Assembly (NCBI RefSeq): GCF_026586665.1
Contig: NZ_JAODIY010000009.1
Span: forward strand, 62,001-126,000
DNA: 64,000 bases
Direction: 5' to 3'
DNA from: Halovenus rubra
GTDB lineage: Archaea; Halobacteriota; Halobacteria; Halobacteriales; Haloarculaceae
Shown piece by piece: positions 1 through 64,000 of the stretch. The position numbers were made by a program, and so were the translations under genes. The notes below the pieces were generated by a model that was not told the origin of the DNA, did no database searches, and worked only from the letters and a program-made list of their open reading frames with translations. Position 1 is the stretch's first letter, and every line of letters starts with the position of its first letter.

Positions 1-2
1 GA

Positions 3-3000
3 CTGCCCGATACGGACGTTGCTGACGACGGGGAACTCGTAATCGTCGAGGATTTCGTCTCAGCAGTGTTCGCCCTCGACGACGAGCACTTCTCGACCTA
101 CAGTTACGAATACGGGGAGAAATCGCTGTTTTCCAGATCGGGTGGCACAGTACTCCTCACCCACCCCTGGAGTTTCGACTGGCTCTGCCAGAGTGATCTG
201 GGAGTGTCGGGGAGTTTCATCGAGACTGTCGATAGGGTGGTGGTGATTCGAACGCCGCCGACTGCTGCCGGGACAGCAATCGACGAGGTTCGACAGTGTC
301 TCCCTGGTAGAACGAACGGGTTGGGTGACGACGAGCGAGCCGCCGTTCTGGAACGAGTCAGGTATCCACCCTACTACTTCACCACTCCAGAACTGCAAGA
401 GCACTTGGGTTGGTACGACGGGACAGTCACGCCGGAAGCGTTTCTCCCTCTCTCGGAACACGACACGTCGGCAGTGCTCCTGCCTGGGGACGTCAGACAA
501 GTGTTCGAGGGGTGTGAGATCACGAGCGGTCCCTTCGATAGCGAGTTCGCGGATGCCATCACACGACTCCTTCCGAGTGGGGGCCTCCCCAGCCGAATCC
601 CGAACGAGCGGTCGCCAGCGGTTCTGGCTGCGGTCGCGCTCGTCGCGGTTGGAATCGCCGAGGACGGGGACTGGCTCGATTCCATCGCTCGAAATCGGAC
701 ACTTGCACCGACTACTGAGGCAGTTGAACGTGCCCTGGATCTCCCGCCCGGAACAGTCGACCACCTCCAGGTCTTCGCCGGGGAGTCGATGCGAGCACGG
801 ATTCGCGAGCGTCTCACGGCCGACGACGAGGAATCGGTCCTCGACGTGTCTCGTGAGGCACTCGACGACGCAGTGGCTGCGCTCCAGTCGGAGAGTCGGT
901 CGCTCGAAACCGTCTCCACGGACCCTGAAGCGTATGACTCCTTGCCACTCGTCGGTGTTTGGCGCTGGGACGGGCCGGAGGCACTGCACGAGGCTGCTAC
1001 CAAGCGTGAGCTCCCGGGCACGATTCGGGATGCAGACGAGACCGACGAGGAGGGGCTGGACTGGCGGTCGTTCGTCGACGGAGAAGACGGCGACGATGGC
1101 GACGACCTCCTCGACGCGCTCGATGGCGGGCTGGTCGTCCTCAGTGGCCCGAAATCGACCGGAAAACGACAGGTCGCTGCTACACTCGCTTCGGAACTTG
1201 AGGACTGGGGAACGACCGTCAAACTCCCCGAACTGAGAAACCCCGACCAGAGTCGGACGGGGATCGAAGCGACACCGAACACGGTTGTCGTGGCGACGTA
1301 CGGGGCCGAACCAGCGAAGGTCATCAGCGACGACGGCGTCCGAGCACTCCCCGAGTGGGTCGGGGACGGAAGTTGTGCTGGCGCGCTGCTCATCTGTGAC
1401 GACACCAACCGCGAGCGCCTCGACGAGGTCGCTGAACAGGCTGGCTGTGACGAAATTCCAGCCTGGACCGACCGCGTCGAGTTCTCGGTCACGGATCCGA
1501 GCGTCGATACTGAGCGTGACCCGGCAGCCGTTGCGCAGGAGCTACTGGATGCGATCGGCTGGAACACGGTGGAGTTCCCATCTCGTCGGAATCTCGACGT
1601 CAAGTCGGTCACCGACCAGAGCACCCTCGCAGCCATCGCGGGTGTTCCGGACCACGCACTCGACGGGGAGTTCGTGGGGCGTGTTCTTGCCGAGGTTGTC
1701 GACATCGTCTCGACGACACACGGGCCGGACGCAGCACAGCAGTGGCTCTCGTTCGTCGACGACCTCGTTGCGGACGTGGGTCGGAATCGGAGCTCCAATA
1801 CGGAGGGGGCTCTCCGGTACCGGGGCGAAGTCTACGAGACCGCAATCACAGCCGTTGCGTTGGCTAATCCGAGAACGGACGAGTGGGTCCACGCGGTCGC
1901 GCTCGGTGTGTTAGAGGTCACGAACGAGGTCTCGAACCCCCACGAGGAGAGTATCGGCGGGAATTTAGAGCCGTTTGCCACCGCGTTCTCGGGTGCGCTG
2001 GCGAGGCTCGCACAGCCACCGGACGGATCGGTGGTAAACCACGGAGCAATCGGGTGTGTCGACGAAACGCTTCACGCGATGGTCGCAGACGACGGGTGGC
2101 GGTTTCCGCTCCACTTCGTCTACGGGAAGGCCGTCGGCCGAATCGTCCGACGGGCGGAGAATCCAGCGGCAGCAAACGGCGGTCTCGCGACGATCGTCTC
2201 ACTCGTTCGACAGTACGCCATGGATCCCAACGACCAGTTTACGACGGTCGTGCTCGCACAGAGCTTCGGGTCCATGCTTGGGGCTGTCGCGGATGTTGAC
2301 TGTTCGCCCGAGGCGATGGCTGCCTGGGTGGCCGATATCCAGTCTCGTGCCAGCGACGCGGTCGCTATCATTACCGAACAGGACGCCGGACCAGCGATGC
2401 TCGGAGCATTCTACGCCGCCGCTGTCGGCCAGTGGGTGTTCGAACACGAGTGTTCGGACGACCGGATCGGCCCTTGGCTCGATGCCGTCGGGCTCAGCAT
2501 GGCAAACACAGCGACAGCGTCGACACTCGACGTGGCTCCCGAGGCGTTCGTGACGGACGCCTACGGGGGTGCCATTCGGACCGTCGTCCAGACGGGCGAC
2601 CTCGACCATGCCGAGCAGTTGTTTGCGACGTGTCACCGCCTGGTCGACGCCATCGCAGACGCCAGCCACTTCGAGGCTGAACAGGAACTCCGGGCAGTGC
2701 TGCACGCCACGGCTTTCGCGGCCTTTGGCAACGTCGAGCAGCAATACCCGGACCACGTCAGTCAGTACCCGTACGGGGTAGATTCGATTCCGTTCGACGA
2801 CTCTCTGGGTTTCGAGGACTGGATGGCACTCTACGACGAGTCAGTGACACGGGGTGGTGCCGCCACGGAGTCCACCCAGAAACGGACTCAGTATCTGACA
2901 GTCGTGTATCGCGACGCCCTTTCGACAGCCGTTCAGGGATTCGAACCTGACCCGGCCGACTCGGCCGACAGCGTCGTGACGGACGGGAGGGACGGGTCGA

Positions 3001-4175
3001 CTGAGGGGGGCCACTGGGACGAGTGGAACATGTTTGGCGATTTGGCCGAACCTGATCCCAGTGTGACGCCACGCGAAGAGCACACGTGGTACACTGGCAT
3101 CACGGACTGCATCGAAGCACGGGCGAGTTCCGCCGAATCGGTCGACGACCCGGTTCAGTTTCTCGCAGACGTCTACGGCGGCACAGCCGTTCGCTGGGCG
3201 GCTGATGGCGCATCGAGTCGTACCAAGGAGTGGGTCACGGTGCTCGTCCAGTCGCTACGGACCAGTCGCGAGTCCATCGACGAACCCGACGAGACGGCCT
3301 GGTTCGACGCGTTCGCGGCGGTCGACGCAGAGATTCTGACTGCGGTGCTGACTCGGTCTGACGTCGGCGAACGCACGCACGAGCGACTGGTCGAGGCGGT
3401 GCTGTCCCAGATCGAAACGGCTGCGACCGAGCCGGACAATCCACCACATCCAGTCGTGTACGTGGCCTCGGTGTTCGGTGGAGCACTCGGACACGCCGCT
3501 GGCGTCGAGTCCGAGGAGGTCCGCTTCTGTATGACCGAGGTGCTGTCGGTTCTCGACGATGGGTTCTCCCTTGACTGGATCGAACTCGACCGAGCCGACA
3601 TCTTCGAGCGAATCTTCGCCGAGGCGCTCACGACGGTCGGTCGAACCCACACCGACAGCCCGGTGATCGACGAGTGGTTCGAGATCGTGAGCGCCAGGAT
3701 CGAATCGACCGCCACGCGGGAAGCGCCGGACCACCCGGGTGAATTTGTCGCCGACGTGTACGCTCGAGCCCTGTTCGAGGCAGCGCAGGACGATGCCGAC
3801 GAGTGGCGACGACGACTCGACTCGGAACTCCGTGAGTTCACGAGAGGGCCGTACGTGAACGACCCGGAATCGTTCCTGGAAGGCCTCTACGCCGATGTGA
3901 TCGTCAAGGGTGCAGAGAACCACGGCCCCTGGACACGGATCGAAGCGTGTATCGACGCCGTGAACGAGTCTATTCAGGATGCGATCGATGCTGATCTGCT
4001 CCGTGCCGATGGAGCCCACGAACGAACATTCTCGAACGCGCGCGACACACTGTTCTCGGCCAACGCTCGGGAACGCGCGGACTATATTGCACGGCTCGAT
4101 CAGGGACTCCAGGCCACAGACAACGTCGACATCTCCAGCGCCATTTTTCGATGCGGAGGGGATCGACGACCCTGA
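3..4175 (+). CDS. Giant dual-P-loop STAND-like NTPase with helical repeats, copy 1 (N-terminus outside window)
   Basis: The frame is open from base 3, so the gene starts upstream of the window; the GTG at 66 is internal. The first visible residues (LVIVEDF) match the Walker B strand of the complete paralogue at 11241-15449, so about 50 residues with the canonical Walker A are missing. Next comes a strand-turn like STAND 'sensor' segments (VLLTHPWSFDWLC). A second P-loop at about 1145-1168 reads GPKSTGKR, with Arg where Ser/Thr is expected. Its likely Walker B is ALLICDD near 1382. The C-terminal ~850 residues are an alpha-helical array whose units share a V[FY]xxA core (VYGGTAV, VFGGALG, VYARALF). 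No enzymatic effector domain is recognised. A +1 change in a T run at 4144-4148 alters the C-terminus. STAND-type ATPase sensing is inferred from architecture; the function is unknown. Confidence 0.75.
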   Translation: MPDTDVADDGELVIVEDFVSAVFALDDEHFSTYSYEYGEKSLFSRSGGTVLLTHPWSFDWLCQSDLGVSGSFIETVDRVVVIRTPPTAAGTAIDEVRQCLPGRTNGLGDDERAAVLERVRYPPYYFTTPELQEHLGWYDGTVTPEAFLPLSEHDTSAVLLPGDVRQVFEGCEITSGPFDSEFADAITRLLPSGGLPSRIPNERSPAVLAAVALVAVGIAEDGDWLDSIARNRTLAPTTEAVERALDLPPGTVDHLQVFAGESMRARIRERLTADDEESVLDVSREALDDAVAALQSESRSLETVSTDPEAYDSLPLVGVWRWDGPEALHEAATKRELPGTIRDADETDEEGLDWRSFVDGEDGDDGDDLLDALDGGLVVLSGPKSTGKRQVAATLASELEDWGTTVKLPELRNPDQSRTGIEATPNTVVVATYGAEPAKVISDDGVRALPEWVGDGSCAGALLICDDTNRERLDEVAEQAGCDEIPAWTDRVEFSVTDPSVDTERDPAAVAQELLDAIGWNTVEFPSRRNLDVKSVTDQSTLAAIAGVPDHALDGEFVGRVLAEVVDIVSTTHGPDAAQQWLSFVDDLVADVGRNRSSNTEGALRYRGEVYETAITAVALANPRTDEWVHAVALGVLEVTNEVSNPHEESIGGNLEPFATAFSGALARLAQPPDGSVVNHGAIGCVDETLHAMVADDGWRFPLHFVYGKAVGRIVRRAENPAAANGGLATIVSLVRQYAMDPNDQFTTVVLAQSFGSMLGAVADVDCSPEAMAAWVADIQSRASDAVAIITEQDAGPAMLGAFYAAAVGQWVFEHECSDDRIGPWLDAVGLSMANTATASTLDVAPEAFVTDAYGGAIRTVVQTGDLDHAEQLFATCHRLVDAIADASHFEAEQELRAVLHATAFAAFGNVEQQYPDHVSQYPYGVDSIPFDDSLGFEDWMALYDESVTRGGAATESTQKRTQYLTVVYRDALSTAVQGFEPDPADSADSVVTDGRDGSTEGGHWDEWNMFGDLAEPDPSVTPREEHTWYTGITDCIEARASSAESVDDPVQFLADVYGGTAVRWAADGASSRTKEWVTVLVQSLRTSRESIDEPDETAWFDAFAAVDAEILTAVLTRSDVGERTHERLVEAVLSQIETAATEPDNPPHPVVYVASVFGGALGHAAGVESEEVRFCMTEVLSVLDDGFSLDWIELDRADIFERIFAEALTTVGRTHTDSPVIDEWFEIVSARIESTATREAPDHPGEFVADVYARALFEAAQDDADEWRRRLDSELREFTRGPYVNDPESFLEGLYADVIVKGAENHGPWTRIEACIDAVNESIQDAIDADLLRADGAHERTFSNARDTLFSANARERADYIARLDQGLQATDNVDISSAIFRCGGDRRP

Positions 4176-4257
4176 CGACCCCGCCGACAGACCGGATTCG
4201 ACAACTGACCGTGATATCGGGAATGGTGAGAACCCACCAAGACAGGAGGAACGGTGA
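4149..4257 (+). pseudogene. Out-of-frame original C-terminus of NTPase copy 1
   Basis: If one T is removed from the TTTTT at 4144-4148, the NTPase reads on through AIFDAEGIDDPDD to a stop at 4255-4257. The complete paralogue has AVFDAA at the same point. The extra ~35 residues are very acidic, as expected for haloarchaeal coding sequence. As deposited, the frame instead ends RCGGDRRP at 4175. This is either a genuine indel in a homopolymer or a sequencing error. Confidence 0.6.
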
Positions 4258-4344
4258 GTTCGATGCTGTAGCGAGAGGACTCCCTGACCGACAGCAGACG
4301 ACAGCCCCGGTACGTAGATACCCAACCCGATTTCGGAATACAAC

Positions 4345-6315
4345 ATGACGAAAGATACCCCAGACGACCCCGACGACGCAACGCGACGAGCCAAGGAGCT
4401 TCGAGAGACAGTCGATCCCACCACGGCGACGGACGACGAGATCGAAGCCCTGTGTGCGCTCCTCGACGGCCACCACGGGCGCTCGGACGCCCAGAAAGTC
4501 CTGTGGGAGATCGTGGACCACTCCAACTGCACTCGACGCGTCGCAAAAGCCCTCCAGCCGTATCTCGTCCACGAGACCAGACGGACACGGGAGGAGGCCC
4601 GCGACATGCTCATGTGGGTTGCACAGAATGACCTGGATGCGCTCGATACAACTGTCGAGTGGCTCGTGGAAAACCTCGACACCGAAGACGAGCACGTGCG
4701 AGAAACCTCCGTGACAGCGCTCGAGACACTCGCCGAGACCAAGCCCGTGCTTGTTCGCTCGCACGTCGACGAGATCATCGACTGCCTCAATGACGAGTCG
4801 CTGCGTGGCTGTGCAATCACTCTGTTGGCGACGATCTCATACGCCTACCCGATGGCGATCGCGCCTGCCAAACACGACCTGCTCGCACTGACCGAAGACG
4901 AGACGGTCGAGGAAAGTCCGTTGTCAGCGCCACTCGTCCAGATCGCGCTCGTCTGTCCCGATATCGTCGATCCCGTCGTCAAGGGCCTGCGAGACCGGCT
5001 TACCGAGCAGGCGGGACCACAACAGATCGGCACTGCAGTCGCGCTCGCAAACGTCGCTATTGCCTATCCTGACCAACTCTCGGTCGTCGTCGAAGAGCTG
5101 CTGACACGTGTTGAAACGGAGACGGGAGATCAGTTTCGCAACCTGCCCCGTGGGGAGATACTCAACACTGTCGGGCGGATCGGTGCCGCACATCCCGATG
5201 CGGTCGTTCCCGAACTGGACCGTATCACCCCACACCTCGAAAGCGACGATCACCGTCTCCGAGCAGGTGCCCTGAAAGCCCTTGGCGACATCGCGACCGT
5301 CCGGCCTGCTGCTGTCCGACCAACCGTCGACGACCTGGTGACGCTGGTAGACGACAACGACGAGTCCGTGCGCAACGCCGCCGTGACGGAACTCGGGAAG
5401 ATTGCAGCAGCGGACCCTGAGGTCGCACCGCGCGTCGTTACGGCGTTGGACGACCGCTTCGACAGTACCGCGGACACCACAGACCCAATCCTCGCGGCGG
5501 TGGATGAGAGATATTCCGACGACGAGGTCGATATGTCTGGGATCATCGATGCGTACAAGCGAATCGGTGCCGCACATCCCGAGGCACTCGACCCTGCCAT
5601 TGAAGACCTCCGGACCTGCCTCGACGACGAGGTACTCTCGTGTGACGCCGCCGAAGCACTCGGCGAGATCGGTGCCAGCCGTTCAGCCACAGTTCGGCCA
5701 GCCGTTGAGGACCTTCGGGAGTTACTCGACGACGGCTCGCTCGACGATCGGAGCGCCGCCGCAATCGCACTTGGGAAGATCGGGGCCGACGACTCCGAGG
5801 TTGCCGCGCTCGTCCGAGACGATCTTCAGACGCTTGTCGAGGACAGACAACGGTACGTGCGCGAGGCGGCAGCCGAGGCACTCGGAACGATTGCAGCAAC
5901 CGACACGGAACTACCGACGACAGTCAGTGACAGCCTGCGGTCACTCGTGGACGACGAGGATCGCGGCGTTCGAGTGGCAGCCCTCGAATCCCTCGGGAAG
6001 ATCGGCGCGTCGGATCCCAACATAGACCCACACTGGTTCGACGAGTTGCAGGCCGACCTCGGTGATGTCGACGCTGAACTGCGGGAAGAGACTGCTGAAG
6101 CCCTCGGGCGGATCGGCGCTTCCCACCCCGAACTTGCCGCCCCAGCCGCCGATGTTCTCCAGTCCCGCCTCGACTGTGACGAAGAATATATTAAGGTGAA
6201 GGCATCGATTGCCCAAGCGGTACGGACGATCAAGCGATCCCACCCCGATGCCGTCACACGCTCCGAGACGGAACTCCAGCGGTACATCGATGCGGTGCCT
6301 CCCCTTTACGAGTAG
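4345..6315 (+). CDS. HEAT-repeat protein
   Basis: A 656-residue soluble protein made almost wholly of HEAT-like alpha-helical repeats of about 38-40 residues. The recurring pattern is L-x-D/E-x-L, a short DD turn, V-R/L-R-x-x-A, then ALGKIGA or ALGEIGA (clear examples at about residues 330-620). HEAT solenoids are protein-protein scaffolds; no catalytic motif is visible. The ATG follows NTPase copy 1 on the same strand by 169 bases, or by about 90 from the restored NTPase stop, so co-transcription is likely. A decayed second copy of its C-terminus follows at about 6340-6640. A scaffold or sensor role beside the NTPase is inference. Confidence 0.8.
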   Translation: MTKDTPDDPDDATRRAKELRETVDPTTATDDEIEALCALLDGHHGRSDAQKVLWEIVDHSNCTRRVAKALQPYLVHETRRTREEARDMLMWVAQNDLDALDTTVEWLVENLDTEDEHVRETSVTALETLAETKPVLVRSHVDEIIDCLNDESLRGCAITLLATISYAYPMAIAPAKHDLLALTEDETVEESPLSAPLVQIALVCPDIVDPVVKGLRDRLTEQAGPQQIGTAVALANVAIAYPDQLSVVVEELLTRVETETGDQFRNLPRGEILNTVGRIGAAHPDAVVPELDRITPHLESDDHRLRAGALKALGDIATVRPAAVRPTVDDLVTLVDDNDESVRNAAVTELGKIAAADPEVAPRVVTALDDRFDSTADTTDPILAAVDERYSDDEVDMSGIIDAYKRIGAAHPEALDPAIEDLRTCLDDEVLSCDAAEALGEIGASRSATVRPAVEDLRELLDDGSLDDRSAAAIALGKIGADDSEVAALVRDDLQTLVEDRQRYVREAAAEALGTIAATDTELPTTVSDSLRSLVDDEDRGVRVAALESLGKIGASDPNIDPHWFDELQADLGDVDAELREETAEALGRIGASHPELAAPAADVLQSRLDCDEEYIKVKASIAQAVRTIKRSHPDAVTRSETELQRYIDAVPPLYE

Positions 6316-6339
6316 CCCTGGGACACGACGACGGACGGT

Positions 6340-6640
6340 GACTCGAACCCACCGCTTCGGTCGTTGGTCCGTCGGTCACTGTGGACGACTCTCGACCGTG
6401 GTCGAGATCAGCGGTCGTCGGCAGCGACGGCACTCGCCGCGGTCGGCGTCGCCCACTCAGCGCTGACCGCCACGGCCGTCGAGGCGCTCACCGCTCGGTT
6501 CGAGTGTGACGAGGAGTATCTCTCCGTCCGGTCGACGATCGCCGAGGGACTCCTTTCACTCGACTCGGCCCACCCCGATGCCGTCGAGGTGAACGAGACT
6601 GAGCACCAGCAAGTCGCCGCCGCGTACGTGATTCTGGAGG
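6340..6640 (+). pseudogene. Decayed HEAT-repeat C-terminal copy
   Basis: The frame through 6364-6640 reads SSAATALAAVG, then FECDEEYLSVRSTIAEGL and SAHPDAV. The end of the intact HEAT protein has LDCDEEYIKVKASIAQAV and SHPDAV in the same order. Upstream bases (cggtcactgtggacgac) match the intact gene's cggtcactcgtggacgac with one base lost, so the copy is frameshifted as well as 5'-truncated. There is no convincing start codon, and it runs into the 3' end of the opposing SUKH gene. Confidence 0.6.
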
Positions 6641-6663
6641 TTGAGTTGCTTCGAGGGACTGTC

Positions 6664-7146
6664 TCACCGAGGCGCGTCGATGTCGTACAGCAGGGCCAGA
6701 AAGTCGTCGAACGACTCGGCGACGCGAGTGATATTCTCGGGATACTCGCCAGCATTGCCGTCGAACGTGCGCTCGCCTGGCAGTTCGTGATCGATGTAGA
6801 ACACCTCGCCCTGGGAATCCTCGCGAATCGACAGGAGGACGAAGTCACCGCCCGGCCCCTCCGCAATCGGACAGAGCCCCTCCGGAATCCAGTGTTCGAC
6901 AGTGTCGTAGCACTCTTCGATGTCCCGGATGTCGTCGCGGATGCCCAGAAAGTCGTTCACCGAGGCACCCGACCGCCCGTCCAGTGGGTCCGCGAACTCG
7001 AAGGTGGCTTCGCGTGGCTTCCCGCCGTTGTACTCGCGGAGGAACTCCCGGTACGCCTCGGGCAACTCCCCGCCGAGCGCTGTCTCCAACGAGTCCAAGT
7101 CCTCCGCAGTGACCGGCGGTCCCGTGTCTCGCATCTCGGTTATCAT
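6664..7146 (-). CDS. SUKH/SMI1-KNR4 family protein (immunity-like)
   Basis: About 160 residues from the ATG at 7146; GTG/ATG choices up to 7191 are possible. The SUKH hallmark comes early: a helix LDSLETAL, then GGELPEAYREFLREYNGG. Then follow FEFADPL, a central I-x-D-D-I segment, a W-x-P-x-G-L-x-P-I-A turn with GGDFVLLSI, and a C-terminal helix FDDFLALLYDID. SUKH proteins are known from bacterial polymorphic-toxin loci as immunity proteins and from eukaryotes as SMI1/KNR4. The open frame continues upstream to 7350 but there runs antisense over a pentapeptide-repeat relic, so I take a shorter start. No adjacent toxin is recognised. Confidence 0.75.
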   Translation of the reverse strand: MITEMRDTGPPVTAEDLDSLETALGGELPEAYREFLREYNGGKPREATFEFADPLDGRSGASVNDFLGIRDDIRDIEECYDTVEHWIPEGLCPIAEGPGGDFVLLSIREDSQGEVFYIDHELPGERTFDGNAGEYPENITRVAESFDDFLALLYDIDAPR

Positions 7147-7214
7147 CGTGGTTGTTCGATCGACGAGAGAGACCGAGATAGAAGTTGTCATTCGAAATCG
7201 TCGGTCTCGTTTAG

Positions 7215-7289
7215 ATGCCGGACAAGGACCTCTCGTCGACGACGCCGGATGGAGCGGTACTTTCTGGCACCCGCCTGGACGAGTCGTAA
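7215..7289 (+). pseudogene. Relic of a pentapeptide-repeat gene C-terminus
   Basis: In the + frame ending at TAA 7287 the sequence reads LSSTTPDGAVLSGTRLDES. The intact gene downstream ends LSSTTLDGAILSGTRLDE. About 75 bases align codon for codon, preceded by a stop (TAG) and no further repeat units. This is a leftover of a deleted or recombined neighbouring copy. Confidence 0.65.
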
Positions 7290-7450
7290 TGGTGAAGCAG
7301 GGCCCTGTCTGTCTCAATCGGGTACCAAGCAATTCACTGTTTTGTGACATCGTCCCGACACCTCAGCTACCCGTCGGGCCAAACCGGCTGCGACACTGCC
7401 GACCAGACACGCACAGAGACTGCGTCGTGTCGTTCAGGTCACAAAACTAA

Positions 7451-7458
7451 TTATAATT
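7451..7458 (+). promoter_or_regulatory. TATA-like box for the micro-ORF/pentapeptide pair
   Basis: ttataatt lies in a short AT-rich patch about 24 bases before the ATG at 7478. That is the spacing expected when a haloarchaeal transcript starts at or next to its start codon (leaderless). There is no transcript evidence. Confidence 0.45.
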
Positions 7459-7477
7459 GGTCTGGAACTCACCAGCT

Positions 7478-7606
7478 ATGGAACATCAGCTGGGGGCTAG
7501 GTGTGGTGGTTGCCTGCCCGAAGGGAATAGTGCCAACGGACCGAGCAGTCGGTACGACACAACTGGACAGTTTCGAGCGGGTGGGCGTGAGTGGGTGGCA
7601 AGATGA
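7478..7606 (+). CDS. Possible 42-residue leaderless micro-ORF
   Basis: ATG at 7478, stop TGA at 7604-7606, overlapping the ATG of the pentapeptide gene as ATGA. It encodes 42 residues starting MEHQLGARCGGC, with a CxxC pair, rich in Gly and Arg and not especially acidic. Spacing to the TATA-like box fits leaderless transcription, and the ATGA overlap fits translational coupling. It could equally be chance or a leader relic; I recognise no family. Confidence 0.35.
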   Translation: MEHQLGARCGGCLPEGNSANGPSSRYDTTGQFRAGGREWVAR

Positions 7607-8276
7607 GCGACCGGGAGAATCTCGACGACAAAGACCTTGACGGCGCCGACCTGAGCGAGGCTGACCTCAGGGGTGTCGACCTGTCCGAACGAGACCTGAC
7701 AGATGCCGACTTGCGTCGAGCGGATCTTGAGGATGCTGACCTGAGCTGGGCGTCCCTCGAAGCCGCCGACCTGTGCGAGGCGGACCTCAAAGACGCCAAC
7801 CTGAGCTGGGCGTCCTCAAAGCCACCGACCTGCGCGAGGCACACCTCGGGGGTGCCTCCCTCCACAAGGCGATTCTTGAGCATGCCAACCTCCCCGACGC
7901 GGACCTCACGGGGTCCAACCTCTCTGAGGCGCACCTCAGGGAGACCGACCTGCGCGAGGCGGACCTCAAACAAGCCGACCTCTCCAACGCCGACCTCAAA
8001 CAAGCAGACCTCTCCAACGCCGACCTCTCCAACGCCGACCTCAAACAAGCAGACCTCTCCAACGCCGACCTCTCCAACGCCGACCTCAAACAAGCAGACC
8101 TCTCCAACGCCGACCTCGAAGACGCTGACCTCCCCGACGCGAACCTCAAGTTTGTCGACCTCTCCAACGCCGACCTCAGGGAGACCGACCTGACGGATGC
8201 CAGCCTTCCCGACTGGGACCTCTCGTCGACGACACTGGACGGGGCGATACTCTCTGGAACCCGACTGGACGAGTAG
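7603..8276 (+). pseudogene. Pentapeptide-repeat protein gene, frameshifted
   Basis: The gene starts at ATG 7603 and ends at TAG 8274. Tandem A(D/N)LXX units such as GADLSEADL, DADLRRADL and NADLKQADL run nearly throughout, the signature of a right-handed quadrilateral beta-helix. The frame breaks near 7814-7816: the first copy of a segment reads gcgtccctcgaagcc and the second gcgtcctcaaagcc, missing one C. Restoring the C gives SWASLKATDLREAHL and an unbroken protein of about 224 residues. Such proteins bind or mimic surfaces (DNA-like in Qnr/MfpA), but no specific role can be assigned. It is either a recent pseudogene or a base-call error. Confidence 0.75.
7962..8111 (+). repeat. 15-bp tandem repeat inside the pentapeptide gene
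   Basis: Ten 15-bp units alternate between gacctcaaacaagca and gacctctccaacgcc in the order A B A B B A B B A B, nearly identical in bases (the first A ends gcc instead of gca). Identity at synonymous positions points to very recent unit amplification. Each unit encodes one pentapeptide turn, so gain or loss stays in frame. Confidence 0.9.
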
Positions 8277-8282
8277 GCTCCG

Positions 8283-8681
8283 CTAGCTCGTTCCGGTCGC
8301 GCAGTGATGGCAGTGAACGGAATAGATGCTGTATTCGACGCTTTCGAGGCCGCCCGAATCGCTCGGGAAGGCCGAGAAGATTCGGACCGGTCCGGTGGTT
8401 AGAAGCCGTTGTCCATGCTTCCGTGCGCATACTGTCGTGAAGTCGGGTAATTCGCTCGGTTCAAGATTCAGTTTCTCGATGACTCTGTGCATCTCTTGGA
8501 GAAGATCAAGGAGCCGTCGATATGGAAGGTCAAGGTATTCGCGGAGACCATGGATTACAACGATTACCCAGTCTGCATAGCCACCATCGCCTTTCTTGAC
8601 TCCCGGTGAAGGATCGCCAGAGACAGCGCCGTTGGCCAGTGTTTCGAGACGGTCTGTGAAGCGTGAGAGACGAGGGGGCAC
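8283..8681 (-). pseudogene. Truncated IS5-type transposase, N-terminal part
   Basis: The 132-residue frame resembles the N-terminus of haloarchaeal IS5-family transposases: LSRFTDRL, a glycine-rich GDGGYADWVIVVIHGLREYL segment, then PYRRLLDLLQEM and LPDFTTVCAR. The DDE catalytic core is absent. After VCAR the match degrades, and the frame stops beside the 3' end of the pentapeptide gene. It marks past insertion-sequence activity. I could not define terminal inverted repeats. Confidence 0.6.
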
Positions 8682-8821
8682 ACTTGGCGTGATTCCAGTC
8701 CGGGCCGGCCCACGTCATTTCGGTGTTTCAAGACGATACCCAACTATATCTACGTGGACCAGCGCTGTCGACAGACGACTCCGGACGGATTGGCGTCGGC
8801 AAGCGCCAAGTCATTGCCCCG

Positions 8822-9190
8822 CTAGCGCCACTTGGCCACAGGCCCACCGACCGATTGTTCGTCGAGATCGATCTCGTGTTGCCAGAACGTCTCACCGCGA
8901 TGTTTGGGTCGGTGTCCCACAACCATCGTCACACCGAGGTCGGTGACGATACTCGACGCCAGCGTGTGGAAATCACACCCCTCGGGGAGCGCGTACTCGA
9001 AGGCGTCCCGCTCGGTTCCATCGCTCGCAAACACCCGGATCGTCCCCTCAGCACTCGCGGTGACGACCTCGTCCGTGTTCTCGGCGTAGTTAGCGTGGAC
9101 TGGCCCGGGAAGCGTCACCGACACCGCCGCTCCCTCGTCCTCCCACGCGAACGTCGTCGATTCGCCGTCGTAGTTGCTGTCAATATCCAT
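8822..9190 (-). CDS. Small beta-propeller-like acidic protein
   Basis: 122 residues, no signal peptide or membrane segment. Alternating strands and turns (ATASAEGT-type; IRVFASDGTERDAFEY; GVTMVVGH) resemble one or two blades of a WD40/PQQ-type propeller, too few for a closed ring. It ends WQHEIDLDEQSVGGPVAKW. It lies upstream of, and on the same strand as nothing else nearby except the larger propeller at 9344. A decayed copy of its middle lies at 17730-17810, showing it has been duplicated across the island. The family is not recognised. Confidence 0.6.
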   Translation of the reverse strand: MDIDSNYDGESTTFAWEDEGAAVSVTLPGPVHANYAENTDEVVTASAEGTIRVFASDGTERDAFEYALPEGCDFHTLASSIVTDLGVTMVVGHRPKHRGETFWQHEIDLDEQSVGGPVAKWR

Positions 9191-9343
9191 CGGATTCCTG
9201 TGTGTATTTGTCAGCGTTCGTGGATGATGGTTGTAACGGTGACAGTCGTCAAGCAGGAGTATTTTGATACGGACGCTCGTGACTATTCCGTGCTGTGGCC
9301 CGGTCGGCCGCCAAGTGGCTGACCGGACGCCCTGTCTCCGCAG

Positions 9344-10555
9344 CTACGACAGGTACCCGATCCAGCTCCGTCGGTGTTCGGGTGACTGGGACTGGTCGTG
9401 TTCGTTGTACACGACGAACAGCCCATCCTGCGTCGGGACGAGGGTGTCCACGGCGGCGTGTCGGCCACCGATGGGATGGCCATCGGGATGCTCTTGAATA
9501 CCCGCGTCAGTGGTTGAGACACTCGTGAGTTCGGGGTCAGCGGTAGGGCCTGATTGACGAACGATACAGCTGGCGTCCTCCGGGTTGCCGCTCTTGTCGA
9601 ATCGGACGAGCCACGGGAGCGCGCAGCCGTCGAACAACGTCGTTCCGGAGAACAGGTAGCCGTCGTCGAGCGCGATGGCGTCCTTGCCGAAGTTACTCCT
9701 GTCGGGGAGACCAGTGGCACGGTCGAGCAACCTCTCACCCTCACTGTCGATGACGAGTAGCCGCGCCTGGTTCGCAGCCGATCCTTCCCACGCCTTGCCA
9801 GCGATGACACTGTCCCCATCACGCTGACCTGGTGCAATGCTATCGAGCGTATCACTGCTACCAGTTTCGGCGTAGTAGTACTGGCTGTGCTTTTCAGTTC
9901 CATCGCTGGCGATCCAGACGACACGTGAGCCACCGACGTAGCGGGGCGAGTCCATCCCGTCGGCGAGAAGTGACACGCAGTCATTGCCGTGGTAACTCTC
10001 GCGCCAGCGTTCGGTCCCGTCGTCGATGTCCGCCGCGAGTAGCCAGTCACTGGTTCCGTAAACCCGCTCCCAGGAATCGGGCGCTCGCTTGGTGTACCTG
10101 CCAGTCCGACCCCCGGCGACGACGCCGTCCGGTGTCGTGACGACCGTCTCGAAGGTGTCACCGTCGCCGTTCGGATACCCCTGTTCCCAGCGACAGACGC
10201 CATCCGTCGTCACCGAAGCCAGCCAGGCTGGCAGTTTCTCCTCGGACTCGTCCGTGTCACCCGACAGACTCGCGCCAGCGACCACTGGTCCATTCGAGGT
10301 CACTGTGACTGCTTTCGGGCGTCGGGTCTCGTCCCAACAGTACTCCCACTCGACGGTTCCGTCAGGCAGAAGCCGCTGCAGGAAGCCCCCGAACCCATCG
10401 CCAGCGCGCTCGTTCTCGTCGAGCCAGCCGACTACGTACAGGCCATCGTCGGGAGCCAGCGCCGCATCAGTAATGAGTCGTTCACGCTCCGTCCCGCTAC
10501 GGCGCCACCACTGCGCCCCCGAGTCACCCGTCACCGCCACCCGCCTCTGGTCCAA
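9344..10555 (-). CDS. Beta-propeller (SBBP/PQQ-like repeat) protein
   Basis: 403 residues of repeated four-stranded units of the form A-x-x-P-D-D-G-L-Y-V-V-G-W, then W-x-x-L-x-x-DGTVEWE. Further turns are TTPDGVVAGGRTG, DDGYLFSGTTLF and PTQDGLFVVY. This is typical of seven- or eight-bladed propellers with GG/VxG turns. No signal peptide is evident, so it is probably cytoplasmic. The start at 10555 faces the divergent small gene at 10633 over a 77-base AT-richer promoter region. Propellers are interaction platforms; in this island a ligand-sensing role is possible but unproven. Confidence 0.75.
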   Translation of the reverse strand: MDQRRVAVTGDSGAQWWRRSGTERERLITDAALAPDDGLYVVGWLDENERAGDGFGGFLQRLLPDGTVEWEYCWDETRRPKAVTVTSNGPVVAGASLSGDTDESEEKLPAWLASVTTDGVCRWEQGYPNGDGDTFETVVTTPDGVVAGGRTGRYTKRAPDSWERVYGTSDWLLAADIDDGTERWRESYHGNDCVSLLADGMDSPRYVGGSRVVWIASDGTEKHSQYYYAETGSSDTLDSIAPGQRDGDSVIAGKAWEGSAANQARLLVIDSEGERLLDRATGLPDRSNFGKDAIALDDGYLFSGTTLFDGCALPWLVRFDKSGNPEDASCIVRQSGPTADPELTSVSTTDAGIQEHPDGHPIGGRHAAVDTLVPTQDGLFVVYNEHDQSQSPEHRRSWIGYLS

Positions 10556-10632
10556 TCCATATTGCCACAGATTACTACGTACCAGTAAGTAAAACGGGAG
10601 GTTTTAACGTCGGAAGCACCGTTCGACACTCG

Positions 10633-10893
10633 ATGCAAGTCCTCGACAGAAAGCGCTACTCATACCTCTTGCTAGAGACGGATGGAGAGTGGATTCTGAC
10701 GTTCTTGCTCGGTGGCCCGATAGAACGCGATGTTTCCGTACGATTGACGCCTGCGGAGATTACCGCAATCGAAGACGGCGACGCGTCGGCCGCTGATCTG
10801 GTTGAGCGCTTTCGTGCCGAGAGTTCGGCTTACGAGGGCAGACAAGTCACGCCGACGGTCTGGCCCTCACGAGACGAAGAGCCCGGAGCATAG
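10633..10893 (+). CDS. Small acidic hypothetical protein, 86 residues
   Basis: Starts MQVLDRKRYSYLLLETDGEW and continues with ILTFLLGGPIERDVSVRLT, followed by a helix EITAIEDGDASAADLVERF. This suggests a compact alpha/beta fold with two or three initial strands. It is divergent from the propeller gene and convergent with the 10908-11225 gene, whose stop is 15 bases away. Size, acidity and place among SUKH and repeat proteins recall immunity proteins, but no family is recognised. Confidence 0.55.
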   Translation: MQVLDRKRYSYLLLETDGEWILTFLLGGPIERDVSVRLTPAEITAIEDGDASAADLVERFRAESSAYEGRQVTPTVWPSRDEEPGA

Positions 10894-10907
10894 CACTGTC
10901 TTCTGGT

Positions 10908-11225
10908 TCAGGACTCTCGCGTTTCGACCGACGCGTGTCTGTTCAGCGTTCGGACGAACTCTTCTTCGTCGAGCAGCGTTAGCGATTCGTGTTCCGACAG
11001 GGCTTCGACAAGCCAGTCGCTGTCCCACCCCTCGAAGAAATCCTCCCACTTCGACACGCAAAACTCGTTGAAGCTGTAGAACGCACCGCCCAGACCGTGA
11101 CCTTTCCCTTGGAGTAAGTGTACCTCCTCGGCCTCGAAGGATAGCTTGAGAACTCTGGGCCAGTTGGGATTGTGGGGAATGCCTGGGTTTGGGTCCGGGC
11201 TAGAGACGACGTAGTAGGTTGCCAT
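10908..11225 (-). CDS. Small hypothetical protein downstream of NTPase copy 2
   Basis: 105 residues, starting MATYYVVSSPDPNPGIPHNP and rich in aromatics (KWEDFFEGWDSDWL), ending with an acidic helix LTLLDEEEFVRTL. The ATG is 15 bases after the NTPase copy 2 stop on the same strand, so the two probably share a transcript. There is no signal peptide or membrane segment. Its tight linkage to the NTPase suggests a partner or modulator; copy 1 has the HEAT gene in the equivalent place. The family is not recognised. Confidence 0.65.
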   Translation of the reverse strand: MATYYVVSSPDPNPGIPHNPNWPRVLKLSFEAEEVHLLQGKGHGLGGAFYSFNEFCVSKWEDFFEGWDSDWLVEALSEHESLTLLDEEEFVRTLNRHASVETRES

Positions 11226-11240
11226 GGGTTTCGTCAGTTG

Positions 11241-14200
11241 TTATTCTCCCGTATCGTCCATAGACGAGTAGTTGCGGGCAGCGTCGAAGACGGCAGCTTC
11301 GAGGTCTTCGTCACCGACCGTGCGAAGTGCCAGTCCGAGAGCGTACGTGTTAGTCGACCGTGGATGTTCGTGTTCCGTCCTAATCGTCTTGGCGGCCCGT
11401 CCAAAAGTACGCACGACTGCATCGCCTCCTCGAAGGTGGCCGTCTTCGCTCGCCTGCTCGATAGACTCATAAACAGCCGCGACACACGCCTCAACCTCGT
11501 CATGCGATTGGCCTTTCGTCGTTCCCGCGACGACGATGTCGGCGTACACGCCTTCGAGGAACTCGGCTGAGTCCTCAACGTGCGGGCCTGCAGCGTATGC
11601 CAGAAGTTCCGAATCGAGTCGGTGACGCCACGCGTCGGCTCTGTCGGCGACTGCATGGACGTAGGCGCGCGTGTAGACACCAGCGGCGAACCCGGCGGGG
11701 GCCTCGGGGCTCACTTGCGTCGCGGTCGCTTCGATGCGGTCGGTCACCACGGCCAGCCACTCCTCGACAGTGTCGTGATCGCTGTGACTGCGACCGACGA
11801 CTGCCAGCGCATGGGCGTAGAGTCGCTCGAAGATGTCGGCTCGCTCCAGACCGACCCACTCGAAGTCGGCCCGCTCCTCGGCGGCCGCAACGACCTCCGT
11901 GGCAGTGAAACTCACTGCTTCTGGCTCGGCCTCAACCGCGAGCGCGAGTGCGGTTCCGAACACCGTGCTGACGTAGTTGACGGGATGCAGTAGAGTGCCC
12001 GCCGCTGTCGCGGCGGTCTGGATCTGATCGAGCACGGACTGCACCAGGCGGTCGTGCGTTCGCTCGCCCACGTCCGCTCGGGTCAGCACCGCCCGAAGAA
12101 TCGCCGCGTCCGTCTCCGCAAACGCGTCAAACCACGCTGTCTTGCTCGGCCCGTCGATGCCCTCACGTGTCGACCGGAACGAGGTGACGAGCGACCCGAG
12201 CCACTCCCCGGCGAGATTTGCATCGTCTTCGGTTGCCCAGTCGACCGCCGCCTCGCCGTAGACGGATTCAAGGAACGCGACCGGATCTGAGACCAGGTCA
12301 CTCGTGGCTGCCAGCTCGTGAATGCGCTCGGTGAGGCTGTCGAACCAGGTTGTCGCGCTACGTGGCGAAATCCCGGCGTCCAACTCTTTGTCGTCCTCCC
12401 GGATCTGCGTCGAAAGCGCCCCACGGTATACCGCCGCCAGATACGGTTCGACCGTCTCCGTCGGTGCATCGCCTGCGACGCCCTGGGTCACGGCTGTGTC
12501 GTAGCGGTCGATCCAGTCCTCGAATCCTGGCGAATCCGGGAGCGGGAGGATTCCCTTGCTGTACGGGCCAGAGTTGACTCCGTTGGCATCATTCTCTTCA
12601 ATCCTGGCGAAGGCAGCGAGCGCGGCGGCATGGAGTGACGCACGGCACTCCCACTCGTCGTTTGCGACCGCCGAGTCAGCGATGGTATCGACCAGTTGAT
12701 AGCAGTCCGCAAAGAGGAGGTCGGCGCGGTCGAGATCACGGTAGTGGACGATGTTCCAGATGGCCCAGCCGTACGTGTTGACGACAAAGTCGTCAGCTTT
12801 GTCTACAAACGCTGCCTGCATTGCACTCTGACAGAGTCGTTCTCCGATGCTTTCCAGCCACGGCCCGAATCGGTCGTCCGGGCACCCGTGATCGAACACC
12901 CATCCGACGGCGCTAACGGTGGCGACGTGGAGCAACTCCACGCGGTCCTCGTCGTGCTGAAGTGCGGTGGCCGACTCTCTGGTGGCCGCGTCGATCGCGT
13001 CCAGCCAGGTCGCCATCGTGTCGGCCGATGTCGCCGCGCCAGCGACGACTCCTGCCATCGAGCCGAACACGTTTCCGAGCAGGACGGCCGTGGAACTGTC
13101 CTCGTATTTGATTGCCGTCTGTTCGACGAGTGCCATCACCGGAGCGAGTACGGCCTCGGATTGTGCCGAGTCGTCGGCCATCTCGATGAGGCCTGCGACC
13201 GTCCGGCCGTAGATCCGACAGAGCGGATACAAGCTTGATTCGGGGTCGATTGTTCCCTGGTCGACTATCTCGTGAAGGAGTTGGTCGATGGTTGCGAGCG
13301 CACCTTGGTTCGGGCCCGAACCGTCTTCTGGCCGTATGACCGTCGTCAGCGCGGTCGTGAAGGCAGTCACGATGGGCTCGACGTCGCCACCGACCGACTC
13401 CCGTCCGTGCTGAGTTGCAGTCTCGTTCGTGAGTGTCAGTGCACGAACCGCGAGCGCCTCAACCCACTCGTCGGCCATCGGCTGTTCGCTCCCAACAGCC
13501 GCCATGGCTCTGCCGCATACCCGACCTCGGTACCTGATGGCCCCGTCGGTGTCGCTCCGTCCCAGCCCAACATCCCCGACGAGGTCGTTGACTAAGACCA
13601 GCCACTCCCTAGCGGCACTCGGGTGTGCGGTTCGTGCGACAACAGCGATGGCATCGGCCACTACCTGCCCGACGAATTCGGCGTCGAGGTCGGCGTCAGA
13701 GATACCAGCAATCGCCGCGAGCGTGCTCTGGTCTGTGCTCCCTTCTACGTCGAGTGTCCGACGGGTGGGGCTTTGGTTGTTGGGCCACCCCATCGCATCG
13801 AGCAGATCGGTGGCGACCGCCTCCGATGTCCGGTCGGCCGTGGCTACGATCGTGTCGCATAGGTCGAACTCGGTGCGGTCGCGCCAAGCGGCGACTTCCT
13901 CACAGCCAGCCCGTTTCGAGATGGTGTCGAGTTGTTCGCGGCTCTCGTTGTCACAGATGAGGATTGCACCGTCACAGACTCCTTGTTCCACCCAGTCGGC
14001 CAGCGCCCGAACGCCCGCGTCGCCCGTGATCGGTGCCGGCTCGGCACTGTAAGTCCCAACAACGACCGCGTCCGGCGTCGCGTCGACGCCCACCCTGATA
14101 TGGTCGGGCTGGCGAAGGTCGGGGAGTCTGACCGTCATCCCCCACGACGTAAGTTCCGTGGCGACCTGGGCTGCGAGCCGGCGCTTCCCGCTCGCTTTCG

Positions 14201-15449
14201 GCCCCGTGAGGACGACCAGCCCGCCATCGACGACATCAACGACTTCGTCGACGTCAACCCCTGCCAGTCTGTCGTCAAGTTGTTGTTCCCCATCCTGATC
14301 GGGGAACGCCCGCTCTTTCGTGGCTGCCTGGAGCGTCGCTTCCCCCTTCCAGTGCCAGGAACCGACGAGAGTTGACGATCCGTAGTCGTCGGGTGCCATC
14401 GCCACGTCGTCGAGTGACGACGCGATTGCCCGCATGGCAGCTCGCAGTTCATCGACTGCACCACTCGCCTCGGCGACGGCTGTCTCGGACTGGTCGGCCA
14501 GCAACTCGGCAATTCTCTTTTGCATCGGCTCGGATGCGAACAATCGAAGCTGCTCGGTGGTTCCCGGTGGGAGATCGAATGTGGATTCGAGCGCTTCGGC
14601 GGCCCCAGCCAGTGGCCGGTGTCGAACGAACGAGTCGAGCCACGCCGTCTCGTCGGCAGTCAACGAACTCGCGACGAGGACGATGGCGAGATGGGTCGCT
14701 GGCGACAGTGCGGCCGGGTCATACCCTCCATCCGTCGCACGCGGGTGGATGGACGAGACGAGGTTTCGAGCCACCTCGCCGAGTGGCTCAACCGAGCCGT
14801 CATACTCACCAAGTACCTCCCTGACGTCCGGTCCGAACAGAACGGTTTCGGACCCGTGCTTCGAGAGCGAGAGGAAAGCTGCGGGCGTGACGGTTTCCTC
14901 GACGGTTCCAACCCGTTCCCGCAGCTGTTCGTTCTCAAAGGCGTAGCTAGGATATGTGACACGTTCGACGAGGTCCGCACGGTCCGCCGCACGCATTCCA
15001 GGTGGCTTTCGATTGTTGACGGCCGTACGAATTTCGTCGATAGCGTCGTCGCTCTCCGAAGGCGGCGTTCGGACCACGAGCACGGAGTCGACTCGCTCAA
15101 CGAGAGCCCCGGCCTCGGGGACGCGCTGGCACAGCCAGTCGAGACTCCGTGGCCGTGTTACGAGCACCGCTCCTCCAGAGTGATCGAACAGGGCGGTACT
15201 CTCGGATGGCTCCTCGTCGGTCGTCCAGTCTTGGTCGCTCCGGTTGATCATCGCCGACACCAAGTCGTCAACGATCACGAGTTCGTCCTCAAGAGCTGTC
15301 GTCGCCGGTAGCTGCTCGACTGATTGACCGAGTGTCCGCAGGTGATGTGACTTTCCAACGCTGGGCGCCCCGAGAACGAGTGTTACCTCACCCGGATCGA
15401 CCGCGCCGCACAGTTCTTCTGGTGTAACGTCTCGAATCATCTTTTCCAT
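11241..15449 (-). CDS. Giant dual-P-loop STAND-like NTPase with helical repeats, copy 2 (complete)
   Basis: A 1402-residue soluble protein. Walker A is GAPSVGKS at residues 27-34, with Walker B LVIVDD at 57-62. A VLVTRPRSLDWL segment near 95-105 resembles the strand-Thr-Arg element of STAND NTPases. A second nucleotide-binding-like region begins near 410 with GPKASGKR (416-423), lacking the Ser/Thr after Lys, and AILICD at 495-500. From about 570 to 1330 at least eight helical units of roughly 80-100 residues share V[FY]G-x-A cores (VFGSMAG, VYGEAAV, VFGTALA, VYTRAYV). It aligns with copy 1 over its whole length. ATP-driven sensing is inferred; the effector is unknown, and no membrane or nuclease domain is seen. 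The start could also be the Met at residue 4. Confidence 0.8.
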   Translation of the reverse strand: MEKMIRDVTPEELCGAVDPGEVTLVLGAPSVGKSHHLRTLGQSVEQLPATTALEDELVIVDDLVSAMINRSDQDWTTDEEPSESTALFDHSGGAVLVTRPRSLDWLCQRVPEAGALVERVDSVLVVRTPPSESDDAIDEIRTAVNNRKPPGMRAADRADLVERVTYPSYAFENEQLRERVGTVEETVTPAAFLSLSKHGSETVLFGPDVREVLGEYDGSVEPLGEVARNLVSSIHPRATDGGYDPAALSPATHLAIVLVASSLTADETAWLDSFVRHRPLAGAAEALESTFDLPPGTTEQLRLFASEPMQKRIAELLADQSETAVAEASGAVDELRAAMRAIASSLDDVAMAPDDYGSSTLVGSWHWKGEATLQAATKERAFPDQDGEQQLDDRLAGVDVDEVVDVVDGGLVVLTGPKASGKRRLAAQVATELTSWGMTVRLPDLRQPDHIRVGVDATPDAVVVGTYSAEPAPITGDAGVRALADWVEQGVCDGAILICDNESREQLDTISKRAGCEEVAAWRDRTEFDLCDTIVATADRTSEAVATDLLDAMGWPNNQSPTRRTLDVEGSTDQSTLAAIAGISDADLDAEFVGQVVADAIAVVARTAHPSAAREWLVLVNDLVGDVGLGRSDTDGAIRYRGRVCGRAMAAVGSEQPMADEWVEALAVRALTLTNETATQHGRESVGGDVEPIVTAFTTALTTVIRPEDGSGPNQGALATIDQLLHEIVDQGTIDPESSLYPLCRIYGRTVAGLIEMADDSAQSEAVLAPVMALVEQTAIKYEDSSTAVLLGNVFGSMAGVVAGAATSADTMATWLDAIDAATRESATALQHDEDRVELLHVATVSAVGWVFDHGCPDDRFGPWLESIGERLCQSAMQAAFVDKADDFVVNTYGWAIWNIVHYRDLDRADLLFADCYQLVDTIADSAVANDEWECRASLHAAALAAFARIEENDANGVNSGPYSKGILPLPDSPGFEDWIDRYDTAVTQGVAGDAPTETVEPYLAAVYRGALSTQIREDDKELDAGISPRSATTWFDSLTERIHELAATSDLVSDPVAFLESVYGEAAVDWATEDDANLAGEWLGSLVTSFRSTREGIDGPSKTAWFDAFAETDAAILRAVLTRADVGERTHDRLVQSVLDQIQTAATAAGTLLHPVNYVSTVFGTALALAVEAEPEAVSFTATEVVAAAEERADFEWVGLERADIFERLYAHALAVVGRSHSDHDTVEEWLAVVTDRIEATATQVSPEAPAGFAAGVYTRAYVHAVADRADAWRHRLDSELLAYAAGPHVEDSAEFLEGVYADIVVAGTTKGQSHDEVEACVAAVYESIEQASEDGHLRGGDAVVRTFGRAAKTIRTEHEHPRSTNTYALGLALRTVGDEDLEAAVFDAARNYSSMDDTGE

Positions 15450-15809
15450 GTATTCTCCACGACTGACCCCGCCGACGCCTGTCCAGACACAGAACGCTAC
15501 CGAGTATATCCTCCTCTACGTATGATAGCGAACATAAACATTTGCTGTCGGGTCGGCCGCTATGTGAGTATGAAACCTCACGGTTGTCTACCGACACGAG
15601 GGGCCACAGTCACACCTCCGTGACGCCCACAGCCGTATCTAAAACGCAAGACCGGCTCTACCCTGCCCTGACGACTCTGTTGCTCAGTATGCGTCCAAGC
15701 ATCCGTTTTAACAATTTTTAATTATATATCATGTTTTATTGTATGTAGACTGTATGGTAAAAATATATCAACTAGAGACCTTAATTTAGTATTAGTCTTA
15801 TCATAAAAT
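15450..15809. other. Divergent intergenic region, AT-rich on the right
   Basis: No gene is seen in these 360 bases. The left part is the upstream region of NTPase copy 2; a tttatg element near 15538 could serve as its TATA on the - strand. From about 15705 to 15809 the DNA becomes strikingly AT-rich (runs such as aattatatatcatg and aaaaatatatc) immediately before the beta-helix gene. This is also where the composition begins to move away from the G+C-rich NTPase island. Confidence 0.6.
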
Positions 15810-17693
15810 ATGGCTAAAAAACAAATCGAACCCGAGTCAGCCAACGAATTGATTTCGGACAGAGAAGCCGAATCGGACGGCACCTTTCAGACAGTGACTC
15901 GACGAACGTCTTTAAAGCTCGGAGGTGTGGCACTTGCGGCTGTTCTTGGAGGTGTGTCTAGCAGTGCCGCGATGTCGACAAGCTTAGACGAACTTCCAGT
16001 CGGAAGTCAGATCGGTGGGGGAGACACCTATGAGGATACTGTTAGCGCGTCTGAGGCTAATGTCGTGGTCCAAACACTCGAAGAGCTGAAAGAAGAGTTG
16101 GAGTCAGCTAACTATGGCGACGTGGTTTTCGTCGATGGAGATGCAGAAATCAACCTCGGAGACACCTATATGACGATTCCCTCTGGAGTGACACTCGCGT
16201 CGAACCGCGGTGTCGACGGAGCCAAGGGTGCCCATCTCTCTACCAACGGCTACGAGGGGAAGTGGGCGGGTCCGTTCAACGCCGAATCCGATGTACGTGT
16301 GACTGGCCTCCGCATTTCCGGCAAAGAGTGGGAGTACCGCGAGATCGATAACGAGGCGACAACTTCCCGTGTCGGTCTCGCACTCAAAGGGCCAAACTGT
16401 GAGGTCGACAACGTAGAGATGTGGGGCTACAATTTCGCGTCGATCAGAGTCGCCGCCGATGAGGCCCATATCCATCACAGTCACATCCATCATAATCCGA
16501 TCGATGGATGGGGCTACGGTATCCACTGTGCCCGCGGCCAAGACATTCTGATTGAGTACAATCACATGGTGTTCAATCGTCACTCGGTCTCAAACACGGG
16601 GATTGCTGGCTATGAAGTCCGGAATAATTTCTTTGGCGGTGAAACTGCTCCATCCTATCAAGTCGGGACCCACGCCGTGAACCCTCGCAAAAACGATTAT
16701 CGGGGAGGAACCGAACTGTCGATCCACCACAACACGTTCGTCCCGACCACGCATATCGACGAGGAGGGAGATACCGGGAGACATATCTCCATCAGGGGGT
16801 TTCCCGAGGACGTCGCAGACATCCATCACAACTGGTTCTATAACCCGACCGAACCCACAGCCCCCTCAGAGAGCAAGGACGGAGCGATCATCCAGATTCC
16901 CCGGACGAACGGCTGGGCTCATATCACCGAGTGGGACAACGTCACCTTCTCGGATAATCACTACGGCGCTGACAAACCGGATAGCGACGATATCGGTGCG
17001 CCGGTCGATCGAGAGTCCGACGTGGACGGAACGTTCACGTATTCGGTCGAGGCCAACGAGAACGCTGTCGAGTACTATCTCGAAGCCAGAGATGGGGTGG
17101 ACTGGCGGCTTGAAGACTCCGCCGAGGAGACGTGGGTCTCGACAGACGGTACTCGCGTCGCCGGGCGAATGGCGGCAGGCGAGACACACACCTGGACCGG
17201 AAACTCCCTCTCAAGCGAGGATTTCATGGTGATCGACGTTACTATCGACGGTGACGCCGTGGGGTACGTAAACGGGAATGAATCGAATCTCGACCTCTAT
17301 CCCCAGCCCGAGGCGACCGGTGGAGAGTGGAAGCATCTCGACGAACTGCTGTACGATCCCCAAAAGCTCACTGTGATCGCGGAACCAAACGCCGAGGAGT
17401 GCCGGTATGAGTTTACAGTCGACACGAAAGTCCAGAAACTATCGACTGGCGGCGAAACGCCAGATGGCAAGCCGATATCGGCCGAGGATAGCGATGAGGT
17501 GACTGAGACCAACGACGGCAAGTTCAATGTCTCTGGGACGACCGAAAACGGCTACGGCGACGCCTTCCGTGTCTCTGGATCTGTATCCGAGGCGACACTC
17601 CGGGACTCTGACCGGAGCTGGTTCGAACTCAACGGCGAACGGGTCAGTCCCGAGGAACTTCCAGAGCGAACCGGGCTCGATTCGAAGGAGTAA
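15810..17693 (+). CDS. Tat-exported right-handed parallel beta-helix protein
   Basis: 627 residues. The N-terminus carries a twin-arginine signal (TRRTSLKLGG, residues ~30-39) followed by a hydrophobic stretch ending SSSAAM, so export is expected through Tat. The mature part has pectate-lyase-like parallel beta-helix character: successive short turns SDVRVTGLRI, NCEVDNVEM, EAHIHHSHIHHNPI, DILIEYNHMVFNR and YEVRNNFFG, with stacked Asn and His. Residues beyond ~400 form separate beta-rich domains with a D/E-rich end. The His-rich turns could bind metal. Polysaccharide lyase or surface-binding activity is possible, but no catalytic triad is clear. Confidence 0.8.
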   Translation: MAKKQIEPESANELISDREAESDGTFQTVTRRTSLKLGGVALAAVLGGVSSSAAMSTSLDELPVGSQIGGGDTYEDTVSASEANVVVQTLEELKEELESANYGDVVFVDGDAEINLGDTYMTIPSGVTLASNRGVDGAKGAHLSTNGYEGKWAGPFNAESDVRVTGLRISGKEWEYREIDNEATTSRVGLALKGPNCEVDNVEMWGYNFASIRVAADEAHIHHSHIHHNPIDGWGYGIHCARGQDILIEYNHMVFNRHSVSNTGIAGYEVRNNFFGGETAPSYQVGTHAVNPRKNDYRGGTELSIHHNTFVPTTHIDEEGDTGRHISIRGFPEDVADIHHNWFYNPTEPTAPSESKDGAIIQIPRTNGWAHITEWDNVTFSDNHYGADKPDSDDIGAPVDRESDVDGTFTYSVEANENAVEYYLEARDGVDWRLEDSAEETWVSTDGTRVAGRMAAGETHTWTGNSLSSEDFMVIDVTIDGDAVGYVNGNESNLDLYPQPEATGGEWKHLDELLYDPQKLTVIAEPNAEECRYEFTVDTKVQKLSTGGETPDGKPISAEDSDEVTETNDGKFNVSGTTENGYGDAFRVSGSVSEATLRDSDRSWFELNGERVSPEELPERTGLDSKE

Positions 17694-18084
17694 CCGGCCA
17701 CCGACAGCATTTTTCTAACTCACCTCTCACCGAGGGGGATACTCAAAGGCGTCCCACTCGGTCTCCCTCGCCCGCAAACACTCGCATCACAGTTTCTGCG
17801 GACGACCCAGAGCGAGGTTTGTTCGTTTATTATACTAATAGATACAGACTAATGGAGACTCAAATCACCCGAGATACGCACATACTGTCTTGTAGACGTA
17901 TTCCCAGAGGGGTTGATCGGCAGAGATTGTGTGCTGTTCTCTGACTCTCTCTAGGTTTCAAACTGTAGAGTATAGCCGTCGAAACGACGATCGTCAAATT
18001 CTGGCAAAGTAGCAGTCGCTCCACAGGTGCATTCGTTGAATGTACCAGAATTATTACACTGGTATCGTCCATACGCCAAGTTGC
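17694..18084. other. Intergenic region containing a gene relic
   Basis: No intact gene is seen. Bases 17730-17810 hold a decayed copy of the 8822-9190 gene (listed separately). The remainder is AT-richer and contains tattatactaatag near 17828, a possible TATA region for the Tat-signal protein starting at 18085. Confidence 0.5.
17730..17810 (-). pseudogene. Relic of the small propeller-like gene at 8822-9190
   Basis: On the - strand the bases give MRVFAGEGDR, then in the next frame DAFEYPP. The intact gene has IRVFASDGTERDAFEYAL. The + strand text tactcaaaggcgtcccactcgg aligns with tactcgaaggcgtcccgctcgg near 8995. One inserted base and lost flanks make it non-functional. Confidence 0.65.
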
Positions 18085-18687
18085 ATGAGTTCTGACCAGC
18101 AATCAACATCGGCGCCAGGACAGTTCTTTCAGAAGACGTTGACACGGCGACAGCAGCTCAAAGGAGTCGCTGGTGTAGCAACCGCGGCCGTCGCAGTGCC
18201 AGCACTCAGTGACACTGCAGCGGCACATTTTCCCAATAAACTCGATATCGATGTCCAGCCAGACAACGCAGATAATTTTATCGACAGCTCGGAACACAAC
18301 TCAGTCGAAGTAGCTGTCCACCCTGTCGAGTATCTCAACGGAGATGGTACGGCTGAGATGTTCGACCCCACGACTGAACCGGTACGGTACCGTTTTGGGT
18401 CTCGGAGTACAGTTGCAGACGGCAAAGGCGCTCGTTCCAAGAGTGACGGCGAAGTTCGTGAGTTTACCGGACACGATGGTGAGACTCACGAAGGACTTGT
18501 TCTCACCTTCCCGGTTGACGGGATGGGATTCGATGGCGGTGAAGAAACAGCGTGGCTATACTGGGAGCGCGACGAATCAGGCAACCACGGGTACGCTGGC
18601 ATGGATGCAGTCAGCATCTATGGGGCGGCTGAAACTGACCAAGAGTCGATGCAAATGTTGCGGCGGTTGCTACGTTTGCTCCGCTGA
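18085..18687 (+). CDS. Tat-signal secreted protein with VDIKPGS-like domain
   Basis: About 200 residues from the ATG at 18085; the frame also extends upstream to 18040 without support. A Tat-type leader (LTRRQQLKGVAGVATAAVAVP) ends at DTAAAH. The mature part starts LDIDVQPDNADNFIDSSEHNSVEVAV, resembling the 'DIKPGS-PNSIN-IPVAI' module of exported archaeal and bacterial proteins. Then follow FDPTTEPVRYRFGS and an acidic EETAWLYWERDES segment. The C-terminus is unusually basic and leucine-rich (QMLRRLLRLLR). It is likely extracellular, perhaps binding metal or a partner; function unknown. Confidence 0.75.
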   Translation: MSSDQQSTSAPGQFFQKTLTRRQQLKGVAGVATAAVAVPALSDTAAAHFPNKLDIDVQPDNADNFIDSSEHNSVEVAVHPVEYLNGDGTAEMFDPTTEPVRYRFGSRSTVADGKGARSKSDGEVREFTGHDGETHEGLVLTFPVDGMGFDGGEETAWLYWERDESGNHGYAGMDAVSIYGAAETDQESMQMLRRLLRLLR

Positions 18688-18829
18688 GCGTTGACGTAGT
18701 CTGTGTCCTGGATCACTGAGCGTAGGTGATCTCAAAGTACACTAGCGGTTCATTCAAAGACAGTTTCGAGGAATTATATATTTGATAAATCCGAATCATC
18801 AAGTGAGTGTACATTCAAGTATAGATTGC

Positions 18830-20356
18830 ATGTCAACAGATAGCAATCAACAAAACAGTGGAGAACGGAAATCAGCAATCAAAGAACGTCACAAGCAGAC
18901 TGCCAGCGAGGTAATTCCAGATAATCGCCAGCTGTATATTGGTGGTGGCTGGGAGCCCAGTAGCTCTGGAGAGAGCTTTGAGACGACTGACCCAACAACC
19001 GGAGAGACACTTGCGTCGGTGTCCGCCGGAACAGCCAAAGACATCGACAGAGCTGTCGAAGCCGCGTGGGACGCGTACGATGAAGTATACAGCGACATGT
19101 CAACGGCAAAACGACAGGCGATGCTCACTGAAATCGCAGATGTCATTGAGGAACACAGTGAGGCGTTTGCACGGTTGGAAAGCCTCGATAACGGCAAGCC
19201 AATTACCGAGGCACGGATCGACATTGACCTCGTCACCGACCACTTCCGGTACTTTGCAGGAATCGCCCGCGCTGAAGAGGGACGCACGATCAATACCGAC
19301 GACAGTAGACACGTCCAGACGATTCGGGAACCCTACGGTGTCGTTGGACAGATTATTCCGTGGAATTTCCCACTTTTAATGGCCGCCTGGAAACTTGCTC
19401 CAGCGCTATCGGCCGGCAACACGGTTGTCATCAAACCGGCTGAAGAGACACCGCTAAGTATTCTTAAGTTGATGGAAGTCACCGAAGACGTAATCCCAGA
19501 CGGTGTTGTAAACGTCGTTACCGGATTTGGCCCTGAAGCGGGTGAGCCCCTCTCGAAACATCCCGACATTCGTAAGCTCGCGTTTACCGGTTCGACAACA
19601 GTCGGCAGCGAAGTGATGAAAAGTGCCGCTGAGCACATTACCGACGTGACTCTTGAACTGGGCGGCAAAAGCCCCCTCGTCATCTTCCCAGACGCCGACC
19701 TCGAACAGGCCGTCGAAACGACCATCACGTCAATATTTTTCAACACCGGAGAATGTTGCTGTGCCGGGTCACGGTTGTTTGTTCACGAGGACATCAAAGA
19801 CGAGTTCCTTGACAGCCTCACCGACGCTGCGGAAGACCTCACTATCGATGATCCGCTCTTGGAATCGACCGACCTAGGACCCAAGGTGACAGCGGAGCAG
19901 GTTGAGCGGACAATGAGTTACATTCAAGATGCCGAGGCGGAAGGCGCGGCCTTTGTCACAGGAGGGACTCAGCCAGACGACGAAGCGCTCTCGGATGGCT
20001 GTTTTGTCGCACCAACACTGATCGACGGAATCGACCACGACAGCGACCCCGTCCAAGAGGAAATATTTGGCCCGGTTCAAGAGGTCTTTTCTTGGAGCGA
20101 CTACGACGAGATGATTGAGCTGGCAAATGATGTAGATTATGGCCTCGCTGCGGGAGTCCTCACCGAAGATCTCACCAAGGCCCACCAGTGTGCAAGAGAC
20201 ATCGAAGCCGGAAACATCTGGGTAAACACCTACAATGACTTCCCGGCAGGCCAGCCCTTTGGAGGGTACAAACAGTCAGGAGTTGGTCGCGAAATCGGAC
20301 AGGAGGCTGTCGAACACTACACGCAGACAAAGTCGATCGATATCTCACTTGACTGA
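18830..20356 (+). CDS. NAD(P)-dependent aldehyde dehydrogenase
   Basis: 508 residues from ATG 18830; a TTG-initiated extension to 18782 is less likely. Aldehyde dehydrogenase superfamily features appear in order: IIPWNFPLLMAAWKLAPAL, the nucleotide-site FTGSTTVG, the general-base ELGGKSPLVI and the nucleophile loop NTGECCCAG. Further along come EIFGPVQEV and the C-terminal GGYKQSGVGREIG. Closest in pattern to betaine-aldehyde or broad-specificity ALDHs, which oxidise aldehydes to acids in the cytoplasm. The substrate cannot be fixed. The extra Cys beside the catalytic Cys (CCCAG) is a minor oddity. Confidence 0.92.
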   Translation: MSTDSNQQNSGERKSAIKERHKQTASEVIPDNRQLYIGGGWEPSSSGESFETTDPTTGETLASVSAGTAKDIDRAVEAAWDAYDEVYSDMSTAKRQAMLTEIADVIEEHSEAFARLESLDNGKPITEARIDIDLVTDHFRYFAGIARAEEGRTINTDDSRHVQTIREPYGVVGQIIPWNFPLLMAAWKLAPALSAGNTVVIKPAEETPLSILKLMEVTEDVIPDGVVNVVTGFGPEAGEPLSKHPDIRKLAFTGSTTVGSEVMKSAAEHITDVTLELGGKSPLVIFPDADLEQAVETTITSIFFNTGECCCAGSRLFVHEDIKDEFLDSLTDAAEDLTIDDPLLESTDLGPKVTAEQVERTMSYIQDAEAEGAAFVTGGTQPDDEALSDGCFVAPTLIDGIDHDSDPVQEEIFGPVQEVFSWSDYDEMIELANDVDYGLAAGVLTEDLTKAHQCARDIEAGNIWVNTYNDFPAGQPFGGYKQSGVGREIGQEAVEHYTQTKSIDISLD

Positions 20357-20720
20357 GAAGACTGTCCCGTTCCCGGAGCTTACTGCCGGACGAATCACGG
20401 CAGCACAGGTATCGGTTGCTCCTGACGGTACCCGATACGTTGTCCCGTCAGGGATGCACGAGCGGTTGCGTGATGTTGTCGTGACCGACGCGGACGAGCA
20501 GGGCTTGGATCCGAAGACGGATCTTGCAGTGGCCGGATGGACATCGTTGGCAGTCGACGGCATGACCGACCGCGTGTACGTCGACGCTCCAGATGGGTTC
20601 GACAATGTGGCGATTGTTAAGCGGTTCGCCCGCTCACACGACGCAGGATCGATTGTTGTCGCCTTTCATCCCAGCGGTACGTGGTCGAGATGGGCGTCTC
20701 CCGGAGCTATTCGCCTGTGA
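20349..20720 (+). CDS. Hypothetical protein overlapping the ALDH stop, possibly frameshifted
   Basis: From TTG 20349, overlapping the ALDH stop, the frame encodes about 123 residues with haloarchaeal composition (PDGTRYVVPSGMHERLRDVVVTD; DPKTDLAVAG). It ends ASPGAIRL. An adjacent frame continues in coding style to 20805 (PELFACEKLCGLAAVDGYL), so one indel near 20690-20700 may have broken a ~150-residue protein. There is no clear ATG and no recognised family. Translational coupling to the ALDH gene is possible. Confidence 0.4.
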   Translation: MTEKTVPFPELTAGRITAAQVSVAPDGTRYVVPSGMHERLRDVVVTDADEQGLDPKTDLAVAGWTSLAVDGMTDRVYVDAPDGFDNVAIVKRFARSHDAGSIVVAFHPSGTWSRWASPGAIRL

Positions 20721-20916
20721 AAAGCTCTGCGGACTCGCAGCAGTTGACGGCTACTTGTGGCAGGGAGTTCTTGAGTCTGTGACGTGCTTTTTTCGCTGGC
20801 TCTAAGCCGAGACGATGAGTTGGTGCTCTCATCCTGCAGTCCCTGACTGCCAGTACTGTACGGTTATGAATATGTCGCGACCACGCTGAGAATGGTAGGC
20901 AATCCCATTGTCTCTA

Positions 20917-21714
20917 CTATCGTACAGTTCCTGTCACCAGAAGATACTCCACGCGGACGGTGTTGTCGGCAAACCACTCTTCGAGACAGTCAAGTGCCTC
21001 TTTGCGTAGTCGCTCGCGTGCATCGGGTTCATCAAGCCGACGAAGTGCTGGAGAGAGAGGGCCAGCTTCCTCGGCAAACTCTTGCCAGAAGTGTTGTGGG
21101 GAGACATACCGGAATCGGAGAACCCGTCGCTGGAAGGTTAGCTCACAGCGGCCACCCAGTGTTTCTCTGACGAAATCTGGCGTCCCCCATCGGAGGTGAC
21201 CGCGCGGGTCATGGTCTGGATACGTCACATGGTCGGTCAAGATATCCGTCAGCGCGCCCACCAGTCCGTTTGGTGACCACGCAGTGAACCCCACCTGTCC
21301 TCCCTGTCGGGTGACACGGCACATTTCGTTTGCTGCTTTGTTGGCATTTGGCGCAAAGACGTGGCCAAAGTTCGAGAGCGCGGCATCAAACTGGTTATCG
21401 GCAACCGGAAGCGATTCGGCATCACCGCCGGTCCAATGAATATCGTCGTACTCAGCGAGTGCAGCGTTTTTTTCTGCTAGGCTGAGCATCGGTGGGCTAG
21501 CATCGACACCCATCACACTGGCTCCCTGCCTCCGTGCTGTCAACGCGACGTTGCCAGTTCCACAACCAACGTCGAGCACGCGGTCGCCTGCCGCGACGCC
21601 AGCATTACTAACCAACCGTGCTGTCGCGGGCAATAGGTTCGACGCCAACGACGGATACTGTCTCGTTGACCAGATGTGCGTCTTGGGCTCGGGCGTAACA
21701 TCTCCATCGACCAT
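20917..21714 (-). CDS. Class I SAM-dependent methyltransferase
   Basis: 265 residues. Motif I VLDVGCGTGN is near residue 46-55, the acidic residue after the second strand is in MGVDASPPML, then GGDAESLPVADNQFDAAL (motif II/III) and a post-motif segment CRVTRQGGQVGFTAW. This is the UbiE/COQ5-like layout of small-molecule methyltransferases. The substrate is unknown: the C-terminal half is diverged (FRYVSPQHFWQEFAEEAG). It is convergent with the ALDH side and 54 bases downstream of gnd on the same strand, so read-through from gnd is possible. Confidence 0.85.
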   Translation of the reverse strand: MVDGDVTPEPKTHIWSTRQYPSLASNLLPATARLVSNAGVAAGDRVLDVGCGTGNVALTARRQGASVMGVDASPPMLSLAEKNAALAEYDDIHWTGGDAESLPVADNQFDAALSNFGHVFAPNANKAANEMCRVTRQGGQVGFTAWSPNGLVGALTDILTDHVTYPDHDPRGHLRWGTPDFVRETLGGRCELTFQRRVLRFRYVSPQHFWQEFAEEAGPLSPALRRLDEPDARERLRKEALDCLEEWFADNTVRVEYLLVTGTVR

Positions 21715-21768
21715 TTTGAATACAAAGAGGGGGCATCTACCTATGCCCTTCGTCTTTCGGTCAACAGG

Positions 21769-22659
21769 TTACCTTCGGCGCACCTCGTGCCGACCGAAAC
21801 CGTACCGAAGCCGGTTTGCCAACCGCCGTGAGAACCGCTCGTTGCGGCTTCCGAACCGTTCCGAGAGCGCCGCGTAGATGAGCGGCAACGGGACTTCCTG
21901 TTCGAGTGCCTCCTGGACGGTCCACGTGCCTGTCGACCCGCCAGCGACGTAATCGGCAACGTTTCCCAGATCAGATCCTTCCTCGTTAAAGGCTTCCTCA
22001 CAGAGTTCGAGCAGCCATGACCGGATGACTGCACCGTTGTTCCAGGTACTTGCGACTGCTTCGAGGTTGAGGTCGTACCGACCCTCGTGGAGTAGCTCGA
22101 ACCCTTCACCGTATGCCTGCATCAAAGCGTATTCGACACCGTTGTGGACCATTTTGACGTAGTGCCCCGAACCGCTGTTGCCCATTCGGTTGTGTCCTTT
22201 TGGCCCAGTCGCCACAGCGTCGAATACGGGTTCGAGTTCCTCGTAGGCCCATTCAGGGCCGCCAACCATCAGTGAAAACCCCAACTCCGCACCCGCTGGG
22301 CCACCACTTGTGCCACAGTCGAGGTACGCTGCAGCCGTACGCTCCGACCGACAGACGGTGTCTTCGAAATGTGAGTTCCCGCCATCGACCACAATATCGT
22401 GCTCAGTAAGCGATGGTTCAAGTTCATCTAGTGCTGCGTCGATAGCATCTCCTGCAGGCACCATCAACCAAATGCGTTTTTCGGAGCCAAGTACTGACGT
22501 GAGATCATCGATTGAGTCAGTACCCCTGGCCCCTGCAGCGACTGCGCTTTCGACAGCCTCCTCATCCACGTCGAATGCGACAACGTCGTGACCGGCCGCC
22601 AACGTCCTGTCGACGACAATCTGTCCCATACGGCCGAGTCCAATGACTCCGAGTTCCAT
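21769..22659 (-). CDS. gnd: 6-phosphogluconate dehydrogenase, decarboxylating (short type)
   Basis: 296 residues, the short ~300-residue class found in haloarchaea and some bacteria. The Rossmann motif GLGRMG is at residues 7-12 and VDGGNSHFED near 90. The substrate-site signature is LDCGTSGGPAGAELGFSLMVGG, with the catalytic Lys and Asn in HYVKMVHNGVEYALMQAYGEG. It oxidises 6-phosphogluconate to ribulose 5-phosphate and CO2, the route to pentoses in haloarchaea. The start ATG is preceded by a 303-base spacer with a G-rich minisatellite. Confidence 0.93.
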   Translation of the reverse strand: MELGVIGLGRMGQIVVDRTLAAGHDVVAFDVDEEAVESAVAAGARGTDSIDDLTSVLGSEKRIWLMVPAGDAIDAALDELEPSLTEHDIVVDGGNSHFEDTVCRSERTAAAYLDCGTSGGPAGAELGFSLMVGGPEWAYEELEPVFDAVATGPKGHNRMGNSGSGHYVKMVHNGVEYALMQAYGEGFELLHEGRYDLNLEAVASTWNNGAVIRSWLLELCEEAFNEEGSDLGNVADYVAGGSTGTWTVQEALEQEVPLPLIYAALSERFGSRNERFSRRLANRLRYGFGRHEVRRR

Positions 22660-22962
22660 ACCAGACTCTCACCGGCCGGGAAAGTAGTGGTTGTGATTTT
22701 CCCCGTTCGGCAGTATGAGTAAAAAAGAGCCGTAATAGTTGTTATTTGCTCTCTGAAAGAGCGTTGAAAGATGTGGTGGGGAAAGAGGGGGAAAGGGGAA
22801 AGAGGGGGGAAGGGGAAAGAGGGGGGAAGGGGAAAGAGGGGGGAAGGGGGTAAGTGGCACCCAAATTGGGTGCACACGGATATTGCGATTATACTCATAT
22901 GTACTTTCTGGTTTAACTTTCTCAAAAGTGAAAATATCAACCACTGAGAGCTGGAACGATAC
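22660..22962. other. Spacer between ydbT-like gene and gnd
   Basis: No gene is seen. The open frames across the minisatellite consist of proline/leucine/phenylalanine repeats from the pyrimidine tract and are not credible. Around the array the DNA is AT-rich (gataatactcatatgtac-like text near 22890), where a gnd promoter on the - strand would be expected. Confidence 0.6.
22778..22850 (+). repeat. 17-bp G-rich tandem repeat (4.3 copies)
   Basis: Four 17-base units start at 22778, 22795, 22812 and 22829. The consensus is ggggaaagaggggggaa; the first has one g-to-a change. A partial ggggg closes the array. The + strand has eight G runs of 4-6 bases, a G-quadruplex-capable arrangement, and the - strand (sense for both flanking genes) is pure pyrimidine. 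It lies in the spacer between the PH-domain operon and gnd, so it would be transcribed as a C/U tract if the operon reads through. Confidence 0.95.
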
Positions 22963-24450
22963 TCAGTCAGCCGCTTCAAATCGTCGGATCCGCTGTGTTC
23001 GACGCTCACGCAGGGACCACTGGAATCGATTGTGAACTGTTTCTCGTAGTTGGCGGGCTTCATCAATATCAATATCGAGAGCAACCGCATTCCCGCCCCA
23101 GAATCCGCCCGAGCTAGCTGTATCGACAACAAGCGTTCCAAGCTGCCGACGGCGCTGGAATACTGTCTGTGTCTCTGAGACGGTCTGAACTCGATAGTAC
23201 GGAACGATAGTCGTCTGCCGTGTCCAGAACCCGGACCGGGTAACCACGTAGCCTTCGTCGTAGTAGTACCCAAGGTGGGTCCACTTGAGATGTGCTGCCA
23301 ACGGAACGAGGGCCCAACTGAGTGCCCCCAAATACCAGTCATTGAGTGTCCCGGTCGTTGTATTGATTCCTGCAAGGAGTGCAACAAGAACAGCAACAAC
23401 AATAGTGTATCGCCCAACATACCGAAGGCGTGCACGTTTTGGTGGTCGCGTGAATTCCACTTCGCCAACGGATTCAACAGTTCGGGCGAGGTCGAATAGC
23501 CGATCCCGCTTCGCGATCGGAATTGCAGATTCGACACTGTTCCCGTCCTGTCCTGGAGCATACCCTGCCGTCTCGATTGCGAGGTTCCCGTAGCCCACAG
23601 CTCGGGCAATGAAATTCTCCCGGATCATCACAGTCTGGATTTTTGACAACGGAATTGTCCCGTTGTACTGCTGGAGGAGCCCACGCTGATACCGAAGTTC
23701 ACCTTCATGCCGAACCAGCCTGAACCCATAGTATCTGAGGATTGCTTGGATACCGCTTACAATCCAGAGCAATACCAGCGCTAGCGCGGCGAGTGCTGGC
23801 CCAAGCAACAATAACACGGACAGTCGCGGAGACACCTGTTCGGCAGCAACCGGTGTCCCGAGAACCGCAAACATGACAAGTATCAGTCCGAGAAGATTGA
23901 AGTTTGCCGAGGTAAGGCCAAGCACTGCCAACTCGTTACTATCAAGCTCAAACAACGTATTATCAGGCACCTCAGTGTCTCGTTGGCTTTCACCGTGTTT
24001 TCGGTCACTAACTAGTTCCTGTAAGCGGGTCGCTTCGGCTCTACTGACGTACTGGAGGACAGCTTCACTTTCCCCACCCCCAGCAGTCTCTAGACGCACC
24101 TCGGCAATCCCAAGGGCACGCTGAAAGACGTTCTGTGCGACATCGATGTTCTGGATTCGCTTGAAGGGAATTTCGCGTTCGCGGCGAGAAAAGACACCAG
24201 AGTAGATCTCAAACGTATCTGGTGTAATGCGGTACTCATACCGTTTCACGTACGTCATCTCCCAAAGTGCAACAGCAACTAGCCCGAACAGGATGAACCC
24301 TCCAAGCACAAGTGGTTCAAGCCCTGTACTTTCTGTACCTCCCTGGCTTCCATCTCCTGTCGAAAAGACTACTGAGACGATAACAATACCCGCGATACGG
24401 GATACGTTTTCGAAGATTCGATACGGAACCGACCGATAATCAAGATTCAT
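22963..24450 (-). CDS. PH-domain (bPH2) membrane protein, YdbT-like
   Basis: 495 residues. Three bPH2 (DUF304-type) domains alternate with paired membrane segments. The first domain contains YRITPDTFEIYSGVFSRREREIPFKRIQNIDV; the second FRLVRHEGELRYQRGLLQQ and PLSKIQTVMIRENF; the third YVVTRSGFWTRQTTIVPYYRVQTVSETQ. The repeated 'R-x-x-x-I-P-x-x-R-I-Q' line is the family hallmark. It pairs with the shorter YdbS-like gene 12 bases upstream, as in bacterial ydbS-ydbT operons. It is membrane-bound; its biochemical role is not established. Confidence 0.88.
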   Translation of the reverse strand: MNLDYRSVPYRIFENVSRIAGIVIVSVVFSTGDGSQGGTESTGLEPLVLGGFILFGLVAVALWEMTYVKRYEYRITPDTFEIYSGVFSRREREIPFKRIQNIDVAQNVFQRALGIAEVRLETAGGGESEAVLQYVSRAEATRLQELVSDRKHGESQRDTEVPDNTLFELDSNELAVLGLTSANFNLLGLILVMFAVLGTPVAAEQVSPRLSVLLLLGPALAALALVLLWIVSGIQAILRYYGFRLVRHEGELRYQRGLLQQYNGTIPLSKIQTVMIRENFIARAVGYGNLAIETAGYAPGQDGNSVESAIPIAKRDRLFDLARTVESVGEVEFTRPPKRARLRYVGRYTIVVAVLVALLAGINTTTGTLNDWYLGALSWALVPLAAHLKWTHLGYYYDEGYVVTRSGFWTRQTTIVPYYRVQTVSETQTVFQRRRQLGTLVVDTASSGGFWGGNAVALDIDIDEARQLRETVHNRFQWSLRERRTQRIRRFEAAD

Positions 24451-24462
24451 CGCAGATCACCT

Positions 24463-25308
24463 CTACAGAGCGTCGTCTCCTTTCGCCTCAATTGCTAGTT
24501 CTTTGACGCGGCGTTGTAGGTCACGGGCGTCTTGCGGTCGAAGACCGGGGATCGAGATGTCCGCACCCCTCGAACCGGCAGTGTACACGACGAGCGTCGA
24601 GAGTCCAAGCATACGCTCAACTGGACTTCTGCTCGTGTCGACGTGCTGAATACGGACGTAGGGCACGAGTGTTCTGGCATGTGTCACAACACCGCGTTCA
24701 AGATAGATTGCGTCAGTCCGTATCTGGTAGACCCACCGCCGATAGTGCAGTATTACCCAGATTAGTCCGGCGAAGAGCAATACGCCAACGACACCAGCAC
24801 CCCATTGAGAGGTAAATCCCTGCGTTCTAAGCCCCCATGTGACGACAAGTCCAAAAACAAGTGCGCTGACAGTGACACGGATGGCCCACCGTATCTGGAC
24901 CAGCGGATTGAGTGACCGTCGGTCAGTCAGATACTCCTGACGGGGACCGGATGGTAGCCCCTCTACTGACGTTTCGTCCGGTTGGAACTGACCTAAATCG
25001 ACCCACGGACCATCATTTTGTTCTCTGTCGGCGATAGTAACTTTGCTAGCTCCAGTCTCTTCTTGCTCTTGGTGATGTCTTGTAGCCCGATGGGTATCAT
25101 CGTCTCGCTGTGTCGGTTGTGCCCCACCACTGTGTTCCGTTTTGTCCACAGTTGCGTCAGGATGCTCCCCCAGCACTGGAGACCGTGATTCGGTGTCTCC
25201 AGACCCAGACTCTTGTGAGCCATAACCGGATTTCACACTCCGATTGTGACCGGTGGCTCGCTCATCTTTTGTCTGGTTGTCGTCGCGCTGGTCACGTCCC
25301 TCCGTCAT
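24463..25308 (-). CDS. PH-domain (bPH2) membrane protein, YdbS-like
   Basis: 281 residues with an unusually long hydrophilic N-terminus: about 130 residues rich in Asp, Glu, Gln, Thr and His. Two membrane helices follow (residues ~150-195), then one bPH2 domain: YQIRTDAIYLERGVVTHARTLVPYVRIQHVDTS and GLSTLVVYTAGSRGADISIPGL. Family members are usually ~160 residues, so the N-terminal tail is an addition or the real start is downstream. It is the first gene of the ydbS-ydbT pair, divergent from the PadR regulator. Confidence 0.85.
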   Translation of the reverse strand: MTEGRDQRDDNQTKDERATGHNRSVKSGYGSQESGSGDTESRSPVLGEHPDATVDKTEHSGGAQPTQRDDDTHRATRHHQEQEETGASKVTIADREQNDGPWVDLGQFQPDETSVEGLPSGPRQEYLTDRRSLNPLVQIRWAIRVTVSALVFGLVVTWGLRTQGFTSQWGAGVVGVLLFAGLIWVILHYRRWVYQIRTDAIYLERGVVTHARTLVPYVRIQHVDTSRSPVERMLGLSTLVVYTAGSRGADISIPGLRPQDARDLQRRVKELAIEAKGDDAL

Positions 25309-25442
25309 TACCGTATCTCAGGCTGGTATCTTGTTAAGTCCCAGGGTCACGGACAGTTGGTTGTCTGGCTGTCTCTGTTCAGTCATTTTTTATATCGCCA
25401 GTACAACCACAAACATAAATAAAATAGAACGTTCATATAGTC

Positions 25443-25480
25443 GATTTATAGATAAATCATGCTTGATTTATCCTAAATCA
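25443..25480. promoter_or_regulatory. Interleaved palindromes, candidate operator
   Basis: Three overlapping perfect inverted repeats share half-sites: gatttat-ag-ataaatc (25443-25458), gataaatca-tgct-tgatttatc (25451-25472) and tgattta-tcc-taaatca (25464-25480). This gives four alternating TGATTTA-like half-sites. They sit in the divergent spacer between ydbS and padR. Such a layout suggests cooperative dimer binding, plausibly by the adjacent PadR protein, or a supercoil-extruded cruciform. Confidence 0.55.
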
Positions 25481-25592
25481 TAACTAAAATACATGCCTGA
25501 TACCAGAACGGAGAAGCGTCAATTTTTGCAATGCGAGTAACCGATAGACAACTTTAATATATGTCGGTAATATCTGTTAACTGTACGAATAC

Positions 25593-25868
25593 ATGTACGA
25601 CTTGACGGGATTCCAGCGAGACTTGCTGTACGTCGTTGGTGGTAAAGAAGAGCCACACGGTTTGGCAATCAAAGAAGAACTTGAACAGTACTACGAATCG
25701 GAGATACACCATGGTCGGTTGTACCCGAACCTAGACACCCTTGTTGATAAAGGACTCATTGAGAAAGGACAGCGTGATCGCCGGACAAACACATACATTC
25801 TCACGAGACGGGGACACCGTGAAATTGAAGCACGCGACGAGTGGGAACAACAGTACGTCGAAAAGTAG
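25593..25868 (+). CDS. PadR-family transcriptional regulator
   Basis: 91 residues, the size of minimal archaeal PadR proteins. It has a winged helix: LTGFQRDLLYVVGGKEEPHGLAIKEELEQYY, the recognition region EIHHGRLYPNLDTLVDKGLIEKG and the wing RDRRTNTYILTRRGHREI. It probably dimerises and represses nearby genes. An ATTTA-rich set of palindromes lies about 115-150 bases upstream, and a TATA-like ttaatata lies near 25554-25561, about 32 bases before the ATG. Confidence 0.9.
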   Translation: MYDLTGFQRDLLYVVGGKEEPHGLAIKEELEQYYESEIHHGRLYPNLDTLVDKGLIEKGQRDRRTNTYILTRRGHREIEARDEWEQQYVEK

Positions 25869-25997
25869 TATTTGAATCACATTTTGTACCGCTCTCTCAC
25901 TCCCGTTAGTCAGTCAAACTGGCCAAGTAACAGAGCCATCCCCCCATGGCCTGTACTACCCCGGAAGTTTCTTGCCCGGTTCAGTAATAGTCTCGAT

Positions 25998-26222
25998 ATG
26001 GAACTCAACAGCGGTATTTTTCCGAAACTGTTGATTGGGACTTTTGTTGTGGCGATACTGGCGTTCGTTGTTCGTGGGTTCAGCCAACTGGTGGTTGGGG
26101 CGGAACTCGCTAGAATCCTTGCTGCGCCACTATTTATCATTGGAGTCCTGATGGCAGTCACCTCATTTATCCTTTCAGTTCTTGTCAAGCTGGGCGCAGT
26201 CGGTGATGAGGTCGCAAACTGA
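25998..26222 (+). CDS. Small two-helix membrane protein
   Basis: 74 residues from ATG 25998; the frame extends upstream to 25872 but that part is basic and proline-rich, unlike coding sequence here. Two hydrophobic helices: LLIGTFVVAILAFVV and LAAPLFIIGVLMAVTSFIL, each followed by short polar parts. It lies 129 bases after padR on the same strand. The family is not recognised; a PadR-linked membrane protein is a common arrangement, so the pair may be functionally related. Confidence 0.6.
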   Translation: MELNSGIFPKLLIGTFVVAILAFVVRGFSQLVVGAELARILAAPLFIIGVLMAVTSFILSVLVKLGAVGDEVAN

Positions 26223-26294
26223 CAGTTCGAAACTGAGTTTGTGGGACGGTCCAATACATTCAAATTTGTCGGGATTCTATCGTGTGGCGAAGCA

Positions 26295-27053
26295 ATGACG
26301 CTTGAAACGTTCCTCGAAAAAGCTGATGCCCCCGAACGGTCAGTTGCTGTTCTCAATCGGACCGCACCGGAACCGTTCCAGATTATGCTTGAGAAACTGT
26401 TCGAGGAACAAGCTGTCTCCATTTCTGAGAAGGTGAGCGAAGAGTACACCGAGGACACTGTTGCCTTACTCGAAAACGGGGAGGTAGTTGCTCACTCTCC
26501 ACTCAAAGAGTTACAGGATGCAATCTTGTTGGTCAACTCGGATATATTTATTACGGGAACTCGGTCCCTAGAGCAGACACGCGTCCCAGAAGTTCTGGAC
26601 GGATTGGCAGGTGTTCGGTTCTCGCTCCGTGGGTATCCTGAATCGAATACTGAAAAGCTGTTGCTCATACTTATCTCGCGGTATATCGAGAAGCGCGCGT
26701 TCAACGATCAAAAGGGGACGCTTCGCTCATCCTTCCAGCGTCTCTCACGGTTGGAGGATGAACAAGGGACGAGAAACGTCTACGAACGGGTGGCTGCTAC
26801 GGATGTTGATGTTCACGTATATGGCCAGCCAGACTGGACGAATCCTCCGGAGTTCGAGGTAGTTATGCACGGCGGCTACTCGTTCGATTTTCGTTCGTCT
26901 TGGTTCGTCATCCATACACCACCGGAAGGCTCGGAATATGAACCCGCAGCACTGCTCGCTATCGAAATTGATGACAGAGAATGGGACGGTATGTGGACGT
27001 ACGACCCTGAGTTCATCAACAAGTTAACACAGCACATACAAACAACGCTCTGA
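26295..27053 (+). CDS. DICT-type sensory domain protein
   Basis: 252 residues from ATG 26295. It starts MTLETFLEKADAPERSVAVLNRTAPEP, as haloarchaeal DICT proteins do. Then follow DTVALLENGEVVAHSPLKELQDAILLVNSDIFITGTR, a long helical middle (EKLLLILISRYIEKRAF) and a C-terminal beta-rich half ending in an acidic helix. DICT domains accompany diguanylate cyclases and two-component systems in bacteria and are taken as sensors; in haloarchaea they occur alone. Its partner and ligand are unknown. Confidence 0.75.
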   Translation: MTLETFLEKADAPERSVAVLNRTAPEPFQIMLEKLFEEQAVSISEKVSEEYTEDTVALLENGEVVAHSPLKELQDAILLVNSDIFITGTRSLEQTRVPEVLDGLAGVRFSLRGYPESNTEKLLLILISRYIEKRAFNDQKGTLRSSFQRLSRLEDEQGTRNVYERVAATDVDVHVYGQPDWTNPPEFEVVMHGGYSFDFRSSWFVIHTPPEGSEYEPAALLAIEIDDREWDGMWTYDPEFINKLTQHIQTTL

Positions 27054-27100
27054 GGTGGTGAAAAGAAGCGTCTTTGATGCTTGAGTGTTACCCCGTATGT

Positions 27101-27340
27101 ATGGATACGGTTACCAACTCAAAAGGAGAGACACTGTATGTGGATCAGCGGAAGGGAAAACGTGGACAGAAGTCTCCGTTCTATATCGTATATGCAGACA
27201 AGTCAGGCGACACCCGCTGGGGATTCTACTGTAGCAACTGTGAGAGTCTCGACAACGCCGTCGACGCCATGGGCCGAGTCAAATGTAACGTTTGTAGTAA
27301 TCGGACGAAAGCCGAAGAGTGGGACGCTGCCCACGAGTGA
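27101..27340 (+). CDS. Small haloarchaeal zinc-ribbon protein (DUF5816-like)
   Basis: 79 residues from ATG 27101. Two CxxC knuckles, YCSNCES and CNVCSNR, form a zinc ribbon near the C-terminus. The tail KAEEWDAAHE and the block WGFYCSNCESLDNAVDAMGR fit the haloarchaeal DUF5816 pattern as I remember it. It is probably cytoplasmic. It lies 47 bases after the DICT gene on the same strand. The function is unknown. Confidence 0.75.
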   Translation: MDTVTNSKGETLYVDQRKGKRGQKSPFYIVYADKSGDTRWGFYCSNCESLDNAVDAMGRVKCNVCSNRTKAEEWDAAHE

Positions 27341-27598
27341 GAGAGTACGACAAGACACAGTCAATCAGTGCATCGGTGGCCCACTATTATAGCTCACCTA
27401 TCAGTCACTCATCTAAGCAACCTGTAACTCCGCTTCGTTCTGTCTGCCAGAGGGCTTTGTCGGTTGGCTACCTAACTCTCATCTCGGCAAGATGATGACC
27501 TAATCCTCTGATAGAACGCTTGAAAACCGATTAATTTGTGTTGATTGTTATTAACTAACGCAGTATTTTTATCACTACGTCTGTACAATACGGGGCTA

Positions 27599-28279
27599 AT
27601 GGCAACATCAGCAACCATTTCGTTTTTCGCGGGAGCGCTGTTTGGACTTGCACTCGCTGCGCCACCGGGACCAATGAACGCAATCATTGCCGAAGAGAGT
27701 GTCCTTCGGGGATGGAGTTCCGGTTTCATCGCTGGCACCGGTGCGATGACTGCGGATATTATCTTCTTTGTTCTTGCATACATCGGGGTGGCCACCGTTG
27801 TTGAGGAGTTACCGTTGCTTCGTGGATTAATGATTACGATCGGTGGGGTACTAATGTTGTATTTTGCGTACGATGCCGTCGAGAGTGCACAGACCACGTT
27901 TTCGGGCGATGGCGCGCCCGATGGCTCACGAGGATTCGAGAAAGCGCTTGTGCTTGGCCTGACAAACCCATTTCAGATCCTGTTCTGGCTGACAGTCGGA
28001 GTTGCACTTCTCGAGCCTGGAACCCTCGATATTCTCGCGCATACTCCGTACATCGGGGAGGCTGTCGCAGGTGTTCTTATCGTTGAGACAGGCAGTGTTG
28101 CCTTGCTAGCCGGTATGTTTGGTGGTATCGTCGTCTGGATAACTGGATTTCCGGCACTGCTCGCCGCAACTGACCGTCGGATTGACTCCCTCGAACCCTT
28201 TGTCGCCAGCGGAAGTGCTTTGATTCTCGTGGGGTTTGGGATAGTTTTCTTGTGGGACGGTCTCGGAACGTTACTCTGA
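27599..28279 (+). CDS. LysE-family transporter
   Basis: 226 residues from ATG 27599. About six membrane helices with the family signature near the N-terminus: GLALAAPPGPMNAIIAEESVLRGWSSGFIAGTGAMTAD. The middle has a loop with DGAPDGSRGFEKALVLGLTNPFQILFWLTV, typical of LysE/RhtB exporters. They export amino acids or related small solutes with proton exchange; the substrate here is unknown. An AT-rich stretch upstream (ttattaactaacg near 27547) may hold its promoter. Confidence 0.88.
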   Translation: MATSATISFFAGALFGLALAAPPGPMNAIIAEESVLRGWSSGFIAGTGAMTADIIFFVLAYIGVATVVEELPLLRGLMITIGGVLMLYFAYDAVESAQTTFSGDGAPDGSRGFEKALVLGLTNPFQILFWLTVGVALLEPGTLDILAHTPYIGEAVAGVLIVETGSVALLAGMFGGIVVWITGFPALLAATDRRIDSLEPFVASGSALILVGFGIVFLWDGLGTLL

Positions 28280-28331
28280 GGCGACGGACGAAAATCAGTG
28301 ACACGACGTCAATTCTCAATGTCGGCCTTAT

Positions 28332-29006
28332 CTAAAGCTCAATACCGACGACTTCGTCTTCGAGCCACTCTTGGATCCATCGAACACGTTTGAGTCGTTT
28401 GTCGATCATGTCCTTGGACGTTTGACTCCGCATGCGCGTGCGTGCCTCTTCGCCGCGTTCGAGAACACGGCCCACCATCTCTGCGGCATCGAGATGAGAA
28501 CGGGATTCATACCCAGTACGCAGTAACAACAGCGCAGCCCCGTTCGCCCCGATTTTATCGAGGATATCCGCCTCGATGAGACACTGCGTTTCGAGGCGCA
28601 AATCTGTGAGGTCTCCCTGATAGGAGTGATCCTCGACAGACCGACACACTTCGTCGACAAACGACTGGGGATAGTCAGCTTGTGTCAGCAAATACTCCCG
28701 CGCAATACGAGCACCCTCCTCGGCGTGGATATCTTGGTCCACTTCAAGCTTGGCGATATCATGGAAGAGGGCTGCAACCTGAGTGATGTCTTGGTTTGCA
28801 CCCTCCGCCCGTGCTATCTCTCCCGACAGCTCGACCACGTTGCGGATGTGGTTGAACCGATACTCCGCGGAATGCCACGGGTACCAGCGCATCCGGCCGC
28901 CTTCCTCTTCGGTGGCGACACTTGCGGCAAGATAGTCACGAACGAACTCTTCCATATCCGCATATTCCGCATCCGAGACGGGTGACTCGCGTATCTCAAC
29001 ACCCAC
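28332..29006 (-). CDS. HD-domain phosphohydrolase
   Basis: About 225 residues. HD-superfamily metal ligands: H in EYRFNHIRNVV, HD in VAALFHDIAKLEVD, H in DIHAEEGARIARE and the later D in CLIEADILDKIGANG. YPQSFVDEVCRSVEDHSYQG lies between. These enzymes hydrolyse phosphodiesters or phosphomonoesters of nucleotides; the substrate is not deducible. The start is uncertain: no ATG exists before residue 24, so I use the GTG at 29006; a TTG at 29024 is also possible. Confidence 0.85.
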   Translation of the reverse strand: MGVEIRESPVSDAEYADMEEFVRDYLAASVATEEEGGRMRWYPWHSAEYRFNHIRNVVELSGEIARAEGANQDITQVAALFHDIAKLEVDQDIHAEEGARIAREYLLTQADYPQSFVDEVCRSVEDHSYQGDLTDLRLETQCLIEADILDKIGANGAALLLLRTGYESRSHLDAAEMVGRVLERGEEARTRMRSQTSKDMIDKRLKRVRWIQEWLEDEVVGIEL

Positions 29007-29218
29007 AACACCACCTCCCCGCAACGAAACGTTCTTGATTCATCTTACATGCAAGATTGTTCGTTCGACTCTTTAGCGTTACGACAGCGGCACGAGATGT
29101 CTACACATGTTTCCAACAAGAGGCCACGCTTAGCGTCCGTGTCCCGATCTCAGTGGGTGCGTGACTTATTCCCATCAGGGACCAGTGAATACAAGCGAAT
29201 CCGCCACTTGGTGTCTAT

Positions 29219-29491
29219 ATGAATCATCTTGCATCCGCCGGGTCCGACGAGTGGGAACTTCCTCATCATGCTCACGTCATCGTTCACGAAGTCGAGGACG
29301 GCGGCGGGTTACTCACAATATATGACTGTGGAGCAGCACAAAAGCCACCAACAGCCCAACTTCTCGGAAATCTGGTGCGCGTCGACGCCGAACATGAACA
29401 GCTGGTCCAACCAAACGGGTATATCGTCAAACTCCGTGAGAAGGCACACCTCGAACGGCAAGCTGATGACCATTGGGTTATTCGGAGTTGA
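29219..29491 (+). CDS. Small hypothetical protein, 90 residues
   Basis: Starts MNHLASAGSDEWELPHHAHV and continues VIVHEVEDGGGLLTIYDCGA with a C-terminal RQADDHWVIRS. Mostly beta-strands; several His in the first 25 residues. There is no signal or membrane helix. It stands alone between the HD gene (opposite strand) and the transducer. The family is not recognised. Confidence 0.55.
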   Translation: MNHLASAGSDEWELPHHAHVIVHEVEDGGGLLTIYDCGAAQKPPTAQLLGNLVRVDAEHEQLVQPNGYIVKLREKAHLERQADDHWVIRS

Positions 29492-29541
29492 ACATTCTCT
29501 GAGAGTTGTCTTTGTATTAACCAACTAATAATAAATAGAAC

Positions 29542-29570
29542 AATATCGTGTCATAATAGGATACGATATT
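29542..29570. promoter_or_regulatory. Inverted repeat upstream of the transducer
   Basis: aatatcgt (29542-29549) and acgatatt (29563-29570) are perfect inverted copies separated by 13 bases, in the AT-rich region about 60-90 bases before the transducer ATG. This is a possible regulator site; no partner can be named. Confidence 0.35.
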
Positions 29571-29630
29571 AAATTCAATAATAGAGAAGCAATTCTTAAA
29601 TAGAGCTATTGTTCACTATTAAACTGTCCA

Positions 29631-32270
29631 ATGAGACTTTTTCGCCCTTTGAAGTGGTTTTTAGACCGTTTGAGTAACTATCAAAATAAACAACACACTG
29701 TACAGAATCTACCTGAACAGCAGTTATCAATTTCTAAGAACCAAATGGAAACAGTACAGTATGATGAAAATAATTTGCCATTACGTTGCGACGGTGGACA
29801 ATCAACGCCACCGAATGAAGATAAATCAGCCCAGACTGACCAAGAGAGAGGCCGCCCTCTTGAAGATGGAGATAACGGTAGAGAAGAGCAAAAAACGAAA
29901 AAACAGACTGAACCAGGGCTAATAGCAAAAATCACTCCGTCAGTTGTTCAAGAGAACTTACTTGCGAAAGTACTTCTTGGGATGGTTTTTGTTGTCGCTC
30001 TTGGGGGACTCATTAGTGCGTTTTTTTACCTTGGTATCAGTGAGGATCTTGATGGGCAAGTTGACCAGCAGATAGAAGCGACCGTAGTGCACCACGATAA
30101 CTCGTTCAGCAACTGGTTTGACAATCGACACGACGAGTTCACAAATATACGAGGGGAGTTAGGGACTGTAAGTACAGTCTTCGAGCGGAATGACCCATCT
30201 TATGTAATGACACAGTTACGGTCCCCAGTCGAATCGAGTGAAAATATTCAGGCGATACACTACATCTCATTTGACTCGGGTGAGGTTGTTGGAAGTACAG
30301 ACGAAGGGTTCACGAATCAAAACCTGTACGACCTTGGATTTGAGCAAGCAACCCTCGAACAGAAACAGTTTGTACTCCCAAAGGGGTATACAAGTTCTGA
30401 CGGTGAATCTGTAATGGCACTTGGCTGGAAGGTCCCGTTGTCGAACGATGTCTTACTTGCCGAGATAAACCCGGCAGAGTCACAACCCCGTATCGAACAA
30501 TCAATTGAGGACGCGACAACTACTGTCGTCGGCCCAGAAGGCGATACGTTAATCGGTGAGACATATACCGGCACATTGCCGACAGCCGACAACGGAACCG
30601 TTACCGAATCCAACAACGGGTCAATGTTTGCGTTCCGTTCGCTCAATGCCAATGAGAACCTGACCGTTGTGAATCAGACCCCACAGGCGTCTGCATTTGC
30701 GCTTCGTGACCAAGTCCTCCAGAGCTTCTTGGCCACAATGTTGCTTACTTTCGGCGTGCTTGTGGGTGTAACAGTTGTCGGTGGACGACTAGCGACAAAG
30801 GAATTGGAGCGCCTAGTTGAACGCGCCAAGTCGATGGGTAACGGTAATTTGGATGTCGATCTCGAAACGACAAGACGTGACGAAATCGGGAAACTCTATA
30901 CGGAGTTTGAGACGATGCGAGTCCAGCTAAAACAGCGTATATCCGAGGCACAGACTGCTCTAGAGGATGCAGAATCTGCAAGAAGCGATGCGGAGACCGC
31001 TCGCTCGGAAGCCCAAACTGCTCGGCAAGAGGCCGAAGAAATGAACGACCATCTTGAGCAAACGGCTCAAAACTACAATGAAGTGATGCGGGCCTGTGCC
31101 AACGGTGATTTCACTCGGCGTATGAGTACTGACAGTAAGAGCGAAGCGATGGTGCATGTTGCCGAGGAGTTTAACCAGATGATCGAGCAGATTGAGCAAA
31201 CAATCGTCGACGTGATGACGTTTGCACAAGCAGTCGCGGAGTCAAGTGAAGATGTTGTCGTTGGCGCACACGAAATCGATGATGCTAGCACAACGGTAAG
31301 TGACAGTACTCAACAGATATCAGCCGTCACAAACAATCAGACACAGAGTCTGGAGGAAATCTCGTCGGAGATGAGTAACCTCTCTGCGAGCATTGAGGAG
31401 GCAGCCTCGTCAGCATCTGGCGTAGCAAATACAGCAGCAGAGGCAGTCAACCGGGGTGAAGAAGGTCAGCAAGCGGCCGCAGGCGCAATCGAAGAGATGG
31501 ACCGTATCGAGGGTCAGGCTGAGTCTACGGTCGATAAGATTGCAACTCTTGAAGAGCAGATGAATTCAATCGGCGAGATTGTTGCGGTAATTACCGAAAT
31601 CGCTGACCAGACGAACATGCTGGCGCTGAACGCGAACATTGAGGCTGCCAGGGCTGGTGATGCAGGCTCCGGGTTTGCCGTCGTGGCTAACGAGGTCAAA
31701 CAACTCGCCGAAGAGACCCAAGAGGCAGCAGCAGAAATTGAATCAATTATCGAGGAGGCACAGACACAGACAGACGAGACAGTCTCGGAAGTCGAGGAGA
31801 CAAGCCAAGCAGTCAACCGCGGCGTCGCAACCGTCGAAGAAGCACTGACCGCCCTTGAAGAGATTGTTGAGTCGATTGAGGAGACAAACAGAGGAGTACA
31901 AGAAATAAGCAAAGCAACCGACGAACAAGCCGACGCCACCCAACGTGTCGTCTCACGTGTCGATGATGTCTCTCAGCTAAGTGAAGATGCCGCAGGCGAA
32001 GCCGAACACGCTGCTGTGTCAGCTCAAGAGCAGACTGCGTCGGTGTCATCGATTGTCGACCAGAGTGAGTCGCTTCAGGAGAGAGCTAATGCGCTGGTCG
32101 ATTCGCTGGATAAATTCGACGTGCAGGCCAAAGCACAGACGACTTCGACAGCTTCAACTGCAAATCACGAGAGTGAACACACCGCCCAAGAGTGGTTTGG
32201 GACAGCAGCATCCGAAGTCACTGACGAGAACCCGACAGACGACACACACGACCACAACGACGGCGAGTAA
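29631..32270 (+). CDS. Haloarchaeal methyl-accepting chemotaxis transducer (Htr-like)
   Basis: 879 residues. An unusual ~110-residue hydrophilic N-terminus precedes TM1 (~113-135). Then come an extracellular sensor domain (~138-362, probably dCache/sCache-like) and TM2 (~363-387). A HAMP linker follows, and a coiled-coil region rich in Ala/Glu ([28 protein letters not shown]). A second HAMP-like helix pair precedes the MCP signalling hairpin, with tip [38 protein letters not shown]. It ends in an acidic Asp/His tail. It should signal to CheW/CheA; no che genes are in this window. The ligand is unknown. AT-rich, low-G+C coding style in its first 250 codons. Confidence 0.92.
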
Positions 32271-32533
32271 TACGTCGTCGGAGACAGACAGCTTTGGGAC
32301 CAGTAAGATAGACTAGTTACGGTCCAAAACGTCGCGCCTGTTGCGTAGACCAACTCAAATTCTGTGCTGGGAGAGCCATAGATAGTGTTGTCCGCTGCAC
32401 ACGAGCTGGCCGTATAGATTGGTGCTGGTCCACTGTAGGCACCCGAGCCTGCTGGTGACTGGGAGGTGATAGTGGACCGTTTTAGCTCTAGTGAGAGCGA
32501 CACGGCTTTTGACAAGGCGAGCAAAATCAGCGT

Positions 32534-33532
32534 ATGCACAGTGATATCGATGTGGACCTGACAAAACGGCCCCGCCGACTTCGCACTGACGGTATCAGAC
32601 CACTCGTTAGTGAGACAAGTCTCGCCCCAGCGGATCTCATTGCTCCTGTCTTCGTAGACGCGACGACAAAAAAACGGATACCAATCGAATCGATGCCCGG
32701 ACACGAGCGCGTTCCAATCGATGAAGCTGTACCGCGTGTAAAAGAAGTCTTAGAGACGGGTGTCAAAGCGGTGATTCTCTTTGGCATTCCCGAGACAAAA
32801 GACGAGCGTGGATCACGCGCGTGGGCGCAAGACGGCGTTGTCCAGCAAGCCACGCGCGCTATCACTGAGGAGACCGATGCCTACGTTATCACCGATGCGT
32901 GCCTGTGTGAATACACGGAGCATGGGCACTGTGGTGTGCTAGAAGCTGGGGCTCCCGAACAAGAACACGTCACCGTCGATAACGATGAGACACTCGACTT
33001 GCTTGCCAAGACTGCCTTGAGCCACGCTGAGGCTGGTGCAGATATGATTGCGCCCTCAGGCATGATGGACGGAATGGTCGGCACAATCAGAACAGCTCTC
33101 GACGGAGCGGGGTTCGAGCACGTTTCGCTGATGAGTTATGCGGCGAAATACGAATCCGCGTTTTATGGGCCATTTCGAGACGCGGCAGACGGTGCCCCTG
33201 CCTTTGGCGACCGACGGCATTACCAGATGGACCCGGCAAACGCTAGAGAGGCGATTCGGGAAGTCGAACTGGACGTAACACAGGGTGCCGATGTACTGAT
33301 GGTCAAGCCAGCACTTCCGTATCTTGATATCGTCGCATCGATTCGTGAGACGTTTGACCAGCCTGTCGCTGCGTACAACGTCTCCGGCGAGTACGCAATG
33401 CTACACGCCGCTGCCGATAACGGGTGGCTAGATTTGGAGGCTGTCGCTCATGAATCGCTACTGTCTATCAAGCGGGCAGGTGCTGACCTAATCTTGACGT
33501 ACTTTGCCGAAGAAATCGCCCGTCAGTTGTAA
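32534..33532 (+). CDS. hemB: Delta-aminolevulinic acid dehydratase (porphobilinogen synthase)
   Basis: 332 residues, the normal family length. Condenses two 5-aminolevulinate molecules to porphobilinogen in haem and cobalamin synthesis. Visible features: [22 protein letters not shown]; the metal-site region [17 protein letters not shown] with Cys-x-Cys and a third Cys; the first Schiff-base lysine region [19 protein letters not shown]; the second [12 protein letters not shown]; and [14 protein letters not shown]. The Cys-containing site suggests a zinc-type enzyme. The gene is alone on its strand with a 263-base upstream spacer. Confidence 0.96.
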
Positions 33533-33753
33533 ATGGGATAGCTTTCGCCTCGCTACCGCTGTAACATTGGTCGCCAGCAGTCCTCAACGACACAGAATGA
33601 ATGTACCGCCTTAGACAGCGGTATGAAATATTTACAGGAGTGAAAACCGGTATCAGATATGACGCAAAATCGCCTACTAAAGGATAAAATCCAGGAAAAC
33701 AGCAAAAAGACTCCGAAATAAGCGAAACCGGAGCTGACAGTGTTGTCCTACTA

Positions 33754-33760
33754 TTATATA
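33754..33760 (+). promoter_or_regulatory. TATA box for the 53-residue gene
   Basis: ttatata about 25 bases before the ATG at 33781, the spacing for a leaderless haloarchaeal transcript. Confidence 0.5.
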
Positions 33761-33780
33761 CGGGATGTAATAGGTACGTA

Positions 33781-33942
33781 ATGATGACTGACCACTCCAC
33801 GTCAGCTACCTCCTTGCAGTGTGGCCATGAAACGACGGCTAACAGCGACCCGACCGATGGCCGAGCGCGTGCGGCTGAAGAGGCTGCAAACCTCGTCGCA
33901 GAAACGCTTCGATCCAGTCAGGCACCACAGAACTCCCGGTAG
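33781..33942 (+). CDS. Small hypothetical protein, 53 residues
   Basis: Starts MMTDHSTSATSLQCGHETTA and ends AANLVAETLRSSQAPQNSR. Polar, Thr/Ser/Ala-rich, with one likely helix (ARAAEEAANLVAETL). The ATG sits about 25 bases after a good TATA box, and codons are of haloarchaeal type. The stop is 8 bases from that of the opposing potassium-channel gene. No known family. Confidence 0.5.
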   Translation: MMTDHSTSATSLQCGHETTANSDPTDGRARAAEEAANLVAETLRSSQAPQNSR

Positions 33943-33950
33943 TAAGACAA

Positions 33951-35105
33951 CTAATCATCAACTAGCTCGTCAGCCAACTGTTCTACGTCGTCACCACTTA
34001 CTGCCGATTGGACGAGGAGACGGCCACCGATGTCTGCCGGGCTAAGAACGGTATCAGCGCCAGCACGGCGTAATTTCTCGACGTTTCCTCGTGAGGTAGC
34101 GCCAGCCACGATACGGGCATCGGGGTTGAGCTCGCGGGCCGTAAGAATCGCGAGTGCATCCTCTGCGTCGTTGTTCGTCGCGACAATGATGGCTTTCGCT
34201 CGCTCGATCCCCACGTCACGGAGAGGTTGGTCGTCGCTTTGATTCCCGACGTAGACGTTGACTCCATCTTCTTGCAGGCGTCTTGCCATCTCGTTGTCAG
34301 CGGTGACAACAACAAAACGGACGTCCTGTAGCCGTTCGAGCAGCGGTTCGGTCAACTCGCCGTACCCAAGCACCACGATGTGGTTCTCAAGCAGGTCGTA
34401 ATCTGTGTCTGTCATGGTTCCAAGTGCGCGTGCAAATCGTGATTCAAGCGCTGGTCCCAGCACGGACCCGAGCGCTACTGCAAAGCTGACTGTCCCAAGA
34501 ATAACCAGTGAGAGCGAAAACAGTGTCGCCTGCTCACTTTGGGGTGTGATATCTCCATATCCGACGGTACTCGCCGTCACAATTGTATAGTAGAGCGCGT
34601 CAGTGAGGCTCTCGATTTCGACGAACTCCTCTCGGAGCGCAAACGAGCCAAGCGTTCCATACGCGACCGTTCCCGAGAGAGCGAGGACCGACGCAATCTG
34701 TGCGTTCGAAAAAGTCATCTCGGCGTCGAATCTAGCGTAATTTATTGCGACAATTGGGAGAGTGAGAGCCGAGAGGACAACGAGGGGTAGCGAGTAGACA
34801 TTCGCCTGAAAGACGCCCTGAAATGCAGTCACAGGAAGCAAGACAACAGTCCCGTACCAGCCGATTCGCAACCCTCGTCGGAGTTGCCAGGCAAACAGTA
34901 ACAAAAAAAAGCCAGTTATGGTTCCAGTAAAGCCCGCAGTCTCTTGAACGATTTCGGGGACGTACTGAGCGTAGGGGCCAATAGCAACACTGGTGGTTAT
35001 GTTGGCCAACCCAGTCCAGAGAGAAAGAACTGCGGTCAGAACAGCGAGCGCAGCTGCAATCCGCCCGCTCAGATACCCACGCTGTCTGTTCTTTCGCCAA
35101 TCCAT
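33951..35105 (-). CDS. Potassium channel with RCK (TrkA-N) domain
   Basis: 384 residues. About four N-terminal membrane helices precede the pore module: a pore helix, then the K+ selectivity filter TVGYGD (residues ~180-185) and a last membrane helix. The cytoplasmic RCK domain starts HIVVLGYGELTEPLLERL, a Rossmann-type GxG motif, followed by VVVTADNEMARRL and GIERAKAIIVATNNDAEDAL. It is a ligand-gated K+ channel, important for halophiles with molar internal K+. It is divergent from two TrkA-C-like membrane proteins, which suggests a shared K+ role. Confidence 0.93.
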   Translation of the reverse strand: MDWRKNRQRGYLSGRIAAALAVLTAVLSLWTGLANITTSVAIGPYAQYVPEIVQETAGFTGTITGFFLLLFAWQLRRGLRIGWYGTVVLLPVTAFQGVFQANVYSLPLVVLSALTLPIVAINYARFDAEMTFSNAQIASVLALSGTVAYGTLGSFALREEFVEIESLTDALYYTIVTASTVGYGDITPQSEQATLFSLSLVILGTVSFAVALGSVLGPALESRFARALGTMTDTDYDLLENHIVVLGYGELTEPLLERLQDVRFVVVTADNEMARRLQEDGVNVYVGNQSDDQPLRDVGIERAKAIIVATNNDAEDALAILTARELNPDARIVAGATSRGNVEKLRRAGADTVLSPADIGGRLLVQSAVSGDDVEQLADELVDD

Positions 35106-35265
35106 ACACCGCTTCAGTACCCCCTGGGACTTGAACGTGCCTACATCCCCCCGGAGAGGTCAGCTTATGGGTTCTGGGGAGTGCCAGAGAGTCGCCCGCT
35201 CTCTGCCGGTCACATTTCTGATAACGGCAGAAACTGATTTCACTGTCGAAACATTGACCACACGT

Positions 35266-36519
35266 ATGGCGTCGATTCCGGCGGAGATACTGCTTGGTAT
35301 CTACCTTGGGTTACTCGTCGGACTCATCCCAGCGGTCGTCTCATGGGCCCTGGGATTTTCGTTTAGATATCTCAGCAGTGTGGCTGTTCCAAAGCCCGGA
35401 GCCACGCTGCTTGCGCTCGTTCTTGCTGGCTTCAACGGTGGTGTGTTAATCCTGGCTGATTCGTCGGTGCTCGCGAACCCAAATCCCGTCCGATTTCTGA
35501 CGGCAACGTTCGTTGTTGGAATGCTATCACTGTCTGCTCAGAGTCGGGGCGAGCAGATGGCTGCTGACATCCCGCGGCGGCTCTCGCTTTCAAGGCTCCG
35601 AGAGCGAACCGTATCCAGAGAGCGTGGTGAGTTCGTCAACGGTGGTGAAGAGGTCCGTCTTCGGGTGAGTGGTGAGGTATCTGATATGGAAGGGTATCCA
35701 CCGCTTCCCGAAGAATTGCGGGCACAGCTCAGAAACAGCGAGCTGACGTTCCCTGCGGACCTCCGGCTCAGGGAACTCGAACGCCGGGTGGCAGACCGCC
35801 TTCAGACTGAGTACGACCTCGGTGACGTGTCCGTTACTGTTGATGAACGCGGGCAGGTGACTGTCGTGGCTGCGCCGCCGTTTTCGGGTCTCTCGAAACG
35901 GGTCAGTCACGACCGGCATGCTGTCTCCGTTTCTGGGCTTATTCCGACGGGTCTCGTTCACGGTGACGAAGTAACTGTTATTACACCAGATGTACAGGTT
36001 CGGGGCACCGTTGTCAGCGCGCGAGCCGACGAGGGTACGGACGATGACGGCCCCGATATTGCCCCGTCTTCTAACGAAAAACCGGCGAGGAGTGACCAGC
36101 AGGCCCCAGCAGTCAGGCAGCCAACAACAGACGGCGGTGAAGGGCGACTCACTGTTGCAGTGACGCGAACCGACGTGCAGCCGCTTTTGCGAGCTAGCGA
36201 TACAAAGATTGTTGTCGAACCAAGAGGGACACGCCGGGAGTACGAGGTTATCTCGACGCTGCGGCGGGCTGACAACCGATTTCGACGATTCGTCGTCGAG
36301 GCAGGTGGCACGTTTGCTGACACCCGTCTTGGGAGCATAGACACACAAGCGCGCCACGATGTGTCTGTTCTTGCTGTCCGCAAAGATGGTGGCTGGCTTG
36401 TCGCTCCTGGTGGAGACACCTATCTCGAAGCAGGTGATGAACTATTTGCAGTCGGCGTTCGGGACGCACTCCATGAGTTCGAAACCGTGGGTGTCAAGCC
36501 GGGTGAGTCAGCAGCGTGA
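35266..36519 (+). CDS. Membrane protein with TrkA-C (RCK-C) domains, first of pair
   Basis: 417 residues from ATG 35266; the open frame reaches back to 34993 but there overlaps the channel gene antisense. Three N-terminal membrane helices (AEILLGIYLGLLVGLIPAVV; LLALVLAGFNGGVLIL; FLTATFVVGMLSL) are followed by a cytoplasmic part with two RCK-C-like beta segments (e.g. VLAVRKDGGWLVAPGGDTYLEAGDELFAVG near the end). An acidic linker (DEGTDDDGPD) separates the halves. The stop overlaps the next start (GTGA), indicating coupling. Probably regulates K+ flux; no transport pore is seen. Confidence 0.8.
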   Translation: MASIPAEILLGIYLGLLVGLIPAVVSWALGFSFRYLSSVAVPKPGATLLALVLAGFNGGVLILADSSVLANPNPVRFLTATFVVGMLSLSAQSRGEQMAADIPRRLSLSRLRERTVSRERGEFVNGGEEVRLRVSGEVSDMEGYPPLPEELRAQLRNSELTFPADLRLRELERRVADRLQTEYDLGDVSVTVDERGQVTVVAAPPFSGLSKRVSHDRHAVSVSGLIPTGLVHGDEVTVITPDVQVRGTVVSARADEGTDDDGPDIAPSSNEKPARSDQQAPAVRQPTTDGGEGRLTVAVTRTDVQPLLRASDTKIVVEPRGTRREYEVISTLRRADNRFRRFVVEAGGTFADTRLGSIDTQARHDVSVLAVRKDGGWLVAPGGDTYLEAGDELFAVGVRDALHEFETVGVKPGESAA

Positions 36520-38642
36520 GACCAGTGCTTTCGACTGCCGACCGGATGGTAACAGCCACGACGGAGCTACTTGGGCTGGCGATACTTGCTGGCACCGTCG
36601 CTGTGATAATCGCGCTTGGCTACCGCTGGGCGACGCGCGAACGCGTCCCGGTTGGACTGGCTGTTCTCAGCGGTGTTGCGGGCGTCGCAGTCTATTTGAA
36701 CGCGACAACTGTACTTGGACAGGTCACCAGCAGCGAACTGGACAGCGTCCAGATTGCGCTCTTTACTGTCGCTGCGTTCTTTCTTGGTGGCGTCGGTGCA
36801 CTTGCCGGACACAGATGGGGAGATGCCTTCGGGCAAAACGTCATCTACGACGGAGACCGTGAGGCCGTCGACGAGGAGGTTTCACGACTTGTTCAGACTG
36901 TTGGCCGGGTTACCACTGTGACTCTGCCACAAGAAATCGACGACGTTGTGGGGTATGACCCGGTCACTGAACGAACCCGCGAAACAATTGCCGGTAAGCA
37001 GTTCGTTTTTCCACAAAACCTGACAGTGAGCGAACTAGATAGCCGTCTCCGCTCGCGGCTGAAAACCGACTTTGGGGTCGGAACTGTAGACCTTGAACTC
37101 GGGAGTGATGGCTCAATCGAACATCTCGGTGTCGGGAGCCGCGCTGCAGGTATCGGACCAACGCTCCCACCAGCGACAAACGCTGTCGCGATTACTGCCG
37201 ACCCAGCGTTCGCAGCAAGCACGGGCGACGTGGTGCAGGTCTGGGAAGCCGACGCGGAACGACGAGTTCTGACAGGCGAACTCAGAGGTATCGCAGGTGA
37301 TGTTGTGACTGTTGCAATCAACTCGGCCGATACACCAAAAGTTGATCCCACACGAACGTATCGGCTTGTCACGCTTCCTGTTGAGGACCGCCCAGCACGA
37401 GAGTTTGCGTCGCTGTTACGGACTAGCGACGAGAGTTACACATCTGTGAGTGTCAAAGCAGGGAGTCCACTTCATGGGATGCCCGTCGGGGCACTGGCGG
37501 TGACTGTTGTTGGAGTAACCCCCGAAGAGGCGGACCCTGTGTCACTTCCGTCCCGTGAGTACGTTCTCTCTCCTGATGACCAGGTGTCCGTAATAGGTAA
37601 TCCTCCATCGCTCCGGAAACTTGAAACAGCAGCAACGCCCCTTGACCCGTCGCTGGTGCAGGCTGTGAGTCAACCGACCGAGACAACAACGGATACGCCA
37701 ATGTCGGATGACGAGTCGGGTCTTGGCATGTCTGAGACGACAGACGAGTCCGCTGTCAGCGCCTCATCAGATGAACCACAGGATATAGATCTGACCAATC
37801 AGGTTGGTGATGTACCCGAACAGCCGACGGCTGCTTCGGAGGGTGAACCGACAGCAGAACCGCCTCTCAGCGCGGACAGCGAGCCGGATACTTCAGTGGA
37901 GTCGGATTCACCGATGAGTGCAGAAGCCGACACCGCATCTTTCGAAGACCTCAAAGCCGAGTACGAGGAGGGCGAGGAGTGGAACGACGAAGGCAACGAA
38001 CAATCGGACCAGCCAATTGAGAATCATGTCGGAGAGACAGACTCTGGCGATTTCGATGCCACCTCTGAAAGCACCGGGGACGCGTCCTTCGATGACCTCA
38101 AAGAAGAGTTTGATTCCGGTGACGCTGACTGGAATGACTCTGCGGAGGATGATACTGCTGACAACGTCGCAGAGGAAGTTGCCTTCCAGTCTGAGTCGGA
38201 CCCGCTGGACGACGATGACGAACTTGTGAGCCTCGAAGACGCTGACATTTCTTTCGAGGATAGCGACACAGATGAAGATGCTGGCGACGGTAGTGATGAG
38301 TTTGACGCTGGGTTCGGAGATGCGCCGACGGACAATGAGACGGAATCGCCCGAAGACGATCTTTCGTCGCTTGCGATTGACGATGACGATGAAGACGAGG
38401 AGCTTTTCGACGAGGACCCCTTCGAAGAGGACGAGCTATTCGAAGATGATGCAGTGGACGACTCGGAAGCTGACGAGGAGACTGTCGAGGAAGACGACCA
38501 ACCAGATGACGACAGTGAGTCTGATAGTGGCGGAGGCGGGTCAACGTTCGCGCAACTGAAAGAGGAGTTCGAGTCAGGCGATGCAGACTGGGAAGAAGAT
38601 GTGTCGGACAGCCCTGGTGGGGATATGCGGCTTGACGAGTGA
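36516..38642 (+). CDS. Membrane protein with TrkA-C-like domain and long acidic repeat tail
   Basis: 708 residues from GTG 36516, overlapping the previous stop; ATG 36546 is the alternative start. Two or three N-terminal membrane helices (residues ~15-95) are followed by a cytoplasmic region (~110-370) like its neighbour, including VKAGSPLHGMPVGALAVTVVGV and YVLSPDDQVSVIGNP. Residues ~385-708 are extremely Asp/Glu/Ser-rich. Within them a 15-residue motif occurs three times: SFEDLKAEYEEGEEW (~475), SFDDLKEEFDSGDADW (~524) and TFAQLKEEFESGDADW (~676). The motif may be a docking peptide; the tail may sense or screen charge. Linked to K+ homeostasis by context. Confidence 0.75.
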   Translation: MRPVLSTADRMVTATTELLGLAILAGTVAVIIALGYRWATRERVPVGLAVLSGVAGVAVYLNATTVLGQVTSSELDSVQIALFTVAAFFLGGVGALAGHRWGDAFGQNVIYDGDREAVDEEVSRLVQTVGRVTTVTLPQEIDDVVGYDPVTERTRETIAGKQFVFPQNLTVSELDSRLRSRLKTDFGVGTVDLELGSDGSIEHLGVGSRAAGIGPTLPPATNAVAITADPAFAASTGDVVQVWEADAERRVLTGELRGIAGDVVTVAINSADTPKVDPTRTYRLVTLPVEDRPAREFASLLRTSDESYTSVSVKAGSPLHGMPVGALAVTVVGVTPEEADPVSLPSREYVLSPDDQVSVIGNPPSLRKLETAATPLDPSLVQAVSQPTETTTDTPMSDDESGLGMSETTDESAVSASSDEPQDIDLTNQVGDVPEQPTAASEGEPTAEPPLSADSEPDTSVESDSPMSAEADTASFEDLKAEYEEGEEWNDEGNEQSDQPIENHVGETDSGDFDATSESTGDASFDDLKEEFDSGDADWNDSAEDDTADNVAEEVAFQSESDPLDDDDELVSLEDADISFEDSDTDEDAGDGSDEFDAGFGDAPTDNETESPEDDLSSLAIDDDDEDEELFDEDPFEEDELFEDDAVDDSEADEETVEEDDQPDDDSESDSGGGGSTFAQLKEEFESGDADWEEDVSDSPGGDMRLDE

Positions 38643-38729
38643 CGCCGCAAACTCTCTTAAAACAATACACCGGCAGTAACCCACACAGGTTCCTGAAGTA
38701 GTCCTCACGTGTCGGTTCGATACTTTTGT

Positions 38730-40016
38730 TCAGGCAGGGCTTTGTGCCTGCTTGGTCGACGAACATCGCTTCTCCCAGAGACAAGCCAAGACCATCAGAA
38801 GGATGCCATACAGCGGTAACACTCCAGCCCCGCCAACTGCGTACGCGACTGAGTAGAGTGGCGCTGGAAGGACGCTCAACGCGTCGACGACACTTCCGGA
38901 ACTAAACGTCACCGAAAGCAAGACACCGCCCGCGACAAAGAGTTGGCGGCTTCGACTTGGCCTCCAGAGATATAACAGTGTCACCATCGGCACATAGAGG
39001 AAGACAAGATACCACCGGAACGACGGGAGAAGCGTGACCATTGCAGCGAGTGTGGCGAAGATAGCCATCTGCCTGTCCATCGTCGTTTCGACATTTCGAT
39101 AGAGAAACGCCACAGTAGGCACGACCACAAGAACAGAAACCAGAACGATAACACTGTACGGTGCTGTTGGCCACACGGCAGCGACCGCCCAGGAGACTGG
39201 CTGCTGGACCGTGACGTAGTACGTACCCTCAACAGGATAGCCACCGACAAACAACGAGCTATCGGTTCGGTTTGCCACCACCTCAGTGAAATAAAAGACT
39301 GTTGTATCAAGCCCAAATAGCGCTATTCCGGCGAGCAGACCACCAATACCGGTGGCGAGTGCGGCCCCCACTGCCCGGAAGCGTCGGGTCCGAAGAAGCC
39401 ATAGCCCGATAAGAGCGGGGAACAGTTTGAACAAAGCAACGATACCAAAGGCAACACCCGATGCTATCTCGCGGTTCCGGTGCAACGCCCAAAAGCCAAA
39501 GACGATACCCAACGCGAGCATGAGGTTAATGTTCCCAAAGTAGACCGTTCCAAAACTGTGCGTTGAGAGGAGAAACGCAAGGAAGATGATGCCTGCATCA
39601 ACCCAGCCAAGCCGTGGACCAACGGATTCGACGTAATCTACGAGGAGAAATGTGCCAGCAACTGCAGCAAGGATCGACAGCCCTGTCAGAATCGTGTACC
39701 CAGTTGTCCACTTGACAAAGGTAAACGGATAGTAGAGAGGGAGCGTTCCCGGCGGGTAAAGATACACAGCCCAGTCGAAGGCTTGGGTTGGCGGAGCGTT
39801 ATAGAAGGGTTCGCCATCAAGTGCCAGTTCAGCAGCGTGGTGATACACCCGGTAGTTGATACCCATCATCTCGCCGGGCTTCCAAGCAAAGAGGCTGAGT
39901 CGGTCTCGAATGAAATACGACCGAAGTGCAAGCGGAATTGTAGCTACGAGAACGAGCCACGCCCCGACAAACCGGCGGCTGATAAGCGGCCGGCCGAACA
40001 GTTCACGCGAAGTCAT
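38730..40016 (-). CDS. GT87-type membrane glycosyltransferase (DUF2029-like)
   Basis: 428 residues, about 10-12 membrane helices. The first extramembrane loop carries acidic and aromatic residues (MGINYRVYHHAAELALDGEPFYN; YLYPPGTLPLYYPF), typical of polyprenyl-phosphate-dependent GT-C enzymes of the GT87/PimE-like group. Further family-like text: VYFGNINLMLALGIVFGFWALHRNREIASGVAFGIVALFKLFPAL. It probably transfers a mannose-type sugar from a dolichyl-phosphate donor at the membrane. It lies between the TrkA-C pair and the sdh operon, facing the former. Confidence 0.82.
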   Translation of the reverse strand: MTSRELFGRPLISRRFVGAWLVLVATIPLALRSYFIRDRLSLFAWKPGEMMGINYRVYHHAAELALDGEPFYNAPPTQAFDWAVYLYPPGTLPLYYPFTFVKWTTGYTILTGLSILAAVAGTFLLVDYVESVGPRLGWVDAGIIFLAFLLSTHSFGTVYFGNINLMLALGIVFGFWALHRNREIASGVAFGIVALFKLFPALIGLWLLRTRRFRAVGAALATGIGGLLAGIALFGLDTTVFYFTEVVANRTDSSLFVGGYPVEGTYYVTVQQPVSWAVAAVWPTAPYSVIVLVSVLVVVPTVAFLYRNVETTMDRQMAIFATLAAMVTLLPSFRWYLVFLYVPMVTLLYLWRPSRSRQLFVAGGVLLSVTFSSGSVVDALSVLPAPLYSVAYAVGGAGVLPLYGILLMVLACLWEKRCSSTKQAQSPA

Positions 40017-40077
40017 GCAAAATCATGTTTAAAACAGTAAAATCGAAACGCAGCTATACAGAATGGGCTGGGCTGAG

Positions 40078-41904
40078 TTAGTACGAGCGTTCTTTTGGCT
40101 CGTAGGTCTCTTCGTCTCCTTCGAGGATGACCGGTTTGTAGTAGAGGTCAGGATTTCCGTTGTTCCAGGCATACATCGTGTGTTTGAGCCACTCGTCGTC
40201 TTTGCGTTCCTGATGCTGTTTGCGCCAGTGTGCACCTCGGAACTCCTCACGAGCAAGTGCGCCAGCAGTGATAGCTTCCGCACAGTCAAGGATATTCCGC
40301 GTCTCGATTGTGTGGATGAGGTCAGTGTTGTACGTTCTGGATGGATCTCTGACAGCGACGTTCTGGTACATTTCACGGGCTTCGCGGATGTCCCGTAGCG
40401 CCTGTTTCAGGTTCTCTTCTTCACGGAAGACGTTCACGTTTTCAGTCATCGTCAACTGGACTTTTTCACGAACATCGGCGTGGTTGATACCATCGCGCTC
40501 GATGAGTGTCTCGACGCGGTCACGCTCGGCTTCAACCGCCGCCTCTAGAACGTCTTGTGGCGTCGCCAGTGCGCCGCCGTCAGTTGCGACTGCTTCACTC
40601 TCAGAGACACCGCCGAGGTCAACTGGGGAACCAATCGAGCCATCTTCTGATTTCGCGGATGGTCCAGTTTTCACCTTCGCTTTTTCATCAACCTCACCGG
40701 CGGCGTGACGGCCAGCACGAGCACCGAATACCATCAGTTCGGGCAGTGCGTTCCCACCTAGCCGGTTCGCTCCGTGGAGACTGTAACAGGCACATTCACC
40801 GACGGCGTAGAGCCCATCGATACAGGCCTGTCCGTACTCGTCGACTTCAATGCCACCCATCTGGTAGTGCTGACCAGGTTTAACCGGCATGGGTTTATCA
40901 AGGCCGTCGACGCCTTCGAAGTCTTCTGCAAGGTGGAGAATATTCTCCAACCTGTTGAGAATCCGATCCTCGCCGAGGTGGCGCATGTCGAGGTGAACGT
41001 ACTCGTCTTCGATGCCACGCCCCTCGTTAATCTGGGTCAACTCGGCGCGAGAAACAACATCACGCGAGGCAAGTTCGCCGTCGTTGTTGGCATACCCGTG
41101 CTCGAACATAAACCGTTCCTCAGCCTCGTTATACAGGATTCCACCCTCTCCGCGGACACCCTCTGAGATGAGCACTCCTGTCGACGGGAGCGTCGTGGGG
41201 TGGAACTGAACGAACTCCATATCCTCCATTGGAGAACCGGCGCGGAATGCCATCGCTTGCCCGTCACCGGTGTTGGCGATTGCGTTGGTCGTGTGGTCGA
41301 ACGCTTGACCGAGACCTCCTGTCGCCAGAATAACTCCGTCATGACCGTAGAACCCTTCGACTTCACCTGTCGCAATCTCGTAGGCTACAGCACCGTGACA
41401 GGCGCGTTCTTCGGGGTTTGCTTCGTCAGTGACAGCAAGGTTTGTCACGTACCACTCGTCGTATACTTCGATGCCCCGTTTGACAACCTGTTCATACATC
41501 GTATGAAGCAGGTGATGGCCGGTCTCTGCACCGGCATAGGTTGTCCGCGGATGGGAAAGGCCACCGAATGGCCGTTGTGAGACAGTTCCATCATCCTCTC
41601 GTGAAAAAGGCATTCCCCAATGTTCGAGTTGGATTACCTCGTCAGGTGCCTCCTGTGCGAAGGCATCCACAGCAGGTGCGTCGCCGAGATAGTCCGACCC
41701 CTTCATCGTGTCATAGGCGTGCAGGTCCCACGAGTCTTCAGAGTGCAGCGCCGCGTTGATGCCTCCTTCGGCCGCACCCGTGTGGCTGCGGACCGGATGG
41801 AGTTTCGTGACGAGTGCCACGTCGGCACCGTGTTCGTGTGCTTCGATTGCCGCTCGGAGGCCGGCGCCACCGGCGCCGACCACGATAACATCGTGTTCTT
41901 GCAT
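40078..41904 (-). CDS. sdhA: Succinate dehydrogenase flavoprotein subunit
   Basis: 608 residues. FAD-binding Rossmann motif GAGGAGLRAAIEA at the N-terminus. The FAD-linking histidine region is HPVRSHTGAAEGGINAAL. The active-site areas are HPRTTYAGAETGHHLLHTMYE, QFHPTTLPSTGVLISEGVRGEGG and HYQMGGIEVDEYGQ. The C-terminal helical domain ends DETYEPKERSY. It oxidises succinate to fumarate and passes electrons to SdhB. It is the last gene of sdhC-D-B-A, two bases after sdhB. An acidic insertion near residues 400-430 is haloarchaeal in character. Confidence 0.97.
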   Translation of the reverse strand: MQEHDVIVVGAGGAGLRAAIEAHEHGADVALVTKLHPVRSHTGAAEGGINAALHSEDSWDLHAYDTMKGSDYLGDAPAVDAFAQEAPDEVIQLEHWGMPFSREDDGTVSQRPFGGLSHPRTTYAGAETGHHLLHTMYEQVVKRGIEVYDEWYVTNLAVTDEANPEERACHGAVAYEIATGEVEGFYGHDGVILATGGLGQAFDHTTNAIANTGDGQAMAFRAGSPMEDMEFVQFHPTTLPSTGVLISEGVRGEGGILYNEAEERFMFEHGYANNDGELASRDVVSRAELTQINEGRGIEDEYVHLDMRHLGEDRILNRLENILHLAEDFEGVDGLDKPMPVKPGQHYQMGGIEVDEYGQACIDGLYAVGECACYSLHGANRLGGNALPELMVFGARAGRHAAGEVDEKAKVKTGPSAKSEDGSIGSPVDLGGVSESEAVATDGGALATPQDVLEAAVEAERDRVETLIERDGINHADVREKVQLTMTENVNVFREEENLKQALRDIREAREMYQNVAVRDPSRTYNTDLIHTIETRNILDCAEAITAGALAREEFRGAHWRKQHQERKDDEWLKHTMYAWNNGNPDLYYKPVILEGDEETYEPKERSY

Positions 41905-41906
41905 GG

Positions 41907-42779
41907 TTACCAGAACTTGAGGTTGCTTTTGACCGCTTCGCGTTTCAGCTCCTGTATGTGTTCAGTCAGCGGGATGTCTTTCGGACATACCTCTGTACAG
42001 GAGAACTGGGTCTGGCAGCGCCAGACGCCGTGTTCCTGTTCGAGAATCCGCAATCGATCTTCTTTCTTGTCACCGCCTTCACGTTCGTCCATTGCGAATC
42101 TGTATGCCTTGTTGATGGCTGCCGGCCCAAGATACTCGTTGTCACCAGCAGCGACATTACACGAGGACATACACGCACCACACCAGATACAGCGGGTAGA
42201 GAGCTTGATTTTCTCTCGGTTTTCGGGCCGCTGTTTTTGCTCTTCGCGGTCTTCCTCGGGCAACTCATCAGGGTCGAAGTACGGCTCAACTGCGTTCATC
42301 TGCTCGTAGAAGTGCTCCATATCTACGACCAGGTCCTTTACCACGTCCTGGTGGGGAAGTGGTTCGACACGAATCGGCCACTCAAGGTCGACCATCTGGG
42401 TTTTGCAGGCCAGGCGCTGTGTGCCATTAATCAACAGCGCGTCGGAGCCACAGACTGCCTGGCGACAAGAGTGACGGAACGTCAGCGACGAATCGTAGTT
42501 GTCCCGTGAGTAGATGAGACCATCGAGGACAGTCATGCCTTCAAAATATGGCACGGTAAACGAGTCAAACCGTGGTTCTTCCTTATCTGGAACTTCCGGG
42601 TCGAACCGGAATATCTTCAGCTCGACAGTCTCGTCTGCCTCGTCGATTAACTCCGGCGTCTCTGCTTCTTTCTCTTGTTGTCTTTTTGCTTTTTCCTCAC
42701 GTCGCCGTTCGCCCGGCGACTGCTCGGTGCTCTCTGCTTCCTCCTTTTCGTCCGATTTTTCTGTGACCTGTGTACTCAT
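41907..42779 (-). CDS. sdhB: Succinate dehydrogenase iron-sulfur subunit
   Basis: 290 residues. An acidic ~50-residue N-terminal extension precedes the ferredoxin-like domain. The [2Fe-2S] ligands are in SCRQAVCGSDALL and RLACKT, with Asp as third ligand as in E. coli. The two further clusters use CIWCGACMSSCNVA and CQTQFSCTEVCPKDIPL. It carries electrons from SdhA to the membrane anchor and quinone. It sits between sdhD (12-base gap) and sdhA (2-base gap), clearly one operon. Confidence 0.97.
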   Translation of the reverse strand: MSTQVTEKSDEKEEAESTEQSPGERRREEKAKRQQEKEAETPELIDEADETVELKIFRFDPEVPDKEEPRFDSFTVPYFEGMTVLDGLIYSRDNYDSSLTFRHSCRQAVCGSDALLINGTQRLACKTQMVDLEWPIRVEPLPHQDVVKDLVVDMEHFYEQMNAVEPYFDPDELPEEDREEQKQRPENREKIKLSTRCIWCGACMSSCNVAAGDNEYLGPAAINKAYRFAMDEREGGDKKEDRLRILEQEHGVWRCQTQFSCTEVCPKDIPLTEHIQELKREAVKSNLKFW

Positions 42780-42791
42780 GATGTCCTCCGA

Positions 42792-43157
42792 TCAGATGAA
42801 GCCGTTCATCGAGAGAGCGACGTATGTCCCCTGTCCGACCAGTAGAACGCCTGCAAGGACGAGGACCAAACCCACGACACGCTTCTGTGTTCCTTCGAGA
42901 CCCTGGTTGACAAGCGCGTTGTAGACGCCGTTGAGTCCGTGAAACGCGGCTGTTACCAAGAATGTGACCATCAGCGAGAGATATCCAATCTCGTCCATTC
43001 TGGCTTGCGTCCCGGCGAAGCTGATTTCAGCAGCATGGTTAATGAAGTGAAGAAGAACAAAGTGGAACGCGAGTGCGCCGATGAGGAACACTGCTGTGAC
43101 ACGCTGTGCGACCCACCGCCAACTACTCCGCTGGAATGATGAGTAGTGTTCTGCCAT
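42792..43157 (-). CDS. sdhD: Succinate dehydrogenase membrane anchor
   Basis: 121 residues with three hydrophobic helices: RVTAVFLIGALAFHFVLLHF, GYLSLMVTFLVTAAFHGLNGVYNAL and VVGLVLVLAGVLLVGQG. The His in the first two helices are candidates for haem b axial ligation. It starts at the last base of the sdhC stop codon region, so translation is probably coupled. With SdhC it anchors SdhAB and forms the quinone site. Confidence 0.9.
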   Translation of the reverse strand: MAEHYSSFQRSSWRWVAQRVTAVFLIGALAFHFVLLHFINHAAEISFAGTQARMDEIGYLSLMVTFLVTAAFHGLNGVYNALVNQGLEGTQKRVVGLVLVLAGVLLVGQGTYVALSMNGFI

Positions 43158-43573
43158 CAGAAGACACCTCCCAAGAACGTCGGAATACTTGCAACTGCAA
43201 TGACCGCTGTTAGCGCCAGAGAGCCATAGAAACTCTTGTCTTGGCTCTCCAGTCCGACACCTAAGTCAACCATTAGCAAGCGGATGCCGTTTAAAATGTG
43301 GAACACGGCGACAGAGAGAAGTCCTATCTCGAGGAATCGGACGATAACCAACTCTTCGAGGTCCTGTAGTGTGTTCGTGTAGATATCTTCGTTTGCTTCT
43401 ACCATCGCTTGATCAACACCGGTTGCAGTGCTTAACACGGCGATGTGCGTGAACAGATACCCGATAAGTATCCAGCCCGTGAACTTGTGGAGTACCCAGG
43501 CCCACATGCCCGCGGAGAACTCCCTCCAGCGCCCGAAGTTCTCCACGGTCCCTCGGTCGTAGGTCGAACTCAT
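43157..43573 (-). CDS. sdhC: Succinate dehydrogenase cytochrome b556 subunit
   Basis: 138 residues. N-terminal soluble stretch with [41 protein letters not shown], as in SdhC, where the His and Ser/Arg residues line the haem and quinone sites. Two further helices: [25 protein letters not shown] and [21 protein letters not shown]. First gene of sdhCDBA; its promoter should lie in the 325-base spacer upstream. Confidence 0.93.
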
Positions 43574-43898
43574 ACGTACGCCACTCAGGAACGAACACTC
43601 ATAGAAGTTTCTACACGGTTGGGGGGTAGCTGCCCCTGTTGCTGTCCAAAAAGGAATACGTTGGTCCTGTTTTTGCCGGTTCGACGAAGAGAGCTACCAA
43701 TTGTGCCCGTCTCTATATACTCTCTGGGCAGACTCCCAAAATCAGTGCTTCAATACGAGCGTTATTCTACGAGAAGCGCAGGCCTGTAGCAATGAGAAAC
43801 TCGATGAAGCGTTAACATCCTACGACAAGACAAAACTGTCTTGAGTCTACTCGGAACCGAAAAATAGCACACTCTCTGTTCAGTTCAGGAAGGGCTGG
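43574..43898. other. Spacer between purQ and sdhC (sdh promoter region)
   Basis: No gene is seen. On the - strand it contains AT-rich text such as agtatatagag (43708-43718) that could act as a distal TATA for sdhC. No credible small frame with haloarchaeal composition was found. Confidence 0.5.
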
Positions 43899-44579
43899 CT
43901 ACGTTTGGGCGAACGCTCGCAGCACATCTTGGCCGTCGGTAGTGCCGATATCGGCAAGTGAGGCACGTTCCGGATGAGGCATCATTACAGCGACGGAGTC
44001 GCGTTCACCTGTGATACCTGCAATATTGTGTTTCGAGCCGTTGGGGTTGGCCTCGTCGGTAATGTTGCCGTTCGCGTCACAGTAGCGAAACAGCACTCTG
44101 TTTTCAGCTTCGAGTTCTTCCAGACGCTCGTCGGCGATTTCGAAGCGTCCTTCACCGTGTGCTATTGGGAACGTGACAACGTCGCCCTTATTGTATCCGC
44201 TCGTCCATGGCGTCTCAGCGTTTTCAACACGCAAATGGACGTGTTCACACTGAAAGCGGGCACTCTTGTTGACTGTGAAAGCCCCCGGTGTCAGCGACGA
44301 CTCACAGCCAATCTGTGCGCCGTTACAGATACCAAGTACTGGTTTCCCTTCCTCTGTGACTGTCCGCACGTCTTCTAAGATGGGTGACTGTGCCGCCATC
44401 GCACCCGCCCGCAGGTAGTCACCATAAGAGAACCCTCCCGGAAGGACGATACCGTCAACGTCCGCTGGGAGGCCATCCTCGTGCCAGACGAGTTCCGCGT
44501 CGATATCCAACGCATCGAGCGCCCGCACGGTATCACGGTCACAGTTGCTTCCGCCAAACTGGATGACAGCGACCGTCAT
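43899..44579 (-). CDS. purQ: Phosphoribosylformylglycinamidine synthase, glutaminase subunit
   Basis: 226 residues. Class I glutamine amidotransferase: oxyanion region VLPGGFSYGDYLRAGAMAA, nucleophile elbow VLGICNGAQIG (Cys) and C-terminal His-x-Glu in MMPHPERAS. It releases ammonia for the PurL synthase, together with PurS, in step 4 of purine synthesis. Its ATG overlaps the purS stop by four bases. purL is not in this window. Confidence 0.96.
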   Translation of the reverse strand: MTVAVIQFGGSNCDRDTVRALDALDIDAELVWHEDGLPADVDGIVLPGGFSYGDYLRAGAMAAQSPILEDVRTVTEEGKPVLGICNGAQIGCESSLTPGAFTVNKSARFQCEHVHLRVENAETPWTSGYNKGDVVTFPIAHGEGRFEIADERLEELEAENRVLFRYCDANGNITDEANPNGSKHNIAGITGERDSVAVMMPHPERASLADIGTTDGQDVLRAFAQT

Positions 44580-44827
44580 CGTTGGTCGAGAGTCACCTCG
44601 TAATCGTGCATCGTTGGGTTAGCGAGTAGTCGCTCAGTCATCTCCGTCACGCGTTCGCGAGCACTATTCTCACTCTCTGCATCAAGCTCAATTTCGAACT
44701 GGTCAACCGAACTGAGCGAATCCAATTCGAACCCGAGTCGTTCGAGTGCCTGCTTTGTTGTCTGGGCCTCTGGGTCGAGTACCCCTTGCTTGAGTCGTAC
44801 GGTCACGGTTGCGCTGTATGTAGTCAT
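44576..44827 (-). CDS. purS: Phosphoribosylformylglycinamidine synthase subunit PurS
   Basis: 83 residues, the standard size. Begins MTTYSATVTVRLKQGVLDPEAQTTKQALERLGF and continues with an FEIELDAESENSARERVTEMTERLLANPTMHDYEV fold typical of PurS. It forms the bridge between PurQ and PurL. Stop and purQ start overlap (ATGA), so the two are co-translated. Confidence 0.95.
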   Translation of the reverse strand: MTTYSATVTVRLKQGVLDPEAQTTKQALERLGFELDSLSSVDQFEIELDAESENSARERVTEMTERLLANPTMHDYEVTLDQR

Positions 44828-45034
44828 TGCTTGAAATCCGGTGTGCCCCCTCGAAAACGCTTGCGGTTCAGAGCCTTGCTTGCAACTAACGCCTTTCCAC
44901 TCGTAAACATACTCCGCTGATACTGTAGACTTCCTGACAACGATTGCAACACACCGTGTCCCGGAAGCGGTTACTGGCCGAGTGATACTCTACAACGGGG
45001 AACTCAGTTAGTCTACCACAGACAGCACGTGTTC

Positions 45035-45400
45035 TCAGCTGATTTGTACCGACTCGACGTTATTCTCAAGCCGGTTGTCGTCAGCGAGTTTCTGTAGCAC
45101 GTCGGCTGGTTCTGTATCCAGTGCATACTGTGGTCGGCCTTTACCAACAGGCGATGTCTCGGGTTGTACTTCTTCGACGTATGGAGCCGCCCCAAGAACA
45201 CCAAGTGCACGCATCACGTCCGATTCGTCCGGTGTACTGACCACTTCGGTGTCGACTGACTCCGCCAGTTCAAGACAATGCTGTTTGATATCGACCGATG
45301 CAACGGGCGTCTGACTCCTGACTTCGGCGTCAGCCAGGGCTAACAACACGAGCCGTTCGGTGAGGGTGGTCGACTCGATGTCTGGAGGTTCACTGTTCAT
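45035..45400 (-). CDS. Hypothetical haloarchaeal protein, winged-helix-like
   Basis: 121 residues. Helix-rich N-terminus (LTERLVLLALADAEVRSQTPVASVDIKQHCLELAE) followed by DESDVMRALGVLGAAPYVEEVQ and GKGRPQYALD, which looks like a recognition helix and a wing. This could be a winged-helix DNA-binding protein, but no family is certain. The gene is monocistronic, upstream of the pur genes on the same strand by about 200 bases. Confidence 0.6.
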   Translation of the reverse strand: MNSEPPDIESTTLTERLVLLALADAEVRSQTPVASVDIKQHCLELAESVDTEVVSTPDESDVMRALGVLGAAPYVEEVQPETSPVGKGRPQYALDTEPADVLQKLADDNRLENNVESVQIS

Positions 45401-45497
45401 ATGCCAACACTCACTGCCCTATGACATGTTCCTTTCAGTGAAAGACATTGTCAGGCACAAAACTCGGTCGAATTTGGGTGTGGTTTTTAATAACCCA

Positions 45498-45504
45498 TTA
45501 TATA
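45498..45504 (+). promoter_or_regulatory. TATA box upstream of small zinc-ribbon gene
   Basis: ttatata within taacccattatataggg, about 55 bases before the ATG at 45557 and 34 before an alternative ATG at 45535 that opens only a 13-codon frame. Confidence 0.45.
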
Positions 45505-45556
45505 GGGGGATGGTGTATTACAGTCTCTAGAGTTATGTCACAACAGAGCGGGATCT

Positions 45557-45733
45557 ATGTCCGACGGGAGTTCTGAGCGAAGTGAGTCGGAGGAATCTGT
45601 AGATGAGTACTCGTTTACATGTCCGGCATGCAGCCAAGAAATATCAGTCAACAGCGAGATGAAAACAGCGATACTCGCTAACGGCTGTCCTGTCTGTACG
45701 GAATCTGTCGATACAGGCTGCTTTGATACCTGA
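45557..45733 (+). CDS. Small zinc-ribbon protein, 58 residues
   Basis: ATG 45557 to TGA 45731. Very acidic/Ser-rich N-terminus (SDGSSERSESEESVDEY), then FTCPACSQEISVNSEMKTAIL and GCPVCTES: two CPxC knuckles about 26 residues apart. This is the pattern of small haloarchaeal zinc-finger proteins (DUF7560-like as I recall). Its stop lies 17 bases from the opposing gene's stop. Role unknown; nucleic-acid or protein binding is likely. Confidence 0.75.
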   Translation: MSDGSSERSESEESVDEYSFTCPACSQEISVNSEMKTAILANGCPVCTESVDTGCFDT

Positions 45734-45750
45734 GTGTCAGGCGTTTTGGC

Positions 45751-46209
45751 TTAATCGTCGCGTTCGATTTCTGTCTGACGGCCCTCGATTGTGTCGGGCT
45801 GGAACTCATAGAGCTTGATGTCGAGTTCGTCTCGACCTTTTCCCCAGATCTCGAACAGAGGACGCTTCGCCTCACCGTACTGCTCTATTTCAGTGACCGA
45901 GAGGTCTTCTGGGGTACGCTCTTCGAGAGTCCCGGCTGCGACGACACTCCGGTACATCGTCTGGTCGTCCGTCCCATCGTAGATAACCAGTCTGATTTCG
46001 GGCGAAGAGTCCAGAAACGTTCGTTTCTCGCTCTCAGGAGTGGAGACGAGACGCATATAAAACGTTCCATCAGTAGCGTCGTAGCCGTACGAAATCGGAA
46101 TTGAGTACGGCTCGTTCTTTTTTGCCAGCGTGAGGACGCCGGTTTCGCGGTTACCGACGAACTCGTCGATATCCTCACGCCGCATTTCAGTTTCCTTCGC
46201 TAGTGACAT
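45751..46209 (-). CDS. Pyridoxamine 5'-phosphate oxidase-like flavin-binding protein
   Basis: 152 residues. Split-barrel fold: MRREDIDEFVGNRETGVLTLAKKNEPYSIPISYGYDATDGTFYMRL, then EIRLVIYDGTDDQTMYRSVVAAGTLEE. This matches the small haloarchaeal FMN/F420-type family. Enzymatic activity is uncertain; such proteins often reduce small molecules. It starts 75 bases downstream of the opposite end of the bat-like regulator and is on the same strand, so it may be its target. Confidence 0.8.
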   Translation of the reverse strand: MSLAKETEMRREDIDEFVGNRETGVLTLAKKNEPYSIPISYGYDATDGTFYMRLVSTPESEKRTFLDSSPEIRLVIYDGTDDQTMYRSVVAAGTLEERTPEDLSVTEIEQYGEAKRPLFEIWGKGRDELDIKLYEFQPDTIEGRQTEIERDD

Positions 46210-46284
46210 TGTCTCTTGTTCGTGGATATGCCCCCAGTTACTTAAGATATTTCCGTTAGATAGATTCCCTACTGTTATGTATGG

Positions 46285-46923
46285 CTACTCTAGTATATCG
46301 ACAAGCAATTTTCGCTGGGCGGCGACTAAATGCTCGGTAAAGGTTGACTGTGCAATACCCAAGGCATCGGCAACCTCAGTCGCGTTTGCACCCTTTGGCC
46401 GTTTAAAGTAGCCCATCTCGTAGGCAACAGTGAGAACTTCGAGTTGTCTCTCTGTGAGTTTGCCGCGATTAACGAAGACACGCTCTTCTGGAGAGCCTTC
46501 CAGTGGGGGCTGGAGCAGTCGCTGAACGTCGACGGGAGGGTACCGTTCCCGAAAACGATCCATTATCGATTGGAGCGTCTCGAAATCGGGCGCGTGGAAG
46601 ACGAGCGTTAGTTGCCCATCTTCGGCACTATATCGGTGAATCGGGCACCCGTGCTCGCCAAGCGTCTCACAGGGACAGTTTACTGGCGGGTGATGGTGTG
46701 CTCTGAACACCGACCGATCCCCATATGAGAATACTGGCTCAATCCTGTCAGTTTCCTCAATATCTCCATCCGCGATGAACTCGGTGACGCTGTGTTCACT
46801 CTCCGAGGGGCTCGTGCTTGTTGACACCTGTTCGATGCGACCGTCAGCTGTGTGAGAGGCTGTCGCAATCGGACACTCACCGGGCGCTGTGAACGAGACG
46901 GTCGCTCGAATCCCATCGGACAT
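46285..46923 (-). CDS. Bat-like HTH-10 transcriptional regulator
   Basis: 212 residues. N-terminal regulatory domain (ATVSFTAPGECPIATASHTADG) with a central Cys cluster, NCPCETLGEHGCPIHRYS. The C-terminal HTH-10 domain is LTERQLEVLTVAYEMGYFKRPKGANATEVADALGIAQSTFTEHLVAAQRKLL, typical of the bacterio-opsin activator family of haloarchaea. Cys-Pro-Cys ... Cys-Pro-x-His suggests a metal or redox-responsive switch. Targets unknown; the FMN-type gene downstream is a candidate. Confidence 0.9.
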   Translation of the reverse strand: MSDGIRATVSFTAPGECPIATASHTADGRIEQVSTSTSPSESEHSVTEFIADGDIEETDRIEPVFSYGDRSVFRAHHHPPVNCPCETLGEHGCPIHRYSAEDGQLTLVFHAPDFETLQSIMDRFRERYPPVDVQRLLQPPLEGSPEERVFVNRGKLTERQLEVLTVAYEMGYFKRPKGANATEVADALGIAQSTFTEHLVAAQRKLLVDILE

Positions 46924-46986
46924 TACTCTGTTTTCGCTTCGGACTGGGGGGATTTGTAGCTACTGCCATACAGAGACCAACTAACG

Positions 46987-47598
46987 CTACCGACTGTTTC
47001 CTGGGTCAAGTAGGTTCAGACTGCCAGCAAGTAGGCCGACCAGCAGACCTGTGAAGTGAGCAATAAGCGCTGCACCAGGTGAGGCCGTCACCAGAGTCAG
47101 TACCACCGCCAGCCCGAGAAAGACCAGCGATGAGAGCCAGCGTGGTACGTCGACAGTCGAACCGAGCATACCCGAGAGACGGTTGCCAGCAAGCAGATAG
47201 CCAAGGAGTGCAAATACGCCGCCACTCGCTCCAAGAACGCCCGGCGAGGCAGTGTATTCAACCAACGGAATCAGTGTGAATAGGTCGCTGAACACAATCT
47301 GAGAGATTCCAGCCAGCGCGCCGGCGGTGACGAAAAACGTATAAAATCGTGCTCTAGTCGTGAACATCGCAACCGGAAGCCCGAAGACGACAAGCGAGAT
47401 TGCGTTAGAAATGAGGTGACCAAGGTGTTTATGAGCGAACACACTTGTGACCACAGTCCACGGGTTCTCCGTTACCGGCGGTTGAAGAACGAACAAGGGG
47501 CCGACAAGATCTGCGAACGCCGTGAGTACCTGTAACAGGTACACAACGACGAACAACAGGATGAGTTCGAAGATGGGGAAAACAGAGCGCGAGCTCAT
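46987..47598 (-). CDS. Rhomboid-family intramembrane serine protease
   Basis: About 204 residues from ATG 47598; the frame extends to 47688 without support and would overlap the small gene at 47681. Six membrane helices. The catalytic dyad is Ser in GVLGASGGVFALLGYLL and His in ALIAHFTGLLVGLLAG. The HLGHLISNAISLVVFG segment is typical of rhomboid helix 2. It cleaves membrane-protein substrates inside the bilayer; the target is unknown. Confidence 0.9.
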   Translation of the reverse strand: MSSRSVFPIFELILLFVVVYLLQVLTAFADLVGPLFVLQPPVTENPWTVVTSVFAHKHLGHLISNAISLVVFGLPVAMFTTRARFYTFFVTAGALAGISQIVFSDLFTLIPLVEYTASPGVLGASGGVFALLGYLLAGNRLSGMLGSTVDVPRWLSSLVFLGLAVVLTLVTASPGAALIAHFTGLLVGLLAGSLNLLDPGNSR

Positions 47599-47680
47599 AC
47601 AAACCTGTTTGGACGACTGATAGTTGAGTGTGTCGGCTGGTAGCGAAACATCTAAATTTCGGGACGGAGTTTGAGCTAAT

Positions 47681-47767
47681 ATGGACACAGAACAGTGGGT
47701 TGCGATATTCTTCGTCGTTCTAATGATTGGGTCAACTATCGCAATCAGCGTCGGATCGCTGATTTAA
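47681..47767 (+). CDS. Tiny single-span membrane protein, 28 residues
   Basis: ATG 47681 to TAA 47765. Encodes MDTEQW followed by a 20-residue hydrophobic helix (VAIFFVVLMIGSTIAISVG) and SLI. Read directly, below normal gene-calling size. The ATG is divergent from the rhomboid by 82 bases, with AT-rich text aacatctaaattt (47647-47659) at about the leaderless TATA distance. Acidic N-terminus plus clean helix argue against chance; function unknown. Confidence 0.55.
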   Translation: MDTEQWVAIFFVVLMIGSTIAISVGSLI

Positions 47768-47941
47768 CGTCGAGAAAGATAGACCGGACAACACCACAAC
47801 GTAGGACGGCTGGCGTCTGTGAGCATCGTTTTATCTCCATCTAACGACTATGCTTTGAGTACCATAGCAACCAACGGTATCCCATCACAGGTAGCGTTTC
47901 GTACCGACTGATTCTTGAGCCCTGCTCTCTCACACCTCGCC

Positions 47942-48385
47942 ATGAGCAACGACAGTGCGACACTGACCGAAACTGTAACTGCACACGGTCACGAGAACAT
48001 TTCAGCAGAACACGAGAGTACATTCGAGGTGACTAGCGACGACTTTCTCACACCGGCTGGGGACTGTATCGTCGGTATCGAAGCCGGTCGGGTCCCCGAA
48101 TCATTTGACGAGGCATTTGTCGAGGCTTGCCAGCACTCTGATTCGACGATAACAGTAACACTCGAAACAGTTGAGCACAGGGACCGTATCGAGGCCAGTG
48201 GTAGCCCCGACCTCACCTTCGAGAGCAATCGGAGTATGGTTATCCGGACAAGCGAGTACGTAGATGACAGAACAATCGCTGTAAAGGCAGATAAAGCCGC
48301 AAGCGACCTCAACCGATCGCTCGTGGGAGCACTGGCTGACGGTGAATCACTCACTCTCACTCTCACCGTCAAGGAGTCAAGATAA
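47942..48385 (+). CDS. DUF371 family protein
   Basis: 147 residues from ATG 47942; the frame extends to 47915. Family pattern: TAHGHENISAEHESTFEVTSDDFLTPAGDCIVGIEAG, then DSTITVTLETVEHRDRIEASG and SMVIRTSEYVDDRTIAVKADKAASDLNRSLV. DUF371 proteins are archaeal, about 130-150 residues, of unknown function. Cytoplasmic, all strand-rich. Its stop is adjacent to the opposing ABC permease stop. Confidence 0.88.
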   Translation: MSNDSATLTETVTAHGHENISAEHESTFEVTSDDFLTPAGDCIVGIEAGRVPESFDEAFVEACQHSDSTITVTLETVEHRDRIEASGSPDLTFESNRSMVIRTSEYVDDRTIAVKADKAASDLNRSLVGALADGESLTLTLTVKESR

Positions 48386-49465
48386 TCACAGCGACTCGGC
48401 ATCGAGGTGACTGACGTACTGCCTAACGAGGAGATATAACCCGATAGCGAGCGCTGTGAATGCCACAACGTGGCCCAGTGTCACGATTGTTGCGCTGTCG
48501 ACAGCTAGCAGTGCGACTGTGCTGGCTGGATGTTCAGGAAGCACAAGCGTCGACCCGAACAAGAGAACAGCCAGCAGAGAGTAAAGCAGCTGTGCTTGCC
48601 GTCGCTGGCCAGTGACCACCCCAAGTGTTGTTCCAACAACTACAGTGAGTGTCGTAATCGCAGTTACAAACAGGAGTATGAGCCACATATTTTGGATACT
48701 GGTTCCATTAAATCGCAGGAGTAGCATCCAGACACCCGCCTGAATCGGCGCAATAGCAATCATTCCGACAGCCTTCCCGTCAACGATATCCACAAGCGAA
48801 ACTGGAGACACCCGAAGTAGTTCGAGGGTTCCCTGTTCAATCTCTTCAGTGAGTGAGTCAACGACAATAGAGCCGCTGATAAACGCCGGCAAGAAGAGCA
48901 ATAGTGGGAGCAAGATTGTGTAGGTGAACCCAAAGTACGAGCTCGACCCCACATCTTGTGGTACCTCGACGGGCGCTTGTTCGAGGTAGTCGACACGGTC
49001 GACGCGTTCGAGACGCTCCAGTTCTGTCAACAGTTCTCGAATGGTGACGACGATAAGCGTCGTCCGCAGGTCCTCAGCTGGAACCGCTGCCTCAACTTGG
49101 ACTTTGCTAGCACCGCCTGCCGGGATACTCGACGTAGAGATGACGGCATCGACATCTCCGTTATCGAACAGCTCAAGTGCATCATCTCGGGTGGCTATTC
49201 GCTGTACTGAGACACCCTGCACCTCCGTTGACGCTTCCAGTAGTTCTTGCTCAACGTCACCCGAGACTGCGACCTCGATGTTGCTCCCGTCGACCGACTG
49301 TGGGTCGTACAGAGACGTGAGACCGACAACCAGAAACGACGAAAACCCAGCGATGAACAGCTGGATACAAATTGCCAGCACGATTGTCTTCTCGCGGCTG
49401 AGAGCGTTGATTTCCCGCTTAGCTATCGTCCATCGCGGATGCGAGAAAAAGCGGCGGTCAGACAA
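48386..49465 (-). CDS. ABC-2 type exporter permease (NatB-like)
   Basis: 359 residues. An N-terminal helix (IVLAICIQLFIAGFSSFLVVG) is followed by a ~130-residue extracytoplasmic domain. Then come five or six membrane helices including SSSYFGFTYTILLPLLLFLPAFISGSIVVDSLTEEIEQGTLELLRVSPVSL, the ABC-2 hallmark. It overlaps the start of the next permease gene's stop by 8 bases, on the same strand. With the ATP-binding protein upstream it should form an exporter of NatAB type; substrate unknown. Confidence 0.88.
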   Translation of the reverse strand: MSDRRFFSHPRWTIAKREINALSREKTIVLAICIQLFIAGFSSFLVVGLTSLYDPQSVDGSNIEVAVSGDVEQELLEASTEVQGVSVQRIATRDDALELFDNGDVDAVISTSSIPAGGASKVQVEAAVPAEDLRTTLIVVTIRELLTELERLERVDRVDYLEQAPVEVPQDVGSSSYFGFTYTILLPLLLFLPAFISGSIVVDSLTEEIEQGTLELLRVSPVSLVDIVDGKAVGMIAIAPIQAGVWMLLLRFNGTSIQNMWLILLFVTAITTLTVVVGTTLGVVTGQRRQAQLLYSLLAVLLFGSTLVLPEHPASTVALLAVDSATIVTLGHVVAFTALAIGLYLLVRQYVSHLDAESL

Positions 49466-51389
49466 GCGTACTCACCACCGTCAAATTGTATCCGAGATGA
49501 ACGAGCATCGCTAACCCGACGGCTAATGTATACTCTCGTTTCCCGCGTCTGGCCCCGACCGCAGAGATGGCTGCGGTGACGACGTGCAAAAGAAGAGGGG
49601 CGAACAAAAACAGCAGGGCCGTCAGCCCAGCAGGCCCCGGTATAATACCTCCCTGTAGTCCCGCATCGGCAACAGCGAGTTCCGGAAGGCCGACAAGCTG
49701 TGCAAGCAGTGCAACCTTTTCAGCGATGAAAAACCCAACACCGCTTGCAACTCCCAAAAAGAGGGCTGTTCGGCGACCGGACGCGAACAGTCCGTGGGTA
49801 TAGCCAGCATAAATATGCAGGCTTTTTGCGAGTTCCTCGACGACAGCGACGACGATAAGAATAAGAATAATTGAGATTTCGCCAAGCGCGAACAGTAAGG
49901 CAATTGCGAGCAACTGGACGACAAACACAAATGGAATCAATCCAACTGTTAGTCCGCCGACTGCAATATACCGCCGTAGTGGCGTGATATTGACTGGAAG
50001 AATAGAGTCGAGACGGCCCGTAATCCATCCGGTGCCACCGGTTGCAGGAATCGGCCCGACAAGAGCATCAAGGACGCGGCCACGGAGTGAGCGTTGGTCA
50101 AACATATCTTCCTCGCGGTAGAGACCGGCTCCGAGCCCGAAAAACACGCCTGAGCAGAGCAGGGGCGGAGTCGTCGAAAACACAAACTCCGAAATCGCGA
50201 TTGTCTCCGTCTGGAGCTCCCGGACAAGCAGTGTAAGCGGCGATATAAGAGCAACAGCACCCACATCGGTGAAGATTGCCGGGACAAAGGCATAACTGGT
50301 CAGTGTGACGGTGATAGTGACAGTCACAAACGTTAGCTCTTTGAACGACCGGGCGAACATCGCGCCGAGGAACGTCGCGCTGAGAAAGAGTAAGACCAGA
50401 GGCGTCACTGCAAGGATTGAGATAAAGCCGCCCGGCCGGCCATGAATAGCCAAAAAGAGGCCTGCGACGATAACAGACTCAAGAACCATTCCGCCAAGGA
50501 AATACGGCAACGTTTTGCCCCCGATAATATCGAACCGGCTCACTGGAGAAACCAACAACAGTTCGCCACGGCGGTTTGTCCGTTCAGAGAGAATCGTGCT
50601 TCCATACGCCTGAATAAGGAAATTCAGAGGGATAACAACCAGAAAGGCAAGCACAAGTGACTGAAACGGGAACGGTGGGTCGATATCAGACGGTGAACCG
50701 GACACAGATTCTTCGTTGAACGAGGCACCAAACCCACCAATTCCACCACCATTACTACCGCTACCGTCCGAATCGAGGGTTGGGCTTCCATCGCTTTCCC
50801 CACTGGAATCGCCATCTGTTCCATCGGTCGCGCCGGATTCACCGCTACGTTCTGTTTCACCCCCATCACTGTCGTCTCCGGTTTCAGCACTAGATTCGCT
50901 TTCTTCGTCCTCAGAGTCAGCTATTCGCAGCGACTCACCGAGCCCACCCTGCTCCCGGTAATCGAGGACGACAGAGACCGGAAACGCAGCCGTCTGGTTG
51001 ACTTCCTGTCGTAACTCTCTGTTGTTGTACCGGTCGACTGAGCTCTGAAGTTGCTCGTAGGCGGCAACTCCCTTTGTCGTGTTCGCAAAGGTGATCAATC
51101 CAGGCTCGATGTAAAGTTCCACGTCACCAGACTCCACAGCTTTCACGTCACCGTCGCGCACGGCAAACGCGGATTCTGACTCAACTACCGCAGAGAACTG
51201 ACTATCCTCATCAACCGAAACGCGGTACAGTCCCTCGTCGAGGCCGGTCTCGCCACTCATAACGAACGGAACCACCAGTGTGAACAGAGCAAGCGCAACG
51301 AGTGCAATCACCACGGTCTGGCGGTCAACACCACCGGCATTTTTCGTCACTTCCCAGCGAGCGATTCGGAGGAGTTTGCGTGGCCGCAC
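49458..51389 (-). CDS. ABC-2 permease fused to PrsW-type membrane protease domain
   Basis: 643 residues. The N-terminal helix (~28-48) and extracytoplasmic domain contain a low-complexity Ser/Gly/Asp/Glu stretch (~155-225), followed by ABC-2 helices (~240-440) with TILSERTNRRGELLLVSPVSRFDIIGGK. The C-terminal ~150 residues are PrsW/CPBP-like: VVEELAKSLHIYAGYTHG (EExxK), VGFFIAEKVALL, LLLHVVTAAISAVGARRG and LVHLGYN, supplying the conserved Glu and His. Such a fusion could couple export with membrane proteolysis. Lies between the NatB-like gene and the ATPase gene. Confidence 0.85.
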   Translation of the reverse strand: MRPRKLLRIARWEVTKNAGGVDRQTVVIALVALALFTLVVPFVMSGETGLDEGLYRVSVDEDSQFSAVVESESAFAVRDGDVKAVESGDVELYIEPGLITFANTTKGVAAYEQLQSSVDRYNNRELRQEVNQTAAFPVSVVLDYREQGGLGESLRIADSEDEESESSAETGDDSDGGETERSGESGATDGTDGDSSGESDGSPTLDSDGSGSNGGGIGGFGASFNEESVSGSPSDIDPPFPFQSLVLAFLVVIPLNFLIQAYGSTILSERTNRRGELLLVSPVSRFDIIGGKTLPYFLGGMVLESVIVAGLFLAIHGRPGGFISILAVTPLVLLFLSATFLGAMFARSFKELTFVTVTITVTLTSYAFVPAIFTDVGAVALISPLTLLVRELQTETIAISEFVFSTTPPLLCSGVFFGLGAGLYREEDMFDQRSLRGRVLDALVGPIPATGGTGWITGRLDSILPVNITPLRRYIAVGGLTVGLIPFVFVVQLLAIALLFALGEISIILILIVVAVVEELAKSLHIYAGYTHGLFASGRRTALFLGVASGVGFFIAEKVALLAQLVGLPELAVADAGLQGGIIPGPAGLTALLFLFAPLLLHVVTAAISAVGARRGKREYTLAVGLAMLVHLGYNLTVVSTLV

Positions 51390-51391
51390 AG

Positions 51392-52273
51392 TTACCCCTC
51401 CGAGTGTGACCGACTCTCTGCAACATTCAGGAAGACTTCTTCGAGACTCGACTCCTCGGTCCGAATGTCGATAACATCACCGCCTGCCTCTTCGGCGAGT
51501 GTTCGCGTTTCGTCGACAGCGTCCATCGATTCAACAATACGACGGTACTGCCCATTTTCTCTAACGCTGTCGGATACCTCGACAGTGGTGTAGACGTGGT
51601 ACGTCGTCTCGCCGTGAGCGTCCTGTAGCTCCGCTAGGTCCCCGCGGGCGATAATTTCTCCATCGGCCATGATGGCGACGCGGTCACAGATAGACTCGAC
51701 GTGAAAGAGGTTGTGAGCACTGAAGACGATGGTTTTTCCTTCTTTGGCTAACTGCTCTGTGAACTCGATGATGTAGTTCGTGGTAAGCGGGTCTAGACCA
51801 CTCGCAGGCTCGTCATAAATCAACACGTCGGGATCGTTGACAAGCGAGCGAGTGATAGCGACCTTTCGTTTCATTCCCTTAGACATGTCCCCAATCTGGC
51901 GCTCTCGATGTTCGAGGTCGAGTTTATCGAGCGTTTCATGAATCCGTTCCTCAGCGACGGCGCCAGGGACATCATAGAGGTCTGCAAAAAAGGAGAGATA
52001 CGATAGAGCCGTCATTTCCTCGTACAGTGGCGACTCCTCAGGGAGAAAACCGAGATCGTTCCGCATTTCGGTTTCGGCGGTGTCGTACCCAGCAACCTGC
52101 GCAGTTCCGCTAGTCGGGTCGAGAAGGCCAGCTAACATTTTCAGGGTAGTCGTCTTCCCGGCACCGTTCGGTCCGACAATACCGAATACGTCGCCATCAT
52201 CGACAGTGAACGAACTACCCTCAACAGCAACAAAGTCACCGTACTCCTTGCGCAAGTCGTCTGCCGATATCAT
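51392..52273 (-). CDS. ABC transporter ATP-binding protein (NatA-like)
   Basis: 293 residues. Walker A GPNGAGKTTTLKML, Q-loop near LGFLPEESPLY, signature-like segment MSKGMKRKVAITRSL (degenerate for LSGGQ), Walker B VLIYDEPASGLDP and H-loop FSAHNL. The C-terminal ~80 residues form an extra regulatory part. It drives the two permeases that follow by 2 bases and then 8-base overlap. The degenerate signature motif is usual for this NatA-type group. Confidence 0.92.
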   Translation of the reverse strand: MISADDLRKEYGDFVAVEGSSFTVDDGDVFGIVGPNGAGKTTTLKMLAGLLDPTSGTAQVAGYDTAETEMRNDLGFLPEESPLYEEMTALSYLSFFADLYDVPGAVAEERIHETLDKLDLEHRERQIGDMSKGMKRKVAITRSLVNDPDVLIYDEPASGLDPLTTNYIIEFTEQLAKEGKTIVFSAHNLFHVESICDRVAIMADGEIIARGDLAELQDAHGETTYHVYTTVEVSDSVRENGQYRRIVESMDAVDETRTLAEEAGGDVIDIRTEESSLEEVFLNVAESRSHSEG

Positions 52274-52354
52274 CGAACTGTAGTAATGAACGCGGACAGG
52301 TATAGCTTCCCCCGGGTTTTAGACACTATTGACGTTTACCCCAGCCAAGGGCTG

Positions 52355-52702
52355 TTACTTTGCGGTTGGCGTGTCGTTTTCGCTCATTGCGTCTTTGACT
52401 TGGAGTGCAGCGCTAGCTGCAAGACCTGTTGCGATATCGTCACGCTCTTCAGGTGAGATTGTGACATCGTCGTCCGGTGAGTAATCCGCACTCACGACGT
52501 GACCAACTGGCGGCTGCACTGCAATCGTCGCCCGCGGGCCACTTGTCCCAGGAACGATTTCAGACCCCACGACGAACTCTCCCGGAAGCAGTTCACGCGT
52601 CCGCGATGCGACATTCGAGAGGCCGTTACGGAGGTTCTCGCGTTCCTCCGGTGTCAGCTCGACAGCCGACGACTCGTCTCCGATTGGGGAGTTTCCATAC
52701 AT
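52355..52702 (-). CDS. DUF5811-like haloarchaeal protein
   Basis: 115 residues from the ATG at 52702 (MYGNSPIGDES); an extension to 52717 is unlikely. Characteristic text: VELTPEERENLRNGLSNVASRTRELLPGEFVVGSE, GTSGPRATIAVQPPVGHVVSADYSPDDD and ERDDIATGLAASAALQVKDAM. Known, to my recollection, as DUF5811 in haloarchaea, function unknown. Cytoplasmic. It is divergent from the prenyltransferase gene. Confidence 0.8.
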   Translation of the reverse strand: MYGNSPIGDESSAVELTPEERENLRNGLSNVASRTRELLPGEFVVGSEIVPGTSGPRATIAVQPPVGHVVSADYSPDDDVTISPEERDDIATGLAASAALQVKDAMSENDTPTAK

Positions 52703-52813
52703 ACAGCTTCTTCTCACGTTTATCGGACACAGCGTAATAAAACCGCCGACTGTCAGTGCTCAGGCGAGCCACCTTCGTTACGTACTTGAGCGACCGTTCC
52801 TTACGCGAAGGTG

Positions 52814-53656
52814 ATGGAGAACGTGACCCGCCACCAGGACCGAATCGAGCAACGCCTCGAGACGGCCCTCGCGGCGGTCGAGCCGCCCGAGCTTCGTGAC
52901 CAAGTAGAGCACGTGGTTTTCTCAGGCGGGAAGCGCGTCCGACCGAACATCACGCTACTCATCTGTGATGTACTCGACGGCGACATCGACAACGCGATGG
53001 ATTTTGCCGCTGGCATCGAACTCATCCACAGCGCTTCGCTTGTTATCGATGATATCATTGATGAATCAGAGCTCAGGCGTGGAACCGACTCTGCCTGGGC
53101 GGCCTATGGCCACCCCAGCGCGATTATCGCATCCAACGGACTGATTGGTGAGGCTCTTGCCCTGTTTACTAAAGAGCCTGAAGCGATGCAAGCTGTGACT
53201 GAAGCAATGGCAGAGCTGGGAGGGGGCGAAGCGACAGAGATAGCTGACAAACCTGACTCCGAGACAGCGTACATGAAGCTAGCTCGGCGCAAGACAGGTG
53301 CATTATTCCGAGCCTCTGCTGAACTCGGGGCGATTGCCGCCGACGCAGATCCATACACCGTTGAAGCCTTCGGACAGTACGCCGAGCGAGTCGGCGTCGC
53401 CTTCCAGATACGTGATGACGTGCTTGATGCGACCGCCGACGCCGAAACGCTCGGAAAGCCAACCCAACACGACGCAACAAAGGAACGCCCGTCAATCGTC
53501 GAAGTCACTGGACTTTCGACCGAGGAGGCAAACGAGCGCGCTCGCAAAGAGACCGACCGTGCCCTCGAAGCGCTCGAAGCAGCAAAGGTCGACAACAAGG
53601 AGACAGTCGAGTATCTCGAAAGTCTTGCGTACTTTGTTGTCGAACGCCAGCGCTGA
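52814..53656 (+). CDS. Polyprenyl (geranylgeranyl-type) diphosphate synthase
   Basis: 280 residues. First aspartate-rich motif DDIIDESELRRG (near residue 76) and second RDDVLDA (near 200). FSGGKRVRPNITLL begins the substrate region and ARRKTGALFRASAELGA lies between. These chain-elongate isoprenoid diphosphates; archaeal lipids need the C20 product, but chain length cannot be fixed. A GTG at 52811 precedes the ATG at 52814; I use the ATG. Confidence 0.92.
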   Translation: MENVTRHQDRIEQRLETALAAVEPPELRDQVEHVVFSGGKRVRPNITLLICDVLDGDIDNAMDFAAGIELIHSASLVIDDIIDESELRRGTDSAWAAYGHPSAIIASNGLIGEALALFTKEPEAMQAVTEAMAELGGGEATEIADKPDSETAYMKLARRKTGALFRASAELGAIAADADPYTVEAFGQYAERVGVAFQIRDDVLDATADAETLGKPTQHDATKERPSIVEVTGLSTEEANERARKETDRALEALEAAKVDNKETVEYLESLAYFVVERQR

Positions 53657-53703
53657 CGTGCACCGGGAGATGGCTTCTTTACTCGTCACACCGAAAAGAG
53701 TGT

Positions 53704-54978
53704 ATGCAACCGACGCCTGTCGTTCTTTCTTTCATCCGTCACGACGGAGAGGTGCTTCTCTCCGCGCCAATCGACTCTTCTGAGGAGGTGCCTGTCCCCT
53801 ATCTAAAAGGGTGTTCAGCTGAGAGCGCCACGTCTGCTATCGAGTCTGAAACAGAAATCCAGTCATGTCAGGTCATGCTCGTGCGGGAGGGAAGCATAAT
53901 CGAGAATCGCAAAGGGATCGGCCACATGCAGCGGACATCCACCGCCGAAAGGACTCACGAGCACCACCACGCAGAGAGGCCATCTCAGATCTATCCACTT
54001 CTGTTCAACTATCTCGATGATAGACCTCCCCAGTCAGAGTGGGTTCCACCAACTGCACTCCGACAGCGAGAGCAAGGTCTTCTCTGGCGGGCATACACTC
54101 GTGTTAGACCAACTATCAGCTCAATCAAAAGAGACACAGAGTCGGGGTCAGCGACGCTTTCGATACGCGCACTCGAAGTTCTGCGTGACGAGGCAGCACT
54201 GCTTGTCCGAGATGAAAGCGAGTTTGACACCATCGAGGAGGTTGCACGGAAACTTGCCACGGTACGGCCCTCGATGACCGCAGTGTCGAACCGGATCGGC
54301 CGAGTAGTGGCTGACCTCGATTCCCTGAAGCCAGAGCAAACGATCACGCGAGCCACCAAAGCGATAACCCGGGCACTCACAGCAGATGCGGAGGCAGCTT
54401 TGCGAGCAGGAGACCGAATAGAGAACCAACGAGTAGCCACACTCTCACGGTCAGAAACTGTTCTCCGTGCGCTGACCGACGGCGACCCGAACGCAGTTCT
54501 CGTCGCCGAGTCTCGCCCGGGTGGCGAAGGAGTCAGCGCTGCCAAGCAGATTCAACCGAACCGACTGGTTGTTGTAACAAGTGATGCGGCGTTTCCGGGG
54601 CAGTTGTCAGACTGGGGTGCGGAGACGGTCCTCGTAGGCGCGGATTCGATACTCTCGGATGGCGCTGTCGTCAACAAAGTTGGAACGTTCCCGGCCGCAC
54701 TGTCCGCCACCCGACACAATATTTCTCTGATTGTTGTTGCCGCCAGCGACAAGATATCCCCAAGCACTGCGTTTGACCCAGACCCAAGAGATGGGGCTGA
54801 GATAGGCTGCGAGTCATCGACTCTCGAAGTTCGCAATCCAACGTTCGAACGAACACCACCGTCGTATGTCGATACGTTCGTAACTGAACGTGGCATACTG
54901 GGAACCTCTGAGATTCAAGCGATTGCGAACGAACACGCGAACTATCACTCGTTTCTCAGCAGCGACGAGACTACGTAA
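53704..54978 (+). CDS. NUDIX-like/initiation factor 2B-like fusion protein
   Basis: 424 residues. The first ~120 residues look like a NUDIX-type domain (MQPTPVVLSFIRHDGEVLLS; PYLKGC), but the REx2EExGU box is not intact. The rest resembles eIF-2B alpha/ribose-1,5-bisphosphate isomerase: SATLSIRALEVLRDEAALLV, ESRPGGEGVSAAKQI, DWGAETVLVGADSILSDGAVVNKVGTFPAALSA. This suggests a sugar-phosphate isomerase or regulator. The pairing of the two domains is seen in haloarchaea to my knowledge. It lies 47 bases after the prenyl synthase on the same strand. Confidence 0.8.
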   Translation: MQPTPVVLSFIRHDGEVLLSAPIDSSEEVPVPYLKGCSAESATSAIESETEIQSCQVMLVREGSIIENRKGIGHMQRTSTAERTHEHHHAERPSQIYPLLFNYLDDRPPQSEWVPPTALRQREQGLLWRAYTRVRPTISSIKRDTESGSATLSIRALEVLRDEAALLVRDESEFDTIEEVARKLATVRPSMTAVSNRIGRVVADLDSLKPEQTITRATKAITRALTADAEAALRAGDRIENQRVATLSRSETVLRALTDGDPNAVLVAESRPGGEGVSAAKQIQPNRLVVVTSDAAFPGQLSDWGAETVLVGADSILSDGAVVNKVGTFPAALSATRHNISLIVVAASDKISPSTAFDPDPRDGAEIGCESSTLEVRNPTFERTPPSYVDTFVTERGILGTSEIQAIANEHANYHSFLSSDETT

Positions 54979-55028
54979 CTCGATTGTAGTCCCCCAACTA
55001 CTACATTCTGGGCCACATAGGCAAAATG

Positions 55029-56318
55029 ATGTTACTCTCTGGAACGGTCATTGCCGATTCGGAAACTGTTCTCGATGACGGGGCCGTCGTCACTGCAGAC
55101 AATGAAATCATCTTTCTTGGGGCGCGGACCGAGGCGCTTGATCGTTATCCCGGTCATGAACACCGCGAGTTTGATATTCTTGCTCCGGGAATGGTTGGGG
55201 CACACATCCACAGCGTTCAGAGTCTGGGGCGCGGTCTCGCCGACGACGAAGAACTGCTTGACTGGTTGTTCGACCACGTTCTTCCGATGGAGGCGTCGAT
55301 GGACGCTGAAGCGATGGAGGTAGCGGCGCTGCTTGGCTATCTCGAATGTATTGAGAGCGGTGTGACAACAGTGGTTGACCATCTTTCTGTGAACCACGCC
55401 GAGACGGCTTTTGAGGCCGCTGGGACCGTCGGAATCCGTGGACGGCTCGGTAAAGTGTTAATGGACAAAGAGTCCCCCGAAGGACTACTAGAAAAGACTG
55501 TGGCGGGCTTACAAGAGTCTGAACGCCTCATCGAACAGTATCACGGCGCGTTCGAGGACCGAATTAGATACGCCGTGACGCCTCGATTTGCCGTCACCTG
55601 TTCAGAGGAGTGTCTTCGAGGGGCACGAGAGCTTGCGGACGAGTACAAAGGAGTGCGATTACACACACACGCGAGCGAGAACCGTGGCGAGTGTGCGACT
55701 GTCCGTGAGGAAACCGGGCGAGAGAATATTGAATGGCTCCACGAAGTCGGGTTGACTGGTCCGGACGTGCTACTTGCACACTGCGTTTGGACGACCGAAC
55801 ACGAGCGCGACCTGCTAGCAGAGACTGACACAAACGTTGTCCACTGTCCCTCAGCGAATATGAAGCTTGCAAGCGGTGTCGCGCCGATTGAAGCCTATCG
55901 CGAGCGTGGCATCACTGTCGGCCTCGGGAATGACGGGCCACCATGTAACAATACGCTCGACCCGTTTACCGAGATGCGGCAGGCAAGTCTACTTGCAAAA
56001 GTCGATACGCTGGACTCAACTGCGCTACCGGCGAGTGCTATCTTCGAGATGGCAACCCGAAACGGTGCACAGATGGCTGGCTTTGAGACTGTGGGGATGC
56101 TCCACGAAGGCTGGAAAGCAGATATTATCGGAATCTCTACCGCGACATCGCGGGCGACGCCAATTTACGACCCACTGTCTCATTTGGTGTTTTCGGCCCA
56201 CGGTGACGATGTCGAATTTACCATGATTGATGGTCACATCCGCTACGATGGGAGCCATACGACCGTCGACGCCGATACAATACGCAACCGCGCACAAGCC
56301 TTAGCACAGCAGTATTGA
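55029..56318 (+). CDS. Amidohydrolase (5'-deoxyadenosine/guanine deaminase or chlorohydrolase-type)
   Basis: 429 residues. Metal ligands: HxH in VGAHIHSVQSLGRG, His in VRLHTHASENRGEC (with Glu), His in VLLAHCVWTTEHERDLL and Asp in VGLGNDGPPCNN. HCPSANMKLASGVAPIEAYRERG is the family signature of TrzA/5'-deoxyadenosine deaminase-type enzymes. It removes amino groups from purine-type substrates in the cytoplasm, consistent with salvage. The substrate cannot be fixed. ATG is at 55029 (a second ATG precedes at 55026). Confidence 0.9.
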   Translation: MLLSGTVIADSETVLDDGAVVTADNEIIFLGARTEALDRYPGHEHREFDILAPGMVGAHIHSVQSLGRGLADDEELLDWLFDHVLPMEASMDAEAMEVAALLGYLECIESGVTTVVDHLSVNHAETAFEAAGTVGIRGRLGKVLMDKESPEGLLEKTVAGLQESERLIEQYHGAFEDRIRYAVTPRFAVTCSEECLRGARELADEYKGVRLHTHASENRGECATVREETGRENIEWLHEVGLTGPDVLLAHCVWTTEHERDLLAETDTNVVHCPSANMKLASGVAPIEAYRERGITVGLGNDGPPCNNTLDPFTEMRQASLLAKVDTLDSTALPASAIFEMATRNGAQMAGFETVGMLHEGWKADIIGISTATSRATPIYDPLSHLVFSAHGDDVEFTMIDGHIRYDGSHTTVDADTIRNRAQALAQQY

Positions 56319-56410
56319 GGCCTCTACGGATTGTTCAACTGTCCAGAGAACGGCCAGAGCGCGTTTCCTACTGATACAACTCAGTACGATAGTAAAGCGA
56401 CCGAAGAAAG

Positions 56411-56495
56411 TGCGTGGGACCGGATTCGAACCGGCGGACCTCTACAGGACAGCGCCCTCAACGCTGCGCCGTTGGCCTGGCTTGGCTACCCACGC
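56411..56495 (-). tRNA. tRNA-Leu, anticodon GAG
   Basis: Reading the - strand, the 7-bp acceptor stem gcgtggg pairs with cccacgc at 56412-56418. The discriminator A is at 56411. The anticodon stem agcg/cgct encloses the loop TTGAGGG, giving anticodon GAG for CUC. A long variable arm and a T-arm with ggttcgaatcc follow. 85 nucleotides, no intron, CCA not encoded. It lies between the amidohydrolase (3' end, opposite strand) and MBF1. Confidence 0.93.
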
Positions 56496-56658
56496 CCTGC
56501 ATCATATTCTCTCCGGCGGTGGATAAAAGCACTTTCGTTTGCGACTCGTGATGTGATTACCTTACACGGGTCGTGCCCCAATGGACGCTGTCGGTGTCTA
56601 GCTATCGCTACTGAGACAGCATAGAAGAGTTAAATAGGGCGAATCGTCTAGCGTTCGC

Positions 56659-57150
56659 ATGGCCAAGTATTCGACAGGTAGCAGTGAGAGTGGTTCCGCG
56701 GGAAGTTGTGAACTCTGTGGGGCTTCAGATGCAGAGCTACGAACAGCGAATGTAGCCGGAGCACAACTTGAAGTGTGTGGAAACTGCGCCCAACACGACG
56801 ACAACACCGCCACAGAAAATGACGGTGATGATCAGCGAAACCGCTCGAAGGAAGCCGCACAGAACATGGCGAAGATGCACGACGCTGCCAAACAGGATTC
56901 ATCTCACTGGGAAAGTGGTGCTGATTATGACGACGACCAGCTCCCCTACCTCATCTCAGACTACGATGAAGTAATCACCTCCGCCCGACAGGAAGCTGGC
57001 TACCAGCTTGAAGAGCTTGCGGGCGAGCTGGGAGTCGACGACGGTGATGTGCTTGCGCTCGAGCAGGGCCGAGCCACGCAGGCTGGTGTCGGCGGCAGTG
57101 TTGTCGCAGCCATCGAAAAGTTCCTCGATCTCAATCTGGTTGAAGAGTGA
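56659..57150 (+). CDS. Multiprotein bridging factor 1 homologue
   Basis: 163 residues. N-terminal zinc-ribbon (CELCGASDAEL ... CGNCAQH), an acidic linker (~45-95), then an HTH_3 domain: DYDEVITSARQEAGYQLEELAGELGVDDGDVLALEQGRA. This is the archaeal MBF1 layout; it bridges TBP and regulators in eukaryotes and associates with ribosomes in archaea. The same-strand HAD gene starts 23 bases on, so they may be co-transcribed. Confidence 0.92.
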   Translation: MAKYSTGSSESGSAGSCELCGASDAELRTANVAGAQLEVCGNCAQHDDNTATENDGDDQRNRSKEAAQNMAKMHDAAKQDSSHWESGADYDDDQLPYLISDYDEVITSARQEAGYQLEELAGELGVDDGDVLALEQGRATQAGVGGSVVAAIEKFLDLNLVEE

Positions 57151-57173
57151 CTGCCCACCTGTCTCTCTGATAC

Positions 57174-57713
57174 ATGGATTCGTACGATGCTGTTGTCTAC
57201 GACCTTGATGGGACGCTCGTCCAGCTTGATGTGGACTGGGAGGCTGCGAGACATGACGTTGCTGTCGCTTTACAAGAACACAATGTTGACACTCAAAACC
57301 AGAACCTCTGGGAGTTACTGGAGCGAGGTGGCGCTGACGGGTTCGAGCATATCGTCGAACGTGAGCTTGCGCGTCACGAACACGATGGCGCACGCACCTC
57401 GACGCTCCTCGAAACGGCAGCGGGGCTTCCCCATACTGTTCCAACAGGCATCTGTTCACTAAACTGTGAGTCAGCCTGTCGTCTCGCGCTTGATGAACAC
57501 GATATCGCAGGCCACATCGACGCAGTTGTGGGCCGCGATACGGTGGGGAGCAAAAAACCAGCTCCGGAACCGTTACTAGAAACGCTCGGCGAGCTTGGCG
57601 TTTCTTCGAAGAATGTACTCTTCATCGGAGACTCCGAAAGAGATGAACTCGCTGCCGACCGCGCGGGACTCGACTTTAGATACGTCAAAACGCATCTCGA
57701 TACTAGCTACTGA
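57174..57713 (+). CDS. HAD-superfamily phosphatase
   Basis: 179 residues. Motif I YDLDGTLV near residue 9, motif II GICSLNCESA, motif III Lys near SKKPAPEPL and motif IV FIGDSERDELAADRAGLDF. A Cof-/Gph-type cap of about 70 residues lies between motifs I and II. It dephosphorylates a small phosphorylated metabolite. Follows MBF1 by 23 bases. Confidence 0.9.
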   Translation: MDSYDAVVYDLDGTLVQLDVDWEAARHDVAVALQEHNVDTQNQNLWELLERGGADGFEHIVERELARHEHDGARTSTLLETAAGLPHTVPTGICSLNCESACRLALDEHDIAGHIDAVVGRDTVGSKKPAPEPLLETLGELGVSSKNVLFIGDSERDELAADRAGLDFRYVKTHLDTSY

Positions 57714-57721
57714 CAGAGTCT

Positions 57722-57955
57722 TCACTCCTGCTTTCGGCGAGCGTAGATGTAGAGCCCGGAAGCGATGGCAAACCAGATAACAGATCCGACACCGAGTGCA
57801 AACCGCGCCCGCTCGGGCCACGTCTGGAGGTCTGCACCGACCGAGAGGAGAGTGACTAGCGGGGCCCCGGCGATGATACTGGTGATAAACGTCACCTGCA
57901 TAATCCAACCGTAGTCGATTCCGTCTGGGTCAGTCCGTTTTACCTCCGGTGTCAC
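57722..57955 (-). CDS. DUF5822-like small membrane protein
   Basis: 77 residues. Soluble start (TPEVKRTDPDGIDYGWIMQV) then two membrane helices (TFITSIIAGAPLVTLLS; FALGVGSVIWFAIASGLYIYAR). The 'DPDGxDYGW' text is the family pattern as I know it (DUF5822). Function unknown. It faces the HAD gene, whose stop is 8 bases away. Confidence 0.75.
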   Translation of the reverse strand: MTPEVKRTDPDGIDYGWIMQVTFITSIIAGAPLVTLLSVGADLQTWPERARFALGVGSVIWFAIASGLYIYARRKQE

Positions 57956-58300
57956 TTTCTATGCTACTGCTACTTTGAATAAGGACTTGACGGTTCTCAC
58001 ATTCGCTAAACGCTTCTGATATTGGTGTTTGTCTGTATGACTAGAGGGTTCCGGTTCGTCTATTCTTGATAGCTAGCAAAGACAGAAAGGGTCGTGGCCG
58101 TATTCTGTATAGATAACGATGCAACAGACCCAGATGGTCAACAGATATCGGCTGCCGACCCACAGACACCAACTCTGTTTCCGGATTCGAAGGCCTCGGA
58201 TAAGTTATCGAGCAACCAGCGTTCATTCAGGCCGTGAGCGGTTCAATCGTTTGTTCAGTGAGAGAGATAACCAGAGTGTCAAAAGAAAACCAACCTACTG
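57956..58300. other. Spacer upstream of the MacB-type ABC operon
   Basis: This 345-base spacer has no annotated large gene. It may contain the short frame listed at 58094-58237. The rest has no clear structure apart from promoter-like AT patches, such as attcttgatagctag near 58063. Confidence 0.4.
58094..58237 (+). CDS. Possible 47-residue acidic protein
   Basis: GTG 58094 to TGA 58235. It encodes 47 residues, acidic/Ser-Pro-rich in the second part (DNDATDPDGQQIS; DPQTPTLFPDSKASDKL). Composition is haloarchaeal, but there is no ATG, no clear TATA spacing and no recognised family. It could be a small-protein or relic; listed to be checked. Confidence 0.25.
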   Translation: MAVFCIDNDATDPDGQQISAADPQTPTLFPDSKASDKLSSNQRSFRP

Positions 58301-59062
58301 ATGTCACAGGCAGAACCAACACACCGAAAGAACAAAGTCGGAGACACTGATGCGACTGTCAGATTTAGCGGAGTACAGCGGACGTATTATCTGGGGGAGC
58401 CGGTGCACGCATTAGATGAGGTCTCACTTTCGCTGCCAGAGGGGTCGTTTACGGCTGTGATGGGACCGTCTGGTTCTGGCAAGAGCACGTTGATGAATAT
58501 GGTGGGCTGTCTTGATACTCCGGATGATGGGACAGTCACAGTCAACGGGCAGGACGTGGGAGCGCTTTCGGACGGCAAGCGGGCACGACTGCGGGGAAGC
58601 GAACTCGGATTTATTTTCCAGCAGTTCAACTTGCTGCCACGGTTGACCGCAGCCGAGAATGTGACGTTGCCGATGGTGTTCCAGAACGTTGTCGGTGAAA
58701 GTCGACGCGACCGGGCGAAGACACTGTTGGCTCGCGTTGGTCTTGGGGACCGCTTAGACCACACGCCACCAGAATTATCGGGGGGCCAACGCCAGCGTGT
58801 CGCGATTGCGCGGGCACTCGTCAACGAGCCGTCAGTGATTCTTGCCGACGAACCCACTGGAAATCTCGACACGGAAACGGGCAGCGAAATCATGGAGTTG
58901 TTTGCCGAACTCCACGACGACGGCAGTACCATTTTGATGGTCACTCACGAACGCCACATCGCTGAACACGCCGATCGCATTATCCACCTCGTTGACGGAC
59001 AGATTGAAGAAATCGAGCACGTCACTGAGAACCCGCCAGTCCAAGGGAGTGAGACTGCATGA
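58301..59062 (+). CDS. ABC transporter ATP-binding protein (MacB/LolD-type)
   Basis: 253 residues. Walker [15 protein letters not shown], the Q-loop [18 protein letters not shown], signature [16 protein letters not shown], Walker [13 protein letters not shown] and H-loop [10 protein letters not shown]. This is the fast-exporter type that drives FtsX/MacB permeases. Stop and permease start overlap by four bases (ATGA), so one unit. Confidence 0.95.
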
Positions 59063-60300
59063 AGATTGCAGAGAGCTTTCGCATCAGTTGGCGGTCCATT
59101 ACTGGGCATAAGCTTCGGTCGACGCTGACGACGCTGGGTATTATCCTCGGTATCGGTGCGGTTATCGTCTTCATGGTTCTCGGGGGTGGCTTTGAGAAAG
59201 ATATCATCGGTGAGTTCGAGGGTGAAGAATCTACTTCGATACAGGTTATAACCACCACAGAAAGCAATTTTGGGCAGGGGACCGCGCAAAATAAGATCTA
59301 CACGGAGCATGATATGGAAGCAATCGGGGAGATTGACGGTGTCGATTGGGTTGCTCCGGACGGGAGCTTACAAGTCGTCCAACTCTCGCATCAGGGTAAA
59401 ACAGTGACGGGCGGTGGCGCTGGGTCCACATTCAGCGTCACTGCAACGAATCCTGACCGGTTCCGAGCAGACCTCTTCGAGATGACTGCAGGAGAACCAT
59501 TTGAAAAGGGTGCAATGGACCAAGCTGTCGTGAACGAAAACTTTGTCAAACTCTACGACGGCGACGTCAGCGTCGGTGACGAGGTAGAGCTTGATTTCCG
59601 CAATAAGCCATCTCAAACAGTCACCGTTACCGGTATCGTTAACGATGACACCGGAAACGGAATTCCCCCACGGGTACACGTCGACCTCCAGCACTATGAG
59701 ACCACCGTCCAAACACCACGCGGAGCCGAAGAACGAGCCTTTTCGTACCTTTTGGTGAACGCGGAGAGTTTGGACCAAGTAGACCAGGTCAAAAAAGATA
59801 TACAGGGATACTTCGATGGTGACTCAGATGCGAGAGCACTGAAAGGCGATGAACAGACCATCGAAGCACAGACCACCGAGGATGCAATTGAGCAATTCCA
59901 GCAGATTGTCGACCAGATAGCGATTCTCCTTGGCGGAATTGCCGGAATTTCGCTGATTGTTGGGTCTATCGGGATTGCGAACATTATGATTGTAAGCGTC
60001 ACCGAACGGACGCGGGAAATCGGCATCATGAAAGCTGTCGGTGCACGCAAGCGTGATATTATCCAGTTGTTCCTCGTCGAGTCCATTATTCTCGGCGCGG
60101 TCGGTGCTGCTCTCGGTGTGATTACTGGTCTCGGAATTGGCTACATTGGAATTTCAGTTGCCGGCTGGCCGATGGCCTATCCCACTACTTGGATACTGAT
60201 TGCAGTCGCTGTCGGTATCTTTGTCGGCGTCCTCTCGGGGTCCTATCCGGCCTATCGCGCCGCACGCGTCGACCCAATTGAAGCCCTCCGACGGGAGTAA
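59059..60300 (+). CDS. MacB/FtsX-type ABC permease
   Basis: 413 residues. N-terminal membrane helix ([29 protein letters not shown]), a large extracytoplasmic MacB-type periplasmic core domain (~50-285), then three FtsX helices ([74 protein letters not shown]). Cytoplasmic coupling segment [20 protein letters not shown]. With the preceding ATPase it forms a mechanotransmission-type complex; substrate unknown. Confidence 0.93.
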
Positions 60301-60357
60301 TTCCCGGCCCTCAGGATACGTCACACGACCACGGCTCACTCTCAAGAGAGATTGTTA

Positions 60358-61521
60358 TCAGCTATCGACAGCACAGTTGTTTGGCCCGAGTTCCAACTCA
60401 AACGCTTTTTCATCCGAAACGGACTCTCGGCCGAGATTGATGTCAATTATTTGTTCGTAATTGTTTGGCCGCGGCGGTAGGTCCGTCACCATCCGGTCGA
60501 TGAACTCCTGTTTGTCGTCTCCGAACACTCCGAGTCCCTCACGCAATGACCCCAACGTTGCGGTAAACGTTCCATCGCTTTCAGGGGCAGTCCGGGCACT
60601 GACGTGGGCTGGTGCGATTCGCATCTCGTCAGGCAGCGTCTCGACTCGTTGGAGGGATTCCCAGAGGTGTGCTGCTGCTTCTCTGGCAGCGTCCTCATCT
60701 TCGAGGTCAGGCCGAGCAACGCTGTCAAGGAATAGTGTATCCCCGGTCACAAACACACCGCCAAACCGGTAGCCGGTCATTTCTGTCGTATGACCGGGTA
60801 GGCCGACGGCTTCAATTGTCTCGCTGCCAAGAGAGACTGTTTCGCCTGCTTCAATCAACGTTGCGTCGAACGAGAGGCCACGCTCCGTTGCTTTTGCAGG
60901 GAAGACAGAACGACAGTCACTCAACTCTGCGACCGCTCGCACACCGCTTACGTGGTCCGCATGAACGTGCGTTTCGATGGCATACTGAACAGTCGCATCA
61001 CGCTTGCGGGCCTCGGCAACGTAGTCAGAGGCAAATGCACGAAGTGGGTCGATAACTGCGGCTTCGTCTCCGGAGACCAGCAGGTACGCAAGGCAGTTAC
61101 TCGACGGGCGATGGAATTGGACAACAGTAACGTCTCCGGCTGTCTCAACGGGCCGAATCTCTTCGAGCCGTGCCCAGCCTTCCATCCCCTCCTCAAGCGC
61201 GAGCACGTCCCATCCCTCGCGGGCAAGAAACTTTCCAACGTACAGACTGGAGATACCTTTTGCACAGCACGTCACGAGTGGGCCGTCTGGAACCCTTGCT
61301 GGCACGCTTGCTGCTGGTTTTGTTTCATCTGCGTCGAGAAACTCGGTAAATGGAACGTTGACTACCGTGAGATTCTCGTGAGTGAGCTTCCACGCTTGGA
61401 AGTCTGCTTCCCGGCGTGTATCTACCATTGTCCACTCCTCACCGTCGTCGAGTCGCCGCTTAAATGCAGTCGGGGAAAGTGACTCGACCGAAATGTCGAG
61501 TGTCGGGAACTTTGCTGCCAT
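60358..61521 (-). CDS. Rhodanese-MBL fusion (persulfide dioxygenase-like)
   Basis: 387 residues from ATG 61521; extension to 61575 is less likely. N-terminal rhodanese domain: MVDTRREADFQAWKL, with the Cys loop VTCCAKGISSLYVG. Then a metallo-beta-lactamase domain: IETHVHADHVSGVR, VGLPGHTTEMTGYRF, VTGDTLFLDSVARPDLE and a C-terminal APAHV. This combination oxidises or transfers sulfane sulfur (glutathione-persulfide or another low-molecular thiol in haloarchaea). The domain order is rhodanese first. It is next to two Rieske genes. Confidence 0.9.
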   Translation of the reverse strand: MAAKFPTLDISVESLSPTAFKRRLDDGEEWTMVDTRREADFQAWKLTHENLTVVNVPFTEFLDADETKPAASVPARVPDGPLVTCCAKGISSLYVGKFLAREGWDVLALEEGMEGWARLEEIRPVETAGDVTVVQFHRPSSNCLAYLLVSGDEAAVIDPLRAFASDYVAEARKRDATVQYAIETHVHADHVSGVRAVAELSDCRSVFPAKATERGLSFDATLIEAGETVSLGSETIEAVGLPGHTTEMTGYRFGGVFVTGDTLFLDSVARPDLEDEDAAREAAAHLWESLQRVETLPDEMRIAPAHVSARTAPESDGTFTATLGSLREGLGVFGDDKQEFIDRMVTDLPPRPNNYEQIIDINLGRESVSDEKAFELELGPNNCAVDS

Positions 61522-61610
61522 ACCAACTCTTGTAGCGATGTTTGCAAGAATGTTTTCACGCTGTCGAGTGAACATGCCGCCTATCTATACCGTACAGACG
61601 CCAAAAGAGT

Positions 61611-63347
61611 TCACTCGCTTCCGTGCAGTTGATCTCCACGATGGAGACGGCGAGCGATCTCAAACGTCTGCTCTGAGGAGCGCCGTGTCGGAAAGTGTGC
61701 AGACATATACCGAGCAGTCCCAACCAATGGTAGACGTTTTTGTCGCTCAGTGTCTGCCCGCTGGAACCGGCGAACCGCACCCTCGACGTTTTGAAGTGTA
61801 TGGAACTGTGGGTCCTCGCGTAACAACCCCTCTCCGAGTGTCTGGATAAGCTTTTTTGCGGTGCCACCAGCCACAAAGTGCTCGGTAACGAGTCGTCCCG
61901 CCTCATCGACTGCGCCTTGACGGTCAAATGCATTGAGTAGCTCAGTTCGAATCTCTTCTGGGGGACGCTCTGTCTGGGTGGGTTCGGGAATCGGTGCCGC
62001 CGGCTCGTTGAGGAAGCGGTTGAGATAGACGCTTATTGCCCCATCAAAAGCCGGGCGGTAGGCTTCTGTGGCTTCAGTCCGACGTGCAAGTTCGTGTGCA
62101 GCGTTTGCGTAGCTGAACGTATGGTGAACTGTATCCCAGTCGTTGAACTCGTTGCTTGTGGCAAACTGGGCAACTCGTCGTGTTGCTGCCGTGGCCACAG
62201 CGTCGGTTAGCTGTGGTGCTGTCGCACCGTCGGCGATGGCATCACAGAGGTGGTCGATGATCGCTTCGGGGTCGTCCGACAGAAGTCTGTCAACAAACTC
62301 GTCGGGCTGACTCCAGGTGCTGGTGTCGCCTGTGGCGACGAGGTCGGGAAGTCGTTCGTGAGCGTCGAAGACAAGCGTCGCAACATCGACTGGTTGCCGC
62401 CACGACGATTGTTCCTCAGCTCGACTTGCCTCAGTCAACTGCTCGACGGTCGCCCCAAGCACGTCGGGAGCCTTCTCCCAGCCGACATGGTCAAGCGTTT
62501 CACAGGCTTTGTTGATGAAATCGAGTGTGTGGCTGTTGTTGAGGTACAGATGGTCCGTCGCTGTCGCGACCAGTATTTCGATGATATCTGCCCGTGGCAG
62601 GGTCGCTGCTGCAGTTCTTATAATTCGTTCTGCCCCATTGCTGTCTCTGACCTCACAGTTTTCTTGAAACCACGATTTAAGCCGTTGCTTCGTTAGCTCC
62701 TCATTGTCTAGGGCGTACTGGTCAAACCGGGCGGGAGAGCCGGAAACGTTGTCTGCGACCTCCTGTGTGCCGATATACATAGCGCGTCTTTTCTGGTCGT
62801 GGTCAACCCAGTCGTAAAGATTCGCCATCGTCCCAAGTGTCGTCAGCCCGCGTCCCCAGCCCGCAGCACGGTAGTTTATCCCGAAATCTACGGTTGTCGA
62901 CAACGGTGTCGAGAACCCTTCGTCGTGGGTGTCGAGATTGAGAACAGCTTTCGCCATGACAAGCGGGATGTTCTCTGCTAAGCCGTCGACGAGACGGTTT
63001 CGCCAGTGCGTTGCAGGAGAAACAGTACGTTCAGGGTCAGGGTCGAGGTAAACATCGCCATCCTGAATCGCTGTTGGATAGGTCTGTACGTCATCGGCCC
63101 AGATGTCGAACGTATCTCCACAGGATAGCTCGAACCGGGCGTGATGCCAGTGGCATGTCACGATACCATCCTCAACGCTCCCTTTCGAGAGCGGAAACCC
63201 CATGTGTGGACACCGATTGTCGACCGCGTACACATCGTCATCGTGATGGAATAGGACGACTGCATTTCCATGTGGCGACACTAGTTGTCGGCCATCTGAT
63301 TCGAGTGATTCAACGTCTGTAACGCGGACATAGCTATCTGAAACCAT
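61611..63347 (-). CDS. Rieske-domain protein with large helical extension
   Basis: 578 residues. Rieske [2Fe-2S] ligands in the N-terminal ~105 residues: CPHMGFPLSKGSV and CHWHHARFELSCGD (Cys-x-His ... Cys-x2-His). The remaining ~470 residues are alpha-helical and probably a distinct domain: ATATDHLYLNNSHTLDFINKACETLDHVGW has several His and acids. No oxygenase iron site is recognised in it. It may be a redox enzyme of unknown substrate. It overlaps no neighbour; the rhodanese-MBL gene follows 90 bases downstream on the same strand. Confidence 0.85.
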   Translation of the reverse strand: MVSDSYVRVTDVESLESDGRQLVSPHGNAVVLFHHDDDVYAVDNRCPHMGFPLSKGSVEDGIVTCHWHHARFELSCGDTFDIWADDVQTYPTAIQDGDVYLDPDPERTVSPATHWRNRLVDGLAENIPLVMAKAVLNLDTHDEGFSTPLSTTVDFGINYRAAGWGRGLTTLGTMANLYDWVDHDQKRRAMYIGTQEVADNVSGSPARFDQYALDNEELTKQRLKSWFQENCEVRDSNGAERIIRTAAATLPRADIIEILVATATDHLYLNNSHTLDFINKACETLDHVGWEKAPDVLGATVEQLTEASRAEEQSSWRQPVDVATLVFDAHERLPDLVATGDTSTWSQPDEFVDRLLSDDPEAIIDHLCDAIADGATAPQLTDAVATAATRRVAQFATSNEFNDWDTVHHTFSYANAAHELARRTEATEAYRPAFDGAISVYLNRFLNEPAAPIPEPTQTERPPEEIRTELLNAFDRQGAVDEAGRLVTEHFVAGGTAKKLIQTLGEGLLREDPQFHTLQNVEGAVRRFQRADTERQKRLPLVGTARYMSAHFPTRRSSEQTFEIARRLHRGDQLHGSE

Positions 63348-63489
63348 GTTCTGTTGATGGCTGTGAACTCATGTAAAGGCTTGCTGCAATCGGTTTTTGA
63401 AAGATTTCGTATGAAAACCACATTATAATCGGTAGCTGTTTTAGAACAGACTTCGAGAGAATTATACCCGAGAGTTCGTAACCCGAGAT

Positions 63490-63921
63490 ATGACAGATCG
63501 GCATCGGTTGACCAGTGTCGACACGGTTGAAGAAGACGGGGCGTGGCTGTTTACGGTTCGTGACGCTCACGACATCAATCAGGAGGTCATGCTTGTGCCT
63601 TGCGAGGATAGCAGTCAGAAAGTAAACGCCTATATCAACACCTGTACGCATGAACAGCAACCCCTCTATCGTGATGAGGTTGGGGTTGTAATGCGGGATG
63701 GCGGTGTCGTCTGTCCGAAGCACGGTTCGGTCTTTGACTCCTGTTCTGGAGAGTGTGATAATGGTCCTGCTACGGGCACCACGCTCTCAGAGATTGCTAT
63801 CGATGTTGATGACGGACAGGTGTACCTGACTGATGACAGCGTCGACTTCCTCTGGGGCGGGGGTGACACCGACGATGATGATGATGGGAGTCCAAGCTCG
63901 ACGTCACACCTGCGATTTTAG
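63490..63921 (+). CDS. Small Rieske [2Fe-2S] protein
   Basis: 143 residues. Ligands Cys-x-His in NTCTHEQQPLYRDEVG and Cys-x2-His in VVCPKHGSVFDSCSGEC. The basic split-barrel is followed by an acidic tail (GGGDTDDDDDGSP). It is the electron-transfer type, about 130-150 residues. Divergent from the large Rieske gene by 142 bases, so a shared promoter region is likely. It could be a ferredoxin partner. Confidence 0.9.
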   Translation: MTDRHRLTSVDTVEEDGAWLFTVRDAHDINQEVMLVPCEDSSQKVNAYINTCTHEQQPLYRDEVGVVMRDGGVVCPKHGSVFDSCSGECDNGPATGTTLSEIAIDVDDGQVYLTDDSVDFLWGGGDTDDDDDGSPSSTSHLRF

Positions 63922-64000
63922 CTGACTACAGGCGCTAATCCCCCGTCTTCAACGAGTGGACAGCATCGGCCACAAGCGAGTAAGGTAGGCTAATTCACTG

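What the first reader, a model, noticed from the sequence alone, without database searches (positions are those of the whole stretch)
25443..25480. Four alternating TGATTTA half-sites form interleaved palindromes
Seen: three perfect inverted repeats share arms in 38 bases between divergent ydbS and padR. Interleaving makes alternative hairpins or overlapping dimer sites possible. PadR autoregulation is the simplest idea, but PadR sites usually have other consensus forms.
Basis: partly seen in the sequence, partly recalled or inferred. Interest (0 to 1): 0.55.

Follow-up and report, generated by a model that had tools for sequence, protein, structure and literature searches.

The report
Duplicated palindromic site between divergent genes
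In a salt-loving archaeon, a short mirror-image DNA site between two oppositely oriented genes, one of them for a PadR regulator, occurs as two copies side by side where two relatives have one; it is most likely an ordinary binding site for an unidentified regulator.

Summary
The array is real, with one correction. The half-sites are CGATTTA (25442-25448), TAAATCA (25453-25459), TGATTTA (25464-25470) and TAAATCA (25474-25480), so the first begins with C. They lie 10-11 bp apart in alternating orientation. None of 20,000 shuffles of the spacer gave such a four-member chain. The exact pairs occur nowhere else in the 3.57 Mb genome.

Two Halovenus relatives with the same divergent ydbS/padR pair carry one unit at the same place, 128 bp before padR (129 in the window; 21 of 28 bases invariant; 0 of 1000 shuffles). 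A third relative, G108, lacks it. Left flank plus copy 1, and copy 2 plus right flank, each align to the relatives' single site. The four half-sites are therefore best read as two tandem copies, two helical turns apart, of one roughly 18-bp near-palindrome.

Most likely it is a dimer operator of an unidentified regulator, upstream of both core promoters. PadR (RosR-like) autoregulation is not supported: close homologues share its presumed recognition helix but lack such sites. A long hairpin is predicted only in the window. Binding is untested.

The parts
25442..25459 (.). copy 1 of the unit: CGATTTATAGATAAATCA, near-palindrome (half-sites 1 and 2)
   Evidence: with its left flank aligns to the relatives' single site
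25464..25480 (.). copy 2 of the unit: TGATTTATCCTAAATCA, near-palindrome (half-sites 3 and 4), one base shorter than copy 1
   Evidence: conserved position 128-129 bp before padR in two relatives
25464..25491 (+). 28-bp conserved block (TGATTTRTCNATAATTAYAACTWAAATA in two relatives), 21 of 28 invariant in three species
25432..25441 (+). left flank TTCATATAGT, matching the left flank of the relatives' single site
25438..25484 (.). whole array as one larger imperfect palindrome (TAGT...ACTA outside), predicted hairpin in the window only
25547..25580 (+). probable padR core promoter (GACAACTTTAATATATGTCGGTAATATCTGTTAA), strongly conserved in the four syntenic genomes
   Evidence: the promoter role is inferred
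25331..25346 (-). probable ydbS core promoter (TTGTTAAGTCCCAGGG on the + strand), conserved in three species
   Evidence: the promoter role is inferred
25593..25868 (+). padR: RosR-like PadR-family winged-helix regulator, 91 aa
   Evidence: Pfam PF03551 2.4e-16; PDB hsRosR 6qfd 5e-25
24463..25308 (-). ydbS-like bPH_2 protein, divergent from padR

Best explanation
The array is a protein-binding site: two tandem copies, two helical turns apart, of one near-palindromic operator with half-site about TGATTTAT. It lies in the divergent ydbS/padR control region, about 70-110 bp upstream of the padR TATA-like box and about 95-135 bp upstream of the probable ydbS core promoter. One dimer of a regulator (probably a winged-helix or Lrp-type protein, not identified) would bind each copy, and two dimers could sit side by side on one face of the DNA. 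From this distance it more likely acts as an upstream activating or cooperative site than as a promoter-blocking repressor site. Shown: the repeats, their rarity, the single conserved copy in two relatives and the flank pattern of a tandem duplication. Inferred: that a protein binds, which one, and the effect on transcription. Whether the window's lineage gained a copy or the other two lost one is not settled.
For: The four-member chain is beyond chance (0 of 20,000 shuffles, twice). The 28-bp block sits 129, 128 and 128 bp before padR in the window, G100 (H. salina) and G098 (H. aranensis), with 22 and 23 of 28 identities to the window; 0 of 1000 shuffles each reached that. It was found in 3 of 18 genus genomes and only at this locus. 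Left flank + copy 1 and copy 2 + right flank both align to the same single site in each relative. The spacer is 284 bp against 261 and 260, about one unit longer. Half-sites are 10-11 bp apart.
Against: The syntenic relative G108 (L116) shows no recognisable unit (15 of 28, 640 of 1000 shuffles as good). The relatives' single sites are poor palindromes (5 and 6 of 9 pairs, against 7 of 9 for each window copy in the same count), so what is conserved is partly asymmetric and runs into AACTAAAATA. No second convincing site exists in the genome, so no regulon supports it. The three sequences are few and AT-rich. No binding data.
Confidence: 0.55

Rival explanations
1. PadR autoregulation: the RosR-like PadR encoded next door binds the TGATTTA sites as dimers and controls its own gene and ydbS.
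For: Adjacent divergent regulator gene; PadR family and RosR-like; the site is kept beside this padR in two relatives. L104, another close padR, has GATTTATCTTTAAATC just before its start codon.
Against: Close homologues (presumed recognition helix IHHGRLYPNLDTLVDKGL in 90 of 105) lack the site: 7 of 103 upstream stretches hold any hexamer, 11.4 expected. Many homologues instead share a repeat-like CGACA block around the TATA box (56 of 104 with a pattern I wrote after seeing the sequences). Published RosR motifs are TCG/CGA-based (passages of PMC4287449 and PMC3443676). The array lies far from the padR core promoter.
Confidence: 0.18
2. A neutral accident: a chance palindrome in an AT-rich spacer was duplicated by slippage, with no binding protein; the conserved block is an unrelated AT-rich element or shared ancestry.
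For: Single hexamer palindromes turn up in 28-50% of shuffles, and one duplication would make four half-sites. G108 lacks the unit. The hairpin is not conserved.
Against: The best-matching 28-mer of the middle spacer falls on this block in all three pairs of the three species, at a fixed distance from padR, with 0 of 1000 shuffles as good, while its neighbourhood has diverged.
Confidence: 0.22
3. An Lrp/AsnC-type regulator like Haloferax CsmR binds the central pair AATCA-TGCT-TGATT.
For: CsmR's published consensus is TATCA(N4)TGATA (passages of PMC13286277); 25455-25468 differs from it at 2 of 10 positions.
Against: The central pair exists only because of the second copy and is absent in the relatives. 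The window has 26 such two-mismatch matches (11.6 expected), so this one is not distinctive. No csmR orthologue was sought.
Confidence: 0.08
4. A nucleic-acid hairpin or cruciform is the functional form.
For: Window RNA fold -14.3 and -16.3 kcal/mol on the two strands, 0 of 200 shuffles as low.
Against: The relatives' corresponding stretches fold at -2.4 and 0.0 kcal/mol. The array lies upstream of both probable core promoters. No Rfam family reached its gathering score at 25200-25700.
Confidence: 0.05

Closest known systems
Dimeric winged-helix/HTH operators in divergent control regions (general kind, recalled)
   Same: Near-palindromic half-sites one helical turn apart, upstream of divergent genes, adjacent sites two turns apart
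   Different: No regulator known; repeats only at this locus; duplicated here and single in two relatives
RosR operator of Halobacterium salinarum
   Same: The neighbouring PadR is RosR-like; RosR sites are described as imperfect ~20-bp palindromes (PMC4287449)
   Different: RosR motif is TCGnCGACGAGnTCGnCGAC, on average 18 bp from the start codon; this site is TGATTTA-based and 113-151 bp from the padR start
CsmR (Lrp/AsnC-like) motif of Haloferax volcanii
   Same: Central pair AATCA-N4-TGATT resembles TATCA-N4-TGATA
   Different: 2 mismatches, not conserved in relatives, not adjacent to a TATA box

Membership tests
RosR-type operator | consensus TCGnCGACGAGnTCGnCGAC / TCGnCGA | tested here: not met
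   No TCGnCGA in 25432-25491 on reading; motif from passages of PMC4287449 and PMC3443676
PadR autoregulatory operator | site found in promoters of close PadR homologues with the same recognition helix | tested here: not met
   7 of 103 upstream stretches hold any hexamer half-site, 11.4 expected; paired sites only in the window and L104; helix identical in 90 of 105
PadR autoregulatory operator | binding by the encoded PadR | not testable with these tools
   needs gel shift or ChIP
CsmR/Lrp-type site | TATCA(N4)TGATA next to a TATA box, conserved | tested here: inconclusive
   2 mismatches at 25455-25468; absent from relatives
Dimeric operator (general) | symmetric half-sites about one helical turn apart | tested here: met
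   starts at 25442, 25453, 25464, 25474
Dimeric operator (general) | conserved at the same place in relatives | tested here: met
   2 of 3 syntenic relatives; G108 not
Structured RNA or hairpin element | fold kept in relatives | tested here: not met
   -14.3 (window) against -2.4 and 0.0 kcal/mol in the two relatives with the single site

The most novel reading that the evidence does not exclude
A recent tandem gain of an operator copy, placed two helical turns away, changed a single weak upstream site (as in H. salina and H. aranensis) into a cooperative four-half-site array in this species, rewiring the divergent ydbS/padR pair by an unidentified haloarchaeal regulator with a TGATTTA half-site.
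Probability: 0.2. Interest if true: 0.4.

Novelty: new member of a known kind. Interest (0 to 1): 0.22.

Why it matters
If true, this would be a small, directly testable example of an operator gaining a copy in phase between close haloarchaeal species, and it would lead to a regulator with a TGATTTA half-site. It is otherwise ordinary regulatory DNA.

Tried and rejected
Regulon search: the exact pair patterns occur only here in the genome. The consensus palindrome with up to 2 mismatches found one other place in the own genome and one in G100; the first lies in a spacer with no PadR- or PH-like gene recognised by eye, the second just before an unrelated helix-turn-helix-like ORF. Not taken as regulon members.

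Similarity search of 111 bp of the spacer in 18 genomes gave nothing but itself above noise; the relatives' block was found only by alignment and pattern.

Halophage PadR relatives: the best phages are under 60% identical. The phiH region was fetched, but its matching gene is not the site of interest here and its DNA was not read for operators. A review's passages on phiH and phiCh1 repressors were read for operator details and gave none usable (PMC4284463).

Rfam: only a sub-threshold match, Hrs13, 15.9 bits against 52 needed. Rejected.

Slips: a first pattern for the padR core block matched 0 of 111 because it was wrongly written and was rewritten after looking at the sequences. The half-site count used only 97 bp by mistake and was replaced. 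Seven of the 111 upstream stretches were dropped as repeats of the same 100 bp, and one more as shorter than 200 bp.

Full report
What is there. The sequence reads CGATTTA TAGA TAAATCA TGCT TGATTTA TCC TAAATCA from 25442 to 25480. The finder confirms three perfect inverted repeats that share arms. The first half-site is CGATTTA, so the title's four TGATTTA is three plus one variant. Half-site starts are 25442, 25453, 25464 and 25474, that is 11, 11 and 10 bp apart, alternating in strand.

Chance. In 20,000 dinucleotide shuffles of the 284-bp spacer and 20,000 of a 100-bp local stretch, none had four alternating hexamer half-sites with gaps up to 8; 50 and 54 had at least three; 9,958 and 5,611 had at least two. 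GATTTA-N4-TAAATC, TAAATCA-N3/4-TGATTTA and TGATTTA-N3/4-TAAATCA each occur without mismatch at one place in the 3.57 Mb genome.

Surroundings. The window lies in a haloarchaeon. Its closest named padR loci are Halovenus salina (L034) and H. aranensis (L035), at 92% and 91% protein identity, the same places as G100 and G098 of the window's genus (coordinates agree). padR matches Pfam PadR, and ydbS and ydbT match bPH_2. PadR is nearest among solved structures to hsRosR of Halobacterium salinarum (E 5e-25, residues 3-84; the species name of hsRosR is from the papers).

Synteny. Of 18 genus genomes, 15 gave a strong ydbS match with fetched flanks; padR lies divergently beside it in 4 of those 15 (window, G098, G100, G108). 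Flanks were 1,500 bases and some contigs end early, and the three genomes with only weak matches (G104, G106, G107) were not examined, so 4 is a lower bound.

Footprint. H. salina and H. aranensis hold one unit where the window holds two. Their shared block TGATTTRTCNATAATTAYAACTWAAATA starts 128 bp before padR, and the window's copy 2 starts at 129. 21 of 28 bases are invariant in the three. In each of the three pairwise comparisons the best 28-mer of the middle spacer falls on this block, and 0 of 1000 shuffles did as well. G108 shows nothing comparable (640, 231 and 96 of 1000 shuffles as good against the window, L034 and L035). The pattern with up to 3 mismatches was found in 3 of 18 genomes, once each, only here.

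Duplication. The window's left flank plus copy 1 (TTCATATAGTCGATTTATAGATAA) aligns to the relatives' left flank plus site. Its copy 2 plus right flank (TGATTTATCCTAAATCATAACTAAAATA) aligns to the same site plus right flank. The spacer is 284 bp against 261 and 260. This is the pattern of a tandem duplication in the window's lineage, or of a loss in the others; the direction is not shown. A tandem repeat of a palindrome creates the third, central palindrome by itself, which explains the interleaving.

Which protein. The neighbouring PadR is the obvious candidate but a weak one. Its presumed recognition helix (role recalled from the family, not tested) IHHGRLYPNLDTLVDKGL is the same in 90 of 105 homologous loci, some of which are one gene fetched by two searches. 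Yet only 7 of 103 distinct upstream stretches, the window included, hold any hexamer half-site within 220 bp, where base-shuffled stretches give 11.4, and only the window and L104 hold a pair. By contrast 56 of 104 share a CGACA-like repeat around the TATA box (pattern written). The window's own core promoter does not fit that pattern by eye, but it is nearly invariant among the four syntenic genomes. RosR motifs in print are TCG/CGA-based (passages of PMC4287449; passages of PMC3443676). The Lrp-like CsmR motif TATCA(N4)TGATA (passages of PMC13286277) resembles the central pair at 8 of 10 positions, but that pair is absent in the relatives.

Hairpin. The window stretch folds well as RNA (-14.3 and -16.3 kcal/mol, 0 of 200 shuffles each), but the relatives' single sites do not (-2.4 and 0.0; G108 -6.4). 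The array is upstream of both probable core promoters (inferred), so a transcript through it is not expected.

Conclusion. The best reading is a tandemly duplicated dimer operator of an unidentified regulator in a divergent control region: a new instance of a familiar kind of feature. Six paper searches were made. Their listings showed no title about this locus; I make no wider claim about print.

Noticed in passing
L104 (MAG Natrialbaceae), about 17-32 bp before padR: The upstream end of this padR carries AACAGATTTATCTTTAAATCTG, a palindrome with the same hexamer half-sites, close to the start codon.
   Followed up: partly
upstream of RosR-like padR genes in many loci (e.g. L007, L016, L049): A repeat-like block, roughly CGACATATTTAT...TCCGACAGTAA, surrounds the TATA box in 56 of 104 distinct upstream stretches; it may be the real autoregulatory site of this family.
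   Followed up: partly
window, 26 places: Matches to the CsmR-like pattern TATCA-N4-TGATA with up to 2 mismatches number 26 against 11.6 expected (0 of 100 shuffles as many); possibly a codon effect.
   Followed up: no
L156 (G100), 1501-1518: A TGAATTATCTATAATTCA palindrome lies just before a helix-turn-helix-like ORF.
   Followed up: partly
window 22600-23100: Spurious minus-strand ORFs show repeated proline-rich strings (PPFPLPPLSPFPLF), suggesting a simple-sequence tract downstream of ydbT.
   Followed up: no
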